Assembly (NCBI GenBank): GCA_027051905.1
Contig: JALUGO010000030.1
Span: forward strand, 186,001 to 250,000
DNA from: Desulfurobacteriaceae bacterium
GTDB lineage: Bacteria; Aquificota; Aquificia; Desulfurobacteriales; Desulfurobacteriaceae
Direction: 5' to 3'
Length of the DNA stretch: 64,000 nucleotides
The notes under the pieces are model-generated. The model saw nothing but the letters and a program-made list of their open reading frames with translations. It was not told where the DNA came from and did no database searches. Numbering within the stretch: the first letter of the stretch is position 1; every line of letters begins with the position of its first letter. Position numbers and translations under genes: made by a program. Positions 1 through 64,000 of the stretch are shown here, one piece after another.

Positions 1-443
1 AGGTTATAGCTCCGGGCAAGTGGCCGACCTTTAAAGACACAGACGCAAAGATAGCGGGGGCGAAGCAGGAAGTAGAGTTAAACTTTGACAGGTATTACAA
101 CGCCGCAAGGCAGAAAGCGAAAGAGTATGAAGAGCTTGCCTTAATGGTTAAAAAAGTCTTCGGTCTCAACCCTTACGTTCCCGAAGAGGACAGGATACAG
201 ACGGCGTTATACAGGCTCGGAGCTCCGGAGCTTCTTGAGGCGTATAGGGAGTGCGTGAGAGCGGCCGAGATTGACAGGAAAGGAGCAGTAACTGAAGAAT
301 ACTGCACTCAGCTCAAGTGGGACAGGGTAAAGCAGGCGATTGACAGGTTAGATAAAGAGATTGACCAGATACTTTCACGTTCGGGAATGAACGACGTTAT
401 GTTTTTGGGACTTAACGGAGTGGCCGAGTTATGGATAAGATAA
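1..443 (+). CDS. Unrecognised protein, 5' end cut by the window edge
   Basis: The reading frame is open from base 3 through the ATG at 144 to the TAA at 441-443. The gene therefore almost certainly starts left of the window, and 144 is an internal Met. The visible 146 residues are helical and charged, with a Trp-Pro near the start, paired Tyr, and a C-terminal stretch that may be coiled (IDRLDKEIDQIL). I recognise no family. Its end overlaps the next gene by 13 nt, so the two are probably co-transcribed. It could be part of a mobile or defence island with the PLD-ATPase gene downstream; that is inference from position only. Confidence 0.6.
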   Translation, partial: VIAPGKWPTFKDTDAKIAGAKQEVELNFDRYYNAARQKAKEYEELALMVKKVFGLNPYVPEEDRIQTALYRLGAPELLEAYRECVRAAEIDRKGAVTEEYCTQLKWDRVKQAIDRLDKEIDQILSRSGMNDVMFLGLNGVAELWIR

Positions 444-1114
444 ATCCTTTTGAAGATACTAAAGCCTTTGTTGAAATGGTAAAGTTGAGCAATATTGAGC
501 CGGATTTAAAACAGATAGCTGTTTTTTTCCCGGATGCTCTGCTTATCGGGGATGAAGATTACAGAGATTCTGAATTTGGAAAAGGACTTTTTTGTCTTAT
601 GCACACAGACCCGTACAGATTTTCAAGAATAGTAGAATGTCATGTGAACAACTATAACGTTTTAGGATACAGACTAATAAAAGAAAATCAGGCTCCTGAA
701 GGAAAACTTGTAGGGATGTTCATCCTTTCCATAGCTGTTAAAAATGCCGGTTTTGAGTTATTTAATGAAATGCCCCGCCCTGAATACTTTAAAGCAATTT
801 TAGATATGTTTAAACATATAAAACTTGATGAAATTGATAAAGCTTTAAAAAGCATAGAACCACCGCAGGGAGTAAAGGAAGAATTTAAAGAGCTCTTAAC
901 ACCATATTTTTACTGGCAGGAATATAAAAAGAGCATAAAAGAACTTAAGGAAGAATATGTTTGGGCCTTTCTTGCACATCTTAACTCAATATTCTCTGCA
1001 TTTTTCCTGATTTCTTATCGCCAATATGCTAAATCTTCACAAGGAAAAGAATCTAATGTTATCCAACTGCAGGGAAATGTAGGAAAAGTCACTTTGAAAT
1101 ACCCCGGTTCTTGA
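431..1114 (+). CDS. Hypothetical protein, 227 aa
   Basis: ATG at 431 overlaps the preceding stop by 13 nt. The protein is soluble for most of its length and acidic to neutral. A hydrophobic aromatic stretch near residues 180-197 (WAFLAHLNSIFSAFFLIS) could be a single membrane-associated helix. There are no nucleotide-binding or metal motifs that I can see. Codons are more AT-rich than in the neighbouring housekeeping genes, and the GGAGCTCC word common elsewhere is absent. I do not recognise the family. It sits between an unknown gene and a nuclease-ATPase fusion, so it may be accessory to it. Confidence 0.6.
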   Translation: MDKINPFEDTKAFVEMVKLSNIEPDLKQIAVFFPDALLIGDEDYRDSEFGKGLFCLMHTDPYRFSRIVECHVNNYNVLGYRLIKENQAPEGKLVGMFILSIAVKNAGFELFNEMPRPEYFKAILDMFKHIKLDEIDKALKSIEPPQGVKEEFKELLTPYFYWQEYKKSIKELKEEYVWAFLAHLNSIFSAFFLISYRQYAKSSQGKESNVIQLQGNVGKVTLKYPGS

Positions 1115-1213
1115 AAAGTCTTATAATCCTAGTTCTTTTTTAACTTTAGTACGTGAGAGAGATTTTGCAGGGGAATTTGATATGATTTAGACGAATAAGA
1201 TTGGGATTTAGCT

Positions 1214-3121
1214 GTGGACTTATTTGCTCAAAGCAAGTCAAAAAAGAATAAGAAATTAAGAGCTGTTAAGATTCTGGATTACACTGTAGATCAGGTAGAA
1301 CCTCTTAGCTTATTGGATGGGTTTAAAGAATTAAAAGCTGTAACTTTTTCTTCTTCCCTATCTATGCTTAGGAAACTGTATGAAATAGGATTTTCAAAAG
1401 TAAACCTTGTAATTTCTCTTTCAGAAGATTTTAAGGAAACTAAAGAGCTCAATTTAGTTAGGCTCTTGACTGAAGAGGGAGACGAAATCTCCAAGGTTGT
1501 ACCGAGGCTTGATTTTGAAGTTAAATATTTTCCTAAGAGTCATTCAAAGTTTTACATACTTCGGAAAAAAGATGGAACAAAGAGATTAATTCTTGGAAGT
1601 TTAAACTTTTCAATTCCAGCCTGGTCGGGAAAACAGCAGGAAGAAGTTTTGTATAGTGATGATCCTAATTTAGTTGAATTTTACGAAGAGGTGTTTGATC
1701 AAATATGGAATTCCTCAAAGGAGATTGTCGATTCAAAATCAGTTAATCGTGAACTACAAAAAAAGAATCTTACACTTAACATAGAAAACTTGAATCTAAC
1801 CCCTGAAAATTTAGAAATTATTAAAAAACTTTATAATCTAACTATGGGAATAACAATAAAAAATCTCATGACAAGTATAAATCCTAAGATTCTTAAAATT
1901 CAGGCAGAAGAAGAGAAAAAGAAGTTGAATAAGATTTACTCAAATATTTCTAAAATGACTTCCCTAAAAGAGAGCTTATTGATATCTCCTGCAGAAAGGG
2001 TATCAAAGGTTCTTGATGAAGATCAGGATGAAATCACAAAGTCGCTAACCTTTGAGAAAGGAAAATGGGTTTTATCTGGAATACTCACAATTACTGGAGA
2101 TAAAAAAGAACGGGCTTTAGATAACTTATTCTTCCTAAAGGAAATTCTTAATTTTGTTAGGGAACACGGGGGAACAGAGGAAACCGAGAAAAACATATTG
2201 GAGAGCATTATTTTCAGTTTTTCAGGAAGTTATCTATGGGTAGTAAGGCAAAAAGAAGAAAATTTACCCGAAAGTTTCCCTGTTTTTGGAATACTTGCTG
2301 GCACTAGTAAAGCAGGTAAGAGTTTAACACTTTCTATTATTTCTATGCTAACCCATAATGAGTTTGTAACTATTGAATACTCGAAAAAGTTTAATCTAAA
2401 AGGATGGGAGTGTAGTATAGGAAAATCGGAAGCAAATATTTTTGAATACTATTTTGATGGAAGACTTTCTTTTGCTAAAGGAGTTTTTCCTTTGCTTGTT
2501 AATGAGGTTAACGAAGGTCATTTGAAGGATAGAAAGCTGTACAATATTGTAAAAACTGTTTCAAACACTAGGATTCCCAAACAGCACGGAGTTGCTGTTA
2601 TGTCTATGAATGTCTCTCTTTTCCTGCCTCCTGAAATAGCAAGAAGAGTATTTTTCCTTGAATATAGCTTCGCTTTAAAGGAACATAAGAAACTGGAAGG
2701 AAAGTTAAGACCTCTTATGAAAAAACTTGATAACTCGCTTTTCTACTACTTTTTAGCTCAAACAAACCCCTATGAGGTAAATGTTTCGGCAGATGATCCT
2801 CTGAAGTACACCAGAGAATTCTTCAAAACACTGTCGGAAGAAAGAGAAATAGATCTTCCCATACCTCAAACATATATGGGAGATGTGGAATCAAAAAGCT
2901 ATTCAGAGTTAAAACACGTGTTTTCTTTAATAGAAGAGGTACCAACTGTTAAACATCCAAAAGAGGGAGTTGAGTGTTATCTACTGGAAAAAGAGAAATT
3001 TCGTTATCCTCCTCCTGTAGAAGTACTGGTTGAAGATAGGGGGAGTTATTACTATTTGCACAAAAAGAAGACCGATAAAATTTGTGGTAAAAGAAAATTC
3101 TGGGAAAAATTTTTAAGCTAA
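1214..3121 (+). CDS. Phospholipase D-like nuclease / P-loop ATPase fusion, candidate defence protein
   Basis: 635 aa from a GTG start (weak Shine-Dalgarno, so the start is uncertain). Residues about 40-170 form a PLD-like domain: His110-x-Lys112, Asp120, then GSLNFS at 128-133, as in HKD-type nucleases. Residues 180-260 are lysine/glutamate-rich and helical. The C-terminal half is a P-loop ATPase: Walker A GTSKAGKS at 363-370, a Walker-B-like FPLLVNE ending at Glu431, a sensor-like Asn466 and paired Arg477/478, an order seen in AAA+/SF3-type ATPases. There is one HKD motif per chain, so a dimer would be needed for catalysis. Codons are AT-rich and there is no GGAGCTCC. Nuclease plus ATPase suggests DNA restriction or anti-phage defence, but no named system is recognised. 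Confidence 0.7.
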   Translation: MDLFAQSKSKKNKKLRAVKILDYTVDQVEPLSLLDGFKELKAVTFSSSLSMLRKLYEIGFSKVNLVISLSEDFKETKELNLVRLLTEEGDEISKVVPRLDFEVKYFPKSHSKFYILRKKDGTKRLILGSLNFSIPAWSGKQQEEVLYSDDPNLVEFYEEVFDQIWNSSKEIVDSKSVNRELQKKNLTLNIENLNLTPENLEIIKKLYNLTMGITIKNLMTSINPKILKIQAEEEKKKLNKIYSNISKMTSLKESLLISPAERVSKVLDEDQDEITKSLTFEKGKWVLSGILTITGDKKERALDNLFFLKEILNFVREHGGTEETEKNILESIIFSFSGSYLWVVRQKEENLPESFPVFGILAGTSKAGKSLTLSIISMLTHNEFVTIEYSKKFNLKGWECSIGKSEANIFEYYFDGRLSFAKGVFPLLVNEVNEGHLKDRKLYNIVKTVSNTRIPKQHGVAVMSMNVSLFLPPEIARRVFFLEYSFALKEHKKLEGKLRPLMKKLDNSLFYYFLAQTNPYEVNVSADDPLKYTREFFKTLSEEREIDLPIPQTYMGDVESKSYSELKHVFSLIEEVPTVKHPKEGVECYLLEKEKFRYPPPVEVLVEDRGSYYYLHKKKTDKICGKRKFWEKFLS

Positions 3122-3127
3122 AAATTC

Positions 3128-4189
3128 TTACCGTACTGGTGTAGAACTGAAGAGAAACCTTAAGGGAACTGTGGCGTAGCTTCCTTTAGGAAGGGTGAAC
3201 TTGAAAAGAAGCCCTTTAAAATTTTTTCTAACTGAAATTTCACCGGGCTTTACGAATGTTTTTCTTTTAAATGGGTGGAAGAATCGGACGTAAGATTTTA
3301 GCGTTTGTTCGTCTATTCCAAGTTTTTCAACTAAATCACTGTAAACTTTCAGGCCGGGGATGTATGAGGGGAGCTCCCCCAGAACCTCAACTTTCTCTAA
3401 AGGAAAAAGGAGTTCCCCGGCCCTGTACTTGAACTTTGCTGTTTTAACTCCAGAATTTTCTATAAGGTTTTTAAGTTTTTCGTTGAAGAGAAGAGACTGG
3501 AGAACGTTCATCTGAAATTCCAGCTCCTCTTCAGGTATCAGCTTAAAAGCCTCTTTCAGAGTGCCTCCTTTTTTTAGAAAAGCAGCAACTTTTCTCCTCC
3601 AGCCTCTGAGGAGCTTTTCGGCAGTGGCGTAGTCTCCATTCAAAAACGCTTTTTTGCCTTTTCTCTCGCGGGAGCTCTCCCAACTGGCAGGCTTGAACAG
3701 AAACAGAAGGGCTTTTTCCCTCTCTTTCAGGTGGTGAACGAAGAGTTCTCCATTTCTAACGGATGTAAACCTCTGCTCACCGTAGTAGTTTGGAAATCCA
3801 AATTTCTTTAAGACCTTAAGCCTCTCTTCAGGAACTTCCTTAACTCCCTCAATCAGTATCTTGAACCTGTTTCCAGAAATTGCCCTCTCAACGGGAACGT
3901 TTAAAAAACCGACCTCTTTCAGCTTCAGGTTTGGAAGGGAAATCTCCTTTAGGCGGAACTTTGACGGAACGCTTATGAACTGAACGGTCTCTGCGTTCTT
4001 ATCCTTGATTCCCCCGTAGGAGATGAGTCTAAAGGGGAGGGAGCTCTCTTGGGCTATTTTTTTTAAAACAGGCAGGGTTTCAAGTCCCTTTTTGTAGAGC
4101 CTGTAAACCCTGTATCTGCCTTTGTTTTTCAGCGGCTGGTTCAGGATCTCTTCAACCCTGAAGTTCTCAGGTCTGCTTTTGATTTTCAA
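3128..4189 (-). CDS. truD: tRNA pseudouridine synthase D (TruD)
   Basis: Makes pseudouridine in tRNA (U13 in E. coli). The family core is clear: GGIKDKNA at 59-66, with catalytic Asp63, and FPNYYGEQRF at 132-141. I place the start at the TTG at 4189 (MKIKSRPENF, 353 aa), preceded by AAGGAG, not at the ATG at 4270. TruD proteins normally begin just before this RPExFxVEE segment, and the longer version would run over the divergent small gene's start. The stop lies 6 nt from the end of the convergent PLD-ATPase gene. Confidence 0.92.
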   Translation of the reverse strand: MKIKSRPENFRVEEILNQPLKNKGRYRVYRLYKKGLETLPVLKKIAQESSLPFRLISYGGIKDKNAETVQFISVPSKFRLKEISLPNLKLKEVGFLNVPVERAISGNRFKILIEGVKEVPEERLKVLKKFGFPNYYGEQRFTSVRNGELFVHHLKEREKALLFLFKPASWESSRERKGKKAFLNGDYATAEKLLRGWRRKVAAFLKKGGTLKEAFKLIPEEELEFQMNVLQSLLFNEKLKNLIENSGVKTAKFKYRAGELLFPLEKVEVLGELPSYIPGLKVYSDLVEKLGIDEQTLKSYVRFFHPFKRKTFVKPGEISVRKNFKGLLFKFTLPKGSYATVPLRFLFSSTPVR

Positions 4190-4239
4190 GCTCTCTCTCC
4201 TTAAAATTTCAGTAGGAAAGATAGAACCGGGAGGAAGGA

Positions 4240-4464
4240 ATGAAAATCTACCTGATAGTCTTCTCTCCAAGCTGTGCAGAAGGGACTTTTATGTTTGCAG
4301 AGGAGCTTGAGTTTGTAAACGACGCCCACGTTAGAGCTTCAGGCTACTTTGCATTTAAAGAAGACGTTTCCGAATACAGAAGACTAAAGAAAGAAGGAGC
4401 TAAAAGGAGAACTCTCATAATTCCACAGAGCTCCTACAGCTTTATAGAGGAGTTAGAAGTTTAA
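4240..4464 (+). CDS. Small hypothetical protein, 74 aa
   Basis: ATG preceded by GGAGGAAGG. Divergent from truD once truD is given its TTG start, leaving a 50-nt space holding both ribosome sites. The sequence has a beta-like N-terminus (KIYLIVFSPSCAEG), a basic middle and ILIPQSSYSFIEE near the end. No family recognised. It immediately precedes the rplU promoter. Its good ribosome site and native codon use argue that it is real. Confidence 0.6.
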   Translation: MKIYLIVFSPSCAEGTFMFAEELEFVNDAHVRASGYFAFKEDVSEYRRLKKEGAKRRTLIIPQSSYSFIEELEV

Positions 4465-4467
4465 ACC

Positions 4468-4495
4468 TTGACCCTTTCGCCAGAGCTGGTATAAA
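4468..4495 (+). promoter_or_regulatory. Sigma-70-type promoter for rplU-rpmA
   Basis: TTGACC at 4468-4473, a 16-nt spacer, then TATAAA at 4490-4495, about 36 nt before the rplU ATG. This is the best housekeeping promoter match I see in the window. Confidence 0.65.
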
Positions 4496-4531
4496 TTATG
4501 CTCCACTTTAACCACCTATGGAGGTTCGGTA

Positions 4532-4840
4532 ATGTATGCCGTGATAAAGACAGGCGGAAAGCAGTATGTTGTGGAGCCCGGTCAGGTTTTAAAGGTTGAG
4601 AAGCTCAACCTACCTGAAGGGTCCGAGGTAGAGTTTGAAGCTCTGATGGTAAGGGGAGACAACGGAGAGGTAAAGGTAGGCCCTGAAGCTAAAGGAGCAA
4701 AGGTTAAGGCAACTGTTGTTCGCCATGGTAAGGGCAAGAAGATTATCGTTTTCAAGTATAAGGCCAAGAAGCACTACCAGAGAAAGTATGGCCACCGTCA
4801 GCACTTTACTGAGATTCAGGTTAACGAAATCGTAAGCTAA
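4532..4840 (+). CDS. rplU: 50S ribosomal protein L21
   Basis: 102 aa, the normal bacterial length. Starts [17 protein letters not shown], the L21 signature, with the basic 23S-rRNA-binding C-terminal part ([12 protein letters not shown]). Preceded by GGAGG. Followed 13 nt later by rpmA, the usual bacterial L21-L27 operon, transcribed from the promoter at 4468. Confidence 0.97.
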
Positions 4841-4853
4841 TTGGAGGTTTGCC

Positions 4854-5108
4854 ATGGCACATAAAAAAGGTATGGGTTCTACCAAGAACGGTAGGGACTC
4901 CATCGGAAAAAGGCTTGGAGTTAAAAGACACGACGGCCAGGTAGTTAAGGCTGGAAACATCATCGTTCGTCAGAGGGGAACTTCTATTCACCCCGGCCAG
5001 AACGTTGGAATGGGAAGCGACTACACCCTCTTTGCCCTTATTGACGGCGTTGTAAAGTTTGAGACAAGGCGCAACAAGAAGTTTGTAAACGTTTACCCCC
5101 TCCAATAA
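4854..5108 (+). CDS. rpmA: 50S ribosomal protein L27
   Basis: 84 aa. Begins [16 protein letters not shown], the conserved flexible tail that reaches the peptidyl-transferase centre. There is no Firmicute-type cleaved N-terminal extension. GRDS and QRGT are the family marks. Ribosome site TTGGAGG. A stem-loop terminator begins at its stop codon. Confidence 0.97.
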
Positions 5109-5130
5109 GCCCCCACATTCAGGGGGCTTT
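5108..5130 (+). terminator. Terminator of rplU-rpmA
   Basis: AGCCCCC (5108-5114) pairs with GGGGGCT (5122-5128) around a 7-nt loop, followed by only a short T run. It lies between convergent genes and may work in both directions. Confidence 0.7.
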
Positions 5131-5134
5131 CCCC

Positions 5135-6397
5135 TTAAACAATCAAATAGAGAACAACAACTCCAGCCACTTCCCCAACCGCAAGGAGCAGAAATCCTGG
5201 AGTTGACTGTTTAAAGAGCTCTTTTGTTCCCATAGAAACTGTAAGGAACCACTTAAAAACGGTATTGACGAAAGCCGCCAGGAGAACAGCAACAATTCCG
5301 GATATAAGAGCAACACTTCCGGAAGAGAAAAGCTTTGAGACGGAAAGGGTTATGGCGTCTACGTCTGAAAGGCCGGAAATGGCTGAAACAACGTAGAGGC
5401 CAAAATCTCCGAAGTAGTTTAGAGCCGTTCTTGAGAGGAAGAGGATAAAGGCGTAAAAGAGGCCAAATTTTAAGGCTGTTGAGAGCTCAAAGGGGTTGCT
5501 TACCTTAACCTGAGCCTGCCTCTTTGAAGAGGAAGTTGTAAGCCAGTAGGCATAGGCAATGCCTAGAACAAAGGCAACTAAAGAGGGAACTATCAGGAAC
5601 TTCGCAAAGGCAGGGGAGACTATCGCAGCGAGGACTGTCATTCTGGGGAACATTATTGCTGAAGCCCCGACTACCCCGGCGGCATATTCCCTTACGAGAG
5701 CCGGGTTCAACCGCGCAAGGGGAGAAAAGGTCGCAGTAACGGCAGTGCTGGAGACAAGCCCCCCTATGAGCCCTGCTATTACAACTCCCCTCTCTCCGGC
5801 AAACTTCGTGAGGATGTAGCCTAAAAAGTCTATTGATGAGATGATAACGACCATCGTCCAGACTTCTCTGGGGTTTATGCCGTAAAAACTCCTGTCTGGA
5901 AGGAGGGGATAGATAACGACAGTAACTGCTGCAAACTTTAGAAAGGCGTATAGGTCTTCAAGGGTTAAGTGCTTAACGAACTTGTGCATCTGCTCCTTGA
6001 AGGAGAGAACGGAGAAAATAGAAATTGTAATAAGAGCAGCAAGCTCGTAGTTTCCCGTGTGACAGAGAAGACCTATCAGGTAGGTAATCACTCCCGAGAT
6101 TTCAGAAGTCAGGCCGGGAGCTCTCTCCAAAAACTCAGAAATCCCGATTAGAACGATTAGGCCTAAAAGTGAGATGTAGACAACGGGGAAACCGAAGTGC
6201 TGGGAGAGAGCTCCCGAAAGAGCCCCAAGGAGTGAGATGAGAGTAAAGGTTCTCACCCCTCCAAAAGAGGCCTTTCCCTCCCTTTGCTTTTTAAACTCCC
6301 TTTCAACCCCTATGAGCCCTCCCAAGAGGAGGGCAACAACGTAGGGCTCGTAGAGTTTCCAGACTTCCGAGTTTATGAGCTCTTTAAGGATTTCCAC
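5135..6397 (-). CDS. MgtC/SapB family membrane protein with DUF4010 domain
   Basis: 420 aa, very hydrophobic, with about 12 predicted membrane segments. The N-terminal 140 residues match the MgtC/SapB type (ALLLGGLIGVEREF, GGVRTFTLISLLGALSG). The remainder is the DUF4010 membrane domain (GLVSSTAVTATFSPLA). Family members are linked to magnesium limitation or envelope homeostasis, but the transport activity of the MgtC fold is not established. Its start overlaps the end of aroE by 14 nt, so it is the last gene of the YhcC-aroE operon. Confidence 0.85.
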   Translation of the reverse strand: MEILKELINSEVWKLYEPYVVALLLGGLIGVEREFKKQREGKASFGGVRTFTLISLLGALSGALSQHFGFPVVYISLLGLIVLIGISEFLERAPGLTSEISGVITYLIGLLCHTGNYELAALITISIFSVLSFKEQMHKFVKHLTLEDLYAFLKFAAVTVVIYPLLPDRSFYGINPREVWTMVVIISSIDFLGYILTKFAGERGVVIAGLIGGLVSSTAVTATFSPLARLNPALVREYAAGVVGASAIMFPRMTVLAAIVSPAFAKFLIVPSLVAFVLGIAYAYWLTTSSSKRQAQVKVSNPFELSTALKFGLFYAFILFLSRTALNYFGDFGLYVVSAISGLSDVDAITLSVSKLFSSGSVALISGIVAVLLAAFVNTVFKWFLTVSMGTKELFKQSTPGFLLLAVGEVAGVVVLYLIV

Positions 6398-7241
6398 CGT
6401 AGAGCTCCCTCTTTAAAACCGCCCTCATCGTCTCAACGGGAGCCTTTTCTCCCGTCCATATCTCAAAGGCAACAGCCCCCTGATGGACAAGCATTCCAAG
6501 GCCGTTAACCGTTTTACAACCTTTCTTTCTTGCAGATTTCAGAAGTGGGGTCTCCGGAGGGTTGTAGATGATGTCAATAACGGTTATTCCCTCTGGAATC
6601 TTTGAGTAGTCAAAAAGGACGGGGTCTTCTGGTTTCATTCCCACCGAGGTTGTATTGACTATCAGGTCAATGTCTTTCAGGAGAATATCAACCGTTGACT
6701 CCTTTAAGGGGTAAACCAGGACGTTTCCCCGTTTGCCAAGGAGCTCCCCAACCGCCTTTGCCCTGGGGAAATTCCTGTTGACGATGTTCAGGAATTTTAC
6801 TCCTCCCTTTAAAAGGGCGTAGCCCACTGCCCTTGCAGCTCCTCCTGCTCCAAACATGAGGGCTCTCTTCCCCTCAAGATCAACCCCCTCCTCTAATAAA
6901 GACCTTAAAAAACCCTCAGCATCTGTGTTGTATCCCGTCAGCCTTCCGTTTTCGTTCTTAACCGTGTTGACAGCAGAGAGAATTTCCGCATCATCGGAGA
7001 GGTAGTCGAGGAACTCAACAATCCTTTCTTTGTGGGGAACGGTAACGTTCAAACCCTTTATACCGAGGGCTCTTACCCCATCAACCGCCTCTTTGAGGCT
7101 CTCTGGAGGAACCTCAAAAGGAACGTAAACGGCATCTATTCCAAGCTCTCTAAAGGCAGCGTTCTGCATTAAAGGGGAGAGTGAGTGTTTAACAGGGTAT
7201 CCGAAAATCCCGTAAACTGCCGTCTTTCCCGTTACTTTCAT
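6384..7241 (-). CDS. aroE: Shikimate dehydrogenase
   Basis: NADPH-dependent reduction of 3-dehydroshikimate to shikimate in aromatic amino-acid synthesis. Landmarks: YPVKHSLSPLMQN near the N-terminus (shikimate site), NVTVPHKE with the catalytic Lys, GYNTDAEGF, and the glycine-rich GAGGAARAV nucleotide site. The start at 7241 (MKVTGKTAVYG, 285 aa) has GGAGG 4 nt upstream and overlaps the upstream stop as ATGA. The ATG at 7262 has no such site. Its pathway partner aroK lies far away at 26 kb. Confidence 0.94.
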   Translation of the reverse strand: MKVTGKTAVYGIFGYPVKHSLSPLMQNAAFRELGIDAVYVPFEVPPESLKEAVDGVRALGIKGLNVTVPHKERIVEFLDYLSDDAEILSAVNTVKNENGRLTGYNTDAEGFLRSLLEEGVDLEGKRALMFGAGGAARAVGYALLKGGVKFLNIVNRNFPRAKAVGELLGKRGNVLVYPLKESTVDILLKDIDLIVNTTSVGMKPEDPVLFDYSKIPEGITVIDIIYNPPETPLLKSARKKGCKTVNGLGMLVHQGAVAFEIWTGEKAPVETMRAVLKRELYGGNP

Positions 7242-8167
7242 ACTTCCTCCCTGAACCTGCACTTTGCTCCCTGGCGGGTGTCTCTCTCTTCAAAACGTTT
7301 CCTTATGAGATTTATAACTCTGTTCTTCTCCCTGTGGCTGCACCAGGAGGGAGCGATTAAAAGGTCTTCTGGAGCTTCCCCTGTAATTCGCTGAATTACC
7401 GTCTTTTCCGGTAGTCTCTCAATGAAGTCAACAACTAAATCCACATACTCCTCAAGTGAGAGAACGGGAAACCGCTCTTTAAGGTAGACCCTCTCAAGCT
7501 CTGTGTTCTTTATAACGTGAAGTGGATGAATCTTAACGCCGTCGAGCCTTAGAGCGGCTAAAAAGTCTGCCGTTTCCATCATATCCTCGTAGTCTTCCGT
7601 TGGCAGACCTAAAATAACGTGGGCGCAAATGTTTATTTCCTTAAATCTCCTCGTCCTTAAAACGGCGTCAATAAAGTCTGAAACCCCGTGGCCTCTGTTC
7701 ATCCATCTGAGGGATTTAAAGTGTGAGCTCTCAAGGCCATACTCAATCCAGACGAGGTAGTCTTCGGAATAAGAGGCTATGAGCTCTAAGGTTTCATCCA
7801 GAACACAGTCTGGCCGCGTTCCAACTATCAGTCCAACAACTTCCGGAAACTTTCTCACAGTGTCGTAGATGGGTTTAAGCTGAGAGGGAGGGGCGTAGGT
7901 GTTTGTGTAGGCCTGAAAGTAGACCAGGAACTTCTCGGCTCCGTAGCGCCTCCTTACCCTTTCTATCCCCTGTGCTATCTGCTCCTCAACCGATTTCTTC
8001 CTCTTTTCAACGTCGTAGTCTGAGCCGGAATAACAGTAGATACAACCTCCCGTTCCTTTGGTTCCATCTCTGTTGGGGCAGGTAAAACCGGCATCTACCG
8101 TTACTCTGAAAACTCTCTCTCCAAAGAGCTCCCTCAGGTAGCGGGAGTAGGAGTAGTAGCGCTCCAA
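7238..8167 (-). CDS. YhcC-like radical SAM protein (TIGR01212 type)
   Basis: 309 aa. The Fe-S cluster cysteines are Cys30-x11-Cys42-x2-Cys45, the spacing of this radical SAM subfamily, followed by YFQAYTNTYA and GTRPDC. The C-terminus carries HREKNRV. The enzymatic reaction of the family is not known to me. It is translationally coupled to aroE by a 4-nt overlap and starts one base after the stop of the acidic gene upstream. Confidence 0.88.
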   Translation of the reverse strand: MERYYSYSRYLRELFGERVFRVTVDAGFTCPNRDGTKGTGGCIYCYSGSDYDVEKRKKSVEEQIAQGIERVRRRYGAEKFLVYFQAYTNTYAPPSQLKPIYDTVRKFPEVVGLIVGTRPDCVLDETLELIASYSEDYLVWIEYGLESSHFKSLRWMNRGHGVSDFIDAVLRTRRFKEINICAHVILGLPTEDYEDMMETADFLAALRLDGVKIHPLHVIKNTELERVYLKERFPVLSLEEYVDLVVDFIERLPEKTVIQRITGEAPEDLLIAPSWCSHREKNRVINLIRKRFEERDTRQGAKCRFREEV

Positions 8168-8545
8168 CTACTCTTCCTCCTCCTCAAACTCAATCCCTAT
8201 GGGAACGAACTCTGCAACGTCTGACAGTCCCCACTCCTCAAATTTCTGATTTCCAAGATCTTCACACTCAATAGGAACAACGAAGATAAATCCTTCGCCG
8301 GAGCGCCTGCAGTGTTCGGCTATCGCTTTTGCCCTCTTTTCGGCCTCCTCCGTTTGGAGGGTCTGGCAGTCCTCTACCTGAACAGCTATCTGCTGCCTCT
8401 CTCCCTCCTTGTTCTCAAAAACCGCCAGGAAGTCGGGGAGATACTCTTCTCCCTCTGCCTCAGGCTCGTAAAGCTCAAAACCCTCCTCCTCCATGAGGAT
8501 AGCCATAATCTCAATGAGCTCTTCCCTTGTAAGTCCTTTCTCCAT
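8168..8545 (-). CDS. Small acidic hypothetical protein, possible PD-(D/E)xK-like fold
   Basis: 125 aa ending in five glutamates. A central LPDFLAVFENKEG...IAVQVEDC arrangement and a later GFIFVVPIE strand look like the alpha/beta core of restriction-endonuclease-like folds, but the catalytic Lys pattern is not clean (VQVE instead of ExK). ATG preceded by GGAGG. First gene of the leftward operon with YhcC, aroE and MgtC. Function unknown. Confidence 0.65.
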   Translation of the reverse strand: MEKGLTREELIEIMAILMEEEGFELYEPEAEGEEYLPDFLAVFENKEGERQQIAVQVEDCQTLQTEEAEKRAKAIAEHCRRSGEGFIFVVPIECEDLGNQKFEEWGLSDVAEFVPIGIEFEEEEE

Positions 8546-8651
8546 CTCTACCTCCAGATTCTGTTGCCGTTAAGTTATGCCCTTTCCCCCTAATAACCAA
8601 TTTTATAGCTTATAATTTCTGCCTAACAGGGTATAAATCGGGAAAAGAAAA

Positions 8652-9230
8652 ATGTTAAGTTCTTCCGGCCTTAAAGAGAAAACTCAGGAAATTCTGAAAC
8701 CGTTTGCAGAGAATGTTGGCAGTTTAGGAATTTCTCCAAACGCTATAACCGTTGCAGGGTTTCTCCTATCAGCCCTCTCCGGCATTCTGTTTGGACTGGG
8801 GAACCTCTTTCAGGGAACAGTTCTGTTAGCCCTTTCCGGGGCGTGTGACGTTTTTGACGGAATTCTTGCAAGAACAACGAAGAGAGCAAGCAGGTTTGGA
8901 GCGTTTTTAGACTCCTTTTTAGACAGGTATGCCGATTTCTTCCCCCTGTCGGGACTTCTATACCTGGGACACTCAACGGGAAATGAGCTGCTGCTGTTTG
9001 GCTCTCTCTTCTCCATAGCGGGCTCTTTCGCAACAAGCTACGCAAGGGCAAGGGCTGAATCCCTTGGAGCGGAGTGCAGGAGCGGGATTTTTGAAAGGCC
9101 GGAAAGGGTTATCCTGCTTCTTTTAGGCCTGATTATTGGCTACCCTGCTGAGACGACAGTAATCCTTGCGGTTCTATCAAACCTCACGGCCATCCAGAGG
9201 TTAATCTGCGCCTCGGAGAAACTCCGTTGA
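8652..9230 (+). CDS. CDP-alcohol phosphatidyltransferase (PgsA-like)
   Basis: 192-aa membrane enzyme that transfers a phosphatidyl group from a CDP-lipid to an alcohol. The full catalytic motif is present: Asp69-Gly70-x2-Ala73-Arg74-x8-Gly83-x3-Asp87-x3-Asp91. Several hydrophobic segments follow. Phosphatidylglycerophosphate synthase is the likeliest role, but the family includes inositol- and archaetidyl-type enzymes, so the acceptor cannot be set from sequence. The stop overlaps the mltG TTG start (TTGA). Confidence 0.85.
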   Translation: MLSSSGLKEKTQEILKPFAENVGSLGISPNAITVAGFLLSALSGILFGLGNLFQGTVLLALSGACDVFDGILARTTKRASRFGAFLDSFLDRYADFFPLSGLLYLGHSTGNELLLFGSLFSIAGSFATSYARARAESLGAECRSGIFERPERVILLLLGLIIGYPAETTVILAVLSNLTAIQRLICASEKLR

Positions 9231-10258
9231 AGAGGGTCTTTATTCTTCTCCTCATTACCCTGATTCTGGCCTTTATTACAGGGATTTTGGGCTTTTTCTA
9301 CATTTTCAACCACGAGATAAGGGAAAAGAGAGAGGTAAAGCTGAGCCTGAGGATTGAGCGGGGAACCTCCCTGAAGGAGATTGTCGAAATTCTCCACAGA
9401 AAAGGAGTGATTGAGAGGCCGGAGTTCCTCTACTACTGGGCAAGATACTGGGGAATAAAACCAAAAGCCGGCTGCTACAGGATTGAAGGAAACTTGAGCC
9501 CTGAGGAGCTCCTCAGAGAGCTTGAGAGGGAAGCTCCCTGCCTGAAAAGTTTCACAGTCCCCCCCGGCTCAAACGTCTTCCTTTTAGACAGCCTGCTGGC
9601 ACAAAGGGGAATATGCAGGAAAGGGGAGATTGTAGAGCTCTCTCAAAACAGAAAGTTCCTCGAAAAACTGCAGATTCCAGCCCTCGACGGCTATCTCTTT
9701 CCCGATACCTACTTTATAAACGAAAAGGACGGCTGCAAAAAGGCCGTTAAGGTTGCGGTTAGCCGGTTTAAAGAGATTGTTCTTCCACTTTTTGAGAGCT
9801 ACTCTCCTCCTCCAAAAGTGAGAAAAGCCCTTAAAAATCCAGACCTCAACCAGATTATTACCGTTGCATCAATTGTTGAGAAGGAGACCTCCATCCCTGA
9901 GGAGAGACCTCTGATAGCTGCGGTTATTTACAACAGGCTGATAAGGGGAATGAAACTCCAGTGCGACCCGACTGTCATTTACGCTTTGGAGCTAAAGGGA
10001 AAGAGGGTTAAAAGGCTTACGTATAAAGACCTGGAAACTCCGTCTCCTTTCAACACATACTATACAGCTGGACTTCCACCTGCTCCCATCTGCAATCCCT
10101 CACTGGAATCTGTAAAGGCAGCTCTCTACCCGGCAGACGTTGACTACCTCTACTTCGTTGCCACGGGCAAGGGCGGGCACGTTTTCAGCAGAAGCTATAA
10201 TCAGCACCTGAAAAACGTTGAGAAGCTGAGGAAATGGCGAAGAAAAAACGGTTCGTGA
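9227..10258 (+). CDS. mltG: Endolytic murein transglycosylase MltG
   Basis: Cuts nascent peptidoglycan strands at the inner membrane. One N-terminal membrane helix (about 4-27), a LysM-like segment (RIERGTSLKEIVEIL), then the YceG domain with the catalytic IVEKET (216-221), AAVIYNRL and LQCDPTVIYA. 343 aa, a normal length. TTG start fused to the previous stop. Its end overlaps the 2-phosphoglycerate kinase gene by 25 nt. Confidence 0.93.
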   Translation: MKRVFILLLITLILAFITGILGFFYIFNHEIREKREVKLSLRIERGTSLKEIVEILHRKGVIERPEFLYYWARYWGIKPKAGCYRIEGNLSPEELLRELEREAPCLKSFTVPPGSNVFLLDSLLAQRGICRKGEIVELSQNRKFLEKLQIPALDGYLFPDTYFINEKDGCKKAVKVAVSRFKEIVLPLFESYSPPPKVRKALKNPDLNQIITVASIVEKETSIPEERPLIAAVIYNRLIRGMKLQCDPTVIYALELKGKRVKRLTYKDLETPSPFNTYYTAGLPPAPICNPSLESVKAALYPADVDYLYFVATGKGGHVFSRSYNQHLKNVEKLRKWRRKNGS

Positions 10259-11379
10259 TAGACAGCTCAGGGGAGAAGTATCCCTTTTCAAAGGGCGTTC
10301 TGGCACGGTCTTTAATGAAAGTGGGGCTTTCTATTGAAGATGCCTACAGGGTTGCAGACTCTGTGGCATCAAAGTTCAAGGGGACGGTATCGACAGAGGA
10401 GCTCATAGAGCTGGTCTATGAAACTCTTAAAAAGAAGTTCGGGAAGAAGGTTGCAAACAGGTATAAGGTTCTGGTCAGCGAGAGGGAAGTTCTGGTCTGC
10501 GAGGAGTGTGGAAAGGCTTTCGTTCCCTTTTCAAGGGGAATCCTTGCAGCCTCCATCAGGTCTGCCGGTGTTGACATAAACGAGGCCTTTGAGATAGCCA
10601 AAGAGGTTCACGACACACTTGTAAAAAAGGGAAAGTTTCGGGTAAAGAGGGCGGAGCTCCGGGAGCTAACTGCAAAACTCCTGAAGAAACGGCTTGGAGA
10701 GGAGTTTGCAAAGAGATACCTCCTGTGGCGAAAGGCAAAGAAGTTAGAAAAGCCGATAATCATCTTAATAGGGGGAGCAACCGGAGTTGGAAAATCAAGA
10801 CTTGCCGCAGAACTTGCAGGAACCCTTGAGATAAACAGAACTGCCTCAACAGACTCCATCAGGGAAGTTATGAGAAAGATGATCTCAAAGGAGCTCACTC
10901 CCTCGCTTCACGTCTCCTCATACGAGGCCGGAGAGTTTCTGCCGCAGCTTTCTGAAGCCCCTAAGGAGGAAAGGATTATCTACGGATTCTTAGACCAGAG
11001 TGAGAAGGTTCTGACGGGAATAAAGGCGGTAGTAAACAGAGCTATAAAGGAGAACGTGAGCCTTGTCGTTGAGGGAATCCATCTGATTCCCGGAGTTGCA
11101 GAGCTGTTTAAGGATAAAGCCTACGTTGTTCACATCGTTTTAACAACGCTGGATGAGGAGCTCCACAGGGGCAGGTTCTCATCGAGGGAGAAGAGTTCCC
11201 AAAGAACCAGCAAGAAGTATCTGAAAAACTTTAAAGCCATAAGAAAGATTCAGGCCTTTATCTACCAGAAGGCAAAAGAGAAGAATGTTCCAGTAATTGA
11301 GAACATAGACTTTGACGAAACCAGGAAGAGAGCCCTTGATATCATTACCGAGCAACTTCTCAAAGAGGTAGAGGTATAG
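10234..11379 (+). CDS. 2-phosphoglycerate kinase with two ATP-cone domains
   Basis: 381 aa. Residues 5-80 and 86-165 each resemble an ATP-cone regulatory domain; the second carries Cys89-x2-Cys92. Residues 172-381 form a P-loop kinase with Walker A GGATGVGKS (180-188) and the STDSIREVMR segment typical of archaeal 2-phosphoglycerate kinase. That enzyme makes 2,3-bisphosphoglycerate en route to cyclic 2,3-diphosphoglycerate, a thermoprotective solute of methanogens. No cyclic-DPG synthetase is seen here. Co-transcribed with mltG and crcB. The activity is inferred from family resemblance. Confidence 0.8.
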   Translation: MAKKKRFVIDSSGEKYPFSKGVLARSLMKVGLSIEDAYRVADSVASKFKGTVSTEELIELVYETLKKKFGKKVANRYKVLVSEREVLVCEECGKAFVPFSRGILAASIRSAGVDINEAFEIAKEVHDTLVKKGKFRVKRAELRELTAKLLKKRLGEEFAKRYLLWRKAKKLEKPIIILIGGATGVGKSRLAAELAGTLEINRTASTDSIREVMRKMISKELTPSLHVSSYEAGEFLPQLSEAPKEERIIYGFLDQSEKVLTGIKAVVNRAIKENVSLVVEGIHLIPGVAELFKDKAYVVHIVLTTLDEELHRGRFSSREKSSQRTSKKYLKNFKAIRKIQAFIYQKAKEKNVPVIENIDFDETRKRALDIITEQLLKEVEV

Positions 11380-11380
11380 G

Positions 11381-11755
11381 TTGATCTGGCTCTTCGTAGG
11401 ACTGGGAGGATTTTTCGGAGCCATCTCAAGGTTTCTGATAGCCGGTTTTGCCCAGAAACTTGCCGGAACCACATTTCCCGTTGGAACCCTAACTGTTAAC
11501 GTGCTTGGAAGTTTCATTATCGGGTTTTTAGTCCTCTTCTTCGAAAACGTAATAGCCCCGCAGTGGAAGGCCTTTTTTATAACAGGTTTCCTTGGGGCTC
11601 TCACCACTTTTTCAACCTTTAGCTACGAAACAACCGTTCTTCTTCAGGAGGGGCTCTGGTTTAAGGCACTCCTGAACATCTTTTTAAACGTCTCGCTCTG
11701 TTTGACTGCGACCCTTTCCGGTATGGCACTCTTCAGGTTCATCTTCAAAGTTTAA
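11381..11755 (+). CDS. crcB: Fluoride channel CrcB/Fluc
   Basis: 124 aa with four membrane helices. Family motifs: GGFFGAISRF near the N-terminus, GTLTVNVLGSF, and GALTTFSTFS with the Na/F-site Thr-Ser stretch. Works as an antiparallel dimer that exports fluoride. TTG start one base after the kinase stop, with AGAGG upstream. It is embedded in an operon with no room for its own fluoride riboswitch. Confidence 0.92.
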   Translation: MIWLFVGLGGFFGAISRFLIAGFAQKLAGTTFPVGTLTVNVLGSFIIGFLVLFFENVIAPQWKAFFITGFLGALTTFSTFSYETTVLLQEGLWFKALLNIFLNVSLCLTATLSGMALFRFIFKV

Positions 11756-11808
11756 ATTCTGCCTCTTCCCTCCTACATTTAAAATTGAAAACCTGAGAGG
11801 AGGGAGAG

Positions 11809-12411
11809 ATGCTCTTAGACATCGAAAAGGGAACGTTCCTGGTGAAACTTGCAAGGGCTGCAGTTGAAGAATACTTGAGAAGAGGAGTTAAGATAGAGCC
11901 GCCTCCAGATACCCCGCCGGAGCTCTTTGAGAAAAGGGGCGTTTTCGTAACGCTGAAAACCTACCCTCGAAAGGAGCTCCGTGGCTGCATAGGCTACCCC
12001 GAACCGATAATGCCGTTAGTTCTTGCAACGATAGATGCAGCAATTTCTGCCGCAACGAGAGATCCCCGGTTCTATCCGGTTGGGGTTGAGGAGCTCCCCA
12101 AACTCCTCTTTGAGGTAACCGTTTTAACCCCGCCCCAGCCGATAGATGCTCCGCCGGAGGAGCTCCCTAAGGCCATAAAAGTGGGTAGAGACGGCCTCAT
12201 CGTCCGTTGCGGATACGCAAGCGGTCTGCTCCTGCCCCAGGTTCCCGTTGAGTGGGGCTGGAACGAAGAGGAGTTTTTAGCCCAGACATGCGTAAAGGCA
12301 GGGCTTCCACCAAACTGCTGGCTTGACCCCCGCTGCCAGTTCTATAAGTTTCAGGGACAGATATTTACAGAGACCGAACCATACGGAGAAGTTGTAGAAG
12401 AAAAGATTTAG
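11809..12411 (+). CDS. AMMECR1 domain protein
   Basis: 200 aa, nearly the whole length being the AMMECR1 fold. The invariant LRGCIG is at 57-62, followed by DAAISAATRDPRF and WGWNEEEFL. The biochemical role of this widespread archaeal/bacterial domain is not established; it sometimes neighbours MEMO and radical SAM genes. AGGAGGGAGAG precedes the ATG. The next gene starts 9 nt downstream. Confidence 0.9.
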   Translation: MLLDIEKGTFLVKLARAAVEEYLRRGVKIEPPPDTPPELFEKRGVFVTLKTYPRKELRGCIGYPEPIMPLVLATIDAAISAATRDPRFYPVGVEELPKLLFEVTVLTPPQPIDAPPEELPKAIKVGRDGLIVRCGYASGLLLPQVPVEWGWNEEEFLAQTCVKAGLPPNCWLDPRCQFYKFQGQIFTETEPYGEVVEEKI

Positions 12412-12420
12412 GAGGAGAAA

Positions 12421-13047
12421 TTGCAGGAGTGGATACTTAACTTTTTGATAGCTCTCCCTGGAATCCTGTGGGCAATGACGTTCCACGAGTTTGCCCACGC
12501 CTACGTTGCCTACAAACTTGGAGACTACACCCCAAAACTTGCAGGCAGATTAACCCTTAACCCCCTTCTCCACATAGACATAATCGGCTTTATTGCCCTC
12601 TTCCTTGTTCACTTTGGCTGGGCAAAACCGGTTCCAATAAATCCCAGAAACTTCAGAAACATCTCTTCCTGGAAAACGGGAGAGATCTTGGTGGCCTTTG
12701 CAGGCCCCTTTGCGAACTTTATAAGTGCATTCTTCTTCGTTCTGTTCCTGAAGTATTTCCCCTTTACAGCGCTGCCCCCCTCAATCTCCGAACCGCTGTT
12801 CCTGATGCTGAAGTATGGAGTCTTTATAAACGTTGCGTTTGGCATCTTTAACCTGCTTCCCGTTCCACCTTTAGACGGGTCAAAGATACTTGAGGCTCTT
12901 CTTCCTCCAAAACTCTGGCTCAAGTACAAGCAAATAGAACCCTACGGCCCCATAATCCTGATAATCCTCATAATCAGCCCTGTGCTAAATTGGATTCTGA
13001 TACCGCTGGTCAACGGAATGGTAAGGGCAATGTTCCTCTTAACCTGA
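12421..13047 (+). CDS. Site-2 protease-like metallopeptidase (M50)
   Basis: 208-aa integral membrane protein. Zinc motif HEFAH at 22-26 and the second ligand region NLLPVPPLDG at 144-153 (Asp152). There is no PDZ domain, so this is the short S2P-like group and not RseP. Substrate unknown. TTG start with AGGAGG upstream. It lies between AMMECR1 and the thymidine phosphorylase in a compact rightward operon. Confidence 0.9.
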   Translation: MQEWILNFLIALPGILWAMTFHEFAHAYVAYKLGDYTPKLAGRLTLNPLLHIDIIGFIALFLVHFGWAKPVPINPRNFRNISSWKTGEILVAFAGPFANFISAFFFVLFLKYFPFTALPPSISEPLFLMLKYGVFINVAFGIFNLLPVPPLDGSKILEALLPPKLWLKYKQIEPYGPIILIILIISPVLNWILIPLVNGMVRAMFLLT

Positions 13048-13060
13048 TTCAGAGGTTAAC

Positions 13061-14332
13061 GTGCTTTTTAAAGAGTTAATAAAGAAGAAAAGAGATGGCG
13101 GTGAGCTCTCTAAAGAAGAGATTGAGTTTATTGTGAACTCCTATACAAAAGGAGAAACCCCCGACTACCAGATGGCTGCTCTCTTGATGGCAGTCTTCTT
13201 TCAGGGACTCAGCTACAACGAGACCCTCTACCTGACAGACTCAATGCTCCGCTCAGGAAAACAGGTTGTGGTAAGGGCAGAGGGAACACTCGTTGACAAA
13301 CACAGCACAGGGGGAATAGGGGACAAGGTTTCGCTTGTAATAGCTCCCGTCCTTGCAGAGCTCGGGTTCAAAGCTCCCCTCCTTGCCGGCAGGGCTTTAG
13401 GGTTCACAGGGGGAACAATAGATAAGTTGGAAAGCACAGGAATGAAAGTGGAGCTCTCCGACGATGAGATCTCAAAAGTAACCGAAAGGTTTGGCTTTTC
13501 AATCTCTGCTCAAACTCCTGAAATAGCTCCGGCAGACAGGAAGATCTACGCCCTGAGAGACGCAACGGCAACGGTTGAGAGCATTCCCCTCATAGTTTCA
13601 AGTATCCTCAGTAAAAAGCTGGCAGTAAATACAGAGGCAATTGTTTTCGACGTAAAGGTTGGTAGCGGTGCCTTTATGAAAACGATGGAAAAGGCAAAAG
13701 CCCTTGCAGAGGGGCTTGTCCAGGTCAGCAAGCTCTACGGGAAAAGGGCGGGAGCTCTCATAACAGAGATGAGCCAGCCTTTAGGGCTCTTTGCAGGAAA
13801 CGCCCTTGAAGTAAGGGAGGCAGCAGACGCTTTAAGCGGAACAGTTCAGGAAGACCTTTTAGAAGTCGTCTCATCTTTGGTCGGTCTTCTCTACGAGTTA
13901 ACTGAAAAAGGCTCCTTTAACAAAGGAAAGTTTGACGCGGAAGAGGTAATAAAGAACGGTAAAGCCCTGAAGAGGTTTACCGAATGGGTTGAATTCCTTG
14001 GGGGAAACCCCTACCCGGAGATAAGGGCAAAGCGGTTCGTTGTTAAATCTCCCGTCGGTGGCTACGTTTCCGGTATAGATGGCGAACAGCTGGGATGGCT
14101 GATTGTTGAGATGGGAGGAGGAAGAAAAAGGGCAGAAGACCAGATAGACTATTCGGTAGGTCTTGCATTCTTCAAGAAAATCGGAGACAGAGTGGAAAAA
14201 GGGGAACCAATAGGGGAAATTTACTACAACAGCGGGGATATTAAGGCTCTTTCGGAGAAGTTCCTCAGAGCATTTAACTTCTCTCAGGAAGAGGTGAAAA
14301 AACCGGAACTTATCAAGGAAAAAGTGGTTTAG
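13061..14332 (+). CDS. deoA: Thymidine / pyrimidine-nucleoside phosphorylase
   Basis: 423 aa, GTG start. Phosphorolysis of pyrimidine nucleosides. The family phosphate-site motif is DKHSTGGIGDK at 79-89; GFTGGTIDKLES and VGSGAFMKT also match. The C-terminal alpha/beta domain (VKSPVGGYVSGI) is present. Sequence alone does not separate thymidine phosphorylase from the broader pyrimidine-nucleoside phosphorylase, so the symbol is provisional. Confidence 0.9.
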   Translation: MLFKELIKKKRDGGELSKEEIEFIVNSYTKGETPDYQMAALLMAVFFQGLSYNETLYLTDSMLRSGKQVVVRAEGTLVDKHSTGGIGDKVSLVIAPVLAELGFKAPLLAGRALGFTGGTIDKLESTGMKVELSDDEISKVTERFGFSISAQTPEIAPADRKIYALRDATATVESIPLIVSSILSKKLAVNTEAIVFDVKVGSGAFMKTMEKAKALAEGLVQVSKLYGKRAGALITEMSQPLGLFAGNALEVREAADALSGTVQEDLLEVVSSLVGLLYELTEKGSFNKGKFDAEEVIKNGKALKRFTEWVEFLGGNPYPEIRAKRFVVKSPVGGYVSGIDGEQLGWLIVEMGGGRKRAEDQIDYSVGLAFFKKIGDRVEKGEPIGEIYYNSGDIKALSEKFLRAFNFSQEEVKKPELIKEKVV

Positions 14333-14378
14333 GAGGAATTTCTGCATAAATTGAATGAAAATACCAAAAGGAGGCAGT

Positions 14379-14741
14379 ATGTCTGCAGAAGTAATCAAAA
14401 AGGCGTCTGAGCTTGCTCAGGCAATTGCAGAGAGCGAAGAGCTTGCAAATTTCAGGGCTGCCGAGGCCAAACTGAGAATGGATCCTGAGGCTAGCCAGCT
14501 CTTAAACGAAGTTCAGAGGCTCCAGCAGATGGCACAGATGTCTGGAAGCCCTGAAGCTATGCAGCAGCTTGAGGAGGCATTCAACAAGTTTGCAGAGCAC
14601 CCTGTAGGAAAGGAATACCTTGAGGCAAACCAGCGTTTCAGCCAGATGCTCGAAACTGTAAACGCTCTACTCCAGGAAGCAATTGAAGGACCCAAGCAGC
14701 ACGGCCACGGCTGTTCCGGGTGTTCCGGCTGCGGAATTTAA
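14379..14741 (+). CDS. YlbF/YmcA-like protein with a Cys-Gly tail
   Basis: 120 aa from ATG 14379 (AGGAGG 5 nt upstream; the earlier in-frame ATG at 14355 lacks a site). An all-helical YlbF-type body with heptad-like LxxELAQAIAESEEL and NEVQRLQQMAQ, then a tail after about residue 107 with HGHGCSGCSGCGI, giving three Cys and two His in twelve residues. In Bacillus, YlbF/YmcA/YaaT form an Fe-S-containing complex that affects RNA processing. The tail could bind a metal or cluster. Followed at once by a terminator. Confidence 0.75.
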   Translation: MSAEVIKKASELAQAIAESEELANFRAAEAKLRMDPEASQLLNEVQRLQQMAQMSGSPEAMQQLEEAFNKFAEHPVGKEYLEANQRFSQMLETVNALLQEAIEGPKQHGHGCSGCSGCGI

Positions 14742-14745
14742 AAAC

Positions 14746-14770
14746 GGCGGGGTTATTCCCCCGCCATTTC
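14746..14770. terminator. Bidirectional terminator between convergent genes
   Basis: GGCGGGG (14746-14752) pairs with CCCCGCC (14759-14765) around a 6-nt loop, with ATTTCCC after it. It overlaps the last codons of the leftward phosphoribosyltransferase gene. Confidence 0.65.
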
Positions 14771-15412
14771 CCTGTTTCTCCTCAAAATCTCAATCACCTC
14801 TTCATCTGAAGTTTGAGAAAAATCCTGATAGAACTGCCCTACCGCTTGGAAGAACTCGGGAGCGTAGAGAACTATCAAATCGTCGACAAGCTCTTTAAAC
14901 TCTGGAACCCTGTCTGCCGGCATAACGGGAACTGCAAGGATTATCCTGTTGGGGTTCAGTCTCCTCAAAGAGGCAATTGCAGCTTTAACGGTCAACCCTG
15001 TCGCTATACCATCGTCAACGAGGATAACGTCTCTTCCCTCCAGGGGAATTCTTTTAAAACCTGAAAGATATCTATCTCTGCGCCTTTCAATCTCTGCAAT
15101 CTCCTCACGGGCTTTACGCTCTATGTAATCTTTAGTTATACCGAGGGATTCAAAAGGAACGGACGGGTTCAGGAGAACGTAACCGTCTTCCGTTACGGCT
15201 CCAACTGCAAACTCTTCGTTGAAGGGAGCTCCTATCTTCCTCGGTATCACAAGTTCGATGGGAGCTCCCAGCTCCTCCGCAACCGGCTCTGCAACAACAA
15301 CCCCTCCCCTCGGAATTGCAACAACAACCGGGTTCACAAGGTTTCCGTTGAACCTCTCTAAGACTGCACGGGCAAGGAGCTCCCCTGCGTGGCGCCTATC
15401 TCTGAAAACCAT
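14753..15412 (-). CDS. Phosphoribosyltransferase-fold protein
   Basis: 219 aa. The PRPP-binding loop VILVDDGIATG is at 129-139, and the PPi loop region VAIPRGGV is near 31-38. This is the group of stand-alone PRTases often annotated as predicted phosphoribosyltransferases (dienelactone-hydrolase-linked in other bacteria). The base or substrate is unknown. Leftward, downstream of nfo by 57 nt. Confidence 0.82.
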   Translation of the reverse strand: MVFRDRRHAGELLARAVLERFNGNLVNPVVVAIPRGGVVVAEPVAEELGAPIELVIPRKIGAPFNEEFAVGAVTEDGYVLLNPSVPFESLGITKDYIERKAREEIAEIERRRDRYLSGFKRIPLEGRDVILVDDGIATGLTVKAAIASLRRLNPNRIILAVPVMPADRVPEFKELVDDLIVLYAPEFFQAVGQFYQDFSQTSDEEVIEILRRNREMAGE

Positions 15413-15469
15413 CTCTCCCTCCTTTAAGGCTTTTAATTCAAATTACTGCCACGCAAGGGGAAACTGCAA

Positions 15470-16312
15470 CTACTCAACAAGGGAGTAGAGAAGCTCTATC
15501 TCCTCTTTCCAGATTGAGGGATCTATCGTTTCAAGGATCAACGGAATGTTATCAAGCCGAGGATCGTTCATTATGAAACGGAATGCATCTAAACCGATGT
15601 TCCCTTTACCTATCGAGTGGTGCCTGTCAACACGGCTTCCAAGCTGAGACTTAGCATCGTTCAGATGCATTCCCTTCAGGTATTTGAAACCAACAATCTG
15701 GTCAAACTCTTTCATAGTTTTTTCGTAAGCCTCACGGGTTCTTATATCGTAACCGGCAGCAAAGAGATGGCAGGTATCAAGACAAACGCCTATCCGGGAC
15801 TTATCCTCAACAAGCTCAATAATCCTTGCGATGTGTTCAAACCTGTAACCGACGTTTGAACCCTGACCGGCAGTGTTTTCGATAACGAGAATAACATCTT
15901 TGGTTCTTGAAATGGCCTCGTTTATGGAGTCTGCAACTATCTTCAAGCACTCCTCTTCAGAAACCTTCTTCAAATGGCTACCCGGATGAAAGTTGAGGTA
16001 TTTAAGCCCTAGCTGATAACACCTCTCTACCTCGTCTATAAAGGCCTCCAACGATTTCTTCCTCTTCTCAGGCTCAGGGCTGCCAAGGTTTATCAGGTAG
16101 CTGTCGTGGGGAAGAACGTGCTCAGGTTTAATACCAACAGCTTCAAGGTTCTTCTTGAACTTTTCTACATCTTCTTCAGTTAACGGCCTTGCCTTCCACT
16201 GCCGCTGATTCTTCGTAAAAAGGGCAAACGCTTTTGCTCCTATCTCTTTTGCGTTTAATGGAGCGTTAAAAACTCCTCCGGCAGCACTTACGTGAGCTCC
16301 AACAAACTTCAA
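15470..16312 (-). CDS. nfo: Endonuclease IV (AP endonuclease)
   Basis: 280 aa, the usual length. Cleaves 5' to abasic sites in base-excision repair using a three-zinc centre. Visible ligand segments: GAHVSAAGG at the start, [29 protein letters not shown] and [12 protein letters not shown], in the expected TIM-barrel order. The gene reads away from the tRNA-Leu that begins 67 nt beyond its start codon. Confidence 0.95.
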
Positions 16313-16346
16313 GGTCTCCTCCTTAACAGAAAAGTGGTTGTTAATT

Positions 16347-16374
16347 TTGCCAGATTGACTAAATTTTCTATGGC
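16347..16374 (+). promoter_or_regulatory. Possible promoter of tRNA-Leu(CAG)
   Basis: TTGCCA (16347-16352), 16 nt, TATGGC (16369-16374), ending 5 nt before the mature tRNA. Spacing fits, but the -10 match is poor. Confidence 0.35.
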
Positions 16375-16379
16375 AGAAA

Positions 16380-16466
16380 GCCCGGGTGGCGGAATTGGCA
16401 GACGCGCAGGACTCAGGATCCTGTGGGCTTACGCCCGTGCGGGTTCAAATCCCGCCCCGGGCACCA
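16380..16466 (+). tRNA. tRNA-Leu, anticodon CAG
   Basis: 87 nt including an encoded CCA end. Acceptor GCCCGGG pairs with CCCGGGC; D arm GGCGGAATTGGCAGACGC; anticodon stem CAGGA/TCCTG with CAG at 16414-16416; long class-II variable arm (GGGCTTACGCCC); T arm GCGGGTTCAAATCCCGC. A degraded phage-like segment begins immediately 3' of it, as expected for a tRNA used as an integration site, though I find no second copy of its 3' end. Confidence 0.97.
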
Positions 16467-16522
16467 AGAAAATCAACAGATTCCCCGCCTAATCCGATTT
16501 CAGTGTGAAGTTTGTGTCTTGA

Positions 16523-16924
16523 TTATGCCTTTATCTTGAAAAGTTTAATTTCCTTATCAGACTCTGGTATGGTGTTCTTGCAAGGCAAGGAAATGTAAAC
16601 TACGAGATAGCAAAGTTCACTCCCGTTGACCTGCAGTATCAGGTTGATGTCTGGTGTAAGTTCTACTCTGACGTCTCTTTTCTCCAGACTCAGCTGATTC
16701 ACTGGTTTTCCTACGGCGGGAAGATAAACTGCTCTGGTCTCCTCTTTCCTGTTTTCCTTGAAGACCTTTCTGACCTCTCCCAGCTTGAGTCTGATTCTGA
16801 TGATCGCCTTTTGAGGTTCTCTGCGACCCTGAGGATTGAGAGTTGGCTTTCCGCTGAAGAGAGGATTGAGAGGAAGTTTGAGATTTGGTACATTCCTCTG
16901 GAGCTTTATCCAAGTAATAGGTAA
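16523..16924 (+). pseudogene. Start-less fragment of a phage-structural-like gene
   Basis: An open frame of 133 codons runs from just after a TGA at 16520-16522 to a TAA at 16922-16924, with no ATG, GTG or TTG start in its first part. From about 16580 it reads as good protein: NVNYEIAKFTPVDLQYQV, then DVWCKFYSD, a Ser/Asp-rich middle, RIESWLSAEER and EIWYIPLELYPSNR. The PVDL-YQVD-W pattern recalls tail or neck proteins of tailed phages (recollection, not searched). The 5' half has been lost. Its 3' end abuts the antisense tail of the leftward membrane-protein fragment. Confidence 0.6.
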
Positions 16925-17135
16925 TACGCTTTATTCTGGATATTGGAACTTCTATTGTTTTATTTCCATCTTTAAAAAAAACTTTATTTTCCGAATTTAA
17001 TAAGATAAGGACATCTCTTGGAGGAGTATCTAATGAATAAATCCTTACACACTCATATCCCAGTCCTGAAATTCGTAAAGGAACCGGTAGAAGAAAAGGA
17101 ACAGAGTGTATAAAATATATACATAAAAAAACCAA
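16617..17135 (-). pseudogene. Displaced C-terminal domain of a membrane protein, running into phage remnant
   Basis: The first 80 or so codons look real (LRISGLGYECVRIYS, then VLILLNSENKVFF, then VPISRIKRITYYLD). The rest is low-complexity Ser/Gln/Arg, the exact antisense of the phage fragment at 16571-16924. It overlaps the end of the membrane protein at 17053-17901 by 83 nt in another frame. The simplest reading is one former protein, helices plus a soluble domain, broken by a one-base shift in the CCTTTTCTTCT stretch near 17090-17110, with its original stop lost at the junction near 16915. Confidence 0.5.
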
Positions 17136-17901
17136 TCACTACCAGTAGGGAAAGCACATATATATTAACGAGCTCGGATAACTTTAAATTTTTCATATTC
17201 ATCATTCCTTTAACAGTACTAATAGGGTTAATCAAAAGAACTAAAACAAGCATCGCAATAATTAGCGAAAATCCTTGGAGAAACGGTTCCTTAATGGAAG
17301 ATTTATTAAATTTGGGTGGAATTTTCTGAAGAAATTCAGAAATAGCCTGATCAATTACCATGTAACCAAGTACAAGACTTAATAGAAGTAGAATATAAAA
17401 GGCAATTAAAATCTCTAAATCTTTTTTTGCGACATTCGCATTATTATTATCTATTAAATACTGGAGGACATAATATATAAGCAATGTTGATAGTGAAAGA
17501 CCGAAAAAAAGAGTAAATAGTAGAGAATGATTAGTTAGAATAAATAACACAGCTATCGCAAGGAAGATATAAATTAGAACAGGAGTACTCAAAACTTTTA
17601 GTAGTCTGTTTTCCTTAATATTGATAAACTCTGTTGTTTCATTTTTTCTATTTCCCGTCATCAGCGTTTCCATGTAAGTTAAGAAAGAATAAAATACAAT
17701 TATGGGTAAATAAAAAGAAATTATTATAACTTCAGCAACAAGGTAGGTTATTATAAAACCAGTCTCTTCCCAGAATATAAAAGGAACTTTAAACTTCCAG
17801 GCATAAAATAAAAGCCAACAGAAACCAGCTAAAAGTATTAATATAACCCCATACCTATTAAACCCTTTAATCTTCTTTAAAAATTCCAAGATAAAACTCA
17901 T
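17053..17901 (-). CDS. Multi-pass membrane protein, unknown, probably frameshifted at its 3' end
   Basis: 282 aa, AT-rich codons, about seven hydrophobic segments starting at residue 17. No family recognised. The last 20 residues (Ser/Thr/Phe-rich) do not resemble a natural end, while a well-formed soluble domain continues in the next frame; see the adjacent pseudogene. Nothing marks it as a transporter. It lies in the unusual segment behind tRNA-Leu. Confidence 0.5.
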   Translation of the reverse strand: MSFILEFLKKIKGFNRYGVILILLAGFCWLLFYAWKFKVPFIFWEETGFIITYLVAEVIIISFYLPIIVFYSFLTYMETLMTGNRKNETTEFINIKENRLLKVLSTPVLIYIFLAIAVLFILTNHSLLFTLFFGLSLSTLLIYYVLQYLIDNNNANVAKKDLEILIAFYILLLLSLVLGYMVIDQAISEFLQKIPPKFNKSSIKEPFLQGFSLIIAMLVLVLLINPISTVKGMMNMKNLKLSELVNIYVLSLLVVIGFFMYIFYTLCSFSSTGSFTNFRTGI

Positions 17902-17966
17902 AACTACAGACCCTTTGCATTAAATTCCTTACTGATGTAATTTTCCCTATGATTCCTCTTTACTTA

Positions 17967-17986
17967 GCAAATGATTTGCGTTAAAA
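17967..17986. repeat. Operator-like repeat, copy 1
   Basis: GCAAATGATTTGCGTTAAAA contains the inverted repeat GCAAAT-G-ATTTGC. It matches the copy at 19133 at 16 of 20 bases and partly matches one at 19299. Possible binding site of the two-HTH regulator at 19349. Confidence 0.45.
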
Positions 17987-17995
17987 TATCCCAAA

Positions 17996-18033
17996 GGGAC
18001 TAAGGCTCTCAGTCGGTCTTAGTCCCCTTTTTT
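17996..18033 (+). terminator. Orphan rho-independent terminator
   Basis: GGGACTAAG (17996-18004) pairs with CTTAGTCCC (18018-18026) around a 13-nt loop, followed by a T run (18028-18033). This is the strongest terminator in the window, but no intact rightward gene lies just upstream, so its gene was probably deleted. Confidence 0.75.
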
Positions 18034-18053
18034 ATTTCTATCAGGGAGGAAGC

Positions 18054-18472
18054 ATGGCAGGAGAGAAATCGGTTAATTCCCAGAAAGGTAAAGAAAAACA
18101 AGGAGCTCAGCCGAGGAGGGGGACTTACCTGATAAGGAACACTTCAGGTCAGGACTTAACGAGAGGAGCTAACAGAGGAGGGTAAGTTCTTCCTTCTGGT
18201 ATTGCTCAGGGTTAACTTCTACTTCCCGGGATACGCCGTAGAGATAGACTGTCTATCGTGTGGAAAGGTCATCAAGAAGTTTATAGACCTTAGGGAGCTC
18301 CCCAAAAACTGTTTCAGACAACAGCGGAGAGGAGATAACTCTACTAAAAGAGATAAGCAACAGCCTGACTGCCATTCAGCAGCTAATAGCACAGGCGTAT
18401 AAACAGAAACTCCTTACCTCCTCAGGAGTATCCATTCCTGCTGTTGACCCTTTTGAACAGTGGAGGAAATAG
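18054..18472 (+). pseudogene. Small phage-type gene broken by two frameshifts
   Basis: ATG at 18054 has GGGAGGAAGC before it. Frame 1 gives MAGEKSVNSQKGKEKQG through GTYLIRNTSGQDLT and then soon stops (TAA 18183-18185). Another frame continues as REELTEEGKFFLL to about 18310, with a CLSCGK pair and KKFIDLRELPKN. A third frame carries NSGEEITLLKEISNS through VSIPAVDPFEQWRK to the TAG at 18470-18472. Together they make one plausible protein of about 135 residues. The intact ribosome site and three continuous pieces argue for recent decay. Phage origin is inferred. Confidence 0.6.
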
Positions 18473-18476
18473 TTCC

Positions 18477-19070
18477 TCAGTCCCTCAAATCCACAACGAC
18501 GTCAGAGAGATGCTGTTTCTCCAAGTTATCTGTGAACCCCGAAATGTAGCTGCAGCTTAGTTTAAAACGGTAAACCCTGCAGAGAAAGGGTTTACCCTGG
18601 GATGTCGCCAGAAAGTAGGGATTTGCTGAACTTCCAGGTCTGAGAGCGTGCCGCCCGGTAAGAATCTGATTCCTCACAAACACAAAAGCCTTTTTCCCAA
18701 ACAGTGATTTTGCCACGAGAGGCAGGGCTCTCCTGTGAGACAGATCCTGAACCGATACAGAAAGGGATATCGCCCCGGAGCTCCTGAGCTTCACAACAGA
18801 AGCCGAATAGATAGAAGAAGAAAGAATCGTATTTAAGTAACTCTCTTTCTGCTGAAGAGGAAGGTTCAGATTCTCAACATATCTCGCCCTGTCTGCAACC
18901 CGTTTCTCAGTTAGAAACCAGAAGTTTTTCTTTTTCACCTCAAAAAGCTGAGAAACGTTAATACCATCAGCACTGAGTCCTTCTTTTATTCTCTCAGAGA
19001 GGGAATCAACCGATGGTCCCCCACACCCAGAAATTAAGAGGATCAGCCCAAGGAGTAGAAAACGCAACAT
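18477..19070 (-). CDS. Putative lipoprotein, 197 aa
   Basis: The N-terminal hydrophobic stretch ends in LISGC, a good lipobox (lipidated Cys16), followed by GGPSVDSLSERI. The remainder is Ser-, Leu- and Lys-rich with beta character and three later Cys. No domain recognised. It contains one GGAGCTCC (near 18777), so it may be a native gene inside the otherwise foreign-looking segment. The stop lies 4 nt from the broken phage-type gene, tail to tail. Confidence 0.65.
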   Translation of the reverse strand: MLRFLLLGLILLISGCGGPSVDSLSERIKEGLSADGINVSQLFEVKKKNFWFLTEKRVADRARYVENLNLPLQQKESYLNTILSSSIYSASVVKLRSSGAISLSVSVQDLSHRRALPLVAKSLFGKKAFVFVRNQILTGRHALRPGSSANPYFLATSQGKPFLCRVYRFKLSCSYISGFTDNLEKQHLSDVVVDLRD

Positions 19071-19132
19071 TTCACCCCTCCCTGCAGGACTTAGGAACGA
19101 TTATAACTTTTTCAGTGCCAAACATTGACAGT

Positions 19133-19171
19133 GCAAGTAATTTGCGTCAAATTAACTTTGACGGTGTCAAA
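19133..19171. repeat. Operator-like repeat, copy 2, plus TTTGAC palindrome
   Basis: GCAAGTAATTTGCGTCAAAT (19133-19152) resembles the copy at 17967. It is followed by TTTGACGGTGTCAAA (19157-19171), a perfect 6-bp inverted repeat around GGT. A TTGACA at 19125 sits just before it. The arrangement suggests a regulated promoter region. Confidence 0.45.
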
Positions 19172-19269
19172 AGTACCAAATGCTAGAGGAGACTATGACT
19201 GTTTAAACCCTGCCAATCCCAACTGCTCATAATATTTTCCCTGCTTTAATCCCGCAAGCCTTTGGAACA

Positions 19270-19312
19270 CAAGCGTTTTCGCTTGACAACTCAGCAATGC
19301 GAATAATTTGAC
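19270..19312. repeat. CAAGCG/CGCTTG inverted repeat and third operator-like copy
   Basis: CAAGCG-TTTT-CGCTTG (19270-19285) overlaps a TTGACA at 19283. GCGAATAATTTGAC (19299-19312) echoes the two other GCRARTRATTTG sites. It lies 37-79 nt upstream of the HTH regulator start, so autoregulation is plausible. Confidence 0.45.
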
Positions 19313-19348
19313 TAATGAACCGTGTTGTAACCAGACAAGGAGGTTGGT

Positions 19349-19951
19349 ATGGCAGTAAAGAGGAACTACCGGGCGAGGTTAAAAAGAGTCTTAGAGAAAA
19401 ACAACATGAACGTAATGCAGCTGGCAGCAGAGATAAACAAAAGAGGCAAACCCGTTGCGCCAACATATCTGCATCAGATATTCAGATTGGAAAGGCATCC
19501 TTCAATAAGGAAAGGTTACGACGTGTTCCCCAGGATAATGGAAGCCCTGCCAGCCACAAAACAGGAAAAGGAGAAATTGGTCTACACAGCTCTGTCTCAA
19601 CTTCTTGGAAACATCCTGACCGAAGCAGAAGAATTCATATCGGAAACCGGGCTGAAATTTACTTCAGACTTCCCTGAGACTTTAGGAGAAGCCTTTGAGA
19701 AGATGCGCCAGCAGGAAGAGAAACCAAGCTACTACAAACTCCAGGACATGACAGGAGTAACTCACACAACGTTTAGAGCAATGAAAAAAGGGCGAGTGCC
19801 AGACATAAAGATCTTTCAGAAGATTCTCAGAGGGCTCAAAAACATGGAGCAGTTTGATACAGCTAAGTTAGCATACCTCTATGTCAGGGAAGCTGTAAAC
19901 GACCAGCTCCTCAAATACCTTGACGACTACCTCAGCCGACAGGAAAGTTAA
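19349..19951 (+). CDS. Two-HTH transcriptional regulator, phage-repressor-like
   Basis: 200 aa, ATG with AAGGAGG. The N-terminal basic helix-turn-helix (about residues 10-65: VLEKNNMNVMQLAAEINKRG, then PTYLHQIFRLER) and a second HTH near 128-160 (YYKLQDMTGVTHTTFRAMKK) suggest an XRE-like protein with two DNA-binding units or a pseudo-duplicated repressor. There is no peptidase domain of the LexA/CI type. It stands alone, with inverted repeats upstream. It may be the last intact gene of the decayed element. Confidence 0.65.
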   Translation: MAVKRNYRARLKRVLEKNNMNVMQLAAEINKRGKPVAPTYLHQIFRLERHPSIRKGYDVFPRIMEALPATKQEKEKLVYTALSQLLGNILTEAEEFISETGLKFTSDFPETLGEAFEKMRQQEEKPSYYKLQDMTGVTHTTFRAMKKGRVPDIKIFQKILRGLKNMEQFDTAKLAYLYVREAVNDQLLKYLDDYLSRQES

Positions 19952-20143
19952 ATGAAGGTTTCCGCTTTTTCCTATTTCAGGAGGGTTTCTCTTTATACTT
20001 CCACTTTGCAGAGGACTTACTGTTAAACTTTCTCTCAATAGATGAACTGATTAATATATTCTTGTTCTTGGAAATGTAGATGTTATTCCAGAACAAAGTT
20101 TTGTGCTGAGCGATATATAAGTAAATTTTAGAGGAACTCCAAA

Positions 20144-20950
20144 ATGCTTGAACTTCAGAATGTTTTGAAAGGTGTAGAGCAGGTTTGCGTTTTCTCTGGA
20201 GCAGGACTAAGCGCAGAAAGTGGAATCCCGACTTTTAGAGGAAAAGACGGCCTGTGGGACAAGTTTAGCCCAGCAGAACTGGCAACCTATGAAGCCTTTT
20301 CACAGAATCCTAAGCTGGTTTGGAAGTGGTATCTGTGGAGGATGCACCTTATTGCAAACGCCAGACCTAACCCTTCCCACTACGCTATTGCCAAAATGGA
20401 AGAGCTCTTCCCGGAATTCCTGCACATAACCCAAAATGTTGATGGACTTCACAGAGAGGCGGGAGGGAGAAAGTTTGTAGAGCTCCACGGCCACATTTTC
20501 GACGGAAAGTGTAGGTTCTGTGGAAAACTCTATCCGGCAGAGGAGTTTTCAAAAATCTACCCTTTTGCTTCAAAGGAGTTTTTAAAAACTATTTCAGAAA
20601 ACGGGCTAAAGGAAAAGATTTTCAGAAAAATTGATGAGGGGGAGCTCCCTTTCTGCCTCAACTGTGGGGAGATTGTAGGTCCCGGTGTTGTGTGGTTTGG
20701 TGAAAGCCTACCAGAAGAGGCTTTAAGTAGAGCATTTACCTTCGCTGAAAACTGTGACGTTTTCATAGTTGTCGGCACTTCAGGAGTAGTCCAGCCGGCT
20801 GCATCAATTCCTTTAATTGCAAAAAAGAATGGAGCTCTTCTTGTGGAAGTTAACCCCCAGGAGACGCCGATTTCACCTTACTGTGATTTTGTTTACCGGG
20901 AGAGTGCTTCTCTGGTTCTTCCTCAGCTTCTTGAGGGGTTAGGCTCTTAA
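20144..20950 (+). CDS. cobB: NAD-dependent protein deacylase (sirtuin)
   Basis: 268 aa. NAD site GAGLSAESGIPTFRG (19-33), TQNVDGLH (96-103), catalytic His115, zinc Cys123-x2-Cys126 and a later CLNC pair separated by a long helical insert, then VVGTSGVVQPA. ATG with AGAGGA upstream. Its last 101 nt overlap the convergent glycosyltransferase reading frame. Substrate preference (acetyl versus succinyl) cannot be set. Confidence 0.93.
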   Translation: MLELQNVLKGVEQVCVFSGAGLSAESGIPTFRGKDGLWDKFSPAELATYEAFSQNPKLVWKWYLWRMHLIANARPNPSHYAIAKMEELFPEFLHITQNVDGLHREAGGRKFVELHGHIFDGKCRFCGKLYPAEEFSKIYPFASKEFLKTISENGLKEKIFRKIDEGELPFCLNCGEIVGPGVVWFGESLPEEALSRAFTFAENCDVFIVVGTSGVVQPAASIPLIAKKNGALLVEVNPQETPISPYCDFVYRESASLVLPQLLEGLGS

Positions 20951-22499
20951 TTCCAAAGGAACAGAGGTAAAACTTTTTATTTCCAAGGCTGTATTCTTTT
21001 AGAACGTTTCCAATTGGTTGTTGAGAAAGGAATAAAGAGTCATAAGGAGGAGAGGAGGAAAATTTTAAGATCTCCATTCTTCCTTTTTCGACATAAAAAC
21101 ATAGCTGAAGATACGATGTTCTGGTGTATAGTGGATAACCTGAAGAGTCTTTGACAATCTCGAGAGCTACCTTTCTGACTGATGGATATTTCTGTTGGGC
21201 TATTGGGTAATAATAGGAACTGTAAAATCCTCTAAGAATTAACATAAGCGTAGCTACGAGAATAACAACGTAAGTGAAATTGAACCTTGGAATGAAGAAG
21301 AAGTATATGGTGTATAGAATAATTAGAAATTCCAGTGTGGATTTCAAAATTAGAGAAGGATTTTTTGATACCACAATACCTACAATGATTGCTAATGGAA
21401 CTATAAGCTCAGCTATGAACCGAATTGTTTCTTTAGCCCTTTTGTGAAGTATTGTGTGATTCGACAGGTAGTAACCAAGTAAAGTGGCAAAAAGCGGAAG
21501 GGCAGGCATCATGTATCTGAGTCTGCTTCCGGGGAACAGCCAGTATAGTAAGAAATCAAGTGAAAAGGCAAAAGCGAAAACCTTTAGTATTCTGTTTTCA
21601 GGGACAATAGGAAATTTCTTCCTGAATGCGTAATATACAAAAATAATAGACCAGGGAAATGTTGCTGTGAAAAATCTAATTGGGAATGAAAAATAACTTT
21701 TAAGTAACTTTGACACTGGAACCGCTCCAGGAGCTCGTGAAACTATTTCTGATAAAAGGGTTTTAATGGCAATATCTGTTTTAACGGCAAGTATCCATGC
21801 AGTGAAGGGGATAAGCCCCAATGTGGCGCCTATAAAATGTTGGATAGAAAATAGTTTGTTGAGTTTTCTGTTTAGCAAAAGATGTGATAAAACGAAGAAC
21901 AGATAAAACTGGATAGCTGGAAGGCCTTTGGTCAGAAGTGCAAATGATGTAAACATGTATCCAATAGTCCAGGCTGTGAACTCTCTTTTCTTCTCAAAGA
22001 AAAAGAACCATCCCAGGGTGGCTAAGGTAATTAGCAGAGAAAAGAGGGCATCGGGTTCACATTTTGAGCCGTAACCTATTAGGACTATGTAGAATGTAGG
22101 GTATATAATGGCACTGAATAGGGCAATTTTTCCCTTAAAAAACTGTTTGTTTATATAAAATAGGACGATAGATGTCAGAATAACAGAAATTGCAGAAGGT
22201 AGTCTGAGGGAGAACTCTGAAACTCCTCCAAGTAGTAATGAGATAACTGAGGTTATCCATTCATGAAAGGGAGGTTTTTTAAAGTAAGGGATTCCGAGAA
22301 CTGTAGGCTGAAGAAAATCTTTTTTGAGTAACATTTCTAGAGTGATAATTCCTCTTCGGGGTTCTTCGTGGATTAAAACAAAAACCCATGTGTTAATCAA
22401 GAGAGATAGGAAAAGTAGTAAGAGAAACCATTTTAAAAATCTAGTTTCCCATTTCCCTTCTGTTATCGCCAACTTCTCGAAAGGCTTCTTGGGGGACAT
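20850..22499 (-). CDS. ArnT-like membrane glycosyltransferase (GT39/GT83 type)
   Basis: About 549 aa from ATG 22499, which has GGAGAAG upstream; a TTG at 22535 would give 561 aa. Transfers a sugar from a polyprenyl-phosphate donor on the outer face of the membrane. Landmarks: acidic HEEPRR in the first loop, YFKKPPFHEW, EPDALFSLLI and LLTKGLPA, plus about 12 helices and a soluble C-terminal part. The final 33 or so residues (Glu/Pro/Lys/Ser-rich) are antisense to cobB, so the original stop may have been lost. The start overlaps the zinc-ribbon gene. Confidence 0.8.
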   Translation of the reverse strand: MSPKKPFEKLAITEGKWETRFLKWFLLLLFLSLLINTWVFVLIHEEPRRGIITLEMLLKKDFLQPTVLGIPYFKKPPFHEWITSVISLLLGGVSEFSLRLPSAISVILTSIVLFYINKQFFKGKIALFSAIIYPTFYIVLIGYGSKCEPDALFSLLITLATLGWFFFFEKKREFTAWTIGYMFTSFALLTKGLPAIQFYLFFVLSHLLLNRKLNKLFSIQHFIGATLGLIPFTAWILAVKTDIAIKTLLSEIVSRAPGAVPVSKLLKSYFSFPIRFFTATFPWSIIFVYYAFRKKFPIVPENRILKVFAFAFSLDFLLYWLFPGSRLRYMMPALPLFATLLGYYLSNHTILHKRAKETIRFIAELIVPLAIIVGIVVSKNPSLILKSTLEFLIILYTIYFFFIPRFNFTYVVILVATLMLILRGFYSSYYYPIAQQKYPSVRKVALEIVKDSSGYPLYTRTSYLQLCFYVEKGRMEILKFSSSPPYDSLFLSQQPIGNVLKEYSLGNKKFYLCSFGIKSLTPQEAEEEPEKHSPGKQNHSKVKSASPGG

Positions 22500-22698
22500 C
22501 TGGTTCTTCTCCAATGGGGCTGAATTCAACGTCAATGTAGTTACAGTTGGGGCATCTGTAGTAACTTATCCACATGGAAGCTGAACCGATTATATCGGAA
22601 ACTTCTCCGTTTTTGTTAACGTCGCGAGACCCCAGGTATTCGAACTCACCAACGTTTCCGCAGTTTGGACACTTCATCAGTTTTCGAAATGTTTTCAT
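22441..22698 (-). CDS. Small zinc-ribbon protein
   Basis: 85 aa from ATG 22698, preceded by AGAGGTG; an ATG at 22752 is possible but lacks a site. Two Cys pairs, CPNCGNVG near residue 10 and CPNCNYIDVE near residue 50, form a zinc ribbon. The middle has a GSRDVNKNGE turn. Function unknown. It overlaps the start of the downstream glycosyltransferase by 59 nt, so the two are translated as a unit. Confidence 0.65.
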   Translation of the reverse strand: MKTFRKLMKCPNCGNVGEFEYLGSRDVNKNGEVSDIIGSASMWISYYRCPNCNYIDVEFSPIGEEPDVPQEAFREVGDNRREMGN

Positions 22699-22764
22699 AA
22701 CACCTCTTTTCAGCATTTGAGATATACTTTCTAACACCAGAAATTTAGGCAACAGGTAGAGAAT

Positions 22765-24324
22765 ATGAACAGGAAAAACGTTTTTATACTTGTGATCCTT
22801 TCCCTTATACTTCTTGTTTTCCCAAACGGCTTTTATTCAGCTTTTGACAAAGATGAACCGAAGTATCTTGAAGCTGCTTATGAAATGGTAAAAACTGGAG
22901 ATTACATAACACCGTATTATAACTATGAATATAGATTTGATAAGCCCATACTTATCTATTGGTTGATAGTTCTCGGATATAAAGTTTTCGGAGTTGGAGA
23001 GTTTGGGGGGAGGTTTCTTGTTTCCTTTTGTGGCTTGTTAACGGTTTTTCTGATTTATTGGTGGCTATGTAGGTGGAAAAGTGAAAAGTTTGCATTCTGG
23101 AGTTCCCTTGTTCTCCTTTCTTTGCTGGATTTTATAATAATGTCTTCTGTAGCAATGCCAGATATAGTTCTTACTTTTTTTATTACGGCTTCTCTCATTT
23201 TCTTTTTCGAGGGTTATCATAGGAAGAGTTCAAACTTTTACAGGTTGGCATTCCTTTTTTCCGGATTGGCTACTTTAACTAAGGGACCTGTAGGTCTGGT
23301 TCTTCCCGGTATTGTAGCTGTGGTTTATCTAATTTTACGAAGAGATTTAACCAAAACGTTTAAAACCATACCGTGGTTTTCTGGGTTTGCAATTTACTTT
23401 GCCATTATTCTCCCCTGGTATGGAGCAGTTCTGTATAAGCATGGCTATCAATTTTTCAAAGATTTCATAATTTTTCACAATATTCAACGCTTTACAGGAA
23501 AGATACCAGGTCATCCAACCGAATGGTGGTATTATTTAGCTAACTATTTCTGGATTTTTCTTCCATATTCTCTTTTCTTTCCTTTTGCAGTATATAGGAT
23601 TTTTAAAGAGAAAAGGGTATGGGGAGATAATATTCTGGAGTATTCTACTGTCTGGTTTTTCGTTATTTTTCTGTTTTTCCAGATAGCTCATACTAAGCTG
23701 GCTCACTACCTGCTTCCTTCATTTCCTGCTTTTGCTGTGATAACTACCTGGTATCTTTTCCGTTTGGATACAAAACTTCCTCTGTATCTTACAGCCTTTC
23801 TTTTTACAACGTTGGCACTTGCAGGTGGTGTTTTCTGGAGTATGAAACAGTGGCCAATTAAGGGACTTCTATTTATAGTGCTTCCCCTCCTGGGAGTCTG
23901 GTGGGCAGTTTGGAGTAGAGATGCTTTGAGACCTATAACGGCCGGCTTTATTGCAGGAATGATTCTGTTTAAGTGGGTAACACTTTCTTCTTTGGAGCCT
24001 CTTAGGGCGAAACCTTACGTTGCAAGAAAGGTTGCTGAAATGAAAAAGGGGTGTAAAGAGTGTAAGGTGGTATTTTTGGACTATTCAAGTCCAGAGATAG
24101 TTTACTACTATAGGTTAGGTAAGTTGGAGAGTCTTCCTGTTAGCAAGGTAAAGAATTTGCTTAAAGGAGGCAAACCGGTTCTTGTAATAACGAGAGAGAA
24201 TAGATTAAAGAGGTTAAAGGGGGCGAAGTTTTACGAGTTGATGAGGAAAAAGGAGTTACTTCCTAATCATTCTGTAGTAGTTATATCTAACTATCCTGGG
24301 GAGAAGATTCATGGTAGAGGTTAA
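22765..24324 (+). CDS. ArnT-like membrane glycosyltransferase
   Basis: 519 aa. First-loop acidic motif DKDEPKYLEAAYEM near residues 28-41, FDKPILIYWL, AMPDIVLTFF and LTKGPVGLVLPG are the family marks. About 12 membrane helices and a C-terminal periplasmic domain with VFLDYSSPEIVYYYRLG. Likely adds an aminosugar or other sugar to lipid A or another glycolipid. The stop overlaps the start of the GT2 gene by 14 nt. The AT-rich coding and lack of GGAGCTCC suggest later arrival. Confidence 0.88.
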   Translation: MNRKNVFILVILSLILLVFPNGFYSAFDKDEPKYLEAAYEMVKTGDYITPYYNYEYRFDKPILIYWLIVLGYKVFGVGEFGGRFLVSFCGLLTVFLIYWWLCRWKSEKFAFWSSLVLLSLLDFIIMSSVAMPDIVLTFFITASLIFFFEGYHRKSSNFYRLAFLFSGLATLTKGPVGLVLPGIVAVVYLILRRDLTKTFKTIPWFSGFAIYFAIILPWYGAVLYKHGYQFFKDFIIFHNIQRFTGKIPGHPTEWWYYLANYFWIFLPYSLFFPFAVYRIFKEKRVWGDNILEYSTVWFFVIFLFFQIAHTKLAHYLLPSFPAFAVITTWYLFRLDTKLPLYLTAFLFTTLALAGGVFWSMKQWPIKGLLFIVLPLLGVWWAVWSRDALRPITAGFIAGMILFKWVTLSSLEPLRAKPYVARKVAEMKKGCKECKVVFLDYSSPEIVYYYRLGKLESLPVSKVKNLLKGGKPVLVITRENRLKRLKGAKFYELMRKKELLPNHSVVVISNYPGEKIHGRG

Positions 24325-25279
24325 GAAGAAGATCTCTATTGTAATTCCTGTTTTTAATGAAGAGGAAAATGTTCCTATACTTTACGAGAAGTTGAAGAAT
24401 GTTCTTGATGGGCTTCCGTATGAATACGAAATAATATTTGTAAATGATGGTAGCACCGATAAAACCGGGAAAATACTTGAAGAAATAGCGAACAAAGATA
24501 AAAAGGTTAAAGTAATTGAATTTGCGAGAAACTTTGGGCAGACACCTGCAATGGTTGCTGGAATGGACTATGCAACTGGGGATGTAATAATCACAATGGA
24601 TGGTGATCTTCAGAATGATCCCAAGGATATTCCACGGCTTCTTGAAAAGATTGAGGAAGGTTATGATGTTGTAAGTGGCTGGAGAAAAAATAGAAAAGAT
24701 GCTGCGGTTTCAAGGAAGCTTCCTTCGAAGATAGCTAACTGGTTGATTGGCAGGTTAACAGGGGTAAAAATTCATGATTACGGGTGCACACTTAAGGCTT
24801 ACAGGAGTGAAGTTATAAAAAACGTTAGGTTGTATGGGGAGCTCCACCGATTTATCCCTGCCCTTGCTTCAACTGTAACCTCGATTGACAAAATAATTGA
24901 AATACCTGTGGAGCATCATCCCCGGATTTACGGGAAATCAAAATACGGTATTTCTAGAACGTTTAAAGTTATTTCAGACCTTTTCTTTATCTGGTTTATG
25001 AAAAGGTTTCTCCAGAAACCCATACATTTTTTTGGTATTCTTGGAATAGTTCTATTTATCTTAGGCTTTATTCCCTTTGTTTATTTGATAATTTTAAAGC
25101 TTTTGGGACATTCAATAGGTCATAGACCTCTTCTTATAATTTCGGTTATGTTTATTTTAGCTGGAATTCAGATGTTTACTACAGGCCTTGTAAGTGAAAT
25201 GTTGATGAGGATTTACTTTGAGTCTCAGGATAAAAAACCATATGTTGTAAGGAGAGTCCTTAATATTGAAAAAGAGTAG
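24311..25279 (+). CDS. GT2 polyprenyl-phosphate glycosyltransferase (ArnC/DPM-like)
   Basis: 322 aa. N-terminal GT-A fold: ISIVIPVFNEEENV, VNDGSTD, the TMDGDLQNDP DxD segment and SGWRKNRKD. Two C-terminal membrane helices (about 235-300). It should charge undecaprenyl phosphate with a sugar that an ArnT-like enzyme then uses; the upstream gene is such an enzyme, so the pair makes sense. Overlaps the following flippase-like gene by 14 nt. Confidence 0.9.
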   Translation: MVEVKKKISIVIPVFNEEENVPILYEKLKNVLDGLPYEYEIIFVNDGSTDKTGKILEEIANKDKKVKVIEFARNFGQTPAMVAGMDYATGDVIITMDGDLQNDPKDIPRLLEKIEEGYDVVSGWRKNRKDAAVSRKLPSKIANWLIGRLTGVKIHDYGCTLKAYRSEVIKNVRLYGELHRFIPALASTVTSIDKIIEIPVEHHPRIYGKSKYGISRTFKVISDLFFIWFMKRFLQKPIHFFGILGIVLFILGFIPFVYLIILKLLGHSIGHRPLLIISVMFILAGIQMFTTGLVSEMLMRIYFESQDKKPYVVRRVLNIEKE

Positions 25280-26156
25280 TTTCATTATTTCACTCTTAAT
25301 TCTTATAATCTTCCTCTATTTCCTCTATGAGTATGAAGTTTTTCATCATTTGAGAGAAATTTTTCGGAAATTATCTGTAACCTACGTTATGCTTGGTCTG
25401 TTTTTTTATACTCTTACATATTTTTTCAGGGCAAAAAGATTTGCTATTTTCTTCTCCCGTGTAAAAACGATAGACCTTGCTGCAGTTATGGCAGTCCATA
25501 CTTTTTTTAATAATCTTCTTCCTTTTCGATCTGGAGAAGCTTCATTTCCAATAATTCTCAGAAAGTTGTTTGGTATTGAGGGGATAATTTCTTCGGCAGC
25601 TCTTGTAGTTGCTAGGCTTTTTGATTTACTTTCGTTGTCGATTTTATTTACTTTAGTTACATTTGGTGTGGCTGTAGAAGATAAAAGATTTCTTATGGTT
25701 TCCCTAATTTTGACTGGAGTCATATTTCTAACTATGATCATTAGTTTCAAGTTTTTAAAGGTTTTAAAAAAACGATTTGGTTTTGCTTCTACGCTTTTTT
25801 TCTTTTTTTCTGAATTTAAATCTGTTAGAAACTTAGGACTTGTTTTTTTTTATTCTTTTTTTAACTGGCTTACAAAGTTTATAGCCTTCTATTTCTTTAT
25901 GAAAGCTGGAAGCTTAGACTTCAACTTCTTTCAAACCACTTTCGTTGCAACTTTTGGAGAGCTGACAACCGTTCTACCTATCCACAGCATAGGAGGATTT
26001 GGAACTTATGAAGCTGGATTGGTAGGAGGGTTTGCCCTTTTAGGGTTTAAGGGAGGATATGCTTTAACGGTTGCTTTTTACTTTCACCTGTTGCTTTTTT
26101 TAATGTCTGGTTTCCTCGCTTTTACTGGTTGGATTTACCTTTCTCGCCGTGTATAA
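25266..26156 (+). CDS. Flippase-like membrane protein (lysylphosphatidylglycerol synthase TM region family)
   Basis: 296 aa, TTG start inside the GT2 gene's end. Eight or so helices. Family marks: FFRAKRF near residue 53, NNLLPFRSGEASFP near 90, and GGFGTYEAGLVGGFALLG near 245. Relatives are proposed to move or protect lipid-linked sugars. Third gene of the glycan operon. Its last 35 nt overlap the convergent aroK. Confidence 0.82.
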   Translation: MKKSSFIISLLILIIFLYFLYEYEVFHHLREIFRKLSVTYVMLGLFFYTLTYFFRAKRFAIFFSRVKTIDLAAVMAVHTFFNNLLPFRSGEASFPIILRKLFGIEGIISSAALVVARLFDLLSLSILFTLVTFGVAVEDKRFLMVSLILTGVIFLTMIISFKFLKVLKKRFGFASTLFFFFSEFKSVRNLGLVFFYSFFNWLTKFIAFYFFMKAGSLDFNFFQTTFVATFGELTTVLPIHSIGGFGTYEAGLVGGFALLGFKGGYALTVAFYFHLLLFLMSGFLAFTGWIYLSRRV

Positions 26157-26643
26157 GGGAGAGAATTTCGTTTGTAACTTCTTCAGGTGTTTTTCCTGCA
26201 GTATTGACAGTAAAGAGGGCTTTTTTGTAAAAGGGTAGTCTTTTTTCATAAAGCTTTTTGAGTTCTTTTTTACTGAGTGAGGCTAGAGGTCTATTTTTGT
26301 CGCCTGAAATTCTTCTGTATAAAGTTTCAAAGTCTGCATATAGGAATATGGATATTCCAGACTGGTTTATCTTTTCCATGTTGTCTTTATATGCTGGAGT
26401 TCCACCACCAGTTGATAAAATAAAATTCGCTTTTCTGGAGAGTTCAGAGAGTAAAAAAGATCTTTCCAGTTCTCTAAACGCTGTTTCCCCTTTATTTTGG
26501 AAGATTTCAGGGATACTCATTCCTGTATTCTTAACGATAATGAAATCCAGATCTCTAAAGGGAATGGATAGTTTTTTGGAAAGAATTTTTCCTACGGTTG
26601 ATTTTCCACTTCCCATAAAGCCAACTAATACAATTTTCATCAT
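26122..26643 (-). CDS. aroK: Shikimate kinase
   Basis: 173 aa. ATP-dependent phosphorylation of shikimate. Walker A GFMGSGKST (8-16), Asp-rich RDLD, FRELERSFL, the shikimate-binding GGG (STGGGTP) and lid Arg in NRPLA. It overlaps the next gene's stop region by 4 nt (26640-26643), so it may share a transcript with the unknown genes upstream. Confidence 0.94.
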   Translation of the reverse strand: MMKIVLVGFMGSGKSTVGKILSKKLSIPFRDLDFIIVKNTGMSIPEIFQNKGETAFRELERSFLLSELSRKANFILSTGGGTPAYKDNMEKINQSGISIFLYADFETLYRRISGDKNRPLASLSKKELKKLYEKRLPFYKKALFTVNTAGKTPEEVTNEILSLIHGEKGKSNQ

Positions 26644-27482
26644 TTCACCGGGAAAGCAAAAACAGGTATGTAACCTTTTTCTGGAAGTTTGAAGTTTATA
26701 TCATCATCTGTTCCTGTAATGCCATCGATGCCAGGATTAACCACTTTATTTCCTATTAAATAGAATCTGGTCTTGAAACAGCCCTTCACAGGTAGCTCTT
26801 TTCTTGTTTTGTAGCCAACCAACTTTTCTTTTATACCCCAGTTTGCAGCTTCAAACACTTTAAAGTAGGATAGTTTCATGTATCCAATAGGAAGCGAGAT
26901 GTAGGCAACGGTTATAAGCGCCAGAGCTTGCAGGAAAAGTCTTAGTTTGTAAGGGAAACTTTTTATGTTTACAAAAGGTTTAATTTCTAGTAAACCATTT
27001 TCTATGTATTTTACTATGTCAGAAAGGGTAGAGCCGTATTTGTAAACGTCGTCTCTGTTAACCGGACGCTGGGTTCTCCAGTGGGCTACCAGGAAAGAAG
27101 GGACATTTCTGACGTCAATTTTTGTTATTTCAAAGTAGTGGGGGATGTCTCTTACCAGCTGGAGAGACGGATCGTTTAGGATTTGAGATAGTTCTTCTTC
27201 ATAAATCGGAGAACCTTCTGAACATATTTCTCCCTCATAAAGCTCGAAAACGGGTTCAATGCCATTGAGAAACCATTTTTCTAAAAAAACTTTTAAGGCC
27301 TTCTTTTCTGGAAGTTCAGAGTTGCTTGAAGAAAGAAGGAAATTGATGCCGTTATGGCAGATAACTATTTCTTCATTTCTAAAGGGAAGATAGAGTTCCA
27401 GTTTACCTCTGGTTTCCTTCAATCTATCAATGAAAATAATCAGATCTTCCAGGCTGCTTAACTTTCCTTTTATACGCTGCAT
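26640..27482 (-). CDS. Hypothetical protein with DUF4388-like N-terminus and one membrane helix
   Basis: 280 aa. The first 55 residues (MQRIKGKLSSLEDLIIFID... then KLELYLPFRNEEIVICHNGINFLL) resemble the DUF4388/PATAN pattern of gliding and signalling proteins, weakly. A single hydrophobic helix lies near 185-205. The C-terminus has VNPGIDGITGTDDDI, an Asp/Gly turn. Overlaps the upstream TPR gene by 13 nt. Family call tentative; function unknown. Confidence 0.55.
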   Translation of the reverse strand: MQRIKGKLSSLEDLIIFIDRLKETRGKLELYLPFRNEEIVICHNGINFLLSSSNSELPEKKALKVFLEKWFLNGIEPVFELYEGEICSEGSPIYEEELSQILNDPSLQLVRDIPHYFEITKIDVRNVPSFLVAHWRTQRPVNRDDVYKYGSTLSDIVKYIENGLLEIKPFVNIKSFPYKLRLFLQALALITVAYISLPIGYMKLSYFKVFEAANWGIKEKLVGYKTRKELPVKGCFKTRFYLIGNKVVNPGIDGITGTDDDINFKLPEKGYIPVFAFPVK

Positions 27483-28747
27483 ACCATCCTGCCCAAAAAG
27501 AGGTTGACAGCAAAAATGATTATTGATATTAAAATAAAAGGTCGAATATTGTCGTTTATAAAGCTCCTTGTACCGGGGAAAAGTAGCAGGTCTGGATCAA
27601 AATTCCCAGGATTTGCCACTAGGAATTTGATGAAAATCAAGCCTGCAATTAACCCGAGTAACAGTCCGGCTGTTAGGTTGATTGGAAGTGTTAATCCTGG
27701 AGTGGGAACGGGAACGTGTATGAGAATTGGTATGGGAGGAAGTTTTTCTACAAGAATTCCCATGTTGAGTAGCTCTTTTTTTAGTCTGTTTGCGTCTTCA
27801 AGTTTTAGTAGAGATGAGTAGGATAAGTAGAGGTTGTATTTTATCTGCACTGTTGGGTAAATTTTGTCGGCTGTTTTGAAGTAATGAAGAGCCTGCTGGT
27901 AGTTGCCTTTTAGGAATTCCGCATATCCGTAGTCATTAAGAATCAGAGCTTTCTCCAGAGGAGAGGTTGCTTTTACGTCTTTTAACAACAGGACGGATGA
28001 AAGTTTTCCAAGGGCAAGGTCAGAGGTAACCTTTTCCACTTTAGCTCTGTTTCCTTTAAGAACCTTGTCTATTAAGTGGTGCGGAACATAGCCGTCTCTT
28101 TCTACTTTGATAGAGTAGAACGTTTCTTCCGATTTTAGTCTTAAACTGGCGTTTTCGTATAGGGTTTGAAGTGACAGAAGAGTTAAGATGGCTCCTGAGA
28201 GATAGATGCTCCATTTATTTTTTTTGAGGGACAGAAGTAAGACCAAACCAAATCCGCTCAGGAAGAAAATGAGAATGGCTTTGTCTATGATAAAGGATGT
28301 TGTAAGAATTGTAGTGCCAATAACTGTAGAGACTCTTTTGAAAATTGGTTGGAAGTTGGTGCTTTGGATGTAAGTTAGAAGTGTAAAGAGAAGAGTAAGG
28401 AATATAAAAACTTTTAGTGCTGCGGTTAAAGGTGGAATGTGGAAAACTAGTTTTTTGAGAGTTGTTATTTGTGAAGGAGGAACTTTTTCTACTTCTTGGC
28501 TGACAAGATAGTTTAGCTCCGGAATATAAGAGACAGGCAGTTTCTTTTTAGTTTCCTTTATGAGAGTAATGTCTTTGGCTATTTCAGAGTTGTTTCTCTT
28601 TTCTCTAAGGTCGTTTTCAAGTTTAAGGATTAAATCATACAGAGAGGGTTCAGCTTTTATGGTTTCGTTCTTTATGTTTACAGAGCAGAGGGCAGAACCG
28701 CTAAAGAAGATTATCAATACGACTAAGAAACTCCTTAGCATCATCAT
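27470..28747 (-). CDS. Secreted/membrane TPR-containing protein, unknown
   Basis: About 425 aa. I prefer one of the three tandem ATG codons at 28741-28747, because they lead straight into a signal peptide (MLRSFLVVLIIFFSGSALC); an ATG at 28765 would add MRELKI. A periplasmic helical part, three or four membrane helices (about 115-205), a single TPR-like pair (ALILNDYGYAEFLKGNYQQALHYF), then two more helices near the end. Paired with the DUF4388-like gene. Together they look like an envelope complex of unknown role. Confidence 0.6.
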   Translation of the reverse strand: MMMLRSFLVVLIIFFSGSALCSVNIKNETIKAEPSLYDLILKLENDLREKRNNSEIAKDITLIKETKKKLPVSYIPELNYLVSQEVEKVPPSQITTLKKLVFHIPPLTAALKVFIFLTLLFTLLTYIQSTNFQPIFKRVSTVIGTTILTTSFIIDKAILIFFLSGFGLVLLLSLKKNKWSIYLSGAILTLLSLQTLYENASLRLKSEETFYSIKVERDGYVPHHLIDKVLKGNRAKVEKVTSDLALGKLSSVLLLKDVKATSPLEKALILNDYGYAEFLKGNYQQALHYFKTADKIYPTVQIKYNLYLSYSSLLKLEDANRLKKELLNMGILVEKLPPIPILIHVPVPTPGLTLPINLTAGLLLGLIAGLIFIKFLVANPGNFDPDLLLFPGTRSFINDNIRPFILISIIIFAVNLFLGRMVCSV

Positions 28748-29150
28748 AATTTTCAATTCCCTCAATTTTCCATGTTTTGAATCCTACTACCTGTTTGTTT
28801 AGCTTAAGGGCAAAGGCCAGTTCACTTAAGGTTCCGTAGTTTCCGCCTATTGCAACTACAATTTTACTTGCTGATGAGACAACTATAACGTTTCTGGCGT
28901 GTCCCATTCCTGAAGGAATTTTAATGTCCACGTAGGGGTTTGATAGGCCTTCGTAGTGCGGAAGTATTCCGATAGTGAGCCCTCCCTTTTCTTTTGTTCC
29001 CCTTGATGCTCCCTCCATAACGCCGAAAAGCCCGCCGGTAACGAGAACATAGCCCTTTTCGGCAACAAGCTGCCCTACCTTTCTTGCCGTTTCGTAGAGG
29101 GGGCTTCCCTCTGGAGCTCCCCCATCTCCAATAACCGAAACTACCTTCAC
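28701..29150 (-). CDS. LOG family / TIGR00725-type protein
   Basis: 149 aa. Rossmann-like fold with VIGDGGAPEG at the N-terminus, VTGGLFGVMEGASRG (the PGGxGTxxE-related segment) and VVAIGGNYGTLSELAFAL. Relatives include cytokinin riboside monophosphate phosphoribohydrolases and molybdenum-carrier-like proteins. The PGGxGT motif is GGNYGT here, so nucleotide hydrolysis is only possible, not shown. Follows the KaiC-like gene by 10 nt. Confidence 0.82.
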   Translation of the reverse strand: MKVVSVIGDGGAPEGSPLYETARKVGQLVAEKGYVLVTGGLFGVMEGASRGTKEKGGLTIGILPHYEGLSNPYVDIKIPSGMGHARNVIVVSSASKIVVAIGGNYGTLSELAFALKLNKQVVGFKTWKIEGIENYDDAKEFLSRIDNLL

Positions 29151-29160
29151 TTCCTGCCCC

Positions 29161-30039
29161 TCAGGTATTCAAAAGTGGCTCTTTAATCTCAACAAGGCCG
29201 AGCTCTGTTATCTCCATGAGGTGGAGTCTTGTATCGTGGCCGCAGAGCCTGCAGCCGTCTATCCTGAAAAGCCTTAAAATATCCCCGAGTTCTTTTTTAA
29301 AAGCTCTTGCCCTTGACGGAGAGAGGAGAATCTCTTTGGAGAGAACCATTGTGCAGTCTACAATGTGGCCTACGGCGTATCCGCCGGCAGCTTCAGCAGA
29401 AAGCTCGTCGTGCCCGCTTCTTTTCTGTGAGACGAAGATGGCGGTCTGATACCACTTCTTCATGAAGTTGAAGAATGCCCTCACGATTGAGCGGGCAAGC
29501 ATCTCTTTTGCCTCGTAAAGCCCTGTAATTGAGTCTATAACCGTTCGGTGGCAGTGGTAAGTTCTGTAAACGTAGGCAAGTGTATCAAGCATTGTGGGAA
29601 TGTCGTCCCTGAGCCTTGAGTTGCTGGCCGCATCTATCAGTATGATGTTGTCCTCAATTTCCTCAAAGTTTACTCCCATTGCCAGAGCTCTCTCCTTCAG
29701 CCCCGCCGCAACGAAGTTTGCAGGGCTTTCAACCGTAACGAAGCAGACCTTCTGCCCAAGAGATGCCTGCTTTATTGTGAACTGTTCGGCCATAAGGCTC
29801 TTTCCGGTATCCGGCATTCCTGTAAGGTTTACAACGGCGTATTCGGGAATTCCGCCAAGTGGTTTGCGGACAGGCTTACCATCCTCAACCTCAACTTTAA
29901 AGAAGAGGTCGTCCAACCCTTTTACGCCGGTTGGAACGCCCCGGAGCTCCGGCGCCTTCTTTACAGCCTCTCCAAGAACGTAAACGTAGTCTTTCATTAC
30001 CTGAGGCTGCCTTTCGCTGTAGCTGTATCCCTCTGCCAT
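29161..30039 (-). CDS. KaiC/RecA-like ATPase
   Basis: 292 aa, single RecA-type domain. Walker A GMPDTGKS near 74-81, GVKGLDDLF at the N-terminus as in KaiC/RadA proteins, Walker B-like TVIDSITGLYE and a VSQKRSGHDE segment. A C-terminal Cys-x2-Cys-x-His (CRLCGH) is unusual and could bind zinc. It has one domain, not two, and there is no KaiA/B, so a clock role is not implied. Starts 9 nt after the phosphohexomutase stop. Confidence 0.82.
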   Translation of the reverse strand: MAEGYSYSERQPQVMKDYVYVLGEAVKKAPELRGVPTGVKGLDDLFFKVEVEDGKPVRKPLGGIPEYAVVNLTGMPDTGKSLMAEQFTIKQASLGQKVCFVTVESPANFVAAGLKERALAMGVNFEEIEDNIILIDAASNSRLRDDIPTMLDTLAYVYRTYHCHRTVIDSITGLYEAKEMLARSIVRAFFNFMKKWYQTAIFVSQKRSGHDELSAEAAGGYAVGHIVDCTMVLSKEILLSPSRARAFKKELGDILRLFRIDGCRLCGHDTRLHLMEITELGLVEIKEPLLNT

Positions 30040-30048
30040 CTCTCCCTC

Positions 30049-31434
30049 CTAATTGGTTTTAACTAAGTTTACGCCCCAGTTTAGAAGCTCCTCAGTTGTT
30101 TTCTCATCTGGAGTTTCTGCGTAAACCCTGAAAACAGGTTCTGTTCCAGAAGGCCTGAAGAGAATCCAGGAGTCGTTCTCAAAGATTATCTTAACGCCGT
30201 CAATTGTTAAAACTCTGCTGACCTTCAGTCCATTCCACTCCTTCGGCGGGTTCTCTTTGAGCTTCTCAAGGGCTTTCCTTTCCTCTTCTGAAACCGGCAG
30301 ATCAATCCTTTTGTAGTAGGCCGTTCCAAATTCATTGAAGAGGTCTTCAACCATCTGTGAAACAGACTTATCTTCTGCAAGCATTTTCTCAACGATTAAG
30401 AGACCCATTAAAAGGCCATCTCTTTCAGGAAGGTAGTCAACAAGGGCGTAACCGCCGCTTTCCTCACCTCCGAAGAGAACTTTCTCCTTAACGATTACCT
30501 CGCTGATATTCTTAAACCCGACAGGAACTTCAAGGAGCTCCAATCCCAACTTCCTGCAGACCCTGTCTACTAAATAGCCCGTGCTTACCGTTTTAACAAC
30601 AACTCCTTCCCTCTTTCCTTTGTTCCTCACAACGTGGAGGAGGAGGAGTGCGTAGACTATCTGGGAGTTTACGAATTGACCGTTTTCATCAACTATTCCA
30701 ACCCTGTCTCCGTCTCCGTCGTGGGCAATTCCTATGTCGGCCTTAACAGCCCTTACCTTCTCCATTAAAGCCGTTATGTTTTTTTCAACTATTGGTTCTG
30801 GGTGTTTTCCACCAAAGAGAGGGTCTCTGTAAGCGTGGATCTCTGTAAGCTCAGCCTTTGTTCCAAGGAGGGCTCTATACATAAGCCCCTGCTGGGCTCC
30901 GTACATCGGGTCGTGGACGATCTTTACAGGCTTTTCCTTAAAGAGGGAGAGCTCTACCTGTTTCCTTATTCCCTCAACGTAAGGAGTTACAAGGTCTTTT
31001 GTTTTGAACTCTCCTACAGGCCTTTCCAATTTTTCAGCTTCTGGAAGCTTTGCCTCTATCTTCTTTGTAACTTCCGTTCTAGCCGCTCCGCCGAAACTCT
31101 CTTTAACCTTATAGCCGTTGTATTTCCCGTAGTTGTGTGAAGCCGTTATGACGATTCCGTTGTCGTAATTGCCGTATTTCGTGTTGTAAGAAACGGCGGG
31201 AGTTGGACAGAAACCGCTTGAAAGGTCAACGTCAAACCCCATTCCAGATAGAGTTTCTGCAACAAACCTTCCATATTCTTCAGAGAGGAACCTCAAATCG
31301 TAGCCAACAACAACCCTTTTAGCTCCCTCTTCCTTCAGCATAAGGCCGTGGGCAACTGCAACTTTTTGAAGGTTCTCAAAAGTGAAGTCCTTTGATATTA
31401 CCCCTCTCCAGCCGTCTGTTCCGAACTTTATCAT
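30049..31434 (-). CDS. Phosphoglucomutase/phosphomannomutase family enzyme
   Basis: 461 aa, four-domain alpha-D-phosphohexomutase. Phosphoserine loop TASHNYGKYNG, metal loop AHDGDGDRVG, sugar-recognition GGEESGG and phosphate-binding RPSGTEPVFR are all intact. The substrate (glucose-, mannose- or glucosamine-phosphate) cannot be told; the loop GGEESGG fits PGM/PMM more than GlmM. ATG with GGAGG upstream. Confidence 0.92.
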   Translation of the reverse strand: MIKFGTDGWRGVISKDFTFENLQKVAVAHGLMLKEEGAKRVVVGYDLRFLSEEYGRFVAETLSGMGFDVDLSSGFCPTPAVSYNTKYGNYDNGIVITASHNYGKYNGYKVKESFGGAARTEVTKKIEAKLPEAEKLERPVGEFKTKDLVTPYVEGIRKQVELSLFKEKPVKIVHDPMYGAQQGLMYRALLGTKAELTEIHAYRDPLFGGKHPEPIVEKNITALMEKVRAVKADIGIAHDGDGDRVGIVDENGQFVNSQIVYALLLLHVVRNKGKREGVVVKTVSTGYLVDRVCRKLGLELLEVPVGFKNISEVIVKEKVLFGGEESGGYALVDYLPERDGLLMGLLIVEKMLAEDKSVSQMVEDLFNEFGTAYYKRIDLPVSEEERKALEKLKENPPKEWNGLKVSRVLTIDGVKIIFENDSWILFRPSGTEPVFRVYAETPDEKTTEELLNWGVNLVKTN

Positions 31435-31442
31435 TCTCCCTC

Positions 31443-32594
31443 CTAAACGATGAGTATCTGAACAGCCCCGATGAGAGCTCCAAGAACTCCTCCCATCAAA
31501 GTTATGTAGCGGAGCTCCTCATCTATCAATTTTAAAACTATCCCTTCAACCTCCTCTATCGGAAGGCTGTTTATCTTCTCACGAACAAGTCCTTCTATGT
31601 CTACGGCCTCTAAAATTACGGGGAGCTCCCTCTCAATAACCTTTAAAAGCTCGTCTGTTATAAAAGAGGAGAGGGCTTCTCTGTTCTCAGTTATCAGTTT
31701 CCCCACAAGCTGAGAGACCTTTAAAGAGGTTTCTCCCTCAAGGAACTGGCGGAGCTCTTTTTCCTTTAGCTTTGAAACGTAGGAAGAGAGAGCTCTTTCC
31801 AGAATACTCCCGAACTTTCTGAACCCTTCACTCTCAGTATTAATCTCTCTGTTCATTAAGTCCTGAATTTTGCTCCAAATGAGTTTTGAGACTTTCAGCT
31901 TAAAGTCTGGGGAATTTGAAGTTTTTTCTATTAGATCAACAGCAAGGTTTGTAAGCCTTTCGCTGAACGATGAGACCATTGCATCTGTAAGGAACGGGAT
32001 GAATTCCCTGAGCCTTGAAAGGTTCTCCTTTATGAGGGAATAAACAACATCCCGAAACTCGCTCCTCTTTGACTCCTCTGCAAAGTATTCAACTATCTGG
32101 TCAATCTTCTCGTCTAAAAATTTCTCAAATTCCGTTTTTAAACTCTGAGAGATAACCTCTCCAACCTTTTTCCCGTGGAGCTGTTTGAAGATGAAGTTCA
32201 CAGCCTCTTCAGCTCCTCTGTCTAAGAGCTCTCTGAAAACCTCTCCCACTTTTCTGTCTCCAAAGCGGGATGAGAACTCTGAGAGGAGCTCTCCGGAGTT
32301 TTCCCTGAAACTTTCCAGAAAGCTCTCAACAAGCTGCCTTAAACTCTCCCTTATCTTCTCCTCGTTGAGGCGTTTCCTGAGGGTTTCCTCAGTTAAAAGG
32401 TTCTCTTTAACAACTTTCGCTATAGCATCAGCAAGCCGCTCCCTTTTAGACGGGATAAGACCTGGAGTAAAGGGGACTCTCTTTCCAAAAATGTAGTAAG
32501 CCCTGTATGGGCGAAAGAGCATTTTTATGGCAACGTAGTTTGTGAAGTAGCCGATGAGAGCTCCCACTGCAGGGGGAACTATTAGCTCAACCAA
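31443..32594 (-). CDS. DUF445 family membrane protein
   Basis: 383 aa. The N-terminal helix with GALIGYFTNYVAIKMLFRP and the following FTPGLIPSKRERLADAI are the family hallmark. A long charged helical middle follows, and a C-terminal helix GGVLGALIGAVQILIV mirrors the first, so both ends are in the membrane. Function not established. Overlaps thpR by 8 nt. Confidence 0.88.
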   Translation of the reverse strand: MVELIVPPAVGALIGYFTNYVAIKMLFRPYRAYYIFGKRVPFTPGLIPSKRERLADAIAKVVKENLLTEETLRKRLNEEKIRESLRQLVESFLESFRENSGELLSEFSSRFGDRKVGEVFRELLDRGAEEAVNFIFKQLHGKKVGEVISQSLKTEFEKFLDEKIDQIVEYFAEESKRSEFRDVVYSLIKENLSRLREFIPFLTDAMVSSFSERLTNLAVDLIEKTSNSPDFKLKVSKLIWSKIQDLMNREINTESEGFRKFGSILERALSSYVSKLKEKELRQFLEGETSLKVSQLVGKLITENREALSSFITDELLKVIERELPVILEAVDIEGLVREKINSLPIEEVEGIVLKLIDEELRYITLMGGVLGALIGAVQILIV

Positions 32595-33132
32595 GGCAGA
32601 ACTCCTCCAAAACAGAGTAGATGGGTCCTTTTTCTGTCAGTCTGCTCTCAATCAGGGCAACTTTCGGCTCTACCCTCTCTGCAAAAACAAACTCTTTCAT
32701 CTTGAAAAGATACGAGCCGAACTTCCCCCTGTGTCTCATCTTCTTTATCCTTAGAAGTGTAACGTGGGGAGTGAAACCCTCCTCTAAAGGAAATCCAAAG
32801 GGCATCAGAGCGCTGTCAACTCTGGCTTTTACCTCTTTGACCTCTTTAGATTCAACTCCAATCCAGAGAACCCTTGGTCTTTCCATGTTTGGGAAGACTC
32901 CAAGGCCTCTGTAGGTAATTTTTGGAACGGGAGCTCCCTTAAGCTTTTGCCTCAGAAAACCGACAATCTGGGGAATCTTCTCCTCTTCCACATCTCCCAA
33001 AAACCTGTATGTAAAGTGGAGGTTCTCCTCTTCCACCCACTTTCCCTCAATTTTTAAAGAAGTTACATATCTTTTAACCTCTCTGAACTCAGGAATTGAG
33101 ACAAGAGTTCCAACAAAGAGCCTCTTTTTCAA
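32587..33132 (-). CDS. thpR: RNA 2',3'-cyclic phosphodiesterase
   Basis: 181 aa, 2H phosphoesterase fold with both catalytic motifs, HFTYRFLG near residue 39 and HVTLLRIK near residue 128. LFVGTLVSIPE at the start is typical. Opens 2',3'-cyclic ends of RNA, for example tRNA halves. Divergent from pyk across 59 nt. Confidence 0.92.
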   Translation of the reverse strand: MKKRLFVGTLVSIPEFREVKRYVTSLKIEGKWVEEENLHFTYRFLGDVEEEKIPQIVGFLRQKLKGAPVPKITYRGLGVFPNMERPRVLWIGVESKEVKEVKARVDSALMPFGFPLEEGFTPHVTLLRIKKMRHRGKFGSYLFKMKEFVFAERVEPKVALIESRLTEKGPIYSVLEEFCLG

Positions 33133-33191
33133 ATCCTCCTCCCTCTCAAGGGGTTAAAATATTCTATAACAGACCCTGAAGGAGCATAGCT

Positions 33192-34592
33192 TTGAAGAAG
33201 AAGACAAAAATTGTTGCGACTCTGGGGCCCGCCTCAGCCGACCTGAAAGTTCTGAAAAGAATGGTAGATGCAGGGCTCAACGTTGTCCGGCTGAACATGT
33301 CCCACGGAACTCAGGAAGAGCACAAAGAGAGGATAGAGCTTGTAAGGAGAGTTGAAAAAGAAACAGGAAAACCTCTGCCCATACTGATGGACCTGTGCGG
33401 CCCGAAGATAAGGATAGGAAAGCTTGAAAAGGAACCTCTCTTCCTCCACAGGGGAAACAGGGTAGTTCTCACAACGGGAAAGCCGGAAAAGGGGAAGATA
33501 ACGGTAAACTACCCGAAACTCCACGAAGAGGTTAAAAAGGGAGAGACAATCCTCCTTGCAGACGGAGCTTTCCGTCTAAAAGTAAAGGAAGTAAAGGGCA
33601 AAGATATTATCTGCGAAGTTCTGGTTGGTGGGCCTCTGACTTCCCACAAAGGAGTAAACCTTCCACATACGAAGCTCTCTGTTCCTGCCTTAACAGAAAA
33701 GGATAGAGAAGATGTTAAGTTCGGCGTTGAGGCGGGGGTTGACCTTATAGCCCTCTCGTTTGTGAGGAAAGCTGAGGACGTTTTGGAGCTAAAGGACCTT
33801 TTAAGGAGCCTGGGAAAAGAAATTCCTGTAATTGCAAAGATTGAAAAGCCTGAAGCAGTTAAGAACATAGATTCAATACTGCAAGTTTCAGACGGGATAA
33901 TGGTTGCAAGGGGAGATTTGGGGGTGGAGCTCCCCGTTGAAAAAGTCCCGGTGATACAGAAACAGCTCATAAGAAAGGCCAACGAGGCGGGGAAGCCCGT
34001 AATAACTGCAACCCAGATGCTCAAGTCTATGGTTGACCTTCCTGTTCCAACAAGAGCTGAGGTTACAGACATAGCAAACGCCGTTTTAGACGGAACAGAC
34101 GCCCTAATGCTCTCTGAGGAGACCGCTGTTGGCAAATACCCGGTTAAGGTAATCAGAACTATGGCAAAAGTTGCCGCCGAGGCTGAGAAGATATACCCAT
34201 ACAAGAGGTATTCAGAATTCCCGGCAGACTCACTTCAGGACTCACTGGCAAAGTCGGCCTGCAACCTCTCAAGGGAGGTAAAAGTAAAGGCCATCGTTCC
34301 ATTTACAAGGAGCGGAGCAACGGCCTTAGCAGTGGCAAAGTTCCGACCTCCCGTTCCCATCTATGCCGTAACTCACGACAGGGAAACCTTCAGGCGGCTC
34401 AACCTTGTGTGGGGAGTTAAACCTCTCTTAACAGTTCCGGCAGAGTCAACCGATAAAATCATCACAAGGTCAATAGAGGCTGCAAAAGAGAAAAAACTGG
34501 TCAAAAAAGGAGACAGGATAATTGTTCTGGCGGGAGCTCCCACCGGAGTTCCAGGAACGACGAACCTTTTAAAGGTTGTAACCGTTAAGTGA
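33192..34592 (+). CDS. pyk: Pyruvate kinase
   Basis: 466 aa. TTG start after GAAGGAG. Begins KKKTKIVATLGPAS; VRLNMSHG, MDLCGPKIR, IAKIEKPEA with catalytic Lys, MVARGDLGVE and ATQMLKSM are present, followed by the C-terminal allosteric domain. In an autotroph it likely works with other C3/C4 interconversions. Followed 7 nt later by the DASS transporter. Confidence 0.96.
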   Translation: MKKKTKIVATLGPASADLKVLKRMVDAGLNVVRLNMSHGTQEEHKERIELVRRVEKETGKPLPILMDLCGPKIRIGKLEKEPLFLHRGNRVVLTTGKPEKGKITVNYPKLHEEVKKGETILLADGAFRLKVKEVKGKDIICEVLVGGPLTSHKGVNLPHTKLSVPALTEKDREDVKFGVEAGVDLIALSFVRKAEDVLELKDLLRSLGKEIPVIAKIEKPEAVKNIDSILQVSDGIMVARGDLGVELPVEKVPVIQKQLIRKANEAGKPVITATQMLKSMVDLPVPTRAEVTDIANAVLDGTDALMLSEETAVGKYPVKVIRTMAKVAAEAEKIYPYKRYSEFPADSLQDSLAKSACNLSREVKVKAIVPFTRSGATALAVAKFRPPVPIYAVTHDRETFRRLNLVWGVKPLLTVPAESTDKIITRSIEAAKEKKLVKKGDRIIVLAGAPTGVPGTTNLLKVVTVK

Positions 34593-34599
34593 GGAAGCT

Positions 34600-35925
34600 A
34601 TGAAAAGGGTAGCCGGCCTTGTTCTCTTTTTGCTGGTCTCTGCACTCCTCCTCTTTTCGGGAGTTGAACCTCAGGTTAAAAAAGGGCTCTTCATCCTCCT
34701 CTTTGCTGCCGTTTTCTGGATATTTGAGATACTTCCTCTACCTGTTACAGCCCTCTCTGTTCCACTTCTTGGAGTTTTTTTAGGAGTAGATTCAGTTAAA
34801 GGCTCATTTTCCTCTTTTGCCCACCCGATAATCTTCCTCTTCTTTGGCGGTTTTGCCCTTGCAACTGCCCTTACCAAATACTCCTTAGACAGGCTCATAG
34901 CTTACAAAATCGTCTCCCTCTCAAAAGGCTCCTTCCTTTTATCGGCTTTTCTCCTCTTTACGGCAACGGCATTCGTTTCAATGTGGATAAGCAACACCTC
35001 AACAACGGCAATGATGCTTCCATTAGCCCTTGGAGTAATAGGAGCTGTTAAGGAGAAAGACTGGAGACTGAAACACTTTATCCTGTTAGGGGTTGCTTAC
35101 TCTGCAAGCGTTGGAGGGATAGGAACCCTTGTTGGAAGCCCTCCCAACGGAATAACCGCCGCAGACCTTGGAATGGGGTTTACAGACTGGCTCAAGTTTG
35201 GCCTTCCAACGGTTCTGATTCTGCTTCCTCTCCTTTTCCTCATTCTCTATCTCTACTTCAGGCCAAAGACTGAAGGGGGGCTTGCCTTTGAAGAAGTGAA
35301 GCTGGAGATAAGCAGGGAGAGAGCTCTTGTCCTAACCGTTTTTCTCATAACGGTTTTAGGCTGGCTCTTCAGCAAGCCCATCTCTCACCTTTTAGGAGTT
35401 CACAAATATTTTGACGCCGCCGTTGCAGTTCTTGCAGTTGTTCTCCTTTTCGTCTTTAAACTTGTAAACTGGAAAGAGATAGAGGATGGAACAGACTGGG
35501 GAACCTTAATTCTGTTTGGCGGCGGAATTACCCTCTCCCACTTCCTGAAAATAACCGGAGCAAGCAAGTTCATAGCAAACGTCTTTGTTAACACTGTAAG
35601 CGGTCTTTCTTCCTTCTTTTTAGTCCTTTCCGTAACTCTCTTTATGATTTTTATGACAGAGCTCATGAGCAACACGGCAACGGCCGCCATTTTTGTTCCT
35701 ATTCTCATCTCTGCGGCAAAAGGGCTGGGACTTCCTGCTGAGGAACTTGCAATCCCTGCAGGAATCGCCGCCTCGTGTGCCTTTATGCTTCCCGTTGCAA
35801 CTCCACCAAACGCAATAGTTTATGGAACCGGAGAGATAAAACAGGAAAACATGCTAAGAGTCGGTTTTCTGCTGAATATCATCTTTGCTGTAGCAATAGC
35901 TTTAATCTGCTACTTTGTTATTTGA
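34600..35925 (+). CDS. DASS/SLC13 family anion symporter
   Basis: 441 aa, about 11 helices. The two Ser-Asn-Thr hairpin motifs, WISNTSTTAMMLP near 127-139 and LMSNTATAAIFVP near 355-367, mark the sodium-dicarboxylate/sulfate class. ATPPNAI near 400 fits. Dicarboxylate is the likelier substrate given pyk next door, but sulfate or phosphate are possible. No TrkA-C insert, unlike sulfate-type relatives. Confidence 0.88.
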   Translation: MKRVAGLVLFLLVSALLLFSGVEPQVKKGLFILLFAAVFWIFEILPLPVTALSVPLLGVFLGVDSVKGSFSSFAHPIIFLFFGGFALATALTKYSLDRLIAYKIVSLSKGSFLLSAFLLFTATAFVSMWISNTSTTAMMLPLALGVIGAVKEKDWRLKHFILLGVAYSASVGGIGTLVGSPPNGITAADLGMGFTDWLKFGLPTVLILLPLLFLILYLYFRPKTEGGLAFEEVKLEISRERALVLTVFLITVLGWLFSKPISHLLGVHKYFDAAVAVLAVVLLFVFKLVNWKEIEDGTDWGTLILFGGGITLSHFLKITGASKFIANVFVNTVSGLSSFFLVLSVTLFMIFMTELMSNTATAAIFVPILISAAKGLGLPAEELAIPAGIAASCAFMLPVATPPNAIVYGTGEIKQENMLRVGFLLNIIFAVAIALICYFVI

Positions 35926-35929
35926 GGTA

Positions 35930-36262
35930 TCAATCAATAAGCATCTCTCTTAAAACAGCCTTTACCTCTAAAGCTTTATGCACATCTATCTTTCCTAACT
36001 GCTTAACAAGTCTTCTTTTATCTATTGTTCTTATCTGGTCTAAGGCTATTTCTCTCTCTTTTCCCTGGAAATTTATTTTTACCCTCGTTGGCCAATCTCT
36101 GACTTTAGTTGTCATCGGAGCTACTATAACCGTTTTTAACGCCTCGTTCATCTCACCCGGAGAGATTACGAGAGCCGGCCTGGTCTTTTTTATCTCTGAA
36201 CCAACGGTAGGGGCTAAATTCACAAGCCAGATAGAATACTGCTCAACCTTCACCACTCCCAC
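35930..36262 (-). CDS. mazF: MazF/PemK-type toxin
   Basis: 110 aa. Endoribonuclease fold: YSIWLVNLAPTVGSEIKKTRPALVIS near the start with the catalytic Arg in KTRP, VIVAPMTTK with the catalytic Thr, and DQIRTIDKRRL. Overlaps the antitoxin stop by 13 nt from a GTG. A second GTG at 36253 would give a GTGA coupling and a 107-aa protein, so the start is uncertain. Confidence 0.88.
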   Translation of the reverse strand: MGVVKVEQYSIWLVNLAPTVGSEIKKTRPALVISPGEMNEALKTVIVAPMTTKVRDWPTRVKINFQGKEREIALDQIRTIDKRRLVKQLGKIDVHKALEVKAVLREMLID

Positions 36263-36450
36263 CAGCTAAGATCTTCGTCTGCAAAAACGTCATCCATCAA
36301 TAGCTCTTTTTCTTTTTCACTGAATTTTTCCTTCCAGCCCTTTCTTGGAACATGTTTTCTTAACTTAAGTATCTCGTTAACAACCGAGTAGTCGGAAACC
36401 TCTATAACCTCGTTAATGTCTCCTGGAACCTTTATGATGATTTCTCCCAT
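36250..36450 (-). CDS. Antitoxin of the MazF-like toxin
   Basis: 66 aa, ATG after GGGAG. Order, size and overlap fit a cognate antitoxin. There is no clear AbrB/MazE DNA-binding start; the middle (ILKLRKHVPRKGW) is basic and the tail (DDVFADEDLSWWEW) is acidic-aromatic, as expected for a disordered toxin-neutralising end. Identified mainly by context. Confidence 0.72.
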   Translation of the reverse strand: MGEIIIKVPGDINEVIEVSDYSVVNEILKLRKHVPRKGWKEKFSEKEKELLMDDVFADEDLSWWEW

Positions 36451-36504
36451 AACCGGTCTCCCGAAATACTTCCCAGTGTAAGTAATCTATACCCTGCAGA
36501 AAAG

Positions 36505-37836
36505 TTACTCAACAAGGTCGTGGTAGCGCTGGGGGAGTATTCCGGCAGCGTAGTAAACCTCTGCAACGGCCTGCCTGTAAGCTGAAAGGGCGGCTACGTA
36601 GTTGCTCCGCGCCTGGTTGAGGGCTGTCTGGGTGTCAAGGAGCTCCGTTATTGTTGCAAGGCCGTTCTTATACCTCTTCTCAACTATCCTTAAAGACTCC
36701 TGAGCTGAGGCTATTGCAGCCCTCGCAAGGTCAACCCTTTTCTTTGCAGAGATAAGATTGTAGTAAGCTCTGGAGACTTCAAAAGCTATCCCTTTCTTTG
36801 CCCTCTCCTCATACTCCTTAACCTTTAGCTGAGCAATCCTGCTCTTTCTCAGCCTGTAGAGTTTCTCACCGCCGCTGAAAAGGTTGATGGAAGCCCTAAC
36901 TCCAACAACCCAGCTGGAGTTCTCCTTGTTCCAGGGAGCTGTATCGTCTGCAGCAAACACCTCTCCAAAGGCTCCTATCTGGGGCAGGAAGTCAGCCTTT
37001 GCCAGTTTTTCCATATCTTTCGTTTGAGAGAGCCTGACCTTTAACTCTTTCAGCTCCGGCCTGTTTTTGATTGCCGTCTTTATGAGTTCGTTAAGGTTGA
37101 AGTTAAAGGGTTTATAAGTAAGGTCTCCCTCTACAGAAATATCTCCTTGTGGGAACTCACCCATTGCAACAGACAGAGCTCTCAGTGCAACGTTGTAGTT
37201 GCTCTTGGCCTTTACGAGGTTCTCTTTCATCTGCTCTAAGTAGACCTTTGCCCTTAAAACGTCTGACTTTAAGCCTATTCCTGCCTTGTAAACCGTTTCA
37301 GCATCTTTCAGGTGTTTTTCTGCATCTCTTACGGCAAGCCGAGCTGTTTCAACAAAGGCTTTTGCAGTTAAAACCGAGTAGTAAGCCTTTACAACGTTGT
37401 AAATAACCGTATTCTCGTCTTTTTTGAGCTGTTCTTTTGTGGCTTTTACCTCTTTTTTCGTTAAATCAACGGCGGTTCTAAGCTTTCCGCCCATCCAGAT
37501 GGGCACTGCCACCTTTAGACCGGTTCTAAAAAGCTGAGATTTTCCCGGGTCGTTGAAGTTGGTTCCCATCATGTCAAGTTTTTTTACTTCCATTCTGTTC
37601 ATTATGGCGTAGGGCGGGTCTGTCGTTTTGTTGTATTCAGAGAAGAGGTCAACCTTTGGCAACAGCCGGGCTTTTGCCATTCTGTAGTCGTAGAACTTCT
37701 CTTTAACCTCTTCTCTCTTTGCCCTTAAAAGGTTGTTCTTCTCAAGGGCAGTTTTTACAGCTTCGTCTAACGTTATTCCAAAGGCATTTACCGTTCCTGC
37801 AAGAAGAAGAACAAGAGCCGCAAGCTTTATCCTCAT
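36505..37836 (-). CDS. TolC-family outer-membrane efflux protein
   Basis: 443 aa with a signal peptide (first 18 residues ending VNAFG). Two structural repeats of the outer-membrane-factor fold; each has long helices and NxP-like turns (for example ENSSWVVGVRASINLFSGG before the second). TELLDTQTALNQARSNY near the end is typical. No partner pump or adaptor genes are adjacent, so it probably serves pumps encoded elsewhere. Confidence 0.9.
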   Translation of the reverse strand: MRIKLAALVLLLAGTVNAFGITLDEAVKTALEKNNLLRAKREEVKEKFYDYRMAKARLLPKVDLFSEYNKTTDPPYAIMNRMEVKKLDMMGTNFNDPGKSQLFRTGLKVAVPIWMGGKLRTAVDLTKKEVKATKEQLKKDENTVIYNVVKAYYSVLTAKAFVETARLAVRDAEKHLKDAETVYKAGIGLKSDVLRAKVYLEQMKENLVKAKSNYNVALRALSVAMGEFPQGDISVEGDLTYKPFNFNLNELIKTAIKNRPELKELKVRLSQTKDMEKLAKADFLPQIGAFGEVFAADDTAPWNKENSSWVVGVRASINLFSGGEKLYRLRKSRIAQLKVKEYEERAKKGIAFEVSRAYYNLISAKKRVDLARAAIASAQESLRIVEKRYKNGLATITELLDTQTALNQARSNYVAALSAYRQAVAEVYYAAGILPQRYHDLVE

Positions 37837-37886
37837 AACGCTCCTCTCTTACAATTCAAATATTGCAATTAAGTTATACTTTGGAG

Positions 37887-38630
37887 CTACTTTTGAGTCA
37901 AGCGGACAAGTTTAACCTCTCCGGCCATTACAAACTTTCCCTCTATGAGGACAATGGCGCCTGTGTTTATTTTCAGCAGTTCTTCTGCCCTTTTTTTCGC
38001 TTCAACCACCGTTTTGCTGTTTCCAAGGTATGTTGCACTACAGTCTGTAACTACCGGCTCTTTTCCAACAACCGTTGCCAGCTCTGTTCTTCCAAGGCTT
38101 AGTGAGTGGCCGATTTTACTTGAAGATGTTGAAACGCCCCACTCTCCCGGGGAGAGCTCCACTCCTAACTTCCCTGAAAATTTCGGGTTTTTAGAGAAGA
38201 GAGAAACAACAATCGACCTCTCAACCTTCAGGTAGAGATCTCCGCCGTTCTCAATAATAAACTGAGAAAATCCGAGCTCTGTGAGTTTTCTGCCTATAAA
38301 GAGGTTAACAGCGCTGGCAACTCCTGCCATCGGACCAACACCTACTTTTTTAGAGGCTTCCCCCATAACCCTCACAACTTCAGGAACAAAGGCTGGAAGA
38401 TTAACGGGAGTTAGAGACTTAAGAAATTCAGGATTCTGCTCCCCAAAAGTCTTTATCTGCTCTCTGATGGAGATAAGCGTTGACAGAACTTCCTTTTCAA
38501 TTCCTTCCCTGTATTCAGCTTCAGGAACGGCTATCCAAAGGTCGCTCTCTCCGGCAACAACGTTAAAGGTTTTAAAGCCTTTCGGCCTCTGAAAAGCCCT
38601 GTAGAACCGCTTTTCGGGAAGGGTAAACAT
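37887..38630 (-). CDS. UPF0280 (ApbE-related) family protein
   Basis: 247 aa. VGPMAGVASAVN, ENGGDLYL and ISTSSSKIGHS-like (VSTSSSKIGHS) segments match UPF0280, a family related to the FMN transferase ApbE and found in methanogens and anaerobes. Activity unproven. Its start and the proC stop share position 38630. Confidence 0.85.
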   Translation of the reverse strand: MFTLPEKRFYRAFQRPKGFKTFNVVAGESDLWIAVPEAEYREGIEKEVLSTLISIREQIKTFGEQNPEFLKSLTPVNLPAFVPEVVRVMGEASKKVGVGPMAGVASAVNLFIGRKLTELGFSQFIIENGGDLYLKVERSIVVSLFSKNPKFSGKLGVELSPGEWGVSTSSSKIGHSLSLGRTELATVVGKEPVVTDCSATYLGNSKTVVEAKKRAEELLKINTGAIVLIEGKFVMAGEVKLVRLTQK

Positions 38631-39445
38631 CAGAGTTCTTCAATTAGTTTCGTTATTTCCTTAGACCTCTCATAGGCTCCCTTAACGGCCTCTATAAATG
38701 CGCTCCTTACTCCCTTTTCCTCTAACTTGGCAACACCTTCAATGGTTGTTCCAGCAGGTGATGTAACGGCGTCCTTTAAAACTTCCGGGTGCTCACCTTT
38801 GGCCATTTCAGCAGAGCCTATAAGGGTTTCAACAACGAGCTCTTTAGCAATATCCCTTGGAAGCCCTGCTCTTACGGCTCCGTCGCACATGGCTTCAATT
38901 ACCATAAAGAAGAAGGCCGGGGAGCTCCCCGAAACCGCCGTTACAGCGTCAAAAAGCTTCTCTTCAACGTCAACCACTTTCCCGCAGGGTGAGAGGAGTT
39001 CCTTAATCAGCCTCTGTTCTTCATCCAAAAGCCTGAAGTTATCGCAGTAGACAATTACTCCTCTCCTCACCTTTACTAAAATGTTTGGCATAATCCTAAT
39101 AATTTTCTTATCGTCTCCCAAAAACTCTTCAATCTTTCTGATAGGGTAGCCAGCAGCCATTGAGACAACAATCTGAGCAGGAGAAACTGCCTCTGAAATC
39201 TCTTTCAAAACGGCAGAGAGAACCTGAGGTTTAACCGCAAGGAAGATAACGTCGCTGTTTGATACAACGTCTAAGTTCTTTAAACTTGTTTTCACGCCAT
39301 ACTTTTTAGAAAGGAACTGCAGCCTATTTTCATTAACGTCTGAAACAGTTATCTGAGATGGAAGCAGAAACTCCCCACCGACGAGAGCATCTATAAAGGC
39401 CTCTGCTATATTTCCACCGCCGATAAAACCCACTCTTAAATTCAT
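38630..39445 (-). CDS. proC: Pyrroline-5-carboxylate reductase
   Basis: 271 aa. Last step of proline synthesis. FIGGGNIAEAFI nucleotide site at the N-terminus, AVKPQVL, SMAAGYPI, MPN, and the C-terminal signature with SPAGTTIEGVAKLEE. Leftward, with tRNA-Leu(CAA) divergent 86 nt beyond its start. Confidence 0.95.
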   Translation of the reverse strand: MNLRVGFIGGGNIAEAFIDALVGGEFLLPSQITVSDVNENRLQFLSKKYGVKTSLKNLDVVSNSDVIFLAVKPQVLSAVLKEISEAVSPAQIVVSMAAGYPIRKIEEFLGDDKKIIRIMPNILVKVRRGVIVYCDNFRLLDEEQRLIKELLSPCGKVVDVEEKLFDAVTAVSGSSPAFFFMVIEAMCDGAVRAGLPRDIAKELVVETLIGSAEMAKGEHPEVLKDAVTSPAGTTIEGVAKLEEKGVRSAFIEAVKGAYERSKEITKLIEEL

Positions 39446-39499
39446 CTTTCATCTCCTAAGCATTTTGCCTATATTATAGAATCAAATTTAAAGGGGAGT

Positions 39500-39524
39500 T
39501 TGAGGGGGACTAAGTCCCTCTCAA
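39500..39524. repeat. Near-perfect inverted repeat 7 nt before tRNA-Leu(CAA)
   Basis: TTGAGGGGGACT (39500-39511), one base, then AGTCCCTCTCAA (39513-39524): 11 Watson-Crick pairs plus one G-T. No T run follows. It could be a processing or termination structure, or a protein-binding site. Its GGGACTAAG core also occurs in the terminator at 17996. Confidence 0.6.
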
Positions 39525-39531
39525 CACTTAA

Positions 39532-39618
<87 letters not shown>

Positions 39619-39630
39619 ACTTCTATAACT

Positions 39631-41070
39631 CTAACGGTTCAGTTTCAGCAGTAACTCAGATAAGGTTCTGACAGGCTGGCCTGTTGCTCCCGCAGAGTAG
39701 TATTTCCACGGGCTTGAAAGGAATGCGGGTCCAGCTATATCAAGGTGAGCCCAAGATTTAACTTTGTTCCCATCAACGAAGTTCTGAAGGAATAGGGCTG
39801 CAGTTATCGCTCCTCCGTAGCGGCTCTTTCCGACATTCTGGATATCCGCATACTGTCCTTTTATGTCCTCTTTAAGGTCTTCATCTAAAGGAAGTCTCCA
39901 CATCTTTTCTCCACTCTTTTCAGAGAGGGAGAGGAGCTCCCTGGCCAGCCTCTCATCTTCCGTAAAGAGGCCGGAAGTGTAGTTCCCCAGCGCCACAACG
40001 CAGGCTCCTGTAAGGGTAGCCATGTCTATCATTACGTCTGGCTCAAGCTCTGAACCGTAGATGAGAGCATCGGCAAGGATGAGCCTTCCCTCAGCGTCGG
40101 TTGAGTGGACTTCAACGCTCTTTCCGTTTTTGTAAACGATTATGTCGTCTGGCCTGTAAGCTTTTCCGTCGGGCATGTTTTCAACGGTTGGTATAAGGCC
40201 GTGGACTTCAACGTCTGGCTTTAACTCTCCCACTGCCTTCATAATTCCAAGAACTGCACAGGCTCCTGCCTTATCAGACTTCATCGTTTTCATGAACTGC
40301 TCTGGCTTTATGTTGAGTCCTCCGCTGTCAAAGGTTACGCCTTTGCCTACAAGAACAACTTTTTTCTTTGCCTTTTTGGGTTTGTAGGATATGTGTATAA
40401 ACCTTGGGGGATTTTTGCTGCCCCTTCCTACGGTAAGAATTCCAACCATTTCGTTCTTTTCTAACTTCTTCTCGTCGAAGATAGTGCACTCAAATCCGTA
40501 TTCCTTTGACAGCTTTTTGGCCTCTTCTGCAAGGGCTTCCGGGGTTATTACATTTCCCGGCTCGTTCACAAAGGCTCTCGTGTAGTTGGCGGCCTCTCCC
40601 AGTATCTCTCCTAACTTGAAAGCCTCTTTAAACTCCTCCGTTCCTGCAACGTAAACCCTTTCAACCTCAAACTTCTCTTCCTCAGAGCTTTTATACTTGT
40701 TGAACTCGTAGCTTCCCAGCTTGAGCCCTTCGGCAACAGCTTTTGCAGCTTCCTCATTCAGTTTATCAGCTCCTAAAAGCTCACATACAACTCTTTTTGC
40801 CCTTCTTTTTCTGGCCTCCTTTATTCCCTTTGCAGCTGCAAGCCTTACTGTGTCTGCCTTCAGTTCGCTCTTTTTTCCAAGTCCAACAAAGATAACGTTT
40901 CTAAAGGCTTCTCCAGGAAGAACGGCAATCTCTCCGGCTTTTCCTTTGAATCCAAGTGCCTTTAGCTTCCCTTTCTCGCTTTCCTCGACCTCTTTAAGGC
41001 CTTCGTAAACTCCTGTGATGAGAGCTTCGGCCTTTTTTCCCTTTATCTCAGTCTGGTAGCTCAGCTTCAT
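39631..41070 (-). CDS. pepA: Leucyl aminopeptidase (M17)
   Basis: 479 aa. Two-metal peptidase. VGKGVTFDSGG with catalytic Lys and Asp, MKSDKAGACAVLG, and STDAEGRLILADAL with Asp, Glu and Arg are intact; NTDAEGR is the usual form and the first residue is Ser here. N-terminal macro-like domain present. Also a candidate DNA-binding or PepA-type regulator in some bacteria. Confidence 0.95.
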   Translation of the reverse strand: MKLSYQTEIKGKKAEALITGVYEGLKEVEESEKGKLKALGFKGKAGEIAVLPGEAFRNVIFVGLGKKSELKADTVRLAAAKGIKEARKRRAKRVVCELLGADKLNEEAAKAVAEGLKLGSYEFNKYKSSEEEKFEVERVYVAGTEEFKEAFKLGEILGEAANYTRAFVNEPGNVITPEALAEEAKKLSKEYGFECTIFDEKKLEKNEMVGILTVGRGSKNPPRFIHISYKPKKAKKKVVLVGKGVTFDSGGLNIKPEQFMKTMKSDKAGACAVLGIMKAVGELKPDVEVHGLIPTVENMPDGKAYRPDDIIVYKNGKSVEVHSTDAEGRLILADALIYGSELEPDVMIDMATLTGACVVALGNYTSGLFTEDERLARELLSLSEKSGEKMWRLPLDEDLKEDIKGQYADIQNVGKSRYGGAITAALFLQNFVDGNKVKSWAHLDIAGPAFLSSPWKYYSAGATGQPVRTLSELLLKLNR

Positions 41071-41082
41071 CTTTAACCTCCG

Positions 41083-43116
41083 TTAAATTTTCCATTCTAC
41101 TCCTAAAATTTCGCTGTATTTCTCTAAAGCCCTTGAGACGTATTCCCTTACGGCCTTAATTTTATTCTGACTGAACCGTTCTGCCCAGTCTTTTCTGTTA
41201 AACTCCCTGCTTGCCGAAACGATAAGGTCCAACACCCTTTCAGAGTCTGGAAATACCGGGTAGTATCCGGCTTTGATGGCATAATCTGCAAGTTTTGCCA
41301 GTATCTTCCTTCCATGTTCCTCTGCGTTGAGCTTTTCTCCGTAAGCCCTTAAGAAGAGGAGCTCTAAAACGGACTTTGTCCACTTTACGGGAACGTTGCA
41401 CACACCTTTCTCAGACAGCTCGCAGGAAACTTCAGAGAGAGCTCTCATCCATCGCCTGTGGAACCTGCACCAACCGACGTTGTCATACCAGAACTCTCCC
41501 ACTGCACTCTCGAACATTCTCTCTGCCAGTTCTTCTGGTTCAGGGAAGACGCCAAACTTGTAGTAAGTCCAGTACTTTCCCTGAACGGGAATAGGAATAA
41601 AGTTCCCTATTGCCCAATACATCGTGGGGTTGACCTCTCCATCTTTTCCCAGAGGAACGTAAACAGCAAAGTCTCTGAAACTCTTTCCTTGGGGAAGCCT
41701 GTCTGCAAACTTCTCGTCGAGAACTTTTGCCGCTCTTCTTTTTCCCTCTCCGAGGAGTTTCGGTATTTCGCCTTCTCCAAAGGCCACTTTTCTGGCAAGC
41801 TGTGAGAGGAGTTTTGCGTTCTTTTCGCTGGCCTTTACAGGATTGTTTAGAATTTCTTTGATGTTGAAGTCGGGCTTGTCGTCAAGACCAACCTCTTCAG
41901 GTTTCAGTAGCTTCCTTTCGATAAGCTCAAAAACCCAGGCAGCGACGCCTCCAAACTCTATTGCATCAAATCCCATCGAGTCGACGGTTTTAACTGCAAG
42001 GTCGCTGGCCTTCAGGTAGAAACTTCCAGAGAGAGGGCCATTTGCGTTGTAGGGCTCATAGTCAGTTTTATATCCTTCTCTCACTTTTTTGCACACTGCG
42101 GGGCAAGGTTCTCCGCAGGTTGTCCACTTTTTTGTTTCTATTGCTTCAGAGTTAAACACTTCAACGTAGTATTCTTCTATAACTCTGTAAAGCTTTTCCC
42201 TCTCTTCTCTGTCTATGTAGGCTATCTGCCAGTTTAGAACCGGGGTTTTATCCCTCTCTGCAAGGTAGTCTCCTCCGAAGGTTCCTCCCGTTTTCAGCTT
42301 TGGGTTGTAGCGATACTTCTCCGTTTTTTCTGCAATTACTTTGAATAGGGGTTTATCGTAAACCTCTGAAAAGAGCTTTTTGACAAAGTCATAGTTTGAA
42401 AGGTCTAAGGCTTTGAAACGTTTGCCTTCCCACTCTCCTCCAAAAACAATTCCAACAACGTTGTGTGCCTGTGCCATGACAGAACCGGAGCCGCCCCTTG
42501 CTGCCCAATCCTCTGCTCCCTCAACGAACTTTCCGTCTCTTATCGCCTGAGAGAAGACGGCGCCGTAGTTTGTTGTGTAGGCAGCAGGTCCCACGCAGGC
42601 TATCCGGAATTCTTTTCCTGAGAATCTCTCTCTGTAGAGCTCCAGGAGATACTGGTTCAGTCCGTAAACTCCCTCTTTTCCTCTGTATCCCCTCCACACT
42701 TCCCGGAGTTTTTCCTCCTCAAGGTAGTCAACCGAGAGTGAAAGGTGGCTGGGAGCTCCCTCTACAACAATAACCGCTGGTTTTTCCGCCTTTCCCGTTA
42801 TTGTCAGAATGTCCACTCCCGTTTTTAAAAACGTGTAGGCTGCTCCTCCCATCGTTGATGGGTAGAGGGTTCCGTAGAGAGGGGAGCGGAAGAAGAATGT
42901 AAGCCTGTGAGAACCGGGAAGAACGGAACCTGCGAAAGGTCCCATGCCCATCACGAGGACATTTCTGCTGTCGTAGGGGGAGACCTGGTAACTTCTGTAA
43001 ACCTCTGAGTGGAGGTAAATTCCGTAGTCTATAACTCCGTAGATTCCCTCTTTCTCAAAGGGTTTGAAAACAACTCTCTTTTCGTCTAAATCCACTCTAA
43101 GCGTTTTGAATTCCAT
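41083..43116 (-). CDS. Aldehyde:ferredoxin oxidoreductase family enzyme
   Basis: 677 aa. Tungsten- or molybdenum-pterin enzyme family. N-terminal MGMGPFAGSVLPGSHRLTFFFRSPL region, SGSVMAQAHNVVGIVF, and Cys-x3-Cys-x3-Cys (CGEPCPAVC), with a fourth Cys near the C-terminus (NVGWCRFH) for the 4Fe-4S cluster. GFDAIEFGG matches the pterin site. The N-terminal repeats differ from classical AOR, so this is a divergent subgroup. Likely oxidises or reduces an aldehyde/acid pair with ferredoxin. The upstream membrane gene ends 2 nt away. Confidence 0.87.
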   Translation of the reverse strand: MEFKTLRVDLDEKRVVFKPFEKEGIYGVIDYGIYLHSEVYRSYQVSPYDSRNVLVMGMGPFAGSVLPGSHRLTFFFRSPLYGTLYPSTMGGAAYTFLKTGVDILTITGKAEKPAVIVVEGAPSHLSLSVDYLEEEKLREVWRGYRGKEGVYGLNQYLLELYRERFSGKEFRIACVGPAAYTTNYGAVFSQAIRDGKFVEGAEDWAARGGSGSVMAQAHNVVGIVFGGEWEGKRFKALDLSNYDFVKKLFSEVYDKPLFKVIAEKTEKYRYNPKLKTGGTFGGDYLAERDKTPVLNWQIAYIDREEREKLYRVIEEYYVEVFNSEAIETKKWTTCGEPCPAVCKKVREGYKTDYEPYNANGPLSGSFYLKASDLAVKTVDSMGFDAIEFGGVAAWVFELIERKLLKPEEVGLDDKPDFNIKEILNNPVKASEKNAKLLSQLARKVAFGEGEIPKLLGEGKRRAAKVLDEKFADRLPQGKSFRDFAVYVPLGKDGEVNPTMYWAIGNFIPIPVQGKYWTYYKFGVFPEPEELAERMFESAVGEFWYDNVGWCRFHRRWMRALSEVSCELSEKGVCNVPVKWTKSVLELLFLRAYGEKLNAEEHGRKILAKLADYAIKAGYYPVFPDSERVLDLIVSASREFNRKDWAERFSQNKIKAVREYVSRALEKYSEILGVEWKI

Positions 43117-43118
43117 GG

Positions 43119-43610
43119 TTATCCCTTCTGGTCAAAAGTTTTGAGGGCAGGAGATGAAACTCCCTTTCTGTAATTTTCCATCTCTTTGGGAATAACGTTC
43201 TTTAGTTTCCTCTGAATGAGGAAGTTAAGGATAAAAATTGTGAATACTGGAAGGGATGCTCCCACGAATGCACTCTTGATGTTGAGAGACAGCACTTTAA
43301 AAGCCTCTCCTGAATACTGAACGATGAAATCTATCAGCAGGAAGAAGAGGTAGAGGGAGACGATGTAGTAAACCTGTTTAACATACTCAACGTAGTCCAG
43401 GATTACTGCCGTAATGAATGTTATCTTGAAACTAAAGGTGAGGGCGTAGGCGAAACCTCCCGGTTTTATGGCGTTTAACGGGTTGAACCTGTCGGAAGTT
43501 GCATTCTCTATAAACTTGAGGGCTGAAAGAATTCTCATAAGACCTGTTATTGTTGGCAGGGCTATAACGAGGAAAACCACAAGCCCCCACAGTAGCATTG
43601 TCCAGCTCAC
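43119..43610 (-). CDS. Hypothetical membrane protein, 163 aa
   Basis: Four hydrophobic helices with few charged residues, and a basic C-terminus (NVIPKEMENYRKGVSS). Overlaps the TPR lipoprotein stop by 4 nt and ends 2 nt before the AOR gene, so it is the middle gene of a three-gene operon. No family recognised. It might anchor the AOR; that is inference. Confidence 0.65.
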   Translation of the reverse strand: MSWTMLLWGLVVFLVIALPTITGLMRILSALKFIENATSDRFNPLNAIKPGGFAYALTFSFKITFITAVILDYVEYVKQVYYIVSLYLFFLLIDFIVQYSGEAFKVLSLNIKSAFVGASLPVFTIFILNFLIQRKLKNVIPKEMENYRKGVSSPALKTFDQKG

Positions 43611-45373
43611 TTTTTCCCTCCTTGACTCTTTTTGAGTTTTTCAAGTAATTGAATGGCCTTTTCTATCTTCTCTCCGATTCCCGGCTCTTCAGACTCTGCT
43701 TCCGGGTTTTTTCTGACTATTTCTCTGGCCTTTAGCAGGTATCTTTCCGCCTCCTTCAGCTTTCCCGTTTTCAGAAGACACATTCCGTAGTGGTAGCCTA
43801 TAACGGCGTCTTCAGGGCGCTGCTCTATTGCTTTTTTGAGGAAACTACACGCTTCCTGAAATCTGCCCATTTTAAAGAGGATCCAGCCCTTCGTGTCTAA
43901 GTAGGCCGGACTGTTGGGATTTGACTTCAGGGCTTTGTCTATGAGTTTCAAGGCTTCTTCAAGGTTCCTTCCTCTCAGGGCGTAGAAGTAGGCCAGGTAG
44001 TTGTAGATGTCTGGGGTTGGTCTGATTTTGAGGAGCTCCCTCAGGCTCTCCTCCGCAACGTTATCTTTACCAAGTTTGTCGGCGAAAAACGCCAGGTAGA
44101 AGAGGTAGTCGGGGTTGTTTTTGAGCTGTTCCTTCCAAATAGAGAGCAGGTTGTATGCCTCTTCTGTGTTTTCCAGCTTATCCTCAAGGAGTGCTGCCTT
44201 TATCAGGTAGTCGGGGTTGTTGGTGATTCCCCACAGTTTCTCGTAGAGCTCTTCCGCTTTTTCGTATTCCTTCAGTTTGTAGTAGGTAAGGGCGAGCCTT
44301 TCCATGACGGTTGGGTTCTGCGGGTAGTAGCTGAGTGATTTCTGATAGGCTTCAACGGCCTTCTTGAGGTTTCCTGAAAGCTCGTAGGCAAGACCTAACA
44401 TGAAGTAGACATTTGGATTGTCGGGGTTCAGCTTTGTTATCCGCTCGATTATGGGGATTACCTCTTTATACTCCTTCATCTGAAAGAGGTTTGCGGCAAC
44501 CCACGAGAGGAGCTTCAAGTTGTAGGGCTGGAGCTCCACAAGCCTGTTTATGACCTTCAGCGCCTTTTCAGGGCGGTTCTCCGCTATGTAGATTAGAAGG
44601 AGCTCCCTCAGGGCGTAGATGTTGTCGGGGCTCTCCTTTAGAACTTTTTTAAGGAACTTTTCGGCCTTCTTATACTGCTTCAACTTCTGGTAAACCTTCC
44701 CAAGGAGCAGGTAGGCACTCTCAAACTCCGGGTTTTCAGATACCGATTTCTCCAGATACTCTTTGGCCTTCCTGTAGTCTTTCTTCAGGTAGTAGGCCTG
44801 ACCCAAAAAGTAGTCTATCAGATAATCTTTTTTAAACTGTTTTTTTCCTTCTTTAAGGATGTTCAGCGCTTCGTCAATCTTTTTCTGGTTTATAAGGAGA
44901 TTTGAGAGGAAGATATAGGTATCTCTGTCTGCCTTTATACTGAGAACTTTCCTGTAGAGCTCCTCGGCGCACTTTATATTTCCCTGGGCTATGCATATAC
45001 CTGCCTTTAGTTTCAGGGCTTTAACGTTTTTCGGATCTCTTTTCAGTGCATCAGAAATTAACTGCTCGGCCTCTTTGAACTTTCTCAGAGAGGCAGCTAG
45101 TTTTGCTCCTTCAATGGCTAGTTCTGTGTTGTTTCTATTGAGCTGATAGGCCTTTTCTATTGCCTTCAGGGCTTTTTCGTTCTCTCCTTTGGAGAGGTAA
45201 TTAAGGTAGAGCATGTAGTAGTAGGAGTAGTCTGGCTGGAACTTAACCGGTTTCAGCTGTTTAGTCTTGACCGTTTTCTTCTCCTTTTGAGGAGTGGTCT
45301 TTGGCTTCTCTTTCGCAGGGAGCGCACACGACGAAAAGATGAGCAGAAGTGCAAGAAACCTCTTTTTCTCCAT
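43607..45373 (-). CDS. TPR-repeat lipoprotein
   Basis: 588 aa from ATG 45373, preceded by GGAAGAGAG; upstream in-frame ATG codons add sequence that is antisense to recG and lack a signal. The hydrophobic N-terminus ends in FSSC, a lipobox (Cys15), followed by a Lys/Thr/Pro linker. The remainder is a long run of 34-residue TPR units (ALKAIEKAYQLNRNN-like), perhaps 14. Such proteins serve as envelope assembly scaffolds. Operon with the membrane protein and AOR. Confidence 0.85.
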   Translation of the reverse strand: MEKKRFLALLLIFSSCALPAKEKPKTTPQKEKKTVKTKQLKPVKFQPDYSYYYMLYLNYLSKGENEKALKAIEKAYQLNRNNTELAIEGAKLAASLRKFKEAEQLISDALKRDPKNVKALKLKAGICIAQGNIKCAEELYRKVLSIKADRDTYIFLSNLLINQKKIDEALNILKEGKKQFKKDYLIDYFLGQAYYLKKDYRKAKEYLEKSVSENPEFESAYLLLGKVYQKLKQYKKAEKFLKKVLKESPDNIYALRELLLIYIAENRPEKALKVINRLVELQPYNLKLLSWVAANLFQMKEYKEVIPIIERITKLNPDNPNVYFMLGLAYELSGNLKKAVEAYQKSLSYYPQNPTVMERLALTYYKLKEYEKAEELYEKLWGITNNPDYLIKAALLEDKLENTEEAYNLLSIWKEQLKNNPDYLFYLAFFADKLGKDNVAEESLRELLKIRPTPDIYNYLAYFYALRGRNLEEALKLIDKALKSNPNSPAYLDTKGWILFKMGRFQEACSFLKKAIEQRPEDAVIGYHYGMCLLKTGKLKEAERYLLKAREIVRKNPEAESEEPGIGEKIEKAIQLLEKLKKSQGGKK

Positions 45374-45421
45374 CTCTCTTCCTTTGCTTGGTGAGATTGC
45401 TCTTATTATAAAATTTCCCAG

Positions 45422-47902
45422 ATGGAAAGGACGTTGAAGAGGATAAGGGAGCTCCTCTCCCTTCTCACAAAGGAAAATTTCAAATACTTCAACAGGGTTA
45501 AAGGCCCAGATTTGGTGTTGTCTAAACTCCTGAAAGATCTTTCTCCCCATTTAGATCGGAAGAGAAGGGCGTGGGTTCAAAAAGTTCTTAAAGTTCTGGA
45601 GAGTTATAACTCTCTAAGTGAGGAGAGACGGAAACGGCTGTTTGCGGAGCTCCATTCCGTTTTTACCCTTAAGTTCTCTCTCGAAGAGATAGAAAAAGCC
45701 CGAAGAGAGGAGATTCCAAAAGAGAGAATAATAGCTGCTTCTGAGAAGCTGAAAAAGAGGCAGAGGCGATACCCAATAAAGTCGTTTTTTGAAGATATAG
45801 AGACATTTTTAGAGAGTGTTGACTCTATTAAAAGAGTGGATAAGAGCAGGCTCAAAAGGCTCAAAAAGTTAGGGATAGAGACCGCTTTAGACGTTATCTA
45901 CTACCTGCCCTTCAGGTATGAAGACAGATCGACAATTACTCCAATGGCCTACCTGAAACCGGGAGAAAACGTATTGGTTAAGGGGCAGGTTGTAAGTATT
46001 TCCGAGGTTCAGACCAGCAAAAAGAAGAAAAAGCTCTTAAAGGTTGTTCTATACGATAAAACAGGAGCTTTAACCCTCCTTTTTCTCCAGGAAAAGGTTT
46101 TCGGTTATTACAGAACCCTTTTCGGTAAAGCAAAGGAGCTGAAAAAAGAAGTTCTGGCCTACGGGCAGGTTAAGAGGAGCTCCACTGGCTTCACAATGGT
46201 TCATCCTGAGATTGAGATCTTTGATCCTGCAAAGGGAAAACTCGAAAAGCTGGGAACAGTTCTTCCGGTTTACCACTCAGCAGAGGGGTTAAAACAGTCT
46301 ACAATCAGAAGGGACGTTCAAACGGTTGTTAAAAAAGTCCTTCCGTTCCTTCCGGAGTATCTTCCCTCAGAAATTCTTAAAAGACATAACTTCCCGGAAG
46401 CTGCCGATGCCTTCTGGAGAGTCCACTTTCCCTATGACGAGAAGGTTGAGGAGCTTCTCTCCTTCAAGACTCCGGCACAGAGAAGGGTAATTTTTGACGA
46501 ACTCTTTCTCTTTCAGTTGGCACTTGCACTCCACAGGCAGAAGATAAAGAGGGAGAAGGGAATAGCCTTTCCCGTTTCAGAAGAACTGATAGAGGAGTTT
46601 AAAAAGGCCCTTCCCTTTAAGCTCACAAACGCACAGGAGCGGGTTTTAAAAGAGATAGTTGAAGATATGAGAAAGCCTGAACCCATGAACAGACTGGTTC
46701 AGGGAGACGTGGGAAGCGGAAAAACTGTTGTTGCAGCCGCTGCTGCATTCTTTGCCGCAAAGAGCGGTTATCAGACGGCCGTAATGGCTCCAACAGAAAT
46801 TCTTGCGAACCAGCACTTTAAAAAGTTTGAGGAGTTTCTCTCTCCTTACGGCGTAAGGGTTGGGCTTTTAACGGGAAGTATGACAAAAAAACAGAAGGAA
46901 ACCGTTTACAGAGCTATAAAGGAGGGTTTCATCCAGGTCGTTGTTGGAACCCACGCCCTCATACAGGAGGGGGTTGAGTTTAAAAACCTCGGCCTTGCAG
47001 TTATAGACGAGCAGCACCGCTTTGGCGTAAAGCAGAGGGTTGAGCTCAAGAAAAAGGGAAGAATGCCAGATGTTTTGGTTATGACGGCAACCCCCATTCC
47101 CAGAACCCTTGCAATGACTGCCTACGGAGATCTTGACGTTTCGGTGATAGACGAGCTTCCTGCTGGAAGAAAACCAATAAAGACGAAGATAATCTTTGAG
47201 GATGAAAGGAGCACGCTTGTGGATTTCCTGAAAAAGGAGATAGATAAGGGAAACAGGGTTTACATCGTTTACCCGCTTATTGAGGAGTCTGAGAAGTTGG
47301 AGCTGAAAGCCGCAACTGAGATGTTCCACTACTGGAGCGAAAAACTAAAGCCCCACAAAGTTGCCCTTCTACACGGCAGAATGAAGCAGGAAGAGAAAGA
47401 TGCTGTAATGGAAGCGTTCAAAAAGGGTGAGTTCTCAGTTCTCGTTTCAACAACTGTTATAGAGGTTGGAGTTGATGTCCCGGAAGCTACGGTAATGGTT
47501 ATTGAACACGCAGAACGGTTCGGACTTGCACAGCTCCACCAGTTGAGGGGAAGAGTGGGAAGGGGAGACAGGAAGTCTTACTGTTTCCTCGTAACTTCAA
47601 GAAGTGCTGGAGAGGATGCCATAAAGAGGCTTAGAGTCCTTGAGTCAACAAACGACGGCTTTAAGATTGCAGAAGCAGACCTCCAGTTTAGAGGCCCCGG
47701 AGAGATATTTGGAACCAGGCAGTCTGGACTGGGGGACTTTAAAGTTGCAGACCTTAGAAGAGATTATGAAATTCTGAAAATCGCAAGGGAAGAAGCAGAG
47801 AATTTAATAAAAGTCAACCCGGAGCTTAAAGATTTAAACGACCTTAAAGACCTTATGAGATTCCGTTTTGGGGAAAAGTTTGACCTTGTAGAGGTTGGTT
47901 AA
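45422..47902 (+). CDS. recG: ATP-dependent DNA helicase RecG
   Basis: 826 aa, longer than the roughly 690 of E. coli because of a 150-residue helical N-terminal extension, as seen in deep-branching thermophiles. Wedge domain near 160-290 (DVIYYLPFRYEDRS), helicase motif I GDVGSGKTVVA, Ia APTEILANQH, II DEQHRFG, III TATPIPRTLA, and VI QLRGRVGRG. Rescues stalled replication forks. Its end overlaps the convergent prenyl synthase by 4 nt. Confidence 0.96.
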   Translation: MERTLKRIRELLSLLTKENFKYFNRVKGPDLVLSKLLKDLSPHLDRKRRAWVQKVLKVLESYNSLSEERRKRLFAELHSVFTLKFSLEEIEKARREEIPKERIIAASEKLKKRQRRYPIKSFFEDIETFLESVDSIKRVDKSRLKRLKKLGIETALDVIYYLPFRYEDRSTITPMAYLKPGENVLVKGQVVSISEVQTSKKKKKLLKVVLYDKTGALTLLFLQEKVFGYYRTLFGKAKELKKEVLAYGQVKRSSTGFTMVHPEIEIFDPAKGKLEKLGTVLPVYHSAEGLKQSTIRRDVQTVVKKVLPFLPEYLPSEILKRHNFPEAADAFWRVHFPYDEKVEELLSFKTPAQRRVIFDELFLFQLALALHRQKIKREKGIAFPVSEELIEEFKKALPFKLTNAQERVLKEIVEDMRKPEPMNRLVQGDVGSGKTVVAAAAAFFAAKSGYQTAVMAPTEILANQHFKKFEEFLSPYGVRVGLLTGSMTKKQKETVYRAIKEGFIQVVVGTHALIQEGVEFKNLGLAVIDEQHRFGVKQRVELKKKGRMPDVLVMTATPIPRTLAMTAYGDLDVSVIDELPAGRKPIKTKIIFEDERSTLVDFLKKEIDKGNRVYIVYPLIEESEKLELKAATEMFHYWSEKLKPHKVALLHGRMKQEEKDAVMEAFKKGEFSVLVSTTVIEVGVDVPEATVMVIEHAERFGLAQLHQLRGRVGRGDRKSYCFLVTSRSAGEDAIKRLRVLESTNDGFKIAEADLQFRGPGEIFGTRQSGLGDFKVADLRRDYEILKIAREEAENLIKVNPELKDLNDLKDLMRFRFGEKFDLVEVG

Positions 47903-48873
47903 TATGTTCTTTCGACTATGAAGTCTGCAATTTCAAAAAGTGCCTTTTTAAACGGCGAATCGTTAAACACAGACAACTCTTCTTTTGCCCTTTCAACGTA
48001 ATCCCTTGCCAGCTGGAAGGTTTTTCTGTCTCCTCCCTTTTCAAGAACGATTTCTCTTACAAAAGTGATCTCTTCTTGGGAGGGATTGGGATTGGTAAAG
48101 ACCTGTTCAATTTCCTGTTTTTCACTTTCTGAAAGCTCAGCCATAATGGAAAGTAGAGGGTAGGTAACCTTACCTTCCCTTATGTCGTTACCGGCAGGTT
48201 TTCCTATTGTTTGTGAATCTGATATGTAGTCAAATGCGTCGTCAACAAGCTGAAATGCGTAGCCGATAAACTCTCCGTATTTTCTCAGTGCAGTTCTTGT
48301 GTTTTTATCTGCTTTACCCAGTATCGCTCCACATTCGCAGCAGGTTGCAAGAAGAGAAGCTGTTTTCCTGTAGATAACGTCAAAGTAGTCTTCCTCATTT
48401 ATTGAGAGGTTCCCTATCCTTTCGAGCTGGAGGAGCTCCCCCTCTGCCATGTCCTGAACCGTTTGAGAGGCTACTTTAAGCACCTCTTCTCCACCGTAAA
48501 CGGCCAGGACGTAGATGGCTTTGGCAAACATGTAGTCTCCAACTAAAACTGCTACGTCGTTACCAAAAACTTCGTTTGCCGATGGTTTTCCACGCCTCAG
48601 TTTTGCCCCATCAACTATATCGTCGTGAAGGAGAGTAGCAGTATGCATGTATTCCATAACCGTTGCAACGGGAATAAGTCTGTCTAAGGGAGCTCCTGTT
48701 ATCATCCCCGAAATAATAGTAAGTCCCGGTCTTACCCGTTTTCCGCCGCTGTCTAAGATGTAACCGCCGGCTTTTAGAACCAGGGAAACCTTGCTTGAGA
48801 GGAGTTTTCTAGAGAACTCTTCAGCCTTTTCGAGCTCTTCTCTTATAACTTCAAAAGGCTTGAAAATCTTCAT
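47899..48873 (-). CDS. Polyprenyl diphosphate synthase (trans type)
   Basis: 324 aa. First Asp-rich motif LLHDDIVDGAKLRRG and second LVDDAFDY; GGKRVRPGL at the N-terminus. Length points to a long-chain (C35-C45) synthase for quinone side chains, such as heptaprenyl or octaprenyl; chain length cannot be read exactly. pyrE ends 7 nt upstream. Confidence 0.92.
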   Translation of the reverse strand: MKIFKPFEVIREELEKAEEFSRKLLSSKVSLVLKAGGYILDSGGKRVRPGLTIISGMITGAPLDRLIPVATVMEYMHTATLLHDDIVDGAKLRRGKPSANEVFGNDVAVLVGDYMFAKAIYVLAVYGGEEVLKVASQTVQDMAEGELLQLERIGNLSINEEDYFDVIYRKTASLLATCCECGAILGKADKNTRTALRKYGEFIGYAFQLVDDAFDYISDSQTIGKPAGNDIREGKVTYPLLSIMAELSESEKQEIEQVFTNPNPSQEEITFVREIVLEKGGDRKTFQLARDYVERAKEELSVFNDSPFKKALFEIADFIVERTY

Positions 48874-48880
48874 TACTCAC

Positions 48881-49474
48881 CTATTTCAGGGGAATATTTC
48901 TGCTTCCTGGTTTTACAAGAGGTTCTTTGCCTTCTTTACACAAAGGGCAGTTTTCTGGCTGATACACAGGGACTTCAAGCCTCCATAAGGTTTGGAAAGG
49001 AACTCCAAAGTCAACGTTTCCACCGCTTCTGTCAACCAGACTTCCTACGGCAACAACTGTGCCTCCGTGTTCCTTAACAACTTCCATCGTCTCTTTTGTG
49101 GATTTTCCCGTTGTTACCACATCTTCAACAACAACGGCTCTTTCGCCCTTCTTTATCTCGAATCCCCTTCTGAGTGTTAGTTTTCCTTCCACCCTTTCTG
49201 CAAAAATTCCTCTAACGCCAAGGTGCCTTGCCGTTTCGTAGGAAACGATAATTCCTCCTATTGCTGGAGCTATGACGAGGTCGTACTCGATTCCTGTTTC
49301 TTTTATTCTCCTTGCCAGTTCTCTGCATAGGATTTCTGCATACTCCGGATACTGAAGAACCTTTGCACACTGAAGATAGTATGGACTGTGCAGACCGCTT
49401 GAGAGGAGGAAGTGCCCTGTCAAAAATGCGTCAGCTTTTAAAAAAATTTCCTTTATTTCGGCTTCATCGAGCAT
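48881..49474 (-). CDS. pyrE: Orotate phosphoribosyltransferase
   Basis: 197 aa. FLLSSGLHSPYYLQC at the N-terminus (orotate site; FxLxSGxxSxxY), AIGGIIVS, and the PRPP loop AVVVEDVVTTGKS. The C-terminal CPLCKEG pair is an addition also seen in other thermophile PyrE proteins. ATG with GGAGG. Pyrimidine synthesis, step 5. Confidence 0.94.
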   Translation of the reverse strand: MLDEAEIKEIFLKADAFLTGHFLLSSGLHSPYYLQCAKVLQYPEYAEILCRELARRIKETGIEYDLVIAPAIGGIIVSYETARHLGVRGIFAERVEGKLTLRRGFEIKKGERAVVVEDVVTTGKSTKETMEVVKEHGGTVVAVGSLVDRSGGNVDFGVPFQTLWRLEVPVYQPENCPLCKEGKEPLVKPGSRNIPLK

Positions 49475-49613
49475 AATTTCGAATACCTCCGGTTAAGGAT
49501 TACTCACTCATCCGTTTTGATAATTAAAGATTCGATGTAAATTATACTTCCTTATAGTTTCTGTCGGAAGATGCAGTCTAGCTGTGGTTATACGCTTTAT
49601 CTGGAGGTTGAAG

Positions 49614-50825
49614 GTGTTGAGGGATAATGTGTGGCATTTGTCGCAGAACATTAAGAGTGAGGTTGTTGCCTGGAGAAGGCACATTCACATGTATCCGGAG
49701 CTCTCTGGCAGGGAATTCAACACCGCAGAGTTTGTCGCCGATAAACTGAGGGAGTTTGGCGTTGACGAGGTAATAGAGGACTTTGCAGACTCTACGGCTG
49801 TCGTTGGGATTATCAAGGGAGAGGAAGAGGGAGAAACGGTTGCTCTAAGGGCAGATATGGATGCCCTACCAACGGAGGAGAAGACAGGAAAGCCTTACGC
49901 TTCAAGAGTTAAAGGTGTTATGCACTCCTGCGGCCACGACGCCCACACGGCAATGCTCCTTGGAGCTGCAAAGGTTCTCTGCCAGATGAAAGAACATCTG
50001 AAGGGAAACGTTAAACTCATATTCCAGCCCTGCGAGGAGAGACACGACTGTAAGGGAGCAAAGTGGCTTGTTGAACACGGAGTTCTTGAAAACCCAAAGG
50101 TTTCGGCCATTTTTGCCCTCCACGTGTTCCCGGAGCTCCCCGCCGGTTATGTGGGAACGAAGAAAGGTCCCTTCCTTGCTTCATCAGACGTTTTTAGAGT
50201 AAAAATTATCGGAAAGAGTACCCACGCTTCCCGTCCCCACCAGGGAGTTGACCCTGTAATAATGGCCGCCCAGTCAATAAACGCCCTCCACCACATAGTG
50301 AGCCGATACTTAGACCCCTTAGAGCCCGCAGTTCTCACCATTGGGAAGATTCAGGGAGGGTTTGCAGAGAACATCATTCCAGATGAGGTTGAGTTTGACG
50401 GAACGATAAGAACTCTATCAAACGAGGTAAGGGAAAAAATTCCAGAGCTGATAGAGAGGGCTCTCTCCGGAATCACGTCGGCCTACGGAGGAGAGTATTC
50501 CTTCAAATTTGAAGAGGGAACGCCTCCTCTCATAAACCACCCGGAAACCACAAAGTTTGCCATTGAAAAGATGGGGGAGCTCCTTGGGAAAGAGAAAGTC
50601 GTAATCCTTGAAAGGCCTACAATGGGAGGGGAGGACTTCTCGGTTTACCTCCAGCACGTTCCCGGAACATTTATAAGGCTGGGAGTAAGAAACGAGGAAA
50701 AGGGAATAGTCTATCCACTCCACAACTCCAGGTTTGACATAGACGAAGATGCCCTTCCTGTGGGAGTGGCAGTAGAAGCTTACCTTGCTCTAACCTACCT
50801 CCAGAAGCAGAGAAACTCTACCTAA
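49614..50825 (+). CDS. M20D amidohydrolase (N-acyl amino acid / hippurate hydrolase type)
   Basis: 403 aa from GTG 49614 (GGAGG 6 nt upstream); a GTG at 49584 lacks a site. RRHIHMYPELSGRE, RADMDALP, metal site CGHDAHTAMLL, FQPCEERHDCKGAKW (usually FQPAEE) and GGEDFSVYLQ mark the family. Cleaves an N-acyl or peptide bond with two metals. Substrate unknown. The TPP-riboswitch promoter starts at its stop codon. Confidence 0.88.
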   Translation: MLRDNVWHLSQNIKSEVVAWRRHIHMYPELSGREFNTAEFVADKLREFGVDEVIEDFADSTAVVGIIKGEEEGETVALRADMDALPTEEKTGKPYASRVKGVMHSCGHDAHTAMLLGAAKVLCQMKEHLKGNVKLIFQPCEERHDCKGAKWLVEHGVLENPKVSAIFALHVFPELPAGYVGTKKGPFLASSDVFRVKIIGKSTHASRPHQGVDPVIMAAQSINALHHIVSRYLDPLEPAVLTIGKIQGGFAENIIPDEVEFDGTIRTLSNEVREKIPELIERALSGITSAYGGEYSFKFEEGTPPLINHPETTKFAIEKMGELLGKEKVVILERPTMGGEDFSVYLQHVPGTFIRLGVRNEEKGIVYPLHNSRFDIDEDALPVGVAVEAYLALTYLQKQRNST

Positions 50826-50854
50826 TTGAAAACCGTTCTCAACAAGTATAGAAT
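50826..50854 (+). promoter_or_regulatory. Promoter of the thi4-thiC operon
   Basis: TTGAAA (50826-50831), 17 nt, TAGAAT (50849-50854). Transcription would start just before the riboswitch. Confidence 0.6.
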
Positions 50855-50861
50855 TAAAACT

Positions 50862-50952
50862 GCCGCGGGGGTGGAGCTGGGCTCCTGAGACCTGCCTCTT
50901 CTGGCAGGAACCCCTGGAACCTGATCCGGGTAATGCCGGCGTAGGGAGCGGC
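50862..50952 (+). ncRNA. TPP riboswitch (THI element)
   Basis: P1 GCCGC (50862-50866) pairs with GCGGC (50948-50952). The conserved core is present: GGGGTGG near 50867, CTGAGA (50885-50890), a variable hairpin CCTGCC/GGCAGG, then ACCCCTGGAACCTGATCCGGG and the TAATGCCGGCGTAGGGAG segment. Downstream, CCTCCTTA (50968-50975) is exactly complementary to the Shine-Dalgarno TAAGGAGG (51003-51010), so ligand binding probably controls translation of thi4. Senses thiamine pyrophosphate. Confidence 0.95.
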
Positions 50953-51014
50953 GAGAGTCAATCTCCCCCTCCTTACAGCCTCCCTCGTGGTAGAAATCCC
51001 AATAAGGAGGCAAT

Positions 51015-51821
51015 ATGCAGAACCTCAGCGAAGTTGTCATCTCAGAGGCCATCATCTCCTCTTTCATGGAAAAACTGAAGAAAAACCTTGAATTAGATGT
51101 TGCCATTGTTGGAGGAGGTCCTTCAGGTCTTGTTGCAGGTTACTACCTTGCAAAGGAAGGTTTTAAAGTGGCCATCTTTGAGAGGAAGCTCTCAATAGGT
51201 GGTGGAATGTGGGCTGGAGCTATGTTCTTTAACGAAATTGTCGTTCAGGAGATGGGAAGAGAAGTTCTGGACGAGTTTGGCGTTAACTACAGGGAATATA
51301 AGCCGGGCTACTACCTTGCAGACGCCGTTGAATCCGTAACGACGATAGCCTCTAAAGCTGTAAAAGCTGGAGCAACAGTTTTTAACGGAGTAACTGCTGA
51401 AGACGTTGTTCTGAAACAGGTAAACGGCCAGTATAGGGTCTGCGGCCTTGTTATCAACTGGACGACAGTTGATATGAACCATCTGATGGTTGACCCTCTT
51501 GTGGTAACCTCTAAGTTCGTTGTTGACGCAACAGGCCACGACGCAACAGTCGTTTCAACACTTCAAAGGAAGGCCGGAATTAAGCTGAATACGGAAACCG
51601 GCTGCGTTGTTGGAGAGAAACCCCTGTGGGCTTCAGTTGGTGAGGAAGACACGGTCAAAAATTCAAAAGAAGTTTTCCCCGGTATCTTTGTAAGCGGAAT
51701 GGCTGCAAACGCAACCTGCGGTTCACACAGGATGGGACCGGTTTTTGGCGGTATGCTGATGTCTGGCAAAAAGGTTGCCAGAGAAATTGCTGAAAGGCTT
51801 AAATCCAATAAGGAGGAATAA
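51015..51821 (+). CDS. thi4: THI4-type thiazole synthase, non-Cys form
   Basis: 268 aa. Makes the ADP-thiazole precursor of thiamine from NAD, glycine and sulfide. NAD-binding VAIVGGGPSGLVAGYYLAK near 29-47, FERKLSIGGGMW, and GMAANATCGSHRMGP at the end. The residue before VDP (yeast sulfur-donor Cys205, His in methanogen enzymes, by my alignment) is Met158, so suicide Cys chemistry is impossible here; free sulfide is the likely donor. Stop and thiC start overlap by one base. Confidence 0.93.
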   Translation: MQNLSEVVISEAIISSFMEKLKKNLELDVAIVGGGPSGLVAGYYLAKEGFKVAIFERKLSIGGGMWAGAMFFNEIVVQEMGREVLDEFGVNYREYKPGYYLADAVESVTTIASKAVKAGATVFNGVTAEDVVLKQVNGQYRVCGLVINWTTVDMNHLMVDPLVVTSKFVVDATGHDATVVSTLQRKAGIKLNTETGCVVGEKPLWASVGEEDTVKNSKEVFPGIFVSGMAANATCGSHRMGPVFGGMLMSGKKVAREIAERLKSNKEE

Positions 51822-53122
51822 TGGCTACACTTGTTGAACTTGTTAAGAAGGGAATAGTTCCAAAAGAGGTTGAGTTCTGTGCAGAGTATGAGAAAAGGGA
51901 CGTTGACTATATAGTTAACGGCCTTATAGAAGGGACGATAGTTATCCCTGCAAACATTTACCATAGGGAGAGGGAGGACTTTACTCCCAGAGCCATCGGG
52001 AAAGGACTTAAGACAAAGGTTAACGTTAACATAGGAACCTCTGGCGATATTGAGGACATAGAGCTCGAACTTGAAAAGCTTAGAGTTGCTCTGAAGTATG
52101 GAACAGATGCCGTTATGGACCTTTCAACTGGAAAGTTCATAGATGAGACAAGAAGGGCAATTCTGAAAAACTCTCCGGTTATGGTTGGAACCGTTCCTAT
52201 CTACCAGGCTGCAAAGGAAGCTGCTGAAAGGTATGGATTTATCGGGAAGATGACGGTAGACGACCTCTTTAACGTAATAGAGAAACACTGCCAGGATGGC
52301 GTTGACTTCATAACCGTCCACTGCGGTGTAACTCTCTCTTCGCTTGAGAGGCTCAGGAACGAGGGAAGGATAATGAACATCGTCTCCCGGGGTGGAGCTC
52401 TCATGGCCGAGTGGATGGTCTACAATGATAGGGAAAACCCCTTATACGAGCACTACGATAGACTTTTAGAGATTGCAAAGAAGTATGATGTAACCCTTTC
52501 TTTAGGCGATGGAATGCGCCCCGGATGTATAGCCGACGCAACAGATAGGTGCCAGATTGAGGAGCTCATAACCCTTGGAGAGCTCGTTGACAGGGCAAGG
52601 GAGGCCGACGTTCAAGCTATGGTTGAAGGCCCCGGCCACGTTCCCCTTGACCAGGTTGAGGCAAACATCCTGCTTCAGAAAAGGCTCTGCCACGGAGCTC
52701 CCTTCTACGTTTTAGGTCCCATCGTTACAGATATAGCTCCCGGCTACGACCACATAACCGGAGCAATTGGAGGAGCAATAGCTGCAAAGGCAGGAGCCGA
52801 TTTCCTTTGCTATCTAACCCCAGCTGAACACCTGGCCTTGCCAGACGTCGAAGACGTTAAGCAGGGCGTAATCGCTGCAAGAATCGCTGGCCACGCTGCA
52901 GACATCGTTAAAGGTGTTCCCGGAGCTATTGATTGGGATATTGAAATGGCGAAGGCGAGAGAAGCATTAGACTGGGAGAGGCAGTTTGAACTTGCAATAG
53001 ACCCTGAAACTGCCCGCAGGTATAGGGAAGAGAGAGCTCCCCAGGAAGACGAAAAAACCTGCACAATGTGCGGAAAACTCTGTTCAATTAAAAGAGTAGA
53101 AGATTATCTGAATAAGAAATAA
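51821..53122 (+). CDS. thiC: Phosphomethylpyrimidine synthase
   Basis: 433 aa. Radical SAM enzyme that converts AIR to HMP-phosphate for thiamine. GTVPIYQ, HCGVTL, SLGDGMRPGC, EGPGHVPLDQ and the C-terminal cluster CTMCGKLC (C-x2-C-x3-C). It lacks the long N-terminal region of E. coli ThiC, as in the shorter anaerobe type. TAATG coupling to thi4; a terminator follows at 53129. Confidence 0.95.
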   Translation: MATLVELVKKGIVPKEVEFCAEYEKRDVDYIVNGLIEGTIVIPANIYHREREDFTPRAIGKGLKTKVNVNIGTSGDIEDIELELEKLRVALKYGTDAVMDLSTGKFIDETRRAILKNSPVMVGTVPIYQAAKEAAERYGFIGKMTVDDLFNVIEKHCQDGVDFITVHCGVTLSSLERLRNEGRIMNIVSRGGALMAEWMVYNDRENPLYEHYDRLLEIAKKYDVTLSLGDGMRPGCIADATDRCQIEELITLGELVDRAREADVQAMVEGPGHVPLDQVEANILLQKRLCHGAPFYVLGPIVTDIAPGYDHITGAIGGAIAAKAGADFLCYLTPAEHLALPDVEDVKQGVIAARIAGHAADIVKGVPGAIDWDIEMAKAREALDWERQFELAIDPETARRYREERAPQEDEKTCTMCGKLCSIKRVEDYLNKK

Positions 53123-53128
53123 ACTTTT

Positions 53129-53155
53129 GGCAGCGGGTATTCCCCGTTGCCTTTT
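53129..53155 (+). terminator. Terminator of thi4-thiC
   Basis: GGCAGCGGG (53129-53137) pairs with CCCGTTGCC (53143-53151), with one G-T pair, loop of 5, followed by TTTT. It overlaps the end of the convergent DUF4276 gene. Confidence 0.75.
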
Positions 53156-53809
53156 AAGAGTTTTTGAGTTTGTCTATCCATTCTCTAAAGTGAGGGCATT
53201 TTTCTATCATTTTTTCAATACCTAATATTTCTGCTATATCTATTCCATGAAGAGGTTTACTATACTTGTTTGGTTTTAAAATTGATTCTATCCTTTTTGA
53301 TGGTGCTGTTTCTGGGTTGTCGTTAATAAGCTCTGGATTTGGGAACTTACGAATTATATCTAAGAATTCTTCTTTTTTATTTGGAAAAACTTCTTCAAAA
53401 CCTATAATGTCTGAAAATAAGAGGGCTTCAAACTCGTGAATCTGGATATAGGGTATAAACTTGGAATCATTGATATCTTTGAACCAGCAATTCTCTAAGT
53501 GATGTACTTTTTCATATATGCCTCCGGAAGGCATATTTTCTTTTCCAGGAAAGTTTGAAGGGATTTTGTAAAAATCTATCAGAGTAGTAACTTTATAGCA
53601 GTCGCCATTTTTATTACTTTTTGTATATCTTTCTTTATATGATTATAGTTGACAAATCCACCTTTGTGTTTTTGATGAGGAGTTCTGCTTGTTTCTATGA
53701 TAATTGGTTTGAAATATATTTGAAACTCCAAGAAGTAGTTGGAAAGTATTTTTTTGATGAATTGTTCTTCTGTTTGCCCTTCAACAATTACATAAATTAT
53801 CCGGCACAA
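53154..53809 (-). pseudogene. DUF4276 (TOPRIM-like) protein split by a one-base frameshift
   Basis: The first frame (53579-53809) reads MCRIIYVIVEGQTEEQF through IKKDIQKVIK, then MATAIKLLL and stop. The other frame, open upstream of 53534, reads NGDCYKVTTLIDFYKIP, then NFPGKENMPSGG, then IQIHEFEALLFSD through to EWIDKLKNS. Adding one A to the ATAAAAATGG run near 53605 joins them into a protein of about 218 residues, the normal DUF4276 length. VEGQTE and HEFEALLFSD are the predicted TOPRIM metal-binding motifs. Starts 3 nt after the ATPase stop. Could be decay, sequencing error or programmed shifting. Confidence 0.8.
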
Positions 53810-53812
53810 CTT

Positions 53813-54922
53813 TTAGGGTCTCCCTCCTAAAATATTTTTTTCCCACAGTTCTCCTAAGGAGTATTCTTGAAGCCAGTCTTCAAGATCTTCTTTTTTAAGT
53901 CTTCTAAAAACAGATTGATTGTCTTCAACGTCAACTACTATTATGTCTTCAGGTTCAAAATGGCTTATTAGAGTTGCAGATTGTGTTGACATTATTATTT
54001 GAGTTTTAGGAGATATAGTCTTAACAATTTCAGAAAACAGCTTTATAGCTGCTGGATGAAGTCCCAGTTCTGGTTCATCTATGAGAATGGTTGAAGGTAA
54101 AAATTCTTCGGGTTGAAGAAGTAAAGTTAACAAACAAAGCATTCTTAGTGTTCCATCTGATAGATGAGATGCATTGAAATATTCATCTGAGTCTCGGTGT
54201 TTCCATTCTAATCTTATTCTTTCATTATCAATTCTGTCGGGTTCTAATACAAATTTTTCAAAGAAGGGAGCAACCTTTCTTAAATTTCTTTCTATTTGTT
54301 TAAAATTATTCTCATATCGTTTTTGGAGTAAATATAGAAATGCCGGTAGATTCGAAGCGTTTTCTCTGAAAAATCTATTGTCGTTTATATTACATGCTCT
54401 TCTCATCGGTGATTCATTGCTAGTATCGTGAAAATGATATACTTTCCACGTTTTCATGGAGTTAAATACGTAATACGATTTACTGGGTCCACCTACCTTT
54501 CCTGTTTCTTTAGCAGCTTCCGGAAGTTTACTTTCATACTCGTTTTTTCCTATATCATCATAATCCCAATAACCTTGGCTTGTATAGAAACCTACTCTTT
54601 CATATTCAAAGAATAAGTTATCTTGATTGTCGGGTATTAGTCTGAATTCATATACGTTTGGACTGAAGAAAACTTTACTCTCGATGTATTCAGAATATTT
54701 TCTCCCGAAGTAAAGCAGATTGTTGGCTCCTCCTTCTTTTCTTACGTGCTTTTGGAACTCCTGTTCTACAAAAGCATTTAACATCCTAAAAAATGATATG
54801 AAATTAGACTTACCAACTCCGTTGGCACCAATAAGGATATTGATATTTCTAAGTTCTATTTCAGCTTCTCTGATTGATTTAAAGTTTTTGATTACTAATT
54901 TTTCAACCTTTCTCTTTTCCAT
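53813..54922 (-). CDS. AAA ATPase of the OLD/RecF-like type, defence-module partner
   Basis: 369 aa. Walker A GANGVGKS (32-39) after KNFKSIREAEIEL; ABC-like signature HLSDGTLRMLCLL near 255-267, Walker B TILIDEPELGLHP and D/H-loop MSTQSATLISHF. No coiled-coil and no TOPRIM domain of its own; the TOPRIM-like function would come from the adjacent DUF4276 gene. AT-rich, with no GGAGCTCC. This resembles ATPase plus TOPRIM anti-phage pairs (PARIS AriA/AriB, OLD). Function inferred. Confidence 0.82.
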   Translation of the reverse strand: MEKRKVEKLVIKNFKSIREAEIELRNINILIGANGVGKSNFISFFRMLNAFVEQEFQKHVRKEGGANNLLYFGRKYSEYIESKVFFSPNVYEFRLIPDNQDNLFFEYERVGFYTSQGYWDYDDIGKNEYESKLPEAAKETGKVGGPSKSYYVFNSMKTWKVYHFHDTSNESPMRRACNINDNRFFRENASNLPAFLYLLQKRYENNFKQIERNLRKVAPFFEKFVLEPDRIDNERIRLEWKHRDSDEYFNASHLSDGTLRMLCLLTLLLQPEEFLPSTILIDEPELGLHPAAIKLFSEIVKTISPKTQIIMSTQSATLISHFEPEDIIVVDVEDNQSVFRRLKKEDLEDWLQEYSLGELWEKNILGGRP

Positions 54923-54961
54923 AACTCTCAGCTAACTTTGTTTTAGGGATTTTAGTATTGG

Positions 54962-54971
54962 TAGTATACTA
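54962..54971. promoter_or_regulatory. Palindromic TAGTATACTA, possible shared -10 of divergent promoters
   Basis: Perfect 10-bp palindrome between the ATPase and hisF. It reads TATACT in both directions. -35 matches are weak on both sides. Confidence 0.35.
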
Positions 54972-55010
54972 TATGTATGCTTGAGAAATAAATTAAGATG
55001 AGGTGTTTTC

Positions 55011-55766
55011 ATGCTTGCTAAAAGGATTATTCCCTGTTTAGATGTAAAAGAAGGAAGGGTTGTTAAGGGAGTTAACTTCGTTAACCTAATAGATGCAGGA
55101 GACCCTGTTGAGAACGCTAAAGTTTACGACGAGCAGGGAGCAGATGAGCTTGTTTTCTTAGACATTACGGCTAGCTATGAGAAAAGGGGAATAATGATTG
55201 ACGTTGTTAAGAGAACTGCAGAAGAGGTCTTCATGCCTTTAACTGTTGGTGGAGGAGTGAGAACCGTTGAGGATATAAGGAACCTGTTAAATGCCGGAGC
55301 TGATAAGGTTTCAATAAACACCGCTGCAGTTAAGAACCCGGAACTCATAACTGAGGGAGCAAAGCTCTTTGGTTCTCAGTGTATCGTTGTTGCAATTGAC
55401 GCAAAGAGAAAGGGAGAGAGCTGGGAAGTTTACATCCACGGCGGAAGAACGCCTACCGGTATAGACGCAGTTGAGTGGGCAAAGGAGGTTGTTGACAGGG
55501 GAGCTGGTGAAATCCTCCTCACTTCTATGGATAGAGATGGAACAAAAGCAGGTTACGACATAGAGCTTACAAGGGCTATCTCTGAGGCCGTTTCCGTTCC
55601 TGTTATTGCTTCAGGTGGAGCAGGAAAGCCTGAACACTTCTACGAGGGGTTAACAGAGGGTAAGGCCGATGCCGTTCTTGCCGCCTCTGTTTTCCACTTC
55701 AGGGAGATTTCAATTCCAGAACTTAAAAAATATCTAAAAGAAAGGGGAGTATGGGTGAGGATTTAG
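55011..55766 (+). CDS. hisF: Imidazole glycerol phosphate synthase, cyclase subunit
   Basis: 251 aa TIM barrel. [18 protein letters not shown] at the start with catalytic Asp11, [23 protein letters not shown] with the second catalytic Asp, and [11 protein letters not shown] phosphate site. Pairs with HisH, not in this window. The end overlaps the convergent arsC by 4 nt. Confidence 0.96.
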
Positions 55767-56179
55767 AGGGAGAGAAGGAGCTCCCTCACCCTCTCTTCTA
55801 TCTTATTTCTCACCTGTCGGAATACTTTGAGTTTTTCCTCTTCAGTTCCTTCTGCCTTTGCGGGGTCAGGCAGGTTCCAATGGAAAGTTTTTACTCCGGG
55901 AATAGTAGGGCACTTCTCTGCAGCATCTCCACACAGGGTTACTATCAGGTCAAGCTGATTGAAAGGTATCTCCTCAAGGCTCTTTGACCTCTGACCTGAT
56001 ATGTCTATTCCTTTTTCTGCCATAACCTTTACTGCCAGAGGGTGGATGTATCCAGCAGGCTCTGAACCGGCGGAGAAAATCTCAACGTTTTTCTTTAATT
56101 TCCTGGTGTAGAACTTACCAAACCCTTCAGCCATCTGGCTTCTTGCAGAGTTTCCGGTGCAGATAAACCCAATTTTCAA
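55763..56179 (-). CDS. arsC: Arsenate reductase, thioredoxin-coupled (LMW-PTP fold)
   Basis: 138 aa. P-loop CTGNSARSQ with nucleophile Cys7, resolving cysteines Cys83 and Cys90 ([11 protein letters not shown]) and [13 protein letters not shown]. All three Cys of the thioredoxin-linked mechanism are present. Reduces arsenate to arsenite. Ars transporters are not adjacent. Separated from mtnP by a hairpin. Confidence 0.92.
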
Positions 56180-56200
56180 GATAGGTTCCCCCTTTAATTA

Positions 56201-56218
56201 GGGCGGGAAACCCCGCCC
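56201..56218 (-). terminator. Hairpin between mtnP and arsC
   Basis: GGGCGGG pairs with CCCGCCC around a 4-nt loop. Read leftward it lies 6 nt after the mtnP stop; no strong T run, so it may be an attenuator or RNA-stability element. Confidence 0.5.
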
Positions 56219-56224
56219 AAAGGG

Positions 56225-57079
56225 TTAAATCCTGTCTTTAAGAAGCAGCCAGAGTCTTTTCTTGGTTTCTTCTGAGATGTATTCCGGTTTTGTCTGGATG
56301 GCTCCAACGAGGGCTGTTCTTGCCGGGGAGTTTGCAAGGTCTTCAGGCTTCAGGGTTTCAACAACTCTCTTTATCATCTTTTTGGCGTTTTCAACGTTCC
56401 TAGCCATTGTTGCAAGGACTTTTTCTACGTTGACCTCCTCTCCCTCTTTCCAGACGTCGTAGTCTGTTGCAAGGGCTACCGCAGAGTAGGGGATTTCAGC
56501 CTCCCTTGCAAGCTTCGCCTCTGGGATATTGGTCATTCCTATAACATCAACTCCCCAGCTCCTGTAGATTTTGGATTCAGCCTTTGTTGAGAATTGAGGG
56601 CCTTCGATGCAGATGTAGGTTCCCTCTCTGTGGACGGGAATTCCCTCTTCTATACAGGCGTTGTAGATGATTTCATTAAGGAGAGGGCAGGTTGGAGTGT
56701 CAAAGGGGATGTGGGCAACGATGCCGTTTCCGAAAAAGGTTGATGGTCTGTTTTTTGTTCTATCGAAATACTGGGTGACTATTACGAAGTCTCCCGGTTT
56801 GATCTCTTCCTTCATTGAACCGACGGCGCTGACAGAGATTATGCAGTCAACTCCGAGCATTTTGAAGCCGTAGATGTTTGCCCTGTAAGGAACTTCAGAT
56901 GGGAGGTAGACGTGGCCTCTGCCGTGGCGTGGGAGGAAGTAGACCTCTTTGTTGCCCAGTCTGCCGTAGATGTAGGCGTCTGAGGGCTCCCCAAAGGGAG
57001 TTTCGAGCCTTATCTCTTTAACGTCTGTTAGTCCTTCTATATCGTAAAGGCCGCTCCCACCAATGACTCCTATCTTCAT
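56225..57079 (-). CDS. mtnP: S-methyl-5'-thioadenosine phosphorylase
   Basis: 284 aa. Purine nucleoside phosphorylase superfamily. IGVIGGSGLYD at the start, TPFGEPSDAY, PRHGRGH phosphate site, EGPQFSTKAES and GMTNIPEAKLAREAEI. Salvages adenine and methionine carbons from methylthioadenosine. Some relatives prefer thioinosine. Starts immediately after the small gene downstream of rfaE2. Confidence 0.93.
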   Translation of the reverse strand: MKIGVIGGSGLYDIEGLTDVKEIRLETPFGEPSDAYIYGRLGNKEVYFLPRHGRGHVYLPSEVPYRANIYGFKMLGVDCIISVSAVGSMKEEIKPGDFVIVTQYFDRTKNRPSTFFGNGIVAHIPFDTPTCPLLNEIIYNACIEEGIPVHREGTYICIEGPQFSTKAESKIYRSWGVDVIGMTNIPEAKLAREAEIPYSAVALATDYDVWKEGEEVNVEKVLATMARNVENAKKMIKRVVETLKPEDLANSPARTALVGAIQTKPEYISEETKKRLWLLLKDRI

Positions 57080-57382
57080 CTACTCTCCTCCTTTAAACTC
57101 GATTTCTTTTCCCTTCAGTTTGATGATTGTTCCCATTCCCCAGACGTTGATTACCTTGTCGCCGTCTTTGTCTGTTCCTTCCAAAATCGAAATCTTGATG
57201 TTCTTTACGCCATCTGCCTGGAGTTGCTGTGCCTGTTGTTCTAACATGCTTACAACTCTCATTACAGGGTCAATGGGGAGCTCCCCGTTAAACCAGTTCT
57301 TCTGCTTCTGCTGAGCAAAGGCGTAGGCAATGTTTACAATCTCGTGTGGCTGTGGAACTTCTCCAAAAGAGAGAACCATCAT
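57080..57382 (-). CDS. Small hypothetical protein, 100 aa
   Basis: ATG-ATG start after AAAGGAGG. A helical first half with a Gln-rich stretch (EQQAQQLQADG), then a beta second half (NIKISILEGTDKDGDKVINVWG) with an Asp/Gly turn that could bind calcium. Its stop is adjacent to the mtnP start, so it is probably co-transcribed. Not recognised. Confidence 0.65.
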   Translation of the reverse strand: MMVLSFGEVPQPHEIVNIAYAFAQQKQKNWFNGELPIDPVMRVVSMLEQQAQQLQADGVKNIKISILEGTDKDGDKVINVWGMGTIIKLKGKEIEFKGGE

Positions 57383-57441
57383 TTCCTCCTTTGATTTATA
57401 AGTTTTCTGGTAGAGAATTTTAGCCGATTAAGGAGGGAATT

Positions 57442-57927
57442 ATGGTCTTGAGGGATTTGAGGGAACTCTCCTCTCTTGTTGAGGGGTTGAGGAAAAAGGG
57501 AAAACGGATTGTCTTTACAAACGGCTGTTTTGACATCATTCACGCCGGCCACGTTGACTATCTGGAGGAGGCAAAATCTTTTGGGGACTTCCTGATTGTT
57601 GGAATGAACAGCGATGAGTCTGTAAGGCGAATTAAGGGGGAAAAACGGCCGATAGTTCCAGAGGATTATAGGGCAAGAGTTCTTGAGGGTTTAAAGGCCG
57701 TTGACTGCGTTTTTATCTTTGAAGATGAAACACCCTTGAGGGTGATTGAAATTGTAAAGCCGGATGTTCTTGTTAAGGGGGCAGACTGGCCTCTTGAAAA
57801 GATTGTGGGAAGAGAATTTGCAAAAGAGGTTAAGAGAATTCCCTTCAGGTTTGACATCTCTACCACAAAGATTGTTGAGAGGATAGTGAACCTTTACTGT
57901 AAAACTTCAGAGGGAACAACTGCGTAG
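57442..57927 (+). CDS. rfaE2: Heptose 1-phosphate adenylyltransferase (RfaE domain II)
   Basis: 161 aa. Nucleotidylyltransferase fold: TNGCFDIIHAGHVDYL with HxGH, VGMNSDESVRRIKG, KGADW and ISTTKIVERI. Stand-alone form of the second domain of E. coli HldE/RfaE, giving ADP-heptose for LPS core. ATG with AAGGAGG. The end overlaps the convergent HD gene by 34 nt. Confidence 0.93.
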   Translation: MVLRDLRELSSLVEGLRKKGKRIVFTNGCFDIIHAGHVDYLEEAKSFGDFLIVGMNSDESVRRIKGEKRPIVPEDYRARVLEGLKAVDCVFIFEDETPLRVIEIVKPDVLVKGADWPLEKIVGREFAKEVKRIPFRFDISTTKIVERIVNLYCKTSEGTTA

Positions 57928-59087
57928 GTTTTTGAGACCTCCCTTGAGAGGGCTTTTATTGCGTCTGTTGGAGCCACGTTGGAGAGCTCTTCAATTTTCT
58001 CTCCAACCTTTACCTTTATTACCTCTGTCCCTTTGGGAGAGTAGTAGGAGTAGGCAACTTTTGATGGTTCAATAACTTCAAAGTAGTAGTCTGGAGAGAA
58101 TCCGGCCTTTTCAACCTTTTCTTTAAGTTCTAAAAGGTCTGCCGGTTTTACCTCAACGGTTCTGAAAAGCTCTCTCCTTACAAACCGCCTTGAGAGGTCT
58201 GAAATTACGGCATCTTTGTGGTTCTGGAGGGCGTAGATGGAGCAGATTATGTGGCCGTCTGTAAGGTTGAAGAACTCCTCCGGGCTGCCATCTTTCAGGC
58301 ACTTTTTAAGACTCTTGTCTATTGGCAGTTCTTCTCCGCTTAAAAGGAGCTCCCTCATTCTTCTAACTATCTTCTGGAGGAGAACCTGAGCCGAGAGGTT
58401 TACCTTGTGGAAGTAAACCGTCCAGTACATCTGATACCTTGACATAACGTAGGATTCAAGGGCGTTGAACCCTTTGGAGCTCCACACAAGCTCGCCGTTC
58501 TCAACCCTTGCTGAGACCAGTATCCTGTTTGTGTCTATCCTTCCAAAGGAGACTCCCGTGTAGAACGCATCCCTTCTCAGGTAGTCGAGTCTGTCGCAGT
58601 CTAACTGGCTTGAGACTAACTGGTAAGTAAAGGGCTGGTTGTGTTCTTTCCTGAGAATCTTTTTTGTTTCCTCTAAGAGTTCCTTTTCTATACCGATTTC
58701 CGATTCAACCTTTTCAAGTGCTTTAAGGGTTAGCTCTTCGTGTTTTACGGGAAGTATGTATCCCTCAAGGGCATGGGAGAATGGAGAGTGGCCAAGGTCG
58801 TGGGTGAGGGCTGCAAGTTTTACGGGGAGCTCCACATCTTCAGAGAAAGCGTAGCCGTTCATCCTGAGGTAGTTAAAGGTCTTCTCAACCAGCCAGTAGA
58901 CTCCCAGGGAGTGCTGGAAACGTGTGTGCTCGGCTCCCGGATAGATGAGGTAGCAGGGCCCCAACTGGCGGATATACCTGAGGCGCTGGAGGGGGGAACT
59001 CCTCAAAACCCTCTCAACGGGAGACCCCCTCTCAATCAGAATAAACTCCTCGTAAACGGGATCCATTAACAGCTTATACTTCTTCAC
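57894..59087 (-). CDS. HD-domain phosphohydrolase (YwfO/dGTPase-like)
   Basis: 397 aa. HD metal motif LTHDLGHSPFSHALEG, RFQHSLGVYWL upstream, and SSQLDCDRLDYLRRD, the segment conserved with dNTP triphosphohydrolases. Likely hydrolyses a nucleotide; the exact substrate is unknown. Overlaps the Fur gene's end by 14 nt, so it is second in that operon. Confidence 0.88.
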   Translation of the reverse strand: MKKYKLLMDPVYEEFILIERGSPVERVLRSSPLQRLRYIRQLGPCYLIYPGAEHTRFQHSLGVYWLVEKTFNYLRMNGYAFSEDVELPVKLAALTHDLGHSPFSHALEGYILPVKHEELTLKALEKVESEIGIEKELLEETKKILRKEHNQPFTYQLVSSQLDCDRLDYLRRDAFYTGVSFGRIDTNRILVSARVENGELVWSSKGFNALESYVMSRYQMYWTVYFHKVNLSAQVLLQKIVRRMRELLLSGEELPIDKSLKKCLKDGSPEEFFNLTDGHIICSIYALQNHKDAVISDLSRRFVRRELFRTVEVKPADLLELKEKVEKAGFSPDYYFEVIEPSKVAYSYYSPKGTEVIKVKVGEKIEELSNVAPTDAIKALSREVSKTYAVVPSEVLQ

Positions 59088-59502
59088 TCCTGCACTCTTT
59101 ACAGATTCCGTGGCAGATTGCCGTGCAGCTTACGGGCTCTCCAACAGATTCTATCTCTTTTCGGTTTACCTGGGGAATAACGTCTATGTCGTAGATCCTA
59201 CCGCACTTCATACAGATAAAGTGGCTGTGGGGTTCTACCCTTGCGTCGTATCTGACCTTGTCCTTCAGCGTTGGAACTCTCTGAACAAGGCCTACCGTCT
59301 CAAGGCTTGAGAGGGTTCTGTAAACTGTTGTGAGGGAAATTCCCTCTATTTTTCCCTTCAGCTCTTCGTAGAGCTCCTCTGCAGATGGGTGGTCGTGCCT
59401 TGAGGCGATAGCCCTGTATACTGCAATCCTCTGGGGTGTTACCTTCAACCCTAAAGCCCTTGCCTTCTTCTTAAACTCCTCGACTCTCTTCTCAAGGTTC
59501 AT
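59074..59502 (-). CDS. Fur/PerR family metalloregulator
   Basis: 142 aa from ATG 59502, with GAGG 6 nt upstream; an ATG at 59517 is possible. Winged helix (LGLKVTPQRIAVYRAI), HPSAEELYEEL, SLTTVYRTLSSLE recognition helix, then EPHSHFICMKCGRIYD with a CxxC structural zinc pair and a second CKEC at the end. Whether iron, zinc or peroxide is sensed is not decided; the His in HSHF fits Fur/PerR. Confidence 0.9.
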   Translation of the reverse strand: MNLEKRVEEFKKKARALGLKVTPQRIAVYRAIASRHDHPSAEELYEELKGKIEGISLTTVYRTLSSLETVGLVQRVPTLKDKVRYDARVEPHSHFICMKCGRIYDIDVIPQVNRKEIESVGEPVSCTAICHGICKECRSEEV

Positions 59503-59561
59503 CGTAAACCTCTGCATAAAAGTTTTAAGAGCAAAATATTTGTATATGCTTAATTTAGTCC

Positions 59562-60497
59562 TTATGAACCGAAAAGGTCTCCCGGCTTTACCCTGTATCC
59601 CCTTACAAACTCCTCTCCGGAAATCTCCTTCCTCCCCTCGGGTCTCAGTCTCTCTACCCTGAGGGCTCCCTTTCCCGTTGCAACTATCAGCTCCCTGCCG
59701 GCCTCTATTACCTCTCCCGGTTTTCCGCTGCCTTCAACGGGTTCTGCCTTCAAAATTTTTACCCGCTTTCCTCTAAAGGTTGTGTAAGCAGATGGCCAGG
59801 GGGTAAACGCCCTTATCTGGTTGAATATCTCGCGGGAACTCCTTGTCCAGTCTATTTCTCCCATTTCCTTTTTAATCTGGGGACAGTAGGTTGCCTCTTC
59901 CTCATTCTGGGGAACCGGTTTCAGCTTTCCGGAAACGTAAAGAGGGATGGTTTCAACAAGAAGCTCCGCTCCAACTTCTGCCAGTTTGTCGTGGAGAGTC
60001 TTTGCGTTGTCTTCTCTTTCAATTTTCACTCTTCTCTGGCTTATTATGTCTCCTGCGTCAAGTTCCGGAATTACCTTCATTATCGTTACTCCCGTTTCCT
60101 CCTCTCCGTTGAGGAGTGCCCACTGGATGGGGGAGGCTCCCCTGTATCTGGGGAGGAGGGATGCGTGAACGTTTATCGTTCCGTATTTGGGAATGTTCAG
60201 GAGCCACTCAGGGAGAATCTTCCCGTAAGCGGCAACGACGATTAAATCGGGGTTTATGCTCAGAAGTTTTCCCCTTAGTTCCTCGTTGTCCTTTACCCTT
60301 TCCGGCTGGTAAACGGGAATTCCCAGTTCTTTTGCAGCCACTTTTACAGGGGGTGGAGTGAGCTTTTTACCCCTTCCGGCCGGTTTGTCGGGCTGGGTTA
60401 TGACCAGCTTAACGTCGTATCCCTTCTCAACCAGCTTCTTTAGGGAGGGAACGGCAAAGTCGGGCGTTCCCATAAATACCACTTTAAGTTTTTCCAC
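59562..60497 (-). CDS. fmt: Methionyl-tRNA formyltransferase
   Basis: 311 aa from GTG 60497, which has GGAGG 6 nt upstream; an ATG at 60521 adds residues not seen in the family. VVFMGTPDFAVPSL, HASLLPRYRGASPIQWAL with the catalytic Asn-x-His region, and DAGDI. C-terminal tRNA-binding OB part ends in GYRVKPGDLF. Formylates initiator Met-tRNA. Overlaps the Sua5-like gene by 14 nt. Confidence 0.95.
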   Translation of the reverse strand: MEKLKVVFMGTPDFAVPSLKKLVEKGYDVKLVITQPDKPAGRGKKLTPPPVKVAAKELGIPVYQPERVKDNEELRGKLLSINPDLIVVAAYGKILPEWLLNIPKYGTINVHASLLPRYRGASPIQWALLNGEEETGVTIMKVIPELDAGDIISQRRVKIEREDNAKTLHDKLAEVGAELLVETIPLYVSGKLKPVPQNEEEATYCPQIKKEMGEIDWTRSSREIFNQIRAFTPWPSAYTTFRGKRVKILKAEPVEGSGKPGEVIEAGRELIVATGKGALRVERLRPEGRKEISGEEFVRGYRVKPGDLFGS

Positions 60498-61098
60498 TGA
60501 ATACCTCCAGGAGTTTCTCAAAAGGAAAAGCTCCCTCTCTTAGGAGCTCCGGCCTTCCGCCAAGGAGTGAGACCAGGGTGGAGGGCTTTCCGGAAGATTT
60601 TCCCTCTACGCAGAGGGAGATGTTGTCTTTAAAGTAGGAATAACACTCGGAGCAGTTCTCGGCGGGCTTTTCCCCTTCAGGGTTTGCACTTGGAGCAAAC
60701 AGGGGATGGGAGAGCTCTATAACTTTTAGCAGGAATTCATCCTTTGGAACCCTTATGGCTATATCTTCTTTTTCCGTTATTCTCCTTAACGGAGAGCTCT
60801 CCTTCAGGGGGAGAACAACCGTAAGCCGTTCGGGGAAAATGGCCGACAGTTTTTCCTTTACCCCTTCGGGAAACACAACGCCTAACTCTTTTGCTCTTTT
60901 CAGGGAGTCAAAGAGGACTATCAGGGGCTTTTTGGGATTTCTCCTTTTCAGTTTGTAGAGCTCTTCAAAGACTTTTCGGGAGAGGGAGCTCCCTATGAGT
61001 CCGTAGAGGGTATCAGTTGGAGAGCAGACTATCTCTTCTCTCTTTATAAAGTCTGCAACCAGAGGGGCGCTTGGGAGCTCCTTCTTAACCCTCTCCAT
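60484..61098 (-). CDS. Sua5/YrdC/YciO-family threonylcarbamoyl-AMP synthase
   Basis: 204 aa. SPTDTLYGLIG, LKRRNPKKPLIVLF, FAPSANPEGEKPA and PSTLVSL cover the YrdC fold. Makes threonylcarbamoyl-adenylate for tRNA t6A37. The second Sua5 domain is absent, so it is a TsaC/YrdC-size form. YciO-like relatives differ in activity, hence no symbol. Overlaps DUF89 by 14 nt. Confidence 0.85.
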   Translation of the reverse strand: MERVKKELPSAPLVADFIKREEIVCSPTDTLYGLIGSSLSRKVFEELYKLKRRNPKKPLIVLFDSLKRAKELGVVFPEGVKEKLSAIFPERLTVVLPLKESSPLRRITEKEDIAIRVPKDEFLLKVIELSHPLFAPSANPEGEKPAENCSECYSYFKDNISLCVEGKSSGKPSTLVSLLGGRPELLREGAFPFEKLLEVFSGKT

Positions 61099-61984
61099 TT
61101 TCCTCTTTCATCTCAAGGAGGTGTTTGTTGTAGAGGAAAATCAAGTCTCCGACGTTGCAGCGGAGCTCTTCTGCAACCGGTTTACACTTTGCCTTCAGAA
61201 TAAAGAAGATGTCCTTTCTGTCAACTCCGTCTAACGTTTCAAAGTTCGCCTGTCCCTTTGATATGACGAAGAACGCCTTTTCCCACGCCTCTTTGAACTC
61301 TTCTGAGGCAAACTCAAAGTCAACGCCGATGTAGTCCTTTCCCGTTGTTATCAGCTCGTCTGCAATCTCGTTTGCTCCGGTCTTAACAGCGTCCTCAACC
61401 GTTGCGTCGTTGAGTATGGGGCCTCCTCTTACCGCAAGGACGACCTTCAGCCCCCTCTCCTTCAGCTCCTCCATGAGGAACTTGTCAAAGACTATTTCTC
61501 CTGCGTTGTCTGCAACGTAGAGAACGGTTTTTCCGGGAACTAAAAACCGCTCTAGGATTGCCTCATCAAAGTAGGCAAAGGGGGTTTTGAAGAAGTTCCT
61601 TATCTCCTCTTCAAGGTCAAAAGCGTTTGGGACTGCGAAATCTATAACGTTTCCAAGAGCTGCGAGCTTTATTGCCGCTGCAAGCCTGTCTTCGGCCTTT
61701 TCGTAGAACTCCTTTCTCAGGTGGGGTTCGAGCCGCAACGCTATGGAGTTGTATTTGTCCTTCAGGGTTTTGTAGGGATCTTCAACCCCCGACATCTTCT
61801 TAAAAATCCTGTGGATAAACGTGGCGTTGTGACCAGGGGATTTTTCAGGTTGGAGGTCTTTGTAGAGGAACTTCGCAGCTTCCCTCTCAATCTCAATAGT
61901 CTTTTCCCTGCTTAAGCCTGCAACTTCTGCGGCCTTCCTTACTTGATTGAGAAAACAGGGGAGGCAGAGCGGGTAAACTTTCAT
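61085..61984 (-). CDS. DUF89 family damage-control phosphatase
   Basis: 299 aa. N-terminal Cys7-x2-Cys10 (CLPCF), GNVIDFA, VADNAGEIVFDKFL with the metal-binding Asp-Asn, and KGQANFETL match family group I. These metal-dependent phosphatases remove damaged phosphometabolites; the natural substrate here is unknown. purE ends one base upstream. Confidence 0.88.
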   Translation of the reverse strand: MKVYPLCLPCFLNQVRKAAEVAGLSREKTIEIEREAAKFLYKDLQPEKSPGHNATFIHRIFKKMSGVEDPYKTLKDKYNSIALRLEPHLRKEFYEKAEDRLAAAIKLAALGNVIDFAVPNAFDLEEEIRNFFKTPFAYFDEAILERFLVPGKTVLYVADNAGEIVFDKFLMEELKERGLKVVLAVRGGPILNDATVEDAVKTGANEIADELITTGKDYIGVDFEFASEEFKEAWEKAFFVISKGQANFETLDGVDRKDIFFILKAKCKPVAEELRCNVGDLIFLYNKHLLEMKEENGEG

Positions 61985-61985
61985 A

Positions 61986-62453
61986 TCAGCCCTCTAAAAC
62001 TTTTTTCCTCATTTCCTCTCTATACTCTTTGAGCTTCTGGCGGAGCTCTTCGTATTTAATGGCCATTATCTCGGTCGCTAAAACTGCTGCATTCTTTGCT
62101 CCCGCCTTTCCTATTGTTACCGTTGCAACGGGAATTCCTCCTGGCATCTGAACGATTGAGAGGAGGGAGTCGATTCCCTTCAGCGGAGAGGCGTCGAGGG
62201 GAACTCCGATTACGGGAAGGGTGGTCTTCGCAGCTATCACTCCTCCCAGGTGGGCAGCGTATCCTGCGGCGGCGATGATTACGTCGTATTCCTCTTCTGC
62301 CCTTTCGCAGAAAGAGAGAACTTCATCAATAGTCCTGTGGGCAGAGAGAACTTTGACGTCGTAGGGAATGCCAAACTGGTCTAGGGTTTTCATGCAACTT
62401 TCCATAACCGGCATATCAGACCTGCTTCCCATAACAACCGCTACCTTTTTCAT
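61986..62453 (-). CDS. purE: N5-carboxyaminoimidazole ribonucleotide mutase
   Basis: 155 aa. VVMGSRSDMPVM, LSAHRT, AAAGYAAHLGGVIA, VIGVPLDASPLKGIDSLLSIVQMPGGIPVATV are family landmarks (class I). Purine synthesis step 6. purK is not adjacent. Overlaps the lipoprotein stop by 4 nt. Confidence 0.95.
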   Translation of the reverse strand: MKKVAVVMGSRSDMPVMESCMKTLDQFGIPYDVKVLSAHRTIDEVLSFCERAEEEYDVIIAAAGYAAHLGGVIAAKTTLPVIGVPLDASPLKGIDSLLSIVQMPGGIPVATVTIGKAGAKNAAVLATEIMAIKYEELRQKLKEYREEMRKKVLEG

Positions 62454-63322
62454 TTCACTACCTCCGCTTCTACCGGTTCTGACCTGTTTCCTGCTTTATC
62501 CACTGCCTTTACCTGAACGTTTTTAAAACATTCGGGGATGTTAAAGTATATCCCGGAGACCTTAAAAGTTGAATTTCCTGCTACTACCTCGTAGTAGACC
62601 ACATCTTCCGACGGAGATGGCTCCCATACCGCAGTGCACGTTTTCCCTTTTATCACGTAGGCGTGGGGAGGGGGAAGTGGAGACTCCCTGTCTTCTGGAG
62701 TAACTGTTTTCCCTTGAGAGAGTTTTCCCTTCAGTTCTCCATCGGCAAATCTCAGCCTGTATGTATAAGGTTTTCCGTTTTTTACGTTTCTGTCTACAAA
62801 GGTTTTTCCCGAAAAAGTTGCGTCCGGCTTTATGTAGGGAGGTTTGGCGTTTCTGAAGACCTCAACCGGCAGTTTCGGGTTTTTCAGCTCGATTACTACT
62901 CTTCCGTCTTCTCCTTTCAGAGAAAAGAGGGGAATTTCAGATATTGGTTCTTTTCCCTTTATGCATATCGGCTCTGTGGGAGAGCTCCACTCTCCTTCGT
63001 AAACAGAGGCAACGGAGTAACATCTCTTCTCTCCCGGCCTGATGGGGTTGTCTATCAGGTAGTTCTTGTCAGTTTTTACTTTTCTCTTTCCAAAGTTGAT
63101 AATAACCGCGTATTCAACCTTTTCAGGCATGGGGAGTTTTCTTCCATCCCGATACGTTTCTACCTTCTTCCAGCTAATGAGAGGTCTATCGTAGTCCTGA
63201 ATCAGATTTTCAACCTGGGGAGTTGCGGGGATTTTTGTAAGTGGAGGTTTCGGACTGCCTCTGTGTCCACAGGTAGAAAAGGAAAAAAGAAAAGGTAGCG
63301 TAAAGAGCAGGAGTTTCCTCAA
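62450..63322 (-). CDS. Lipoprotein with fibronectin type III-like domains
   Basis: 290 aa. Signal peptide ending FSFSTC with lipidated Cys18 and GHRGSPKPP. Two FN3-like beta domains: about 35-125 (DYDRPLISWKKVETYRDG then RCYSVASVYEGEWSSPTEP) and about 210-288 (TCTAVWEPSPSEDVVYYEVV then VQVKAVDKAGNRSEPVEAEV). Envelope role unknown. First gene of the leftward purE operon, divergent from efp across 66 nt. Confidence 0.78.
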   Translation of the reverse strand: MRKLLLFTLPFLFSFSTCGHRGSPKPPLTKIPATPQVENLIQDYDRPLISWKKVETYRDGRKLPMPEKVEYAVIINFGKRKVKTDKNYLIDNPIRPGEKRCYSVASVYEGEWSSPTEPICIKGKEPISEIPLFSLKGEDGRVVIELKNPKLPVEVFRNAKPPYIKPDATFSGKTFVDRNVKNGKPYTYRLRFADGELKGKLSQGKTVTPEDRESPLPPPHAYVIKGKTCTAVWEPSPSEDVVYYEVVAGNSTFKVSGIYFNIPECFKNVQVKAVDKAGNRSEPVEAEVVK

Positions 63323-63349
63323 ATTTCCTCCGTAAGCTTTATATTTTGC

Positions 63350-63358
63350 TGATATAAT
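63350..63358 (+). promoter_or_regulatory. Extended -10 of the efp promoter
   Basis: TG-A-TATAAT, 31 nt before the efp start, with no good -35, as usual for extended -10 promoters. Confidence 0.5.
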
Positions 63359-63388
63359 TTTCCCAAAACACGGCCAGGAGGTCTAAAA

Positions 63389-63961
63389 GTGGCTTCTATT
63401 GACGTAAACCAGATTGCAAAGGGAATGAAATTAGAGATTGATGGGGCTCCTTACGAAATCATAGATTACCAGCATGTTAAACCAGGTAAAGGTCAGGCCT
63501 TTGCCAGAATAAAGCTTAAGAACTTAAAAACGGGGAACGTTGTTGAAAAAACCTATAAAGTTGGTGAAAAGTTAGAGCTTGCCGATTTTGAAGAGAGGGA
63601 GATGGAATACATCTACAATGACGGTGAGTTCTACTACTTTATGGACAATAAAACCTACGAGCAGGTTGGTGTTCCTGCCGCCTCCCTCGGAGAAAAAGCA
63701 GGTTTCCTGAAAGAGAACACTCCTGTAATGGTTCAGTTTTACAAGGGTGAGGCCATTTCCGTTAAGCTGCCCAAGAGCATAGTTCTTCAGGTTGTGGATA
63801 CCGAGCCCGGCTTTAAGGGAGATACCGTTTCAAACGTTACAAAGCCTGCAACCCTTGAAACCGGTGCCGTTGTTCAGGTTCCCATGTTTATCAACGTTGG
63901 GGACTACGTGAGGGTAAACCCCGAAACAGGTGAATATATAGAGAGGGTAAACGTAAAGTAG
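63389..63961 (+). CDS. efp: Elongation factor P
   Basis: 190 aa, GTG start with AGGAGG 7 nt upstream. Three-domain EF-P: KOW-like N-domain with PGKGQAF, where Lys34 is the modifiable tip residue, then two OB domains (DNKTYEQVGVPA; VPMFINVGDYVRVNPETGEYIERV). Relieves ribosome stalling on polyproline. No epmA/B seen nearby, so tip modification is not evident. Confidence 0.96.
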   Translation: MASIDVNQIAKGMKLEIDGAPYEIIDYQHVKPGKGQAFARIKLKNLKTGNVVEKTYKVGEKLELADFEEREMEYIYNDGEFYYFMDNKTYEQVGVPAASLGEKAGFLKENTPVMVQFYKGEAISVKLPKSIVLQVVDTEPGFKGDTVSNVTKPATLETGAVVQVPMFINVGDYVRVNPETGEYIERVNVK

Positions 63962-63970
63962 GAGGAGCAG

Positions 63971-64000
63971 TTGGCCGATATAGAGAAGGTGAGGGAGCTC
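63971..64000 (+). CDS. Start of a further gene, cut by the window edge
   Basis: TTG at 63971 with GGAGGAG 3 nt before it, reading MADIEKVREL to the edge. In many bacteria accB follows efp, and a MxDIxKVREL start suits biotin carboxyl carrier protein, but ten residues are too few to decide. Confidence 0.35.
   Translation, partial: MADIEKVREL

Follow-up and report, generated by a model that had tools for sequence, protein, structure and literature searches.

What is the gene that lies between serA and truD in an Aquificota genome and carries the motifs of a PLD nuclease and of an ATPase in one chain, and does it belong to a defence system that is already known? We analyzed the gene within a stretch of 64,000 nucleotides, henceforth the window, which is contig C30:186001-250000 of the 84%-complete genome of a heat-loving Aquificota bacterium (G000).

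Domain content of the PLD-ATPase protein

We aligned the protein with 17 relatives that have 15-28% identity to it, giving the 18 members on which the conservation below is based. The relatives come from Aquificota, Thermotogota, Thermodesulfobacteriota, Campylobacterota, Bacillota, Acetobacteraceae, and haloarchaea, and both halves are common to all. The features are as follows.

1214..3121, + strand: PLD-ATPase gene, an Argonaute-independent AgaP homologue; 635 aa, GTG start
1301..1738, + strand: PLD nuclease domain, approximately residues 30-175; PF09565 and PF13091 matches and structure comparison
1541..1549, + strand: HxK, H110-S-K112; H invariant, K nearly invariant; corresponds to AgaP H105/K107, catalytic
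1595..1606, + strand: GSxN, G128 S129 N131; invariant; corresponds to AgaP G157/S158/N160
1739..2170, + strand: helical linker between the domains, residues ~176-319 with approximate boundaries; poorly conserved, mainly helical in a low-confidence prediction
2300..2323, + strand: Walker A, GTSKAGKS, residues 363-370; G368-K369 invariant
2489..2506, + strand: Walker B, PLLVNE, residues 426-431; Asn430 in place of the Asp of the other 17 members
2552..2554, + strand: Lys447, mostly conserved basic position between the Walker B and sensor-1 motifs; 17 of 18 members have K or R
2609..2611, + strand: sensor-1 Asn466; invariant
2642..2647, + strand: Arg477-Arg478, candidate arginine finger; R478 invariant

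The GTG start of the 635-aa ORF is consistent with the M..LF N-terminus found in homologues. The invariant columns of the alignment are H110, G128, S129, N131, P356, G368, K369, P426, N466, R478, and D528, and GSLNFS occupies residues 128-133. Written as regular expressions, the ATPase motif order was found in none of 5000 shuffles of the window protein and the PLD motif in 0.8% of 5000. Given the invariant columns in 18 homologues and the shuffle test, the combination of motifs is not a product of chance. Every motif listed in the initial annotation (HxK at 110-112, GSLNFS, Walker A at 363-370, Glu431, Asn466, and Arg477/478) is at the residue given there, and the presence of PLD nuclease and P-loop ATPase motifs in one chain is borne out by the Pfam matches and the alignment.

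We assign the N-terminal half, with good support, to the PLD nuclease domains of the NgoFVII/BfiI/Nuc type. It matches RE_NgoFVII (PF09565, E=1.1e-6) and PLDc_2 (PF13091, E=2e-6), both above the curated cut-offs. Two structure predictions, made from three sequences, had mean pLDDT values of 40.5 and 44.4, and the PLD part alone was usable; comparison of this part with known structures retrieved NucT (Z 11.9), the NgoAVII R-protein (10.9), Nuc (10.7), SauUSI (10.6), and BfiI (8.0). Each chain has a single HxK/GSxN half-site, and the 18 members do not conserve the Asp that normally completes HxK(x)4D. In Nuc and BfiI one active site is formed by two chains, so by analogy two chains would be expected per active site here.

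For the C-terminal half, searches of Pfam, PHROGs, NCBIfam, and PADLOC gave nothing convincing. Searched against the PDB, a profile made from the 18 members matched VCP-like AAA ATPases from Walker A through the sensor Asn (E=2.4e-4). The AAA+ order of Walker A, Walker B acidic pair, sensor-1 Asn, and arginine finger is kept in the 18 members, with an Asp-to-Asn exchange in the window protein. Seventeen of the 18 members have the Walker B Asp, Asn430 occurring in the window protein alone, and the acidic residue that follows (Glu431 here) is kept by all. Asn466 is separated from Arg477/478 by 11-12 residues, a spacing that fits AAA+ proteins. The evidence points to an AAA+-like P-loop ATPase. 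The label “SF3/AAA-like” first given to this half was therefore sound for the P-loop motifs, and the profile search favors its AAA+ part; its SF3 part is possible, the motif order being compatible with the A, B, B', and C motifs of SF3 helicases, and a Pfam search of the 18 members gave no SF3 family match. No SF2 helicase family is among the 25 Pfam families most matched by the members (E up to 1), and Viral_helicase1 had a weak match in 2 of the 18. Structure prediction and fold search of both halves were thus informative for the PLD half, which matches NucT and similar nucleases, and of little use for the ATPase half: the low-confidence ATPase-only model gave Z 4-5 against p97-type cores, none above 4.8, which is too weak to count.

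Distribution and genomic setting

We searched 135 other Aquificota genomes and found the PLD-ATPase protein in three, one copy being broken (Aquifex aeolicus plasmid ece1); no other genome of the source genus and family among them has it. Alignment-based searches gave matches over most of the model in 2 of 395 genomes of Thermodesulfatator's phylum and in 2 of 103 genomes of Athalassotoga's phylum. By tblastn, relatives over most of the length were found on plasmids of Athalassotoga, Arcobacter, Limosilactobacillus, Ligilactobacillus, Lactobacillus, Acetobacter, Komagataeibacter, and haloarchaea. The low Aquificota count and the bacterial and archaeal plasmid relatives make the distribution patchy and accessory, not core. 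Three different queries gave no PLD-ATPase match in 50,697 phage records (tblastn). Pattern scans of the genome and viral collections gave mostly no match and are insensitive for such divergent proteins; the tblastn search of phage records is the stronger evidence for viral absence.

In the tree, the haloarchaeal members (100/100) and the three intact Aquificota members (100/99) each make up a group of their own, and the branch leading to the window protein is long (1.28). Decay of the gene is common: the copy on Aquifex plasmid ece1 (L010) is broken into three ORFs, and the copy in G520 (L119:9117-12433) is split by a transposase gene. ORFs of ~1050-1100 aa in many Aquificota and other genomes (e.g., L088-L098) match with their N-terminus the PLD part only, and are probably PLD-helicase proteins of a separate family.

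The insertion site is visible by comparison within the genus. G117 and G115 show the empty site, with ruvB, serA, and truD in this order and the last two directly adjacent, whereas an 11.7-kb accessory block separates serA from truD in the source genome. The block consists of a cassette (AAA protein, AbiE genes, and unknown genes) followed by the PLD-ATPase gene, which is last. The AT-rich setting noted initially is real, the gene having a GC content of 33.4% against 43% in the adjoining truD and a window mean of 44%.

The cassette itself (L002:11758 to window position 1114) is mobile-looking and comprises a 423-aa unknown, a ClpX-like AAA gene, AbiEi/AbiEii, unknowns, and a 227-aa gene at its end. 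Another genome of the genus, G116 (L141), has most of it, from the AAA gene onward, in the same order at another chromosomal place. Since the G116 cassette ends after the 227-aa gene and is without the PLD-ATPase gene, the latter would be a separate single-gene arrival, or else was lost in G116, and its two unrecognised neighbours are cassette genes. The neighbours, a 179-aa gene that begins 97 nt to the left of the window and a 227-aa gene at 431-1114, are real and had no family match in our searches, as first described, but they do not hold as part of a system. We rejected the grouping of these two upstream unknowns with the PLD-ATPase because G116 and G119 have both without it.

A second insertion lies next to the core gene serA: a PabI-type restriction enzyme (PF09522, 2.3e-32) with a methyltransferase, at L002:7837-9793 (C30:173837-175793), between ruvB and serA. 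A restriction-modification pair of the PLD-ATPase with this upstream methyltransferase was considered and rejected, since the methyltransferase pairs with the PabI-type enzyme on serA's other side. No cognate methyltransferase is adjacent to the PLD-ATPase gene, the nearest methyltransferase being this PabI-paired one ~12 kb away; the PabI-type R-M is ~11 kb from the gene. “Restriction effector”, the term first applied to the protein, is accordingly too specific, with no cognate methyltransferase adjacent and no specificity domain found.

The remark that the gene lacks GGAGCTCC was correct (0 copies, against 47 in the window). This palindrome occurs from position 219 to 61074, where ~1.9 copies are expected from dinucleotide shuffles, and GAGCTC occurs 114 times in the window against 22 expected on the same basis. 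GGAGCTCC is scarce in the acquired block, and it is possibly a genome-wide signal, e.g., an uptake or modification motif. Other low-GC stretches (30-40%) at window positions 17001-18000, 21000-29000, and 53000-55000 may be further acquired islands.

We surveyed the neighbourhoods of homologues for defence genes and found that the loci are often rich in defence or toxin-antitoxin (TA) genes. AbiE genes are 2.5-4.2 kb from the PLD-ATPase gene at the source locus; the G105 member is near a type III-B CRISPR; the Athalassotoga plasmid member is beside a Type III R-M; the G023 member is with Fic and AbiEii; the Acetobacter and Komagataeibacter members are amid TA genes; and the Halomontanus and Natrinema members adjoin Argonaute. 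This association with defence is descriptive. A helicase-methyltransferase-helicase cassette on the Athalassotoga plasmid was considered as DISARM and rejected, since PADLOC assigns it to Type III R-M with an additional UvrD-like helicase. Within 8 kb of the member genes at 19 loci, no gene family occurred in more than three, the recurring ones being AbiEii, UvrD-like helicases, and ParA. As there is no constant partner gene in these loci, the initial description of the protein as self-contained is reasonable for the bacterial members.

Kinship with AgaP and the presence of Argonaute

The initial annotation had found no named system that the protein matches. We reached a different result: both of its halves have a homologous counterpart in AgaP, from the APAP (Argonaute-PLD) system of haloarchaea. 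NpAgaP was retrieved at E=1.4e-40 (Z=1e6) by an HMM that we made from 13 bacterial members, and NpAgaP residues 153-710 alone gave E=2.4e-31 against the bacterial HMM. Profile-profile comparison of Aquificota-only and haloarchaea-only members aligned 495 collinear columns, with a probability of 92.6 and E=4.5e-7. These matches indicate that AgaP and the bacterial members share both halves. On Natrinema pellirubrum plasmid pNATPE02, the haloarchaeal member begins ~65 bp after the Piwi gene, and its H105, K107, E112, G119, S120, D122, G157, S158, and N160 match the published numbering (PMC11442185); because the residues coincide, this member is the published AgaP.

AgaP without Ago is toxic in Haloarcula hispanica, and H105A, K107A, G157A, S158A, and N160A each abolish the toxicity (PMC11442185). 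Ago and AgaP together lower transformation, expel the plasmid in an AgaP-dependent manner, and reduce virus yield, and the PLD residues of AgaP are essential for plasmid resistance (PMC11442185). The same study describes the N-terminal PLD domain and already reports that AgaP is without the conserved Asp of HxK(x)4D; the words “ATPase” and “AAA” are absent from its main text (PMC11442185). In the open-access literature, we found no paper naming a PLD-ATPase family or following up AgaP. Judged by the sequence matches, kinship of the window protein with an immune effector is well supported.

We looked for Argonaute using the Piwi domain (PF02171). None was detected in the source genome (84% complete), in G023, G105, G136, G520, or G544, or on the bacterial plasmids searched. 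One Piwi is on the chromosome of the Aquifex genome (G001), and the Athalassotoga genome (G137) has a below-cut-off match. No Argonaute was beside any bacterial member checked. Having no Ago operon, the window gene is filed as an AgaP homologue and not as an APAP system.

Among haloarchaeal plasmids with NpAgaP orthologues (~81% identity or more), Ago adjoins the gene in two, N. pellirubrum and Halomontanus. On seven others (L104, L105, L111, L145-L148) there is no Piwi on the replicon searched; in one of these, L147, the alignment of the orthologue covers the C-terminal part only. Six of the seven Ago-less plasmids (all except L147) have a conserved 375-aa gene, in divergent orientation, at the place of Ago, and N. 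pellirubrum has a 59-aa remnant of this gene (52% identity) upstream of its Ago gene (L112:3012-3188). The product of the 375-aa gene resembles the exonuclease domain of DNA polymerase B weakly (E=0.0025, below the curated cut-off). Within the plasmid replicons, this arrangement suggests that the partner was swapped between Ago and the 375-aa gene.

A wider reading is plausible, and we put it forward tentatively: AgaP may not be an effector specific to Argonaute but a single branch of a widespread, modular family whose members are stand-alone PLD-ATPase nucleases and which predates the link to Argonaute, with the ATPase half as a built-in sensor and brake and with the haloarchaeal upstream partner swapped between Argonaute and a predicted DEDD-type exonuclease-like protein.

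Proposed function and comparison with known systems

We consider it somewhat probable that the gene encodes a self-contained, ATP-controlled nuclease effector against foreign, mainly extrachromosomal DNA, as an Ago-independent member of the AgaP family. Observed are the domain content, the AgaP homology, the accessory and plasmid distribution, the lack of a constant partner, and the insertion between serA and truD. We propose in addition that the protein dimerises, that its ATPase half controls the nuclease, that foreign DNA is the target, and that the window copy is active. As a single-protein effector, it would destroy or limit such DNA in the following manner. Two PLD chains would pair to form one metal-independent nuclease site acting via a phospho-histidine, as in Nuc, BfiI, and NgoAVII. 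The AAA+-like ATPase would oligomerise and restrain the nuclease in the resting cell, then load or translocate on target DNA and license cleavage. In the haloarchaeal APAP system, restraint and targeting are supplied by Argonaute; in the bacterial members, because that lineage has no constant partner, both are most likely built into the ATPase half.

Some observations count against an effector. Asn430, found in the window copy only, may weaken ATP hydrolysis; the copies on the Aquifex plasmid and in G520 are broken, decay being common; and the carriage of many members on plasmids also fits a selfish role. The protein could serve the plasmid or mobile element, as an addiction toxin or a nuclease in competition between plasmids, with host defence as a side effect. 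We regard this as rather unlikely. Many members are on plasmids near replication or partition genes (ParA 250 bp away in Arcobacter, Rep in Ligilactobacillus, and Rep on the same stretch as the Athalassotoga member), those of Acetobacter and Komagataeibacter are in TA clusters, and AgaP is toxic by itself and removes plasmids (PMC11442185). However, chromosomal members are found beside core genes (G544 by trpS, G023 on a 560-kb contig, and the window gene itself), and no co-inherited antitoxin gene was found at the 19 loci.

A further explanation, which we judge a little less likely again, is that the window copy has degenerated: the protein would be produced with an ATPase that the Asp-to-Asn change in Walker B has impaired, and would be a residual PLD nuclease or functionless. 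The uniqueness of Asn430 among the 18 members, the long branch of the window protein, and the broken state of other copies in the phylum would fit, but the ORF is intact over 635 codons and retains every PLD residue together with Glu431, Walker A, the sensor Asn, and the two arginines. A nuclease-helicase for DNA repair or replication, with an SF3-like motor and a PLD processing ends in the manner of a tyrosyl-DNA phosphodiesterase, is very improbable: SF3 helicases have a similar order of motifs, the annotation of some haloarchaeal members is tyrosyl-DNA phosphodiesterase, and one Halobaculum copy adjoins a Rad50/Mre11/NurA-like cluster, but the gene is rare, patchy, and a low-GC insertion, the 19 loci have no conserved repair operon, and the best-studied relative, AgaP, acts in immunity.

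We compared the protein, read as a self-contained effector, to known systems. NgoFVII/NgoAVII and BfiI share its PLD catalytic domain (PF09565; NgoAVII Z 10.9, BfiI Z 8.0), whereas here an ATPase is fused and no methyltransferase is adjacent; no B3-type DNA-recognition domain was matched in the Pfam search of the 18 members, for which the structure models are poor. SauUSI and PbeA, PLD-helicase fusions in defence, likewise combine a PLD nuclease with a P-loop NTPase in a single chain, but use SF2 helicase modules, and the PLD-ATPase members have no convincing helicase-family match. The PADLOC match of the window protein covers the PLD motif only. BrxL-HKD, from a variant of BREX type 1, also joins an AAA+ ATPase and a PLD (HKD) nuclease in one chain, in the opposite domain order and within a BREX operon (PMC12839542); BrxL was not among the PADLOC models matched by the PLD-ATPase.

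AgaP, from the long-A Argonaute-PLD (APAP) system of N. pellirubrum, shares both domains, HxK and GSxN, a single PLD half-site, and an accessory character, at ~15% amino-acid identity to the window protein. It is plasmid-borne and shares a transcript with a long-A Argonaute, which suppresses its toxicity (PMC11442185), whereas no Piwi was detected in the 84%-complete genome of the window gene. The comparison connects unannotated genes scattered among bacteria with an immune nuclease that has been studied by experiment, and indicates that this nuclease has an overlooked ATPase half. It raises the question of whether the ATPase half explains why AgaP is toxic alone while relatives are carried without Argonaute. 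If the wider reading is true, the evolutionary order of APAP would be the nuclease-ATPase first, with Argonaute recruited later.

What the first reader, a model, noticed from the sequence alone, without database searches (positions are those of the whole stretch)
53154..54922. Two-gene ATPase + DUF4276 module, likely anti-phage, with its effector split by one base
An OLD/RecF-like AAA ATPase lies 3 nt from a DUF4276 gene carrying VEGQTE and HEFEALLFSD, predicted TOPRIM metal sites. Known systems pair such ATPases with TOPRIM nucleases (PARIS AriA/AriB; OLD as one chain). I know of no named DUF4276 version. The effector is broken at an A run (ATAAAAATGG near 53605); restoring one A joins the frames. 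A toxic nuclease inactivated next to an intact sensor ATPase is what selection against self-toxicity would leave. Programmed slippage is the more exciting alternative.
Basis: partly seen in the sequence, partly recalled or inferred. Interest (0 to 1): 0.75.

Follow-up and report, generated by a model that had tools for sequence, protein, structure and literature searches.

The report
Broken two-gene candidate phage-defence module
A heat-loving bacterium carries a catalogued candidate anti-phage gene pair (HEC-01: an ATPase plus a predicted nuclease) whose nuclease gene has recently been broken, and a sister species broke the same gene at a different place, as if the nuclease were costly to keep.

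Summary
On the minus strand, an intact 369-aa OLD/AriA-like ABC ATPase (53813-54922) lies 3 nt from a DUF4276 gene (53154-53809) split into two frames at an A run (53608-53612). The claim that no named DUF4276 version exists is wrong. Both genes match PADLOC's candidate system HEC-01 (HEC-01A E=3e-146; HEC-01B matches both pieces). The predicted fold of an intact relative (pLDDT 91) is closest to OLD-nuclease TOPRIM domains. It keeps ExxxE, one Asp, HExE and a Lys, but not a full DxD.

The break is probably real decay. The sister species Thermovibrio sp. S141_83 has the module in the same thiC-hisF slot with an intact ATPase. Its DUF4276 is in frame at the window's break and broken downstream at another run. 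Of 61 window ORFs with a match there, 59 are intact, and only this gene is broken in both. Two different break sites and no downstream RNA structure argue against programmed frameshifting.

Across 741 genomes of two other clades, 49 pairs are intact. Counting the Thermovibrio pair, eight loci have a broken effector beside an intact ATPase and one the reverse (length-weighted P about 0.002, post hoc). This supports a costly effector. Nuclease activity, phage defence and toxicity remain untested.

The parts
53813..54922 (-). HEC-01A: AAA_21/AAA_15 ABC-type ATPase, 369 aa, intact
   Evidence: PADLOC HEC-01A E=3.5e-146; Pfam AAA_21 E=3.6e-30; AF2 model pLDDT 91 resembling PtuA/OLD/Rad50/SMC heads; dN/dS against sister 0.035
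53579..53809 (-). HEC-01B (DUF4276) 5' piece, 76 aa, TTG start, carries VEGQTEE; runs out of frame after about residue 66 and stops
   Evidence: PF14103 47 bits, positions 1-51; HEC-01B E=3.5e-21
53154..53615 (-). HEC-01B (DUF4276) 3' piece in another frame, carries the TTxxDxY, HEFEALLFSD and PSKR motifs
   Evidence: PF14103 134 bits, positions 56-191; HEC-01B E=1.7e-55
53608..53612 (-). Mononucleotide run (A on the minus strand) at which the reading frame is lost
   Evidence: the sister species is in frame here
53385..53389 (-). Run that is in frame in the window but is the site of the independent frame loss in the sister species G003
51821..53122 (+). thiC, left flank of the variable slot
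   Evidence: translation; orthologous in 6 of 6 genomes of the genus
55011..55766 (+). hisF, right flank of the variable slot
   Evidence: translation; orthologous in 6 of 6 genomes of the genus

Best explanation
This is a degenerate copy of the two-gene candidate defence system HEC-01. In intact copies, the ABC ATPase (HEC-01A) most likely senses infection and holds or licenses a TOPRIM-fold, metal-dependent nuclease (HEC-01B, DUF4276), which attacks nucleic acid when released, in the manner of PARIS AriA/AriB or a split OLD protein. In this Thermovibrio lineage the module sits in a variable slot between thiC and hisF. The effector gene has been inactivated by a one-nucleotide length change in a homopolymer, and a sister species inactivated it independently at another homopolymer, while the ATPase remains intact. 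The most likely driver is a fitness cost of the effector (leaky activity or autoimmunity) exceeding its benefit. Shown: gene identities, frame breaks, independence of the breaks, conserved pairing elsewhere, fold similarity. Inferred: nuclease activity, sensing and release mechanism, anti-phage role, cost as the selective force.
For: Family: both proteins match HEC-01; all 11 intact relatives match HEC-01B. Pairing: ATPase directly upstream of DUF4276 in all 13 loci from several phyla, in 33 of 36 core ATPase loci of one order (the other three are two effector breaks and one contig end), and in 16 intact pairs in another class. Fold: AF2 pLDDT 91, best PDB matches are the TOPRIM domains of Bp and Xcc OLD (6nk8_A, 6njv, 6njx; prob 0.91-0.99; TMq 0.38-0.50; E about 0.006-0.01), best viral match RloB-like. 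Invariant residues (E10, E14, D79, H125, E126, E128, K172, K183) parallel BpOLD E400/E404, D455, T506/E508 and K562 (PMC6755086). Decay: the sister species is in frame at the window's break and broken at another run; 59 of 61 window ORFs with a match are single-frame and only DUF4276 is broken in both genomes. Effector-biased loss: window, G003, G202, G203, G254:C55, G187:C130, G704 and G541 have effector broken and ATPase intact; only G185:C1 (672-674 kb) has the reverse (binomial P 0.002 length-weighted, 0.02 at even odds). dN/dS: DUF4276 0.11 against ATPase 0.035 and neighbours 0.013-0.024.
Against: Foldseek E-values are marginal and no PDB sequence relative exists. The second Asp of the TOPRIM DxD is not conserved. 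HEC-01 is a candidate system; I found no published assay of it in the library. The asymmetry count is small, post hoc and uses draft assemblies. DUF4276 is rich in A/T runs (18 runs of 5 or more per kb against 10 in the ATPase), so mutation bias explains part of where breaks fall. No raw reads were available.
Confidence: 0.68

Rival explanations
1. Neutral decay: the module became useless (no matching phage) and drifts. The effector broke first because it is rich in homopolymers, not because it is toxic.
For: DUF4276 has nearly twice the homopolymer density of the ATPase. Both Thermovibrio breaks are at 5-6 nt runs. The slot's other defence cargo (PDC-M56 in G004) is also broken, there in the ATPase just after Walker A.
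Against: The ATPase carries about as many runs in absolute number (11 against 12) and stays intact with dN/dS 0.035. The effector bias recurs in unrelated clades, sometimes by deletion rather than run slippage (G203, G541, G187:C130).
Confidence: 0.2
2. Sequencing or assembly error at homopolymers in one or both draft assemblies; the gene is intact in the cell.
For: G000 is a fragmented draft of about 84% completeness and G003 is a metagenome-assembled genome. Both breaks are single-nucleotide length changes in runs.
Against: No other gene among 61 compared shows such a break in both genomes, although the window holds 461 runs of 5 or more and DUF4276 only 12, so two errors landing in the same gene is about a 3% coincidence. 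The runs are short (5-6 nt).
Confidence: 0.07
3. Programmed -1 frameshifting or transcriptional slippage makes the full-length effector from two frames.
For: The break lies in an A-rich run, and the downstream frame stays conserved (dN/dS about 0.08-0.12).
Against: The sister reads through this site in frame and is broken at a different run. There is no stimulatory structure (z 0.14 and 0.51). Forty-nine intact pairs elsewhere need no shift. The run of five A is short for polymerase slippage (general knowledge).
Confidence: 0.04

Closest known systems
HEC-01 (Hma-embedded candidate 1, PADLOC-DB 2.0)
   Same: Both genes match its HMMs over their length, same gene order and near-zero spacing.
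   Different: In the window the HEC-01B gene is frame-broken, so no full-length effector is encoded.
PARIS (AriA ATPase + AriB TOPRIM tRNase)
   Same: Two adjacent genes, ABC ATPase sensor plus small TOPRIM-type effector; the ATPase also matches AriA models (E=9e-30). Mechanism described in PMC12409363.
   Different: The effector is DUF4276, with no AriB match; the ATPase fits HEC-01A by more than 110 orders of magnitude better.
OLD nucleases / Gabija GajA
   Same: ATPase resembles OLD and PtuA ATPases; DUF4276 fold resembles the OLD TOPRIM domain with ExxxE, Asp, xE and Lys positions.
   Different: Split into two genes, no UvrD-type helicase next to it, and the DxD is only partly kept.
RloB / AbiLii-type partner proteins
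   Same: Best viral fold match is an RloB-like protein (prob 0.99, TM 0.47); AbiL also pairs an ATPase with a small partner.
   Different: No RloB sequence-family match.

Membership tests
HEC-01 | ATPase matching HEC-01A | tested here: met
   E=3.5e-146 over residues 1-369
HEC-01 | Adjacent DUF4276 gene matching HEC-01B | tested here: met
   Both pieces match HEC-01B, E=3.5e-21 and 1.7e-55
HEC-01 | Gene order ATPase then effector, directly adjacent | tested here: met
   3-nt gap; same order in 13 of 13 loci
HEC-01 | Intact effector reading frame (functional system) | tested here: not met
   Frame lost at 53608-53612
HEC-01 | Anti-phage activity | not testable with these tools
   Candidate system; no assay found in the library
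PARIS | AriB (DUF4435) effector | tested here: not met
   Effector pieces match only DUF4276/HEC-01B, no AriB
PARIS | AriA ATPase | tested here: inconclusive
   Matches AriA at E=9e-30 but HEC-01A far better
OLD nuclease | ATPase and TOPRIM in one chain | tested here: not met
   Two genes
TOPRIM fold | TOPRIM-like fold | tested here: met
   AF2 pLDDT 91; top three PDB matches are OLD TOPRIM domains, prob 0.91-0.99, TMq 0.38-0.50, E about 0.006-0.01; moderate support only
TOPRIM fold | Catalytic Glu plus DxD | tested here: inconclusive
   E10/E14 and D79 invariant, second Asp absent; HExE and Lys invariant
Programmed frameshift gene | Conserved slip site and stimulatory structure | tested here: not met
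   Site not shared with sister; fold z-scores 0.14 and 0.51

The most novel reading that the evidence does not exclude
HEC-01 undergoes repeated, effector-specific loss across phyla while its ATPase stays under purifying selection. This would mean either that the TOPRIM effector is unusually autoimmune or that the orphaned ATPase keeps a useful function of its own.
Probability: 0.25. Interest if true: 0.55.

Novelty: new member of a known kind. Interest (0 to 1): 0.36.

Why it matters
HEC-01 is a widespread but, as far as I could find, untested candidate defence system. Parallel breakage of its predicted nuclease beside an intact ATPase in sister species, with the same bias in other clades, gives a testable prediction: the DUF4276 effector is costly or toxic and the ATPase restrains it. 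It also marks thiC-hisF as a small cargo slot in this genus.

Tried and rejected
Programmed frameshift: rejected as above. PARIS or OLD membership: rejected by effector family and gene architecture. Phage or viral origin: no DUF4276 relative in the phage collection or viral contigs; twelve plasmids carry one, all in one piece. PDB sequence relatives of DUF4276: none credible. A full literature trail for DUF4276 or HEC-01 is missing from the open library. Excluded from the 8:1 count: contig-cut loci (G263:C179, G578, G190:C48, G427, G263:C270), loci with both genes damaged (G514:C238, L019), and core ATPases with no DUF4276 remnant (G210, G247, G319, G254:C69 and C85, G311).

Full report
What is there. 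On the minus strand between thiC (51821-53122) and hisF (55011-55766), both on the plus strand, lie an intact 369-aa ATPase (54922..53813) and, 3 nt further, a DUF4276 gene split into two frames. The first frame (53809..53579) holds VEGQTEE and ends in two stop codons. The second (53615..53154) holds TTLIDFY, HEFEALLFSD and PSKR. Pfam DUF4276 covers positions 1-51 with the first piece and 56-191 with the second. The genome has no other copy.

Family. PADLOC-DB has one: HEC-01, in which the ATPase is HEC-01A (E=3.5e-146) and DUF4276 is HEC-01B (both pieces match). HEC stands for Hma-embedded candidate, a set found by 'guilt by embedding'; some members such as HEC-06 were shown to be antiviral (PMC12988326). 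I found no assay of HEC-01 itself in the open library.

Fold and active site. No solved structure is related to DUF4276 by sequence. An alignment of 11 intact relatives from several phyla gave a confident model (pLDDT 91). Its best PDB matches are the C-terminal TOPRIM regions of class 2 OLD nucleases (probability 0.91-0.99, TM normalised by query 0.38-0.50, E about 0.006-0.01), and its best viral match is an RloB-like protein. The invariant residues E10-x3-E14, D79, H125-E126-x-E128, K172 and K183 resemble the BpOLD set E400/E404, D455, T506/E508 and K562 (PMC6755086); the second Asp of DxD is missing. This residue mapping is my inference from order and spacing, not from a superposition. The ATPase model resembles PtuA, OLD, Rad50 and SMC heads.

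Conserved pairing. In all 13 loci from genome contigs the ATPase lies directly upstream of DUF4276. In one order, 33 of 36 core ATPases sit next to an intact DUF4276. In the class of G136, 16 pairs are intact. The window's phylum is poor in DUF4276: only the window genome and G003 exceed the family cut-off among 136 genomes, and both copies are broken.

Is the break real? The sister genome G003 (Thermovibrio sp. S141_83, WFYG01000008) carries the module in the same slot. Its ATPase is 98% identical and intact. Its DUF4276 is in frame across the window's break and loses frame downstream at another run (window equivalent 53385-53389). Comparing the whole window with that 237-kb contig, 59 of 61 window ORFs with a match are covered in a single frame; the exceptions are DUF4276 and one ORF in a divergent stretch near 17 kb. 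DUF4276 holds 12 of the window's 461 homopolymer runs of five or more, so two independent assembly errors in the same gene would be a coincidence of about 3%. Raw reads would settle it.

Programmed frameshifting. A conserved recoding site should be shared; it is not, and the sister is broken elsewhere. RNA folding downstream is no stronger than in shuffled sequence (z 0.14 and 0.51). I consider this unlikely.

Selection. Between the two species dN/dS is 0.035 for the ATPase, 0.11 for DUF4276 and 0.013-0.024 for four neighbours. The effector was therefore under purifying selection for most of the divergence, and the breaks are recent. Synonymous divergence is lower in the module (0.30-0.35) than in the neighbours (0.44-0.94), so transfer between the lineages after they split, before the breaks, cannot be excluded.

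Effector bias. In surveys of 741 genomes (348 and 393) I looked for loci with exactly one broken partner. Effector broken and ATPase intact: G202 (internal deletion), G203 (N-terminal deletion; its ATPase is close to that of G202 but the lesion differs), G254:C55 (frame loss), G187:C130 (only about 40 residues left), G704 (frame loss), G541 (internal deletion), plus the two Thermovibrio genomes. ATPase broken and effector intact: G185:C1 near 672-674 kb only. Eight to one has P=0.002 if breaks fell by gene length and 0.02 at even odds. The rule was set after seeing the first cases and the assemblies are drafts, so this is suggestive, not established.

The slot. In the same genus the thiC-hisF gap holds different cargo: HEC-01 in the window genome and G003; PADLOC candidate PDC-M56 in G004, whose ATPase is frame-broken just after Walker A; a GGDEF-EAL gene in G002 and G005 (read from sequence motifs). 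In G001 the two flanks lie on separate contigs. All three candidate defence modules seen in this slot are damaged.

Mechanism proposed. By analogy with PARIS, where AriA sequesters the TOPRIM tRNase AriB and releases it on a phage trigger (PMC12409363), HEC-01A would gate HEC-01B. Substrate (DNA or RNA) and trigger are unknown. In the window this output is lost; the remaining ATPase is either a relic or retains another role.

Verdict. A real, correctly read observation of an already catalogued candidate system, with good evidence for recent parallel inactivation of the effector. It is a new member of a known kind; the effector-biased decay is the part worth following.

Noticed in passing
L031:2472-4030 (sister genome G004, thiC-hisF slot): A different candidate defence pair, PADLOC PDC-M56A/B, occupies the same slot; its ATPase loses frame just after Walker A.
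   Followed up: partly
window 431-3121: Two plus-strand genes absent from the sister contig: a 227-aa ORF and a 635-aa protein with an NgoFVII/PLD-like nuclease domain (E about 1e-6) and a P-loop-like GTSKAGKS motif; no PADLOC match. Possibly an undescribed mobile or defence gene.
   Followed up: partly
window 16617-18470: Junction of a variable island: the sister contig has about 18 kb of extra or divergent sequence here (121.9-139.4 kb) and window ORFs 17053-17901 and 16617-17135 match it poorly.
   Followed up: no
L013 and L019 (Marithrix genomes G137, G143): Many DUF4276 copies (8 and 12 matches) including several fragments, suggesting expansion and decay of this family in these giant sulfur bacteria.
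   Followed up: no
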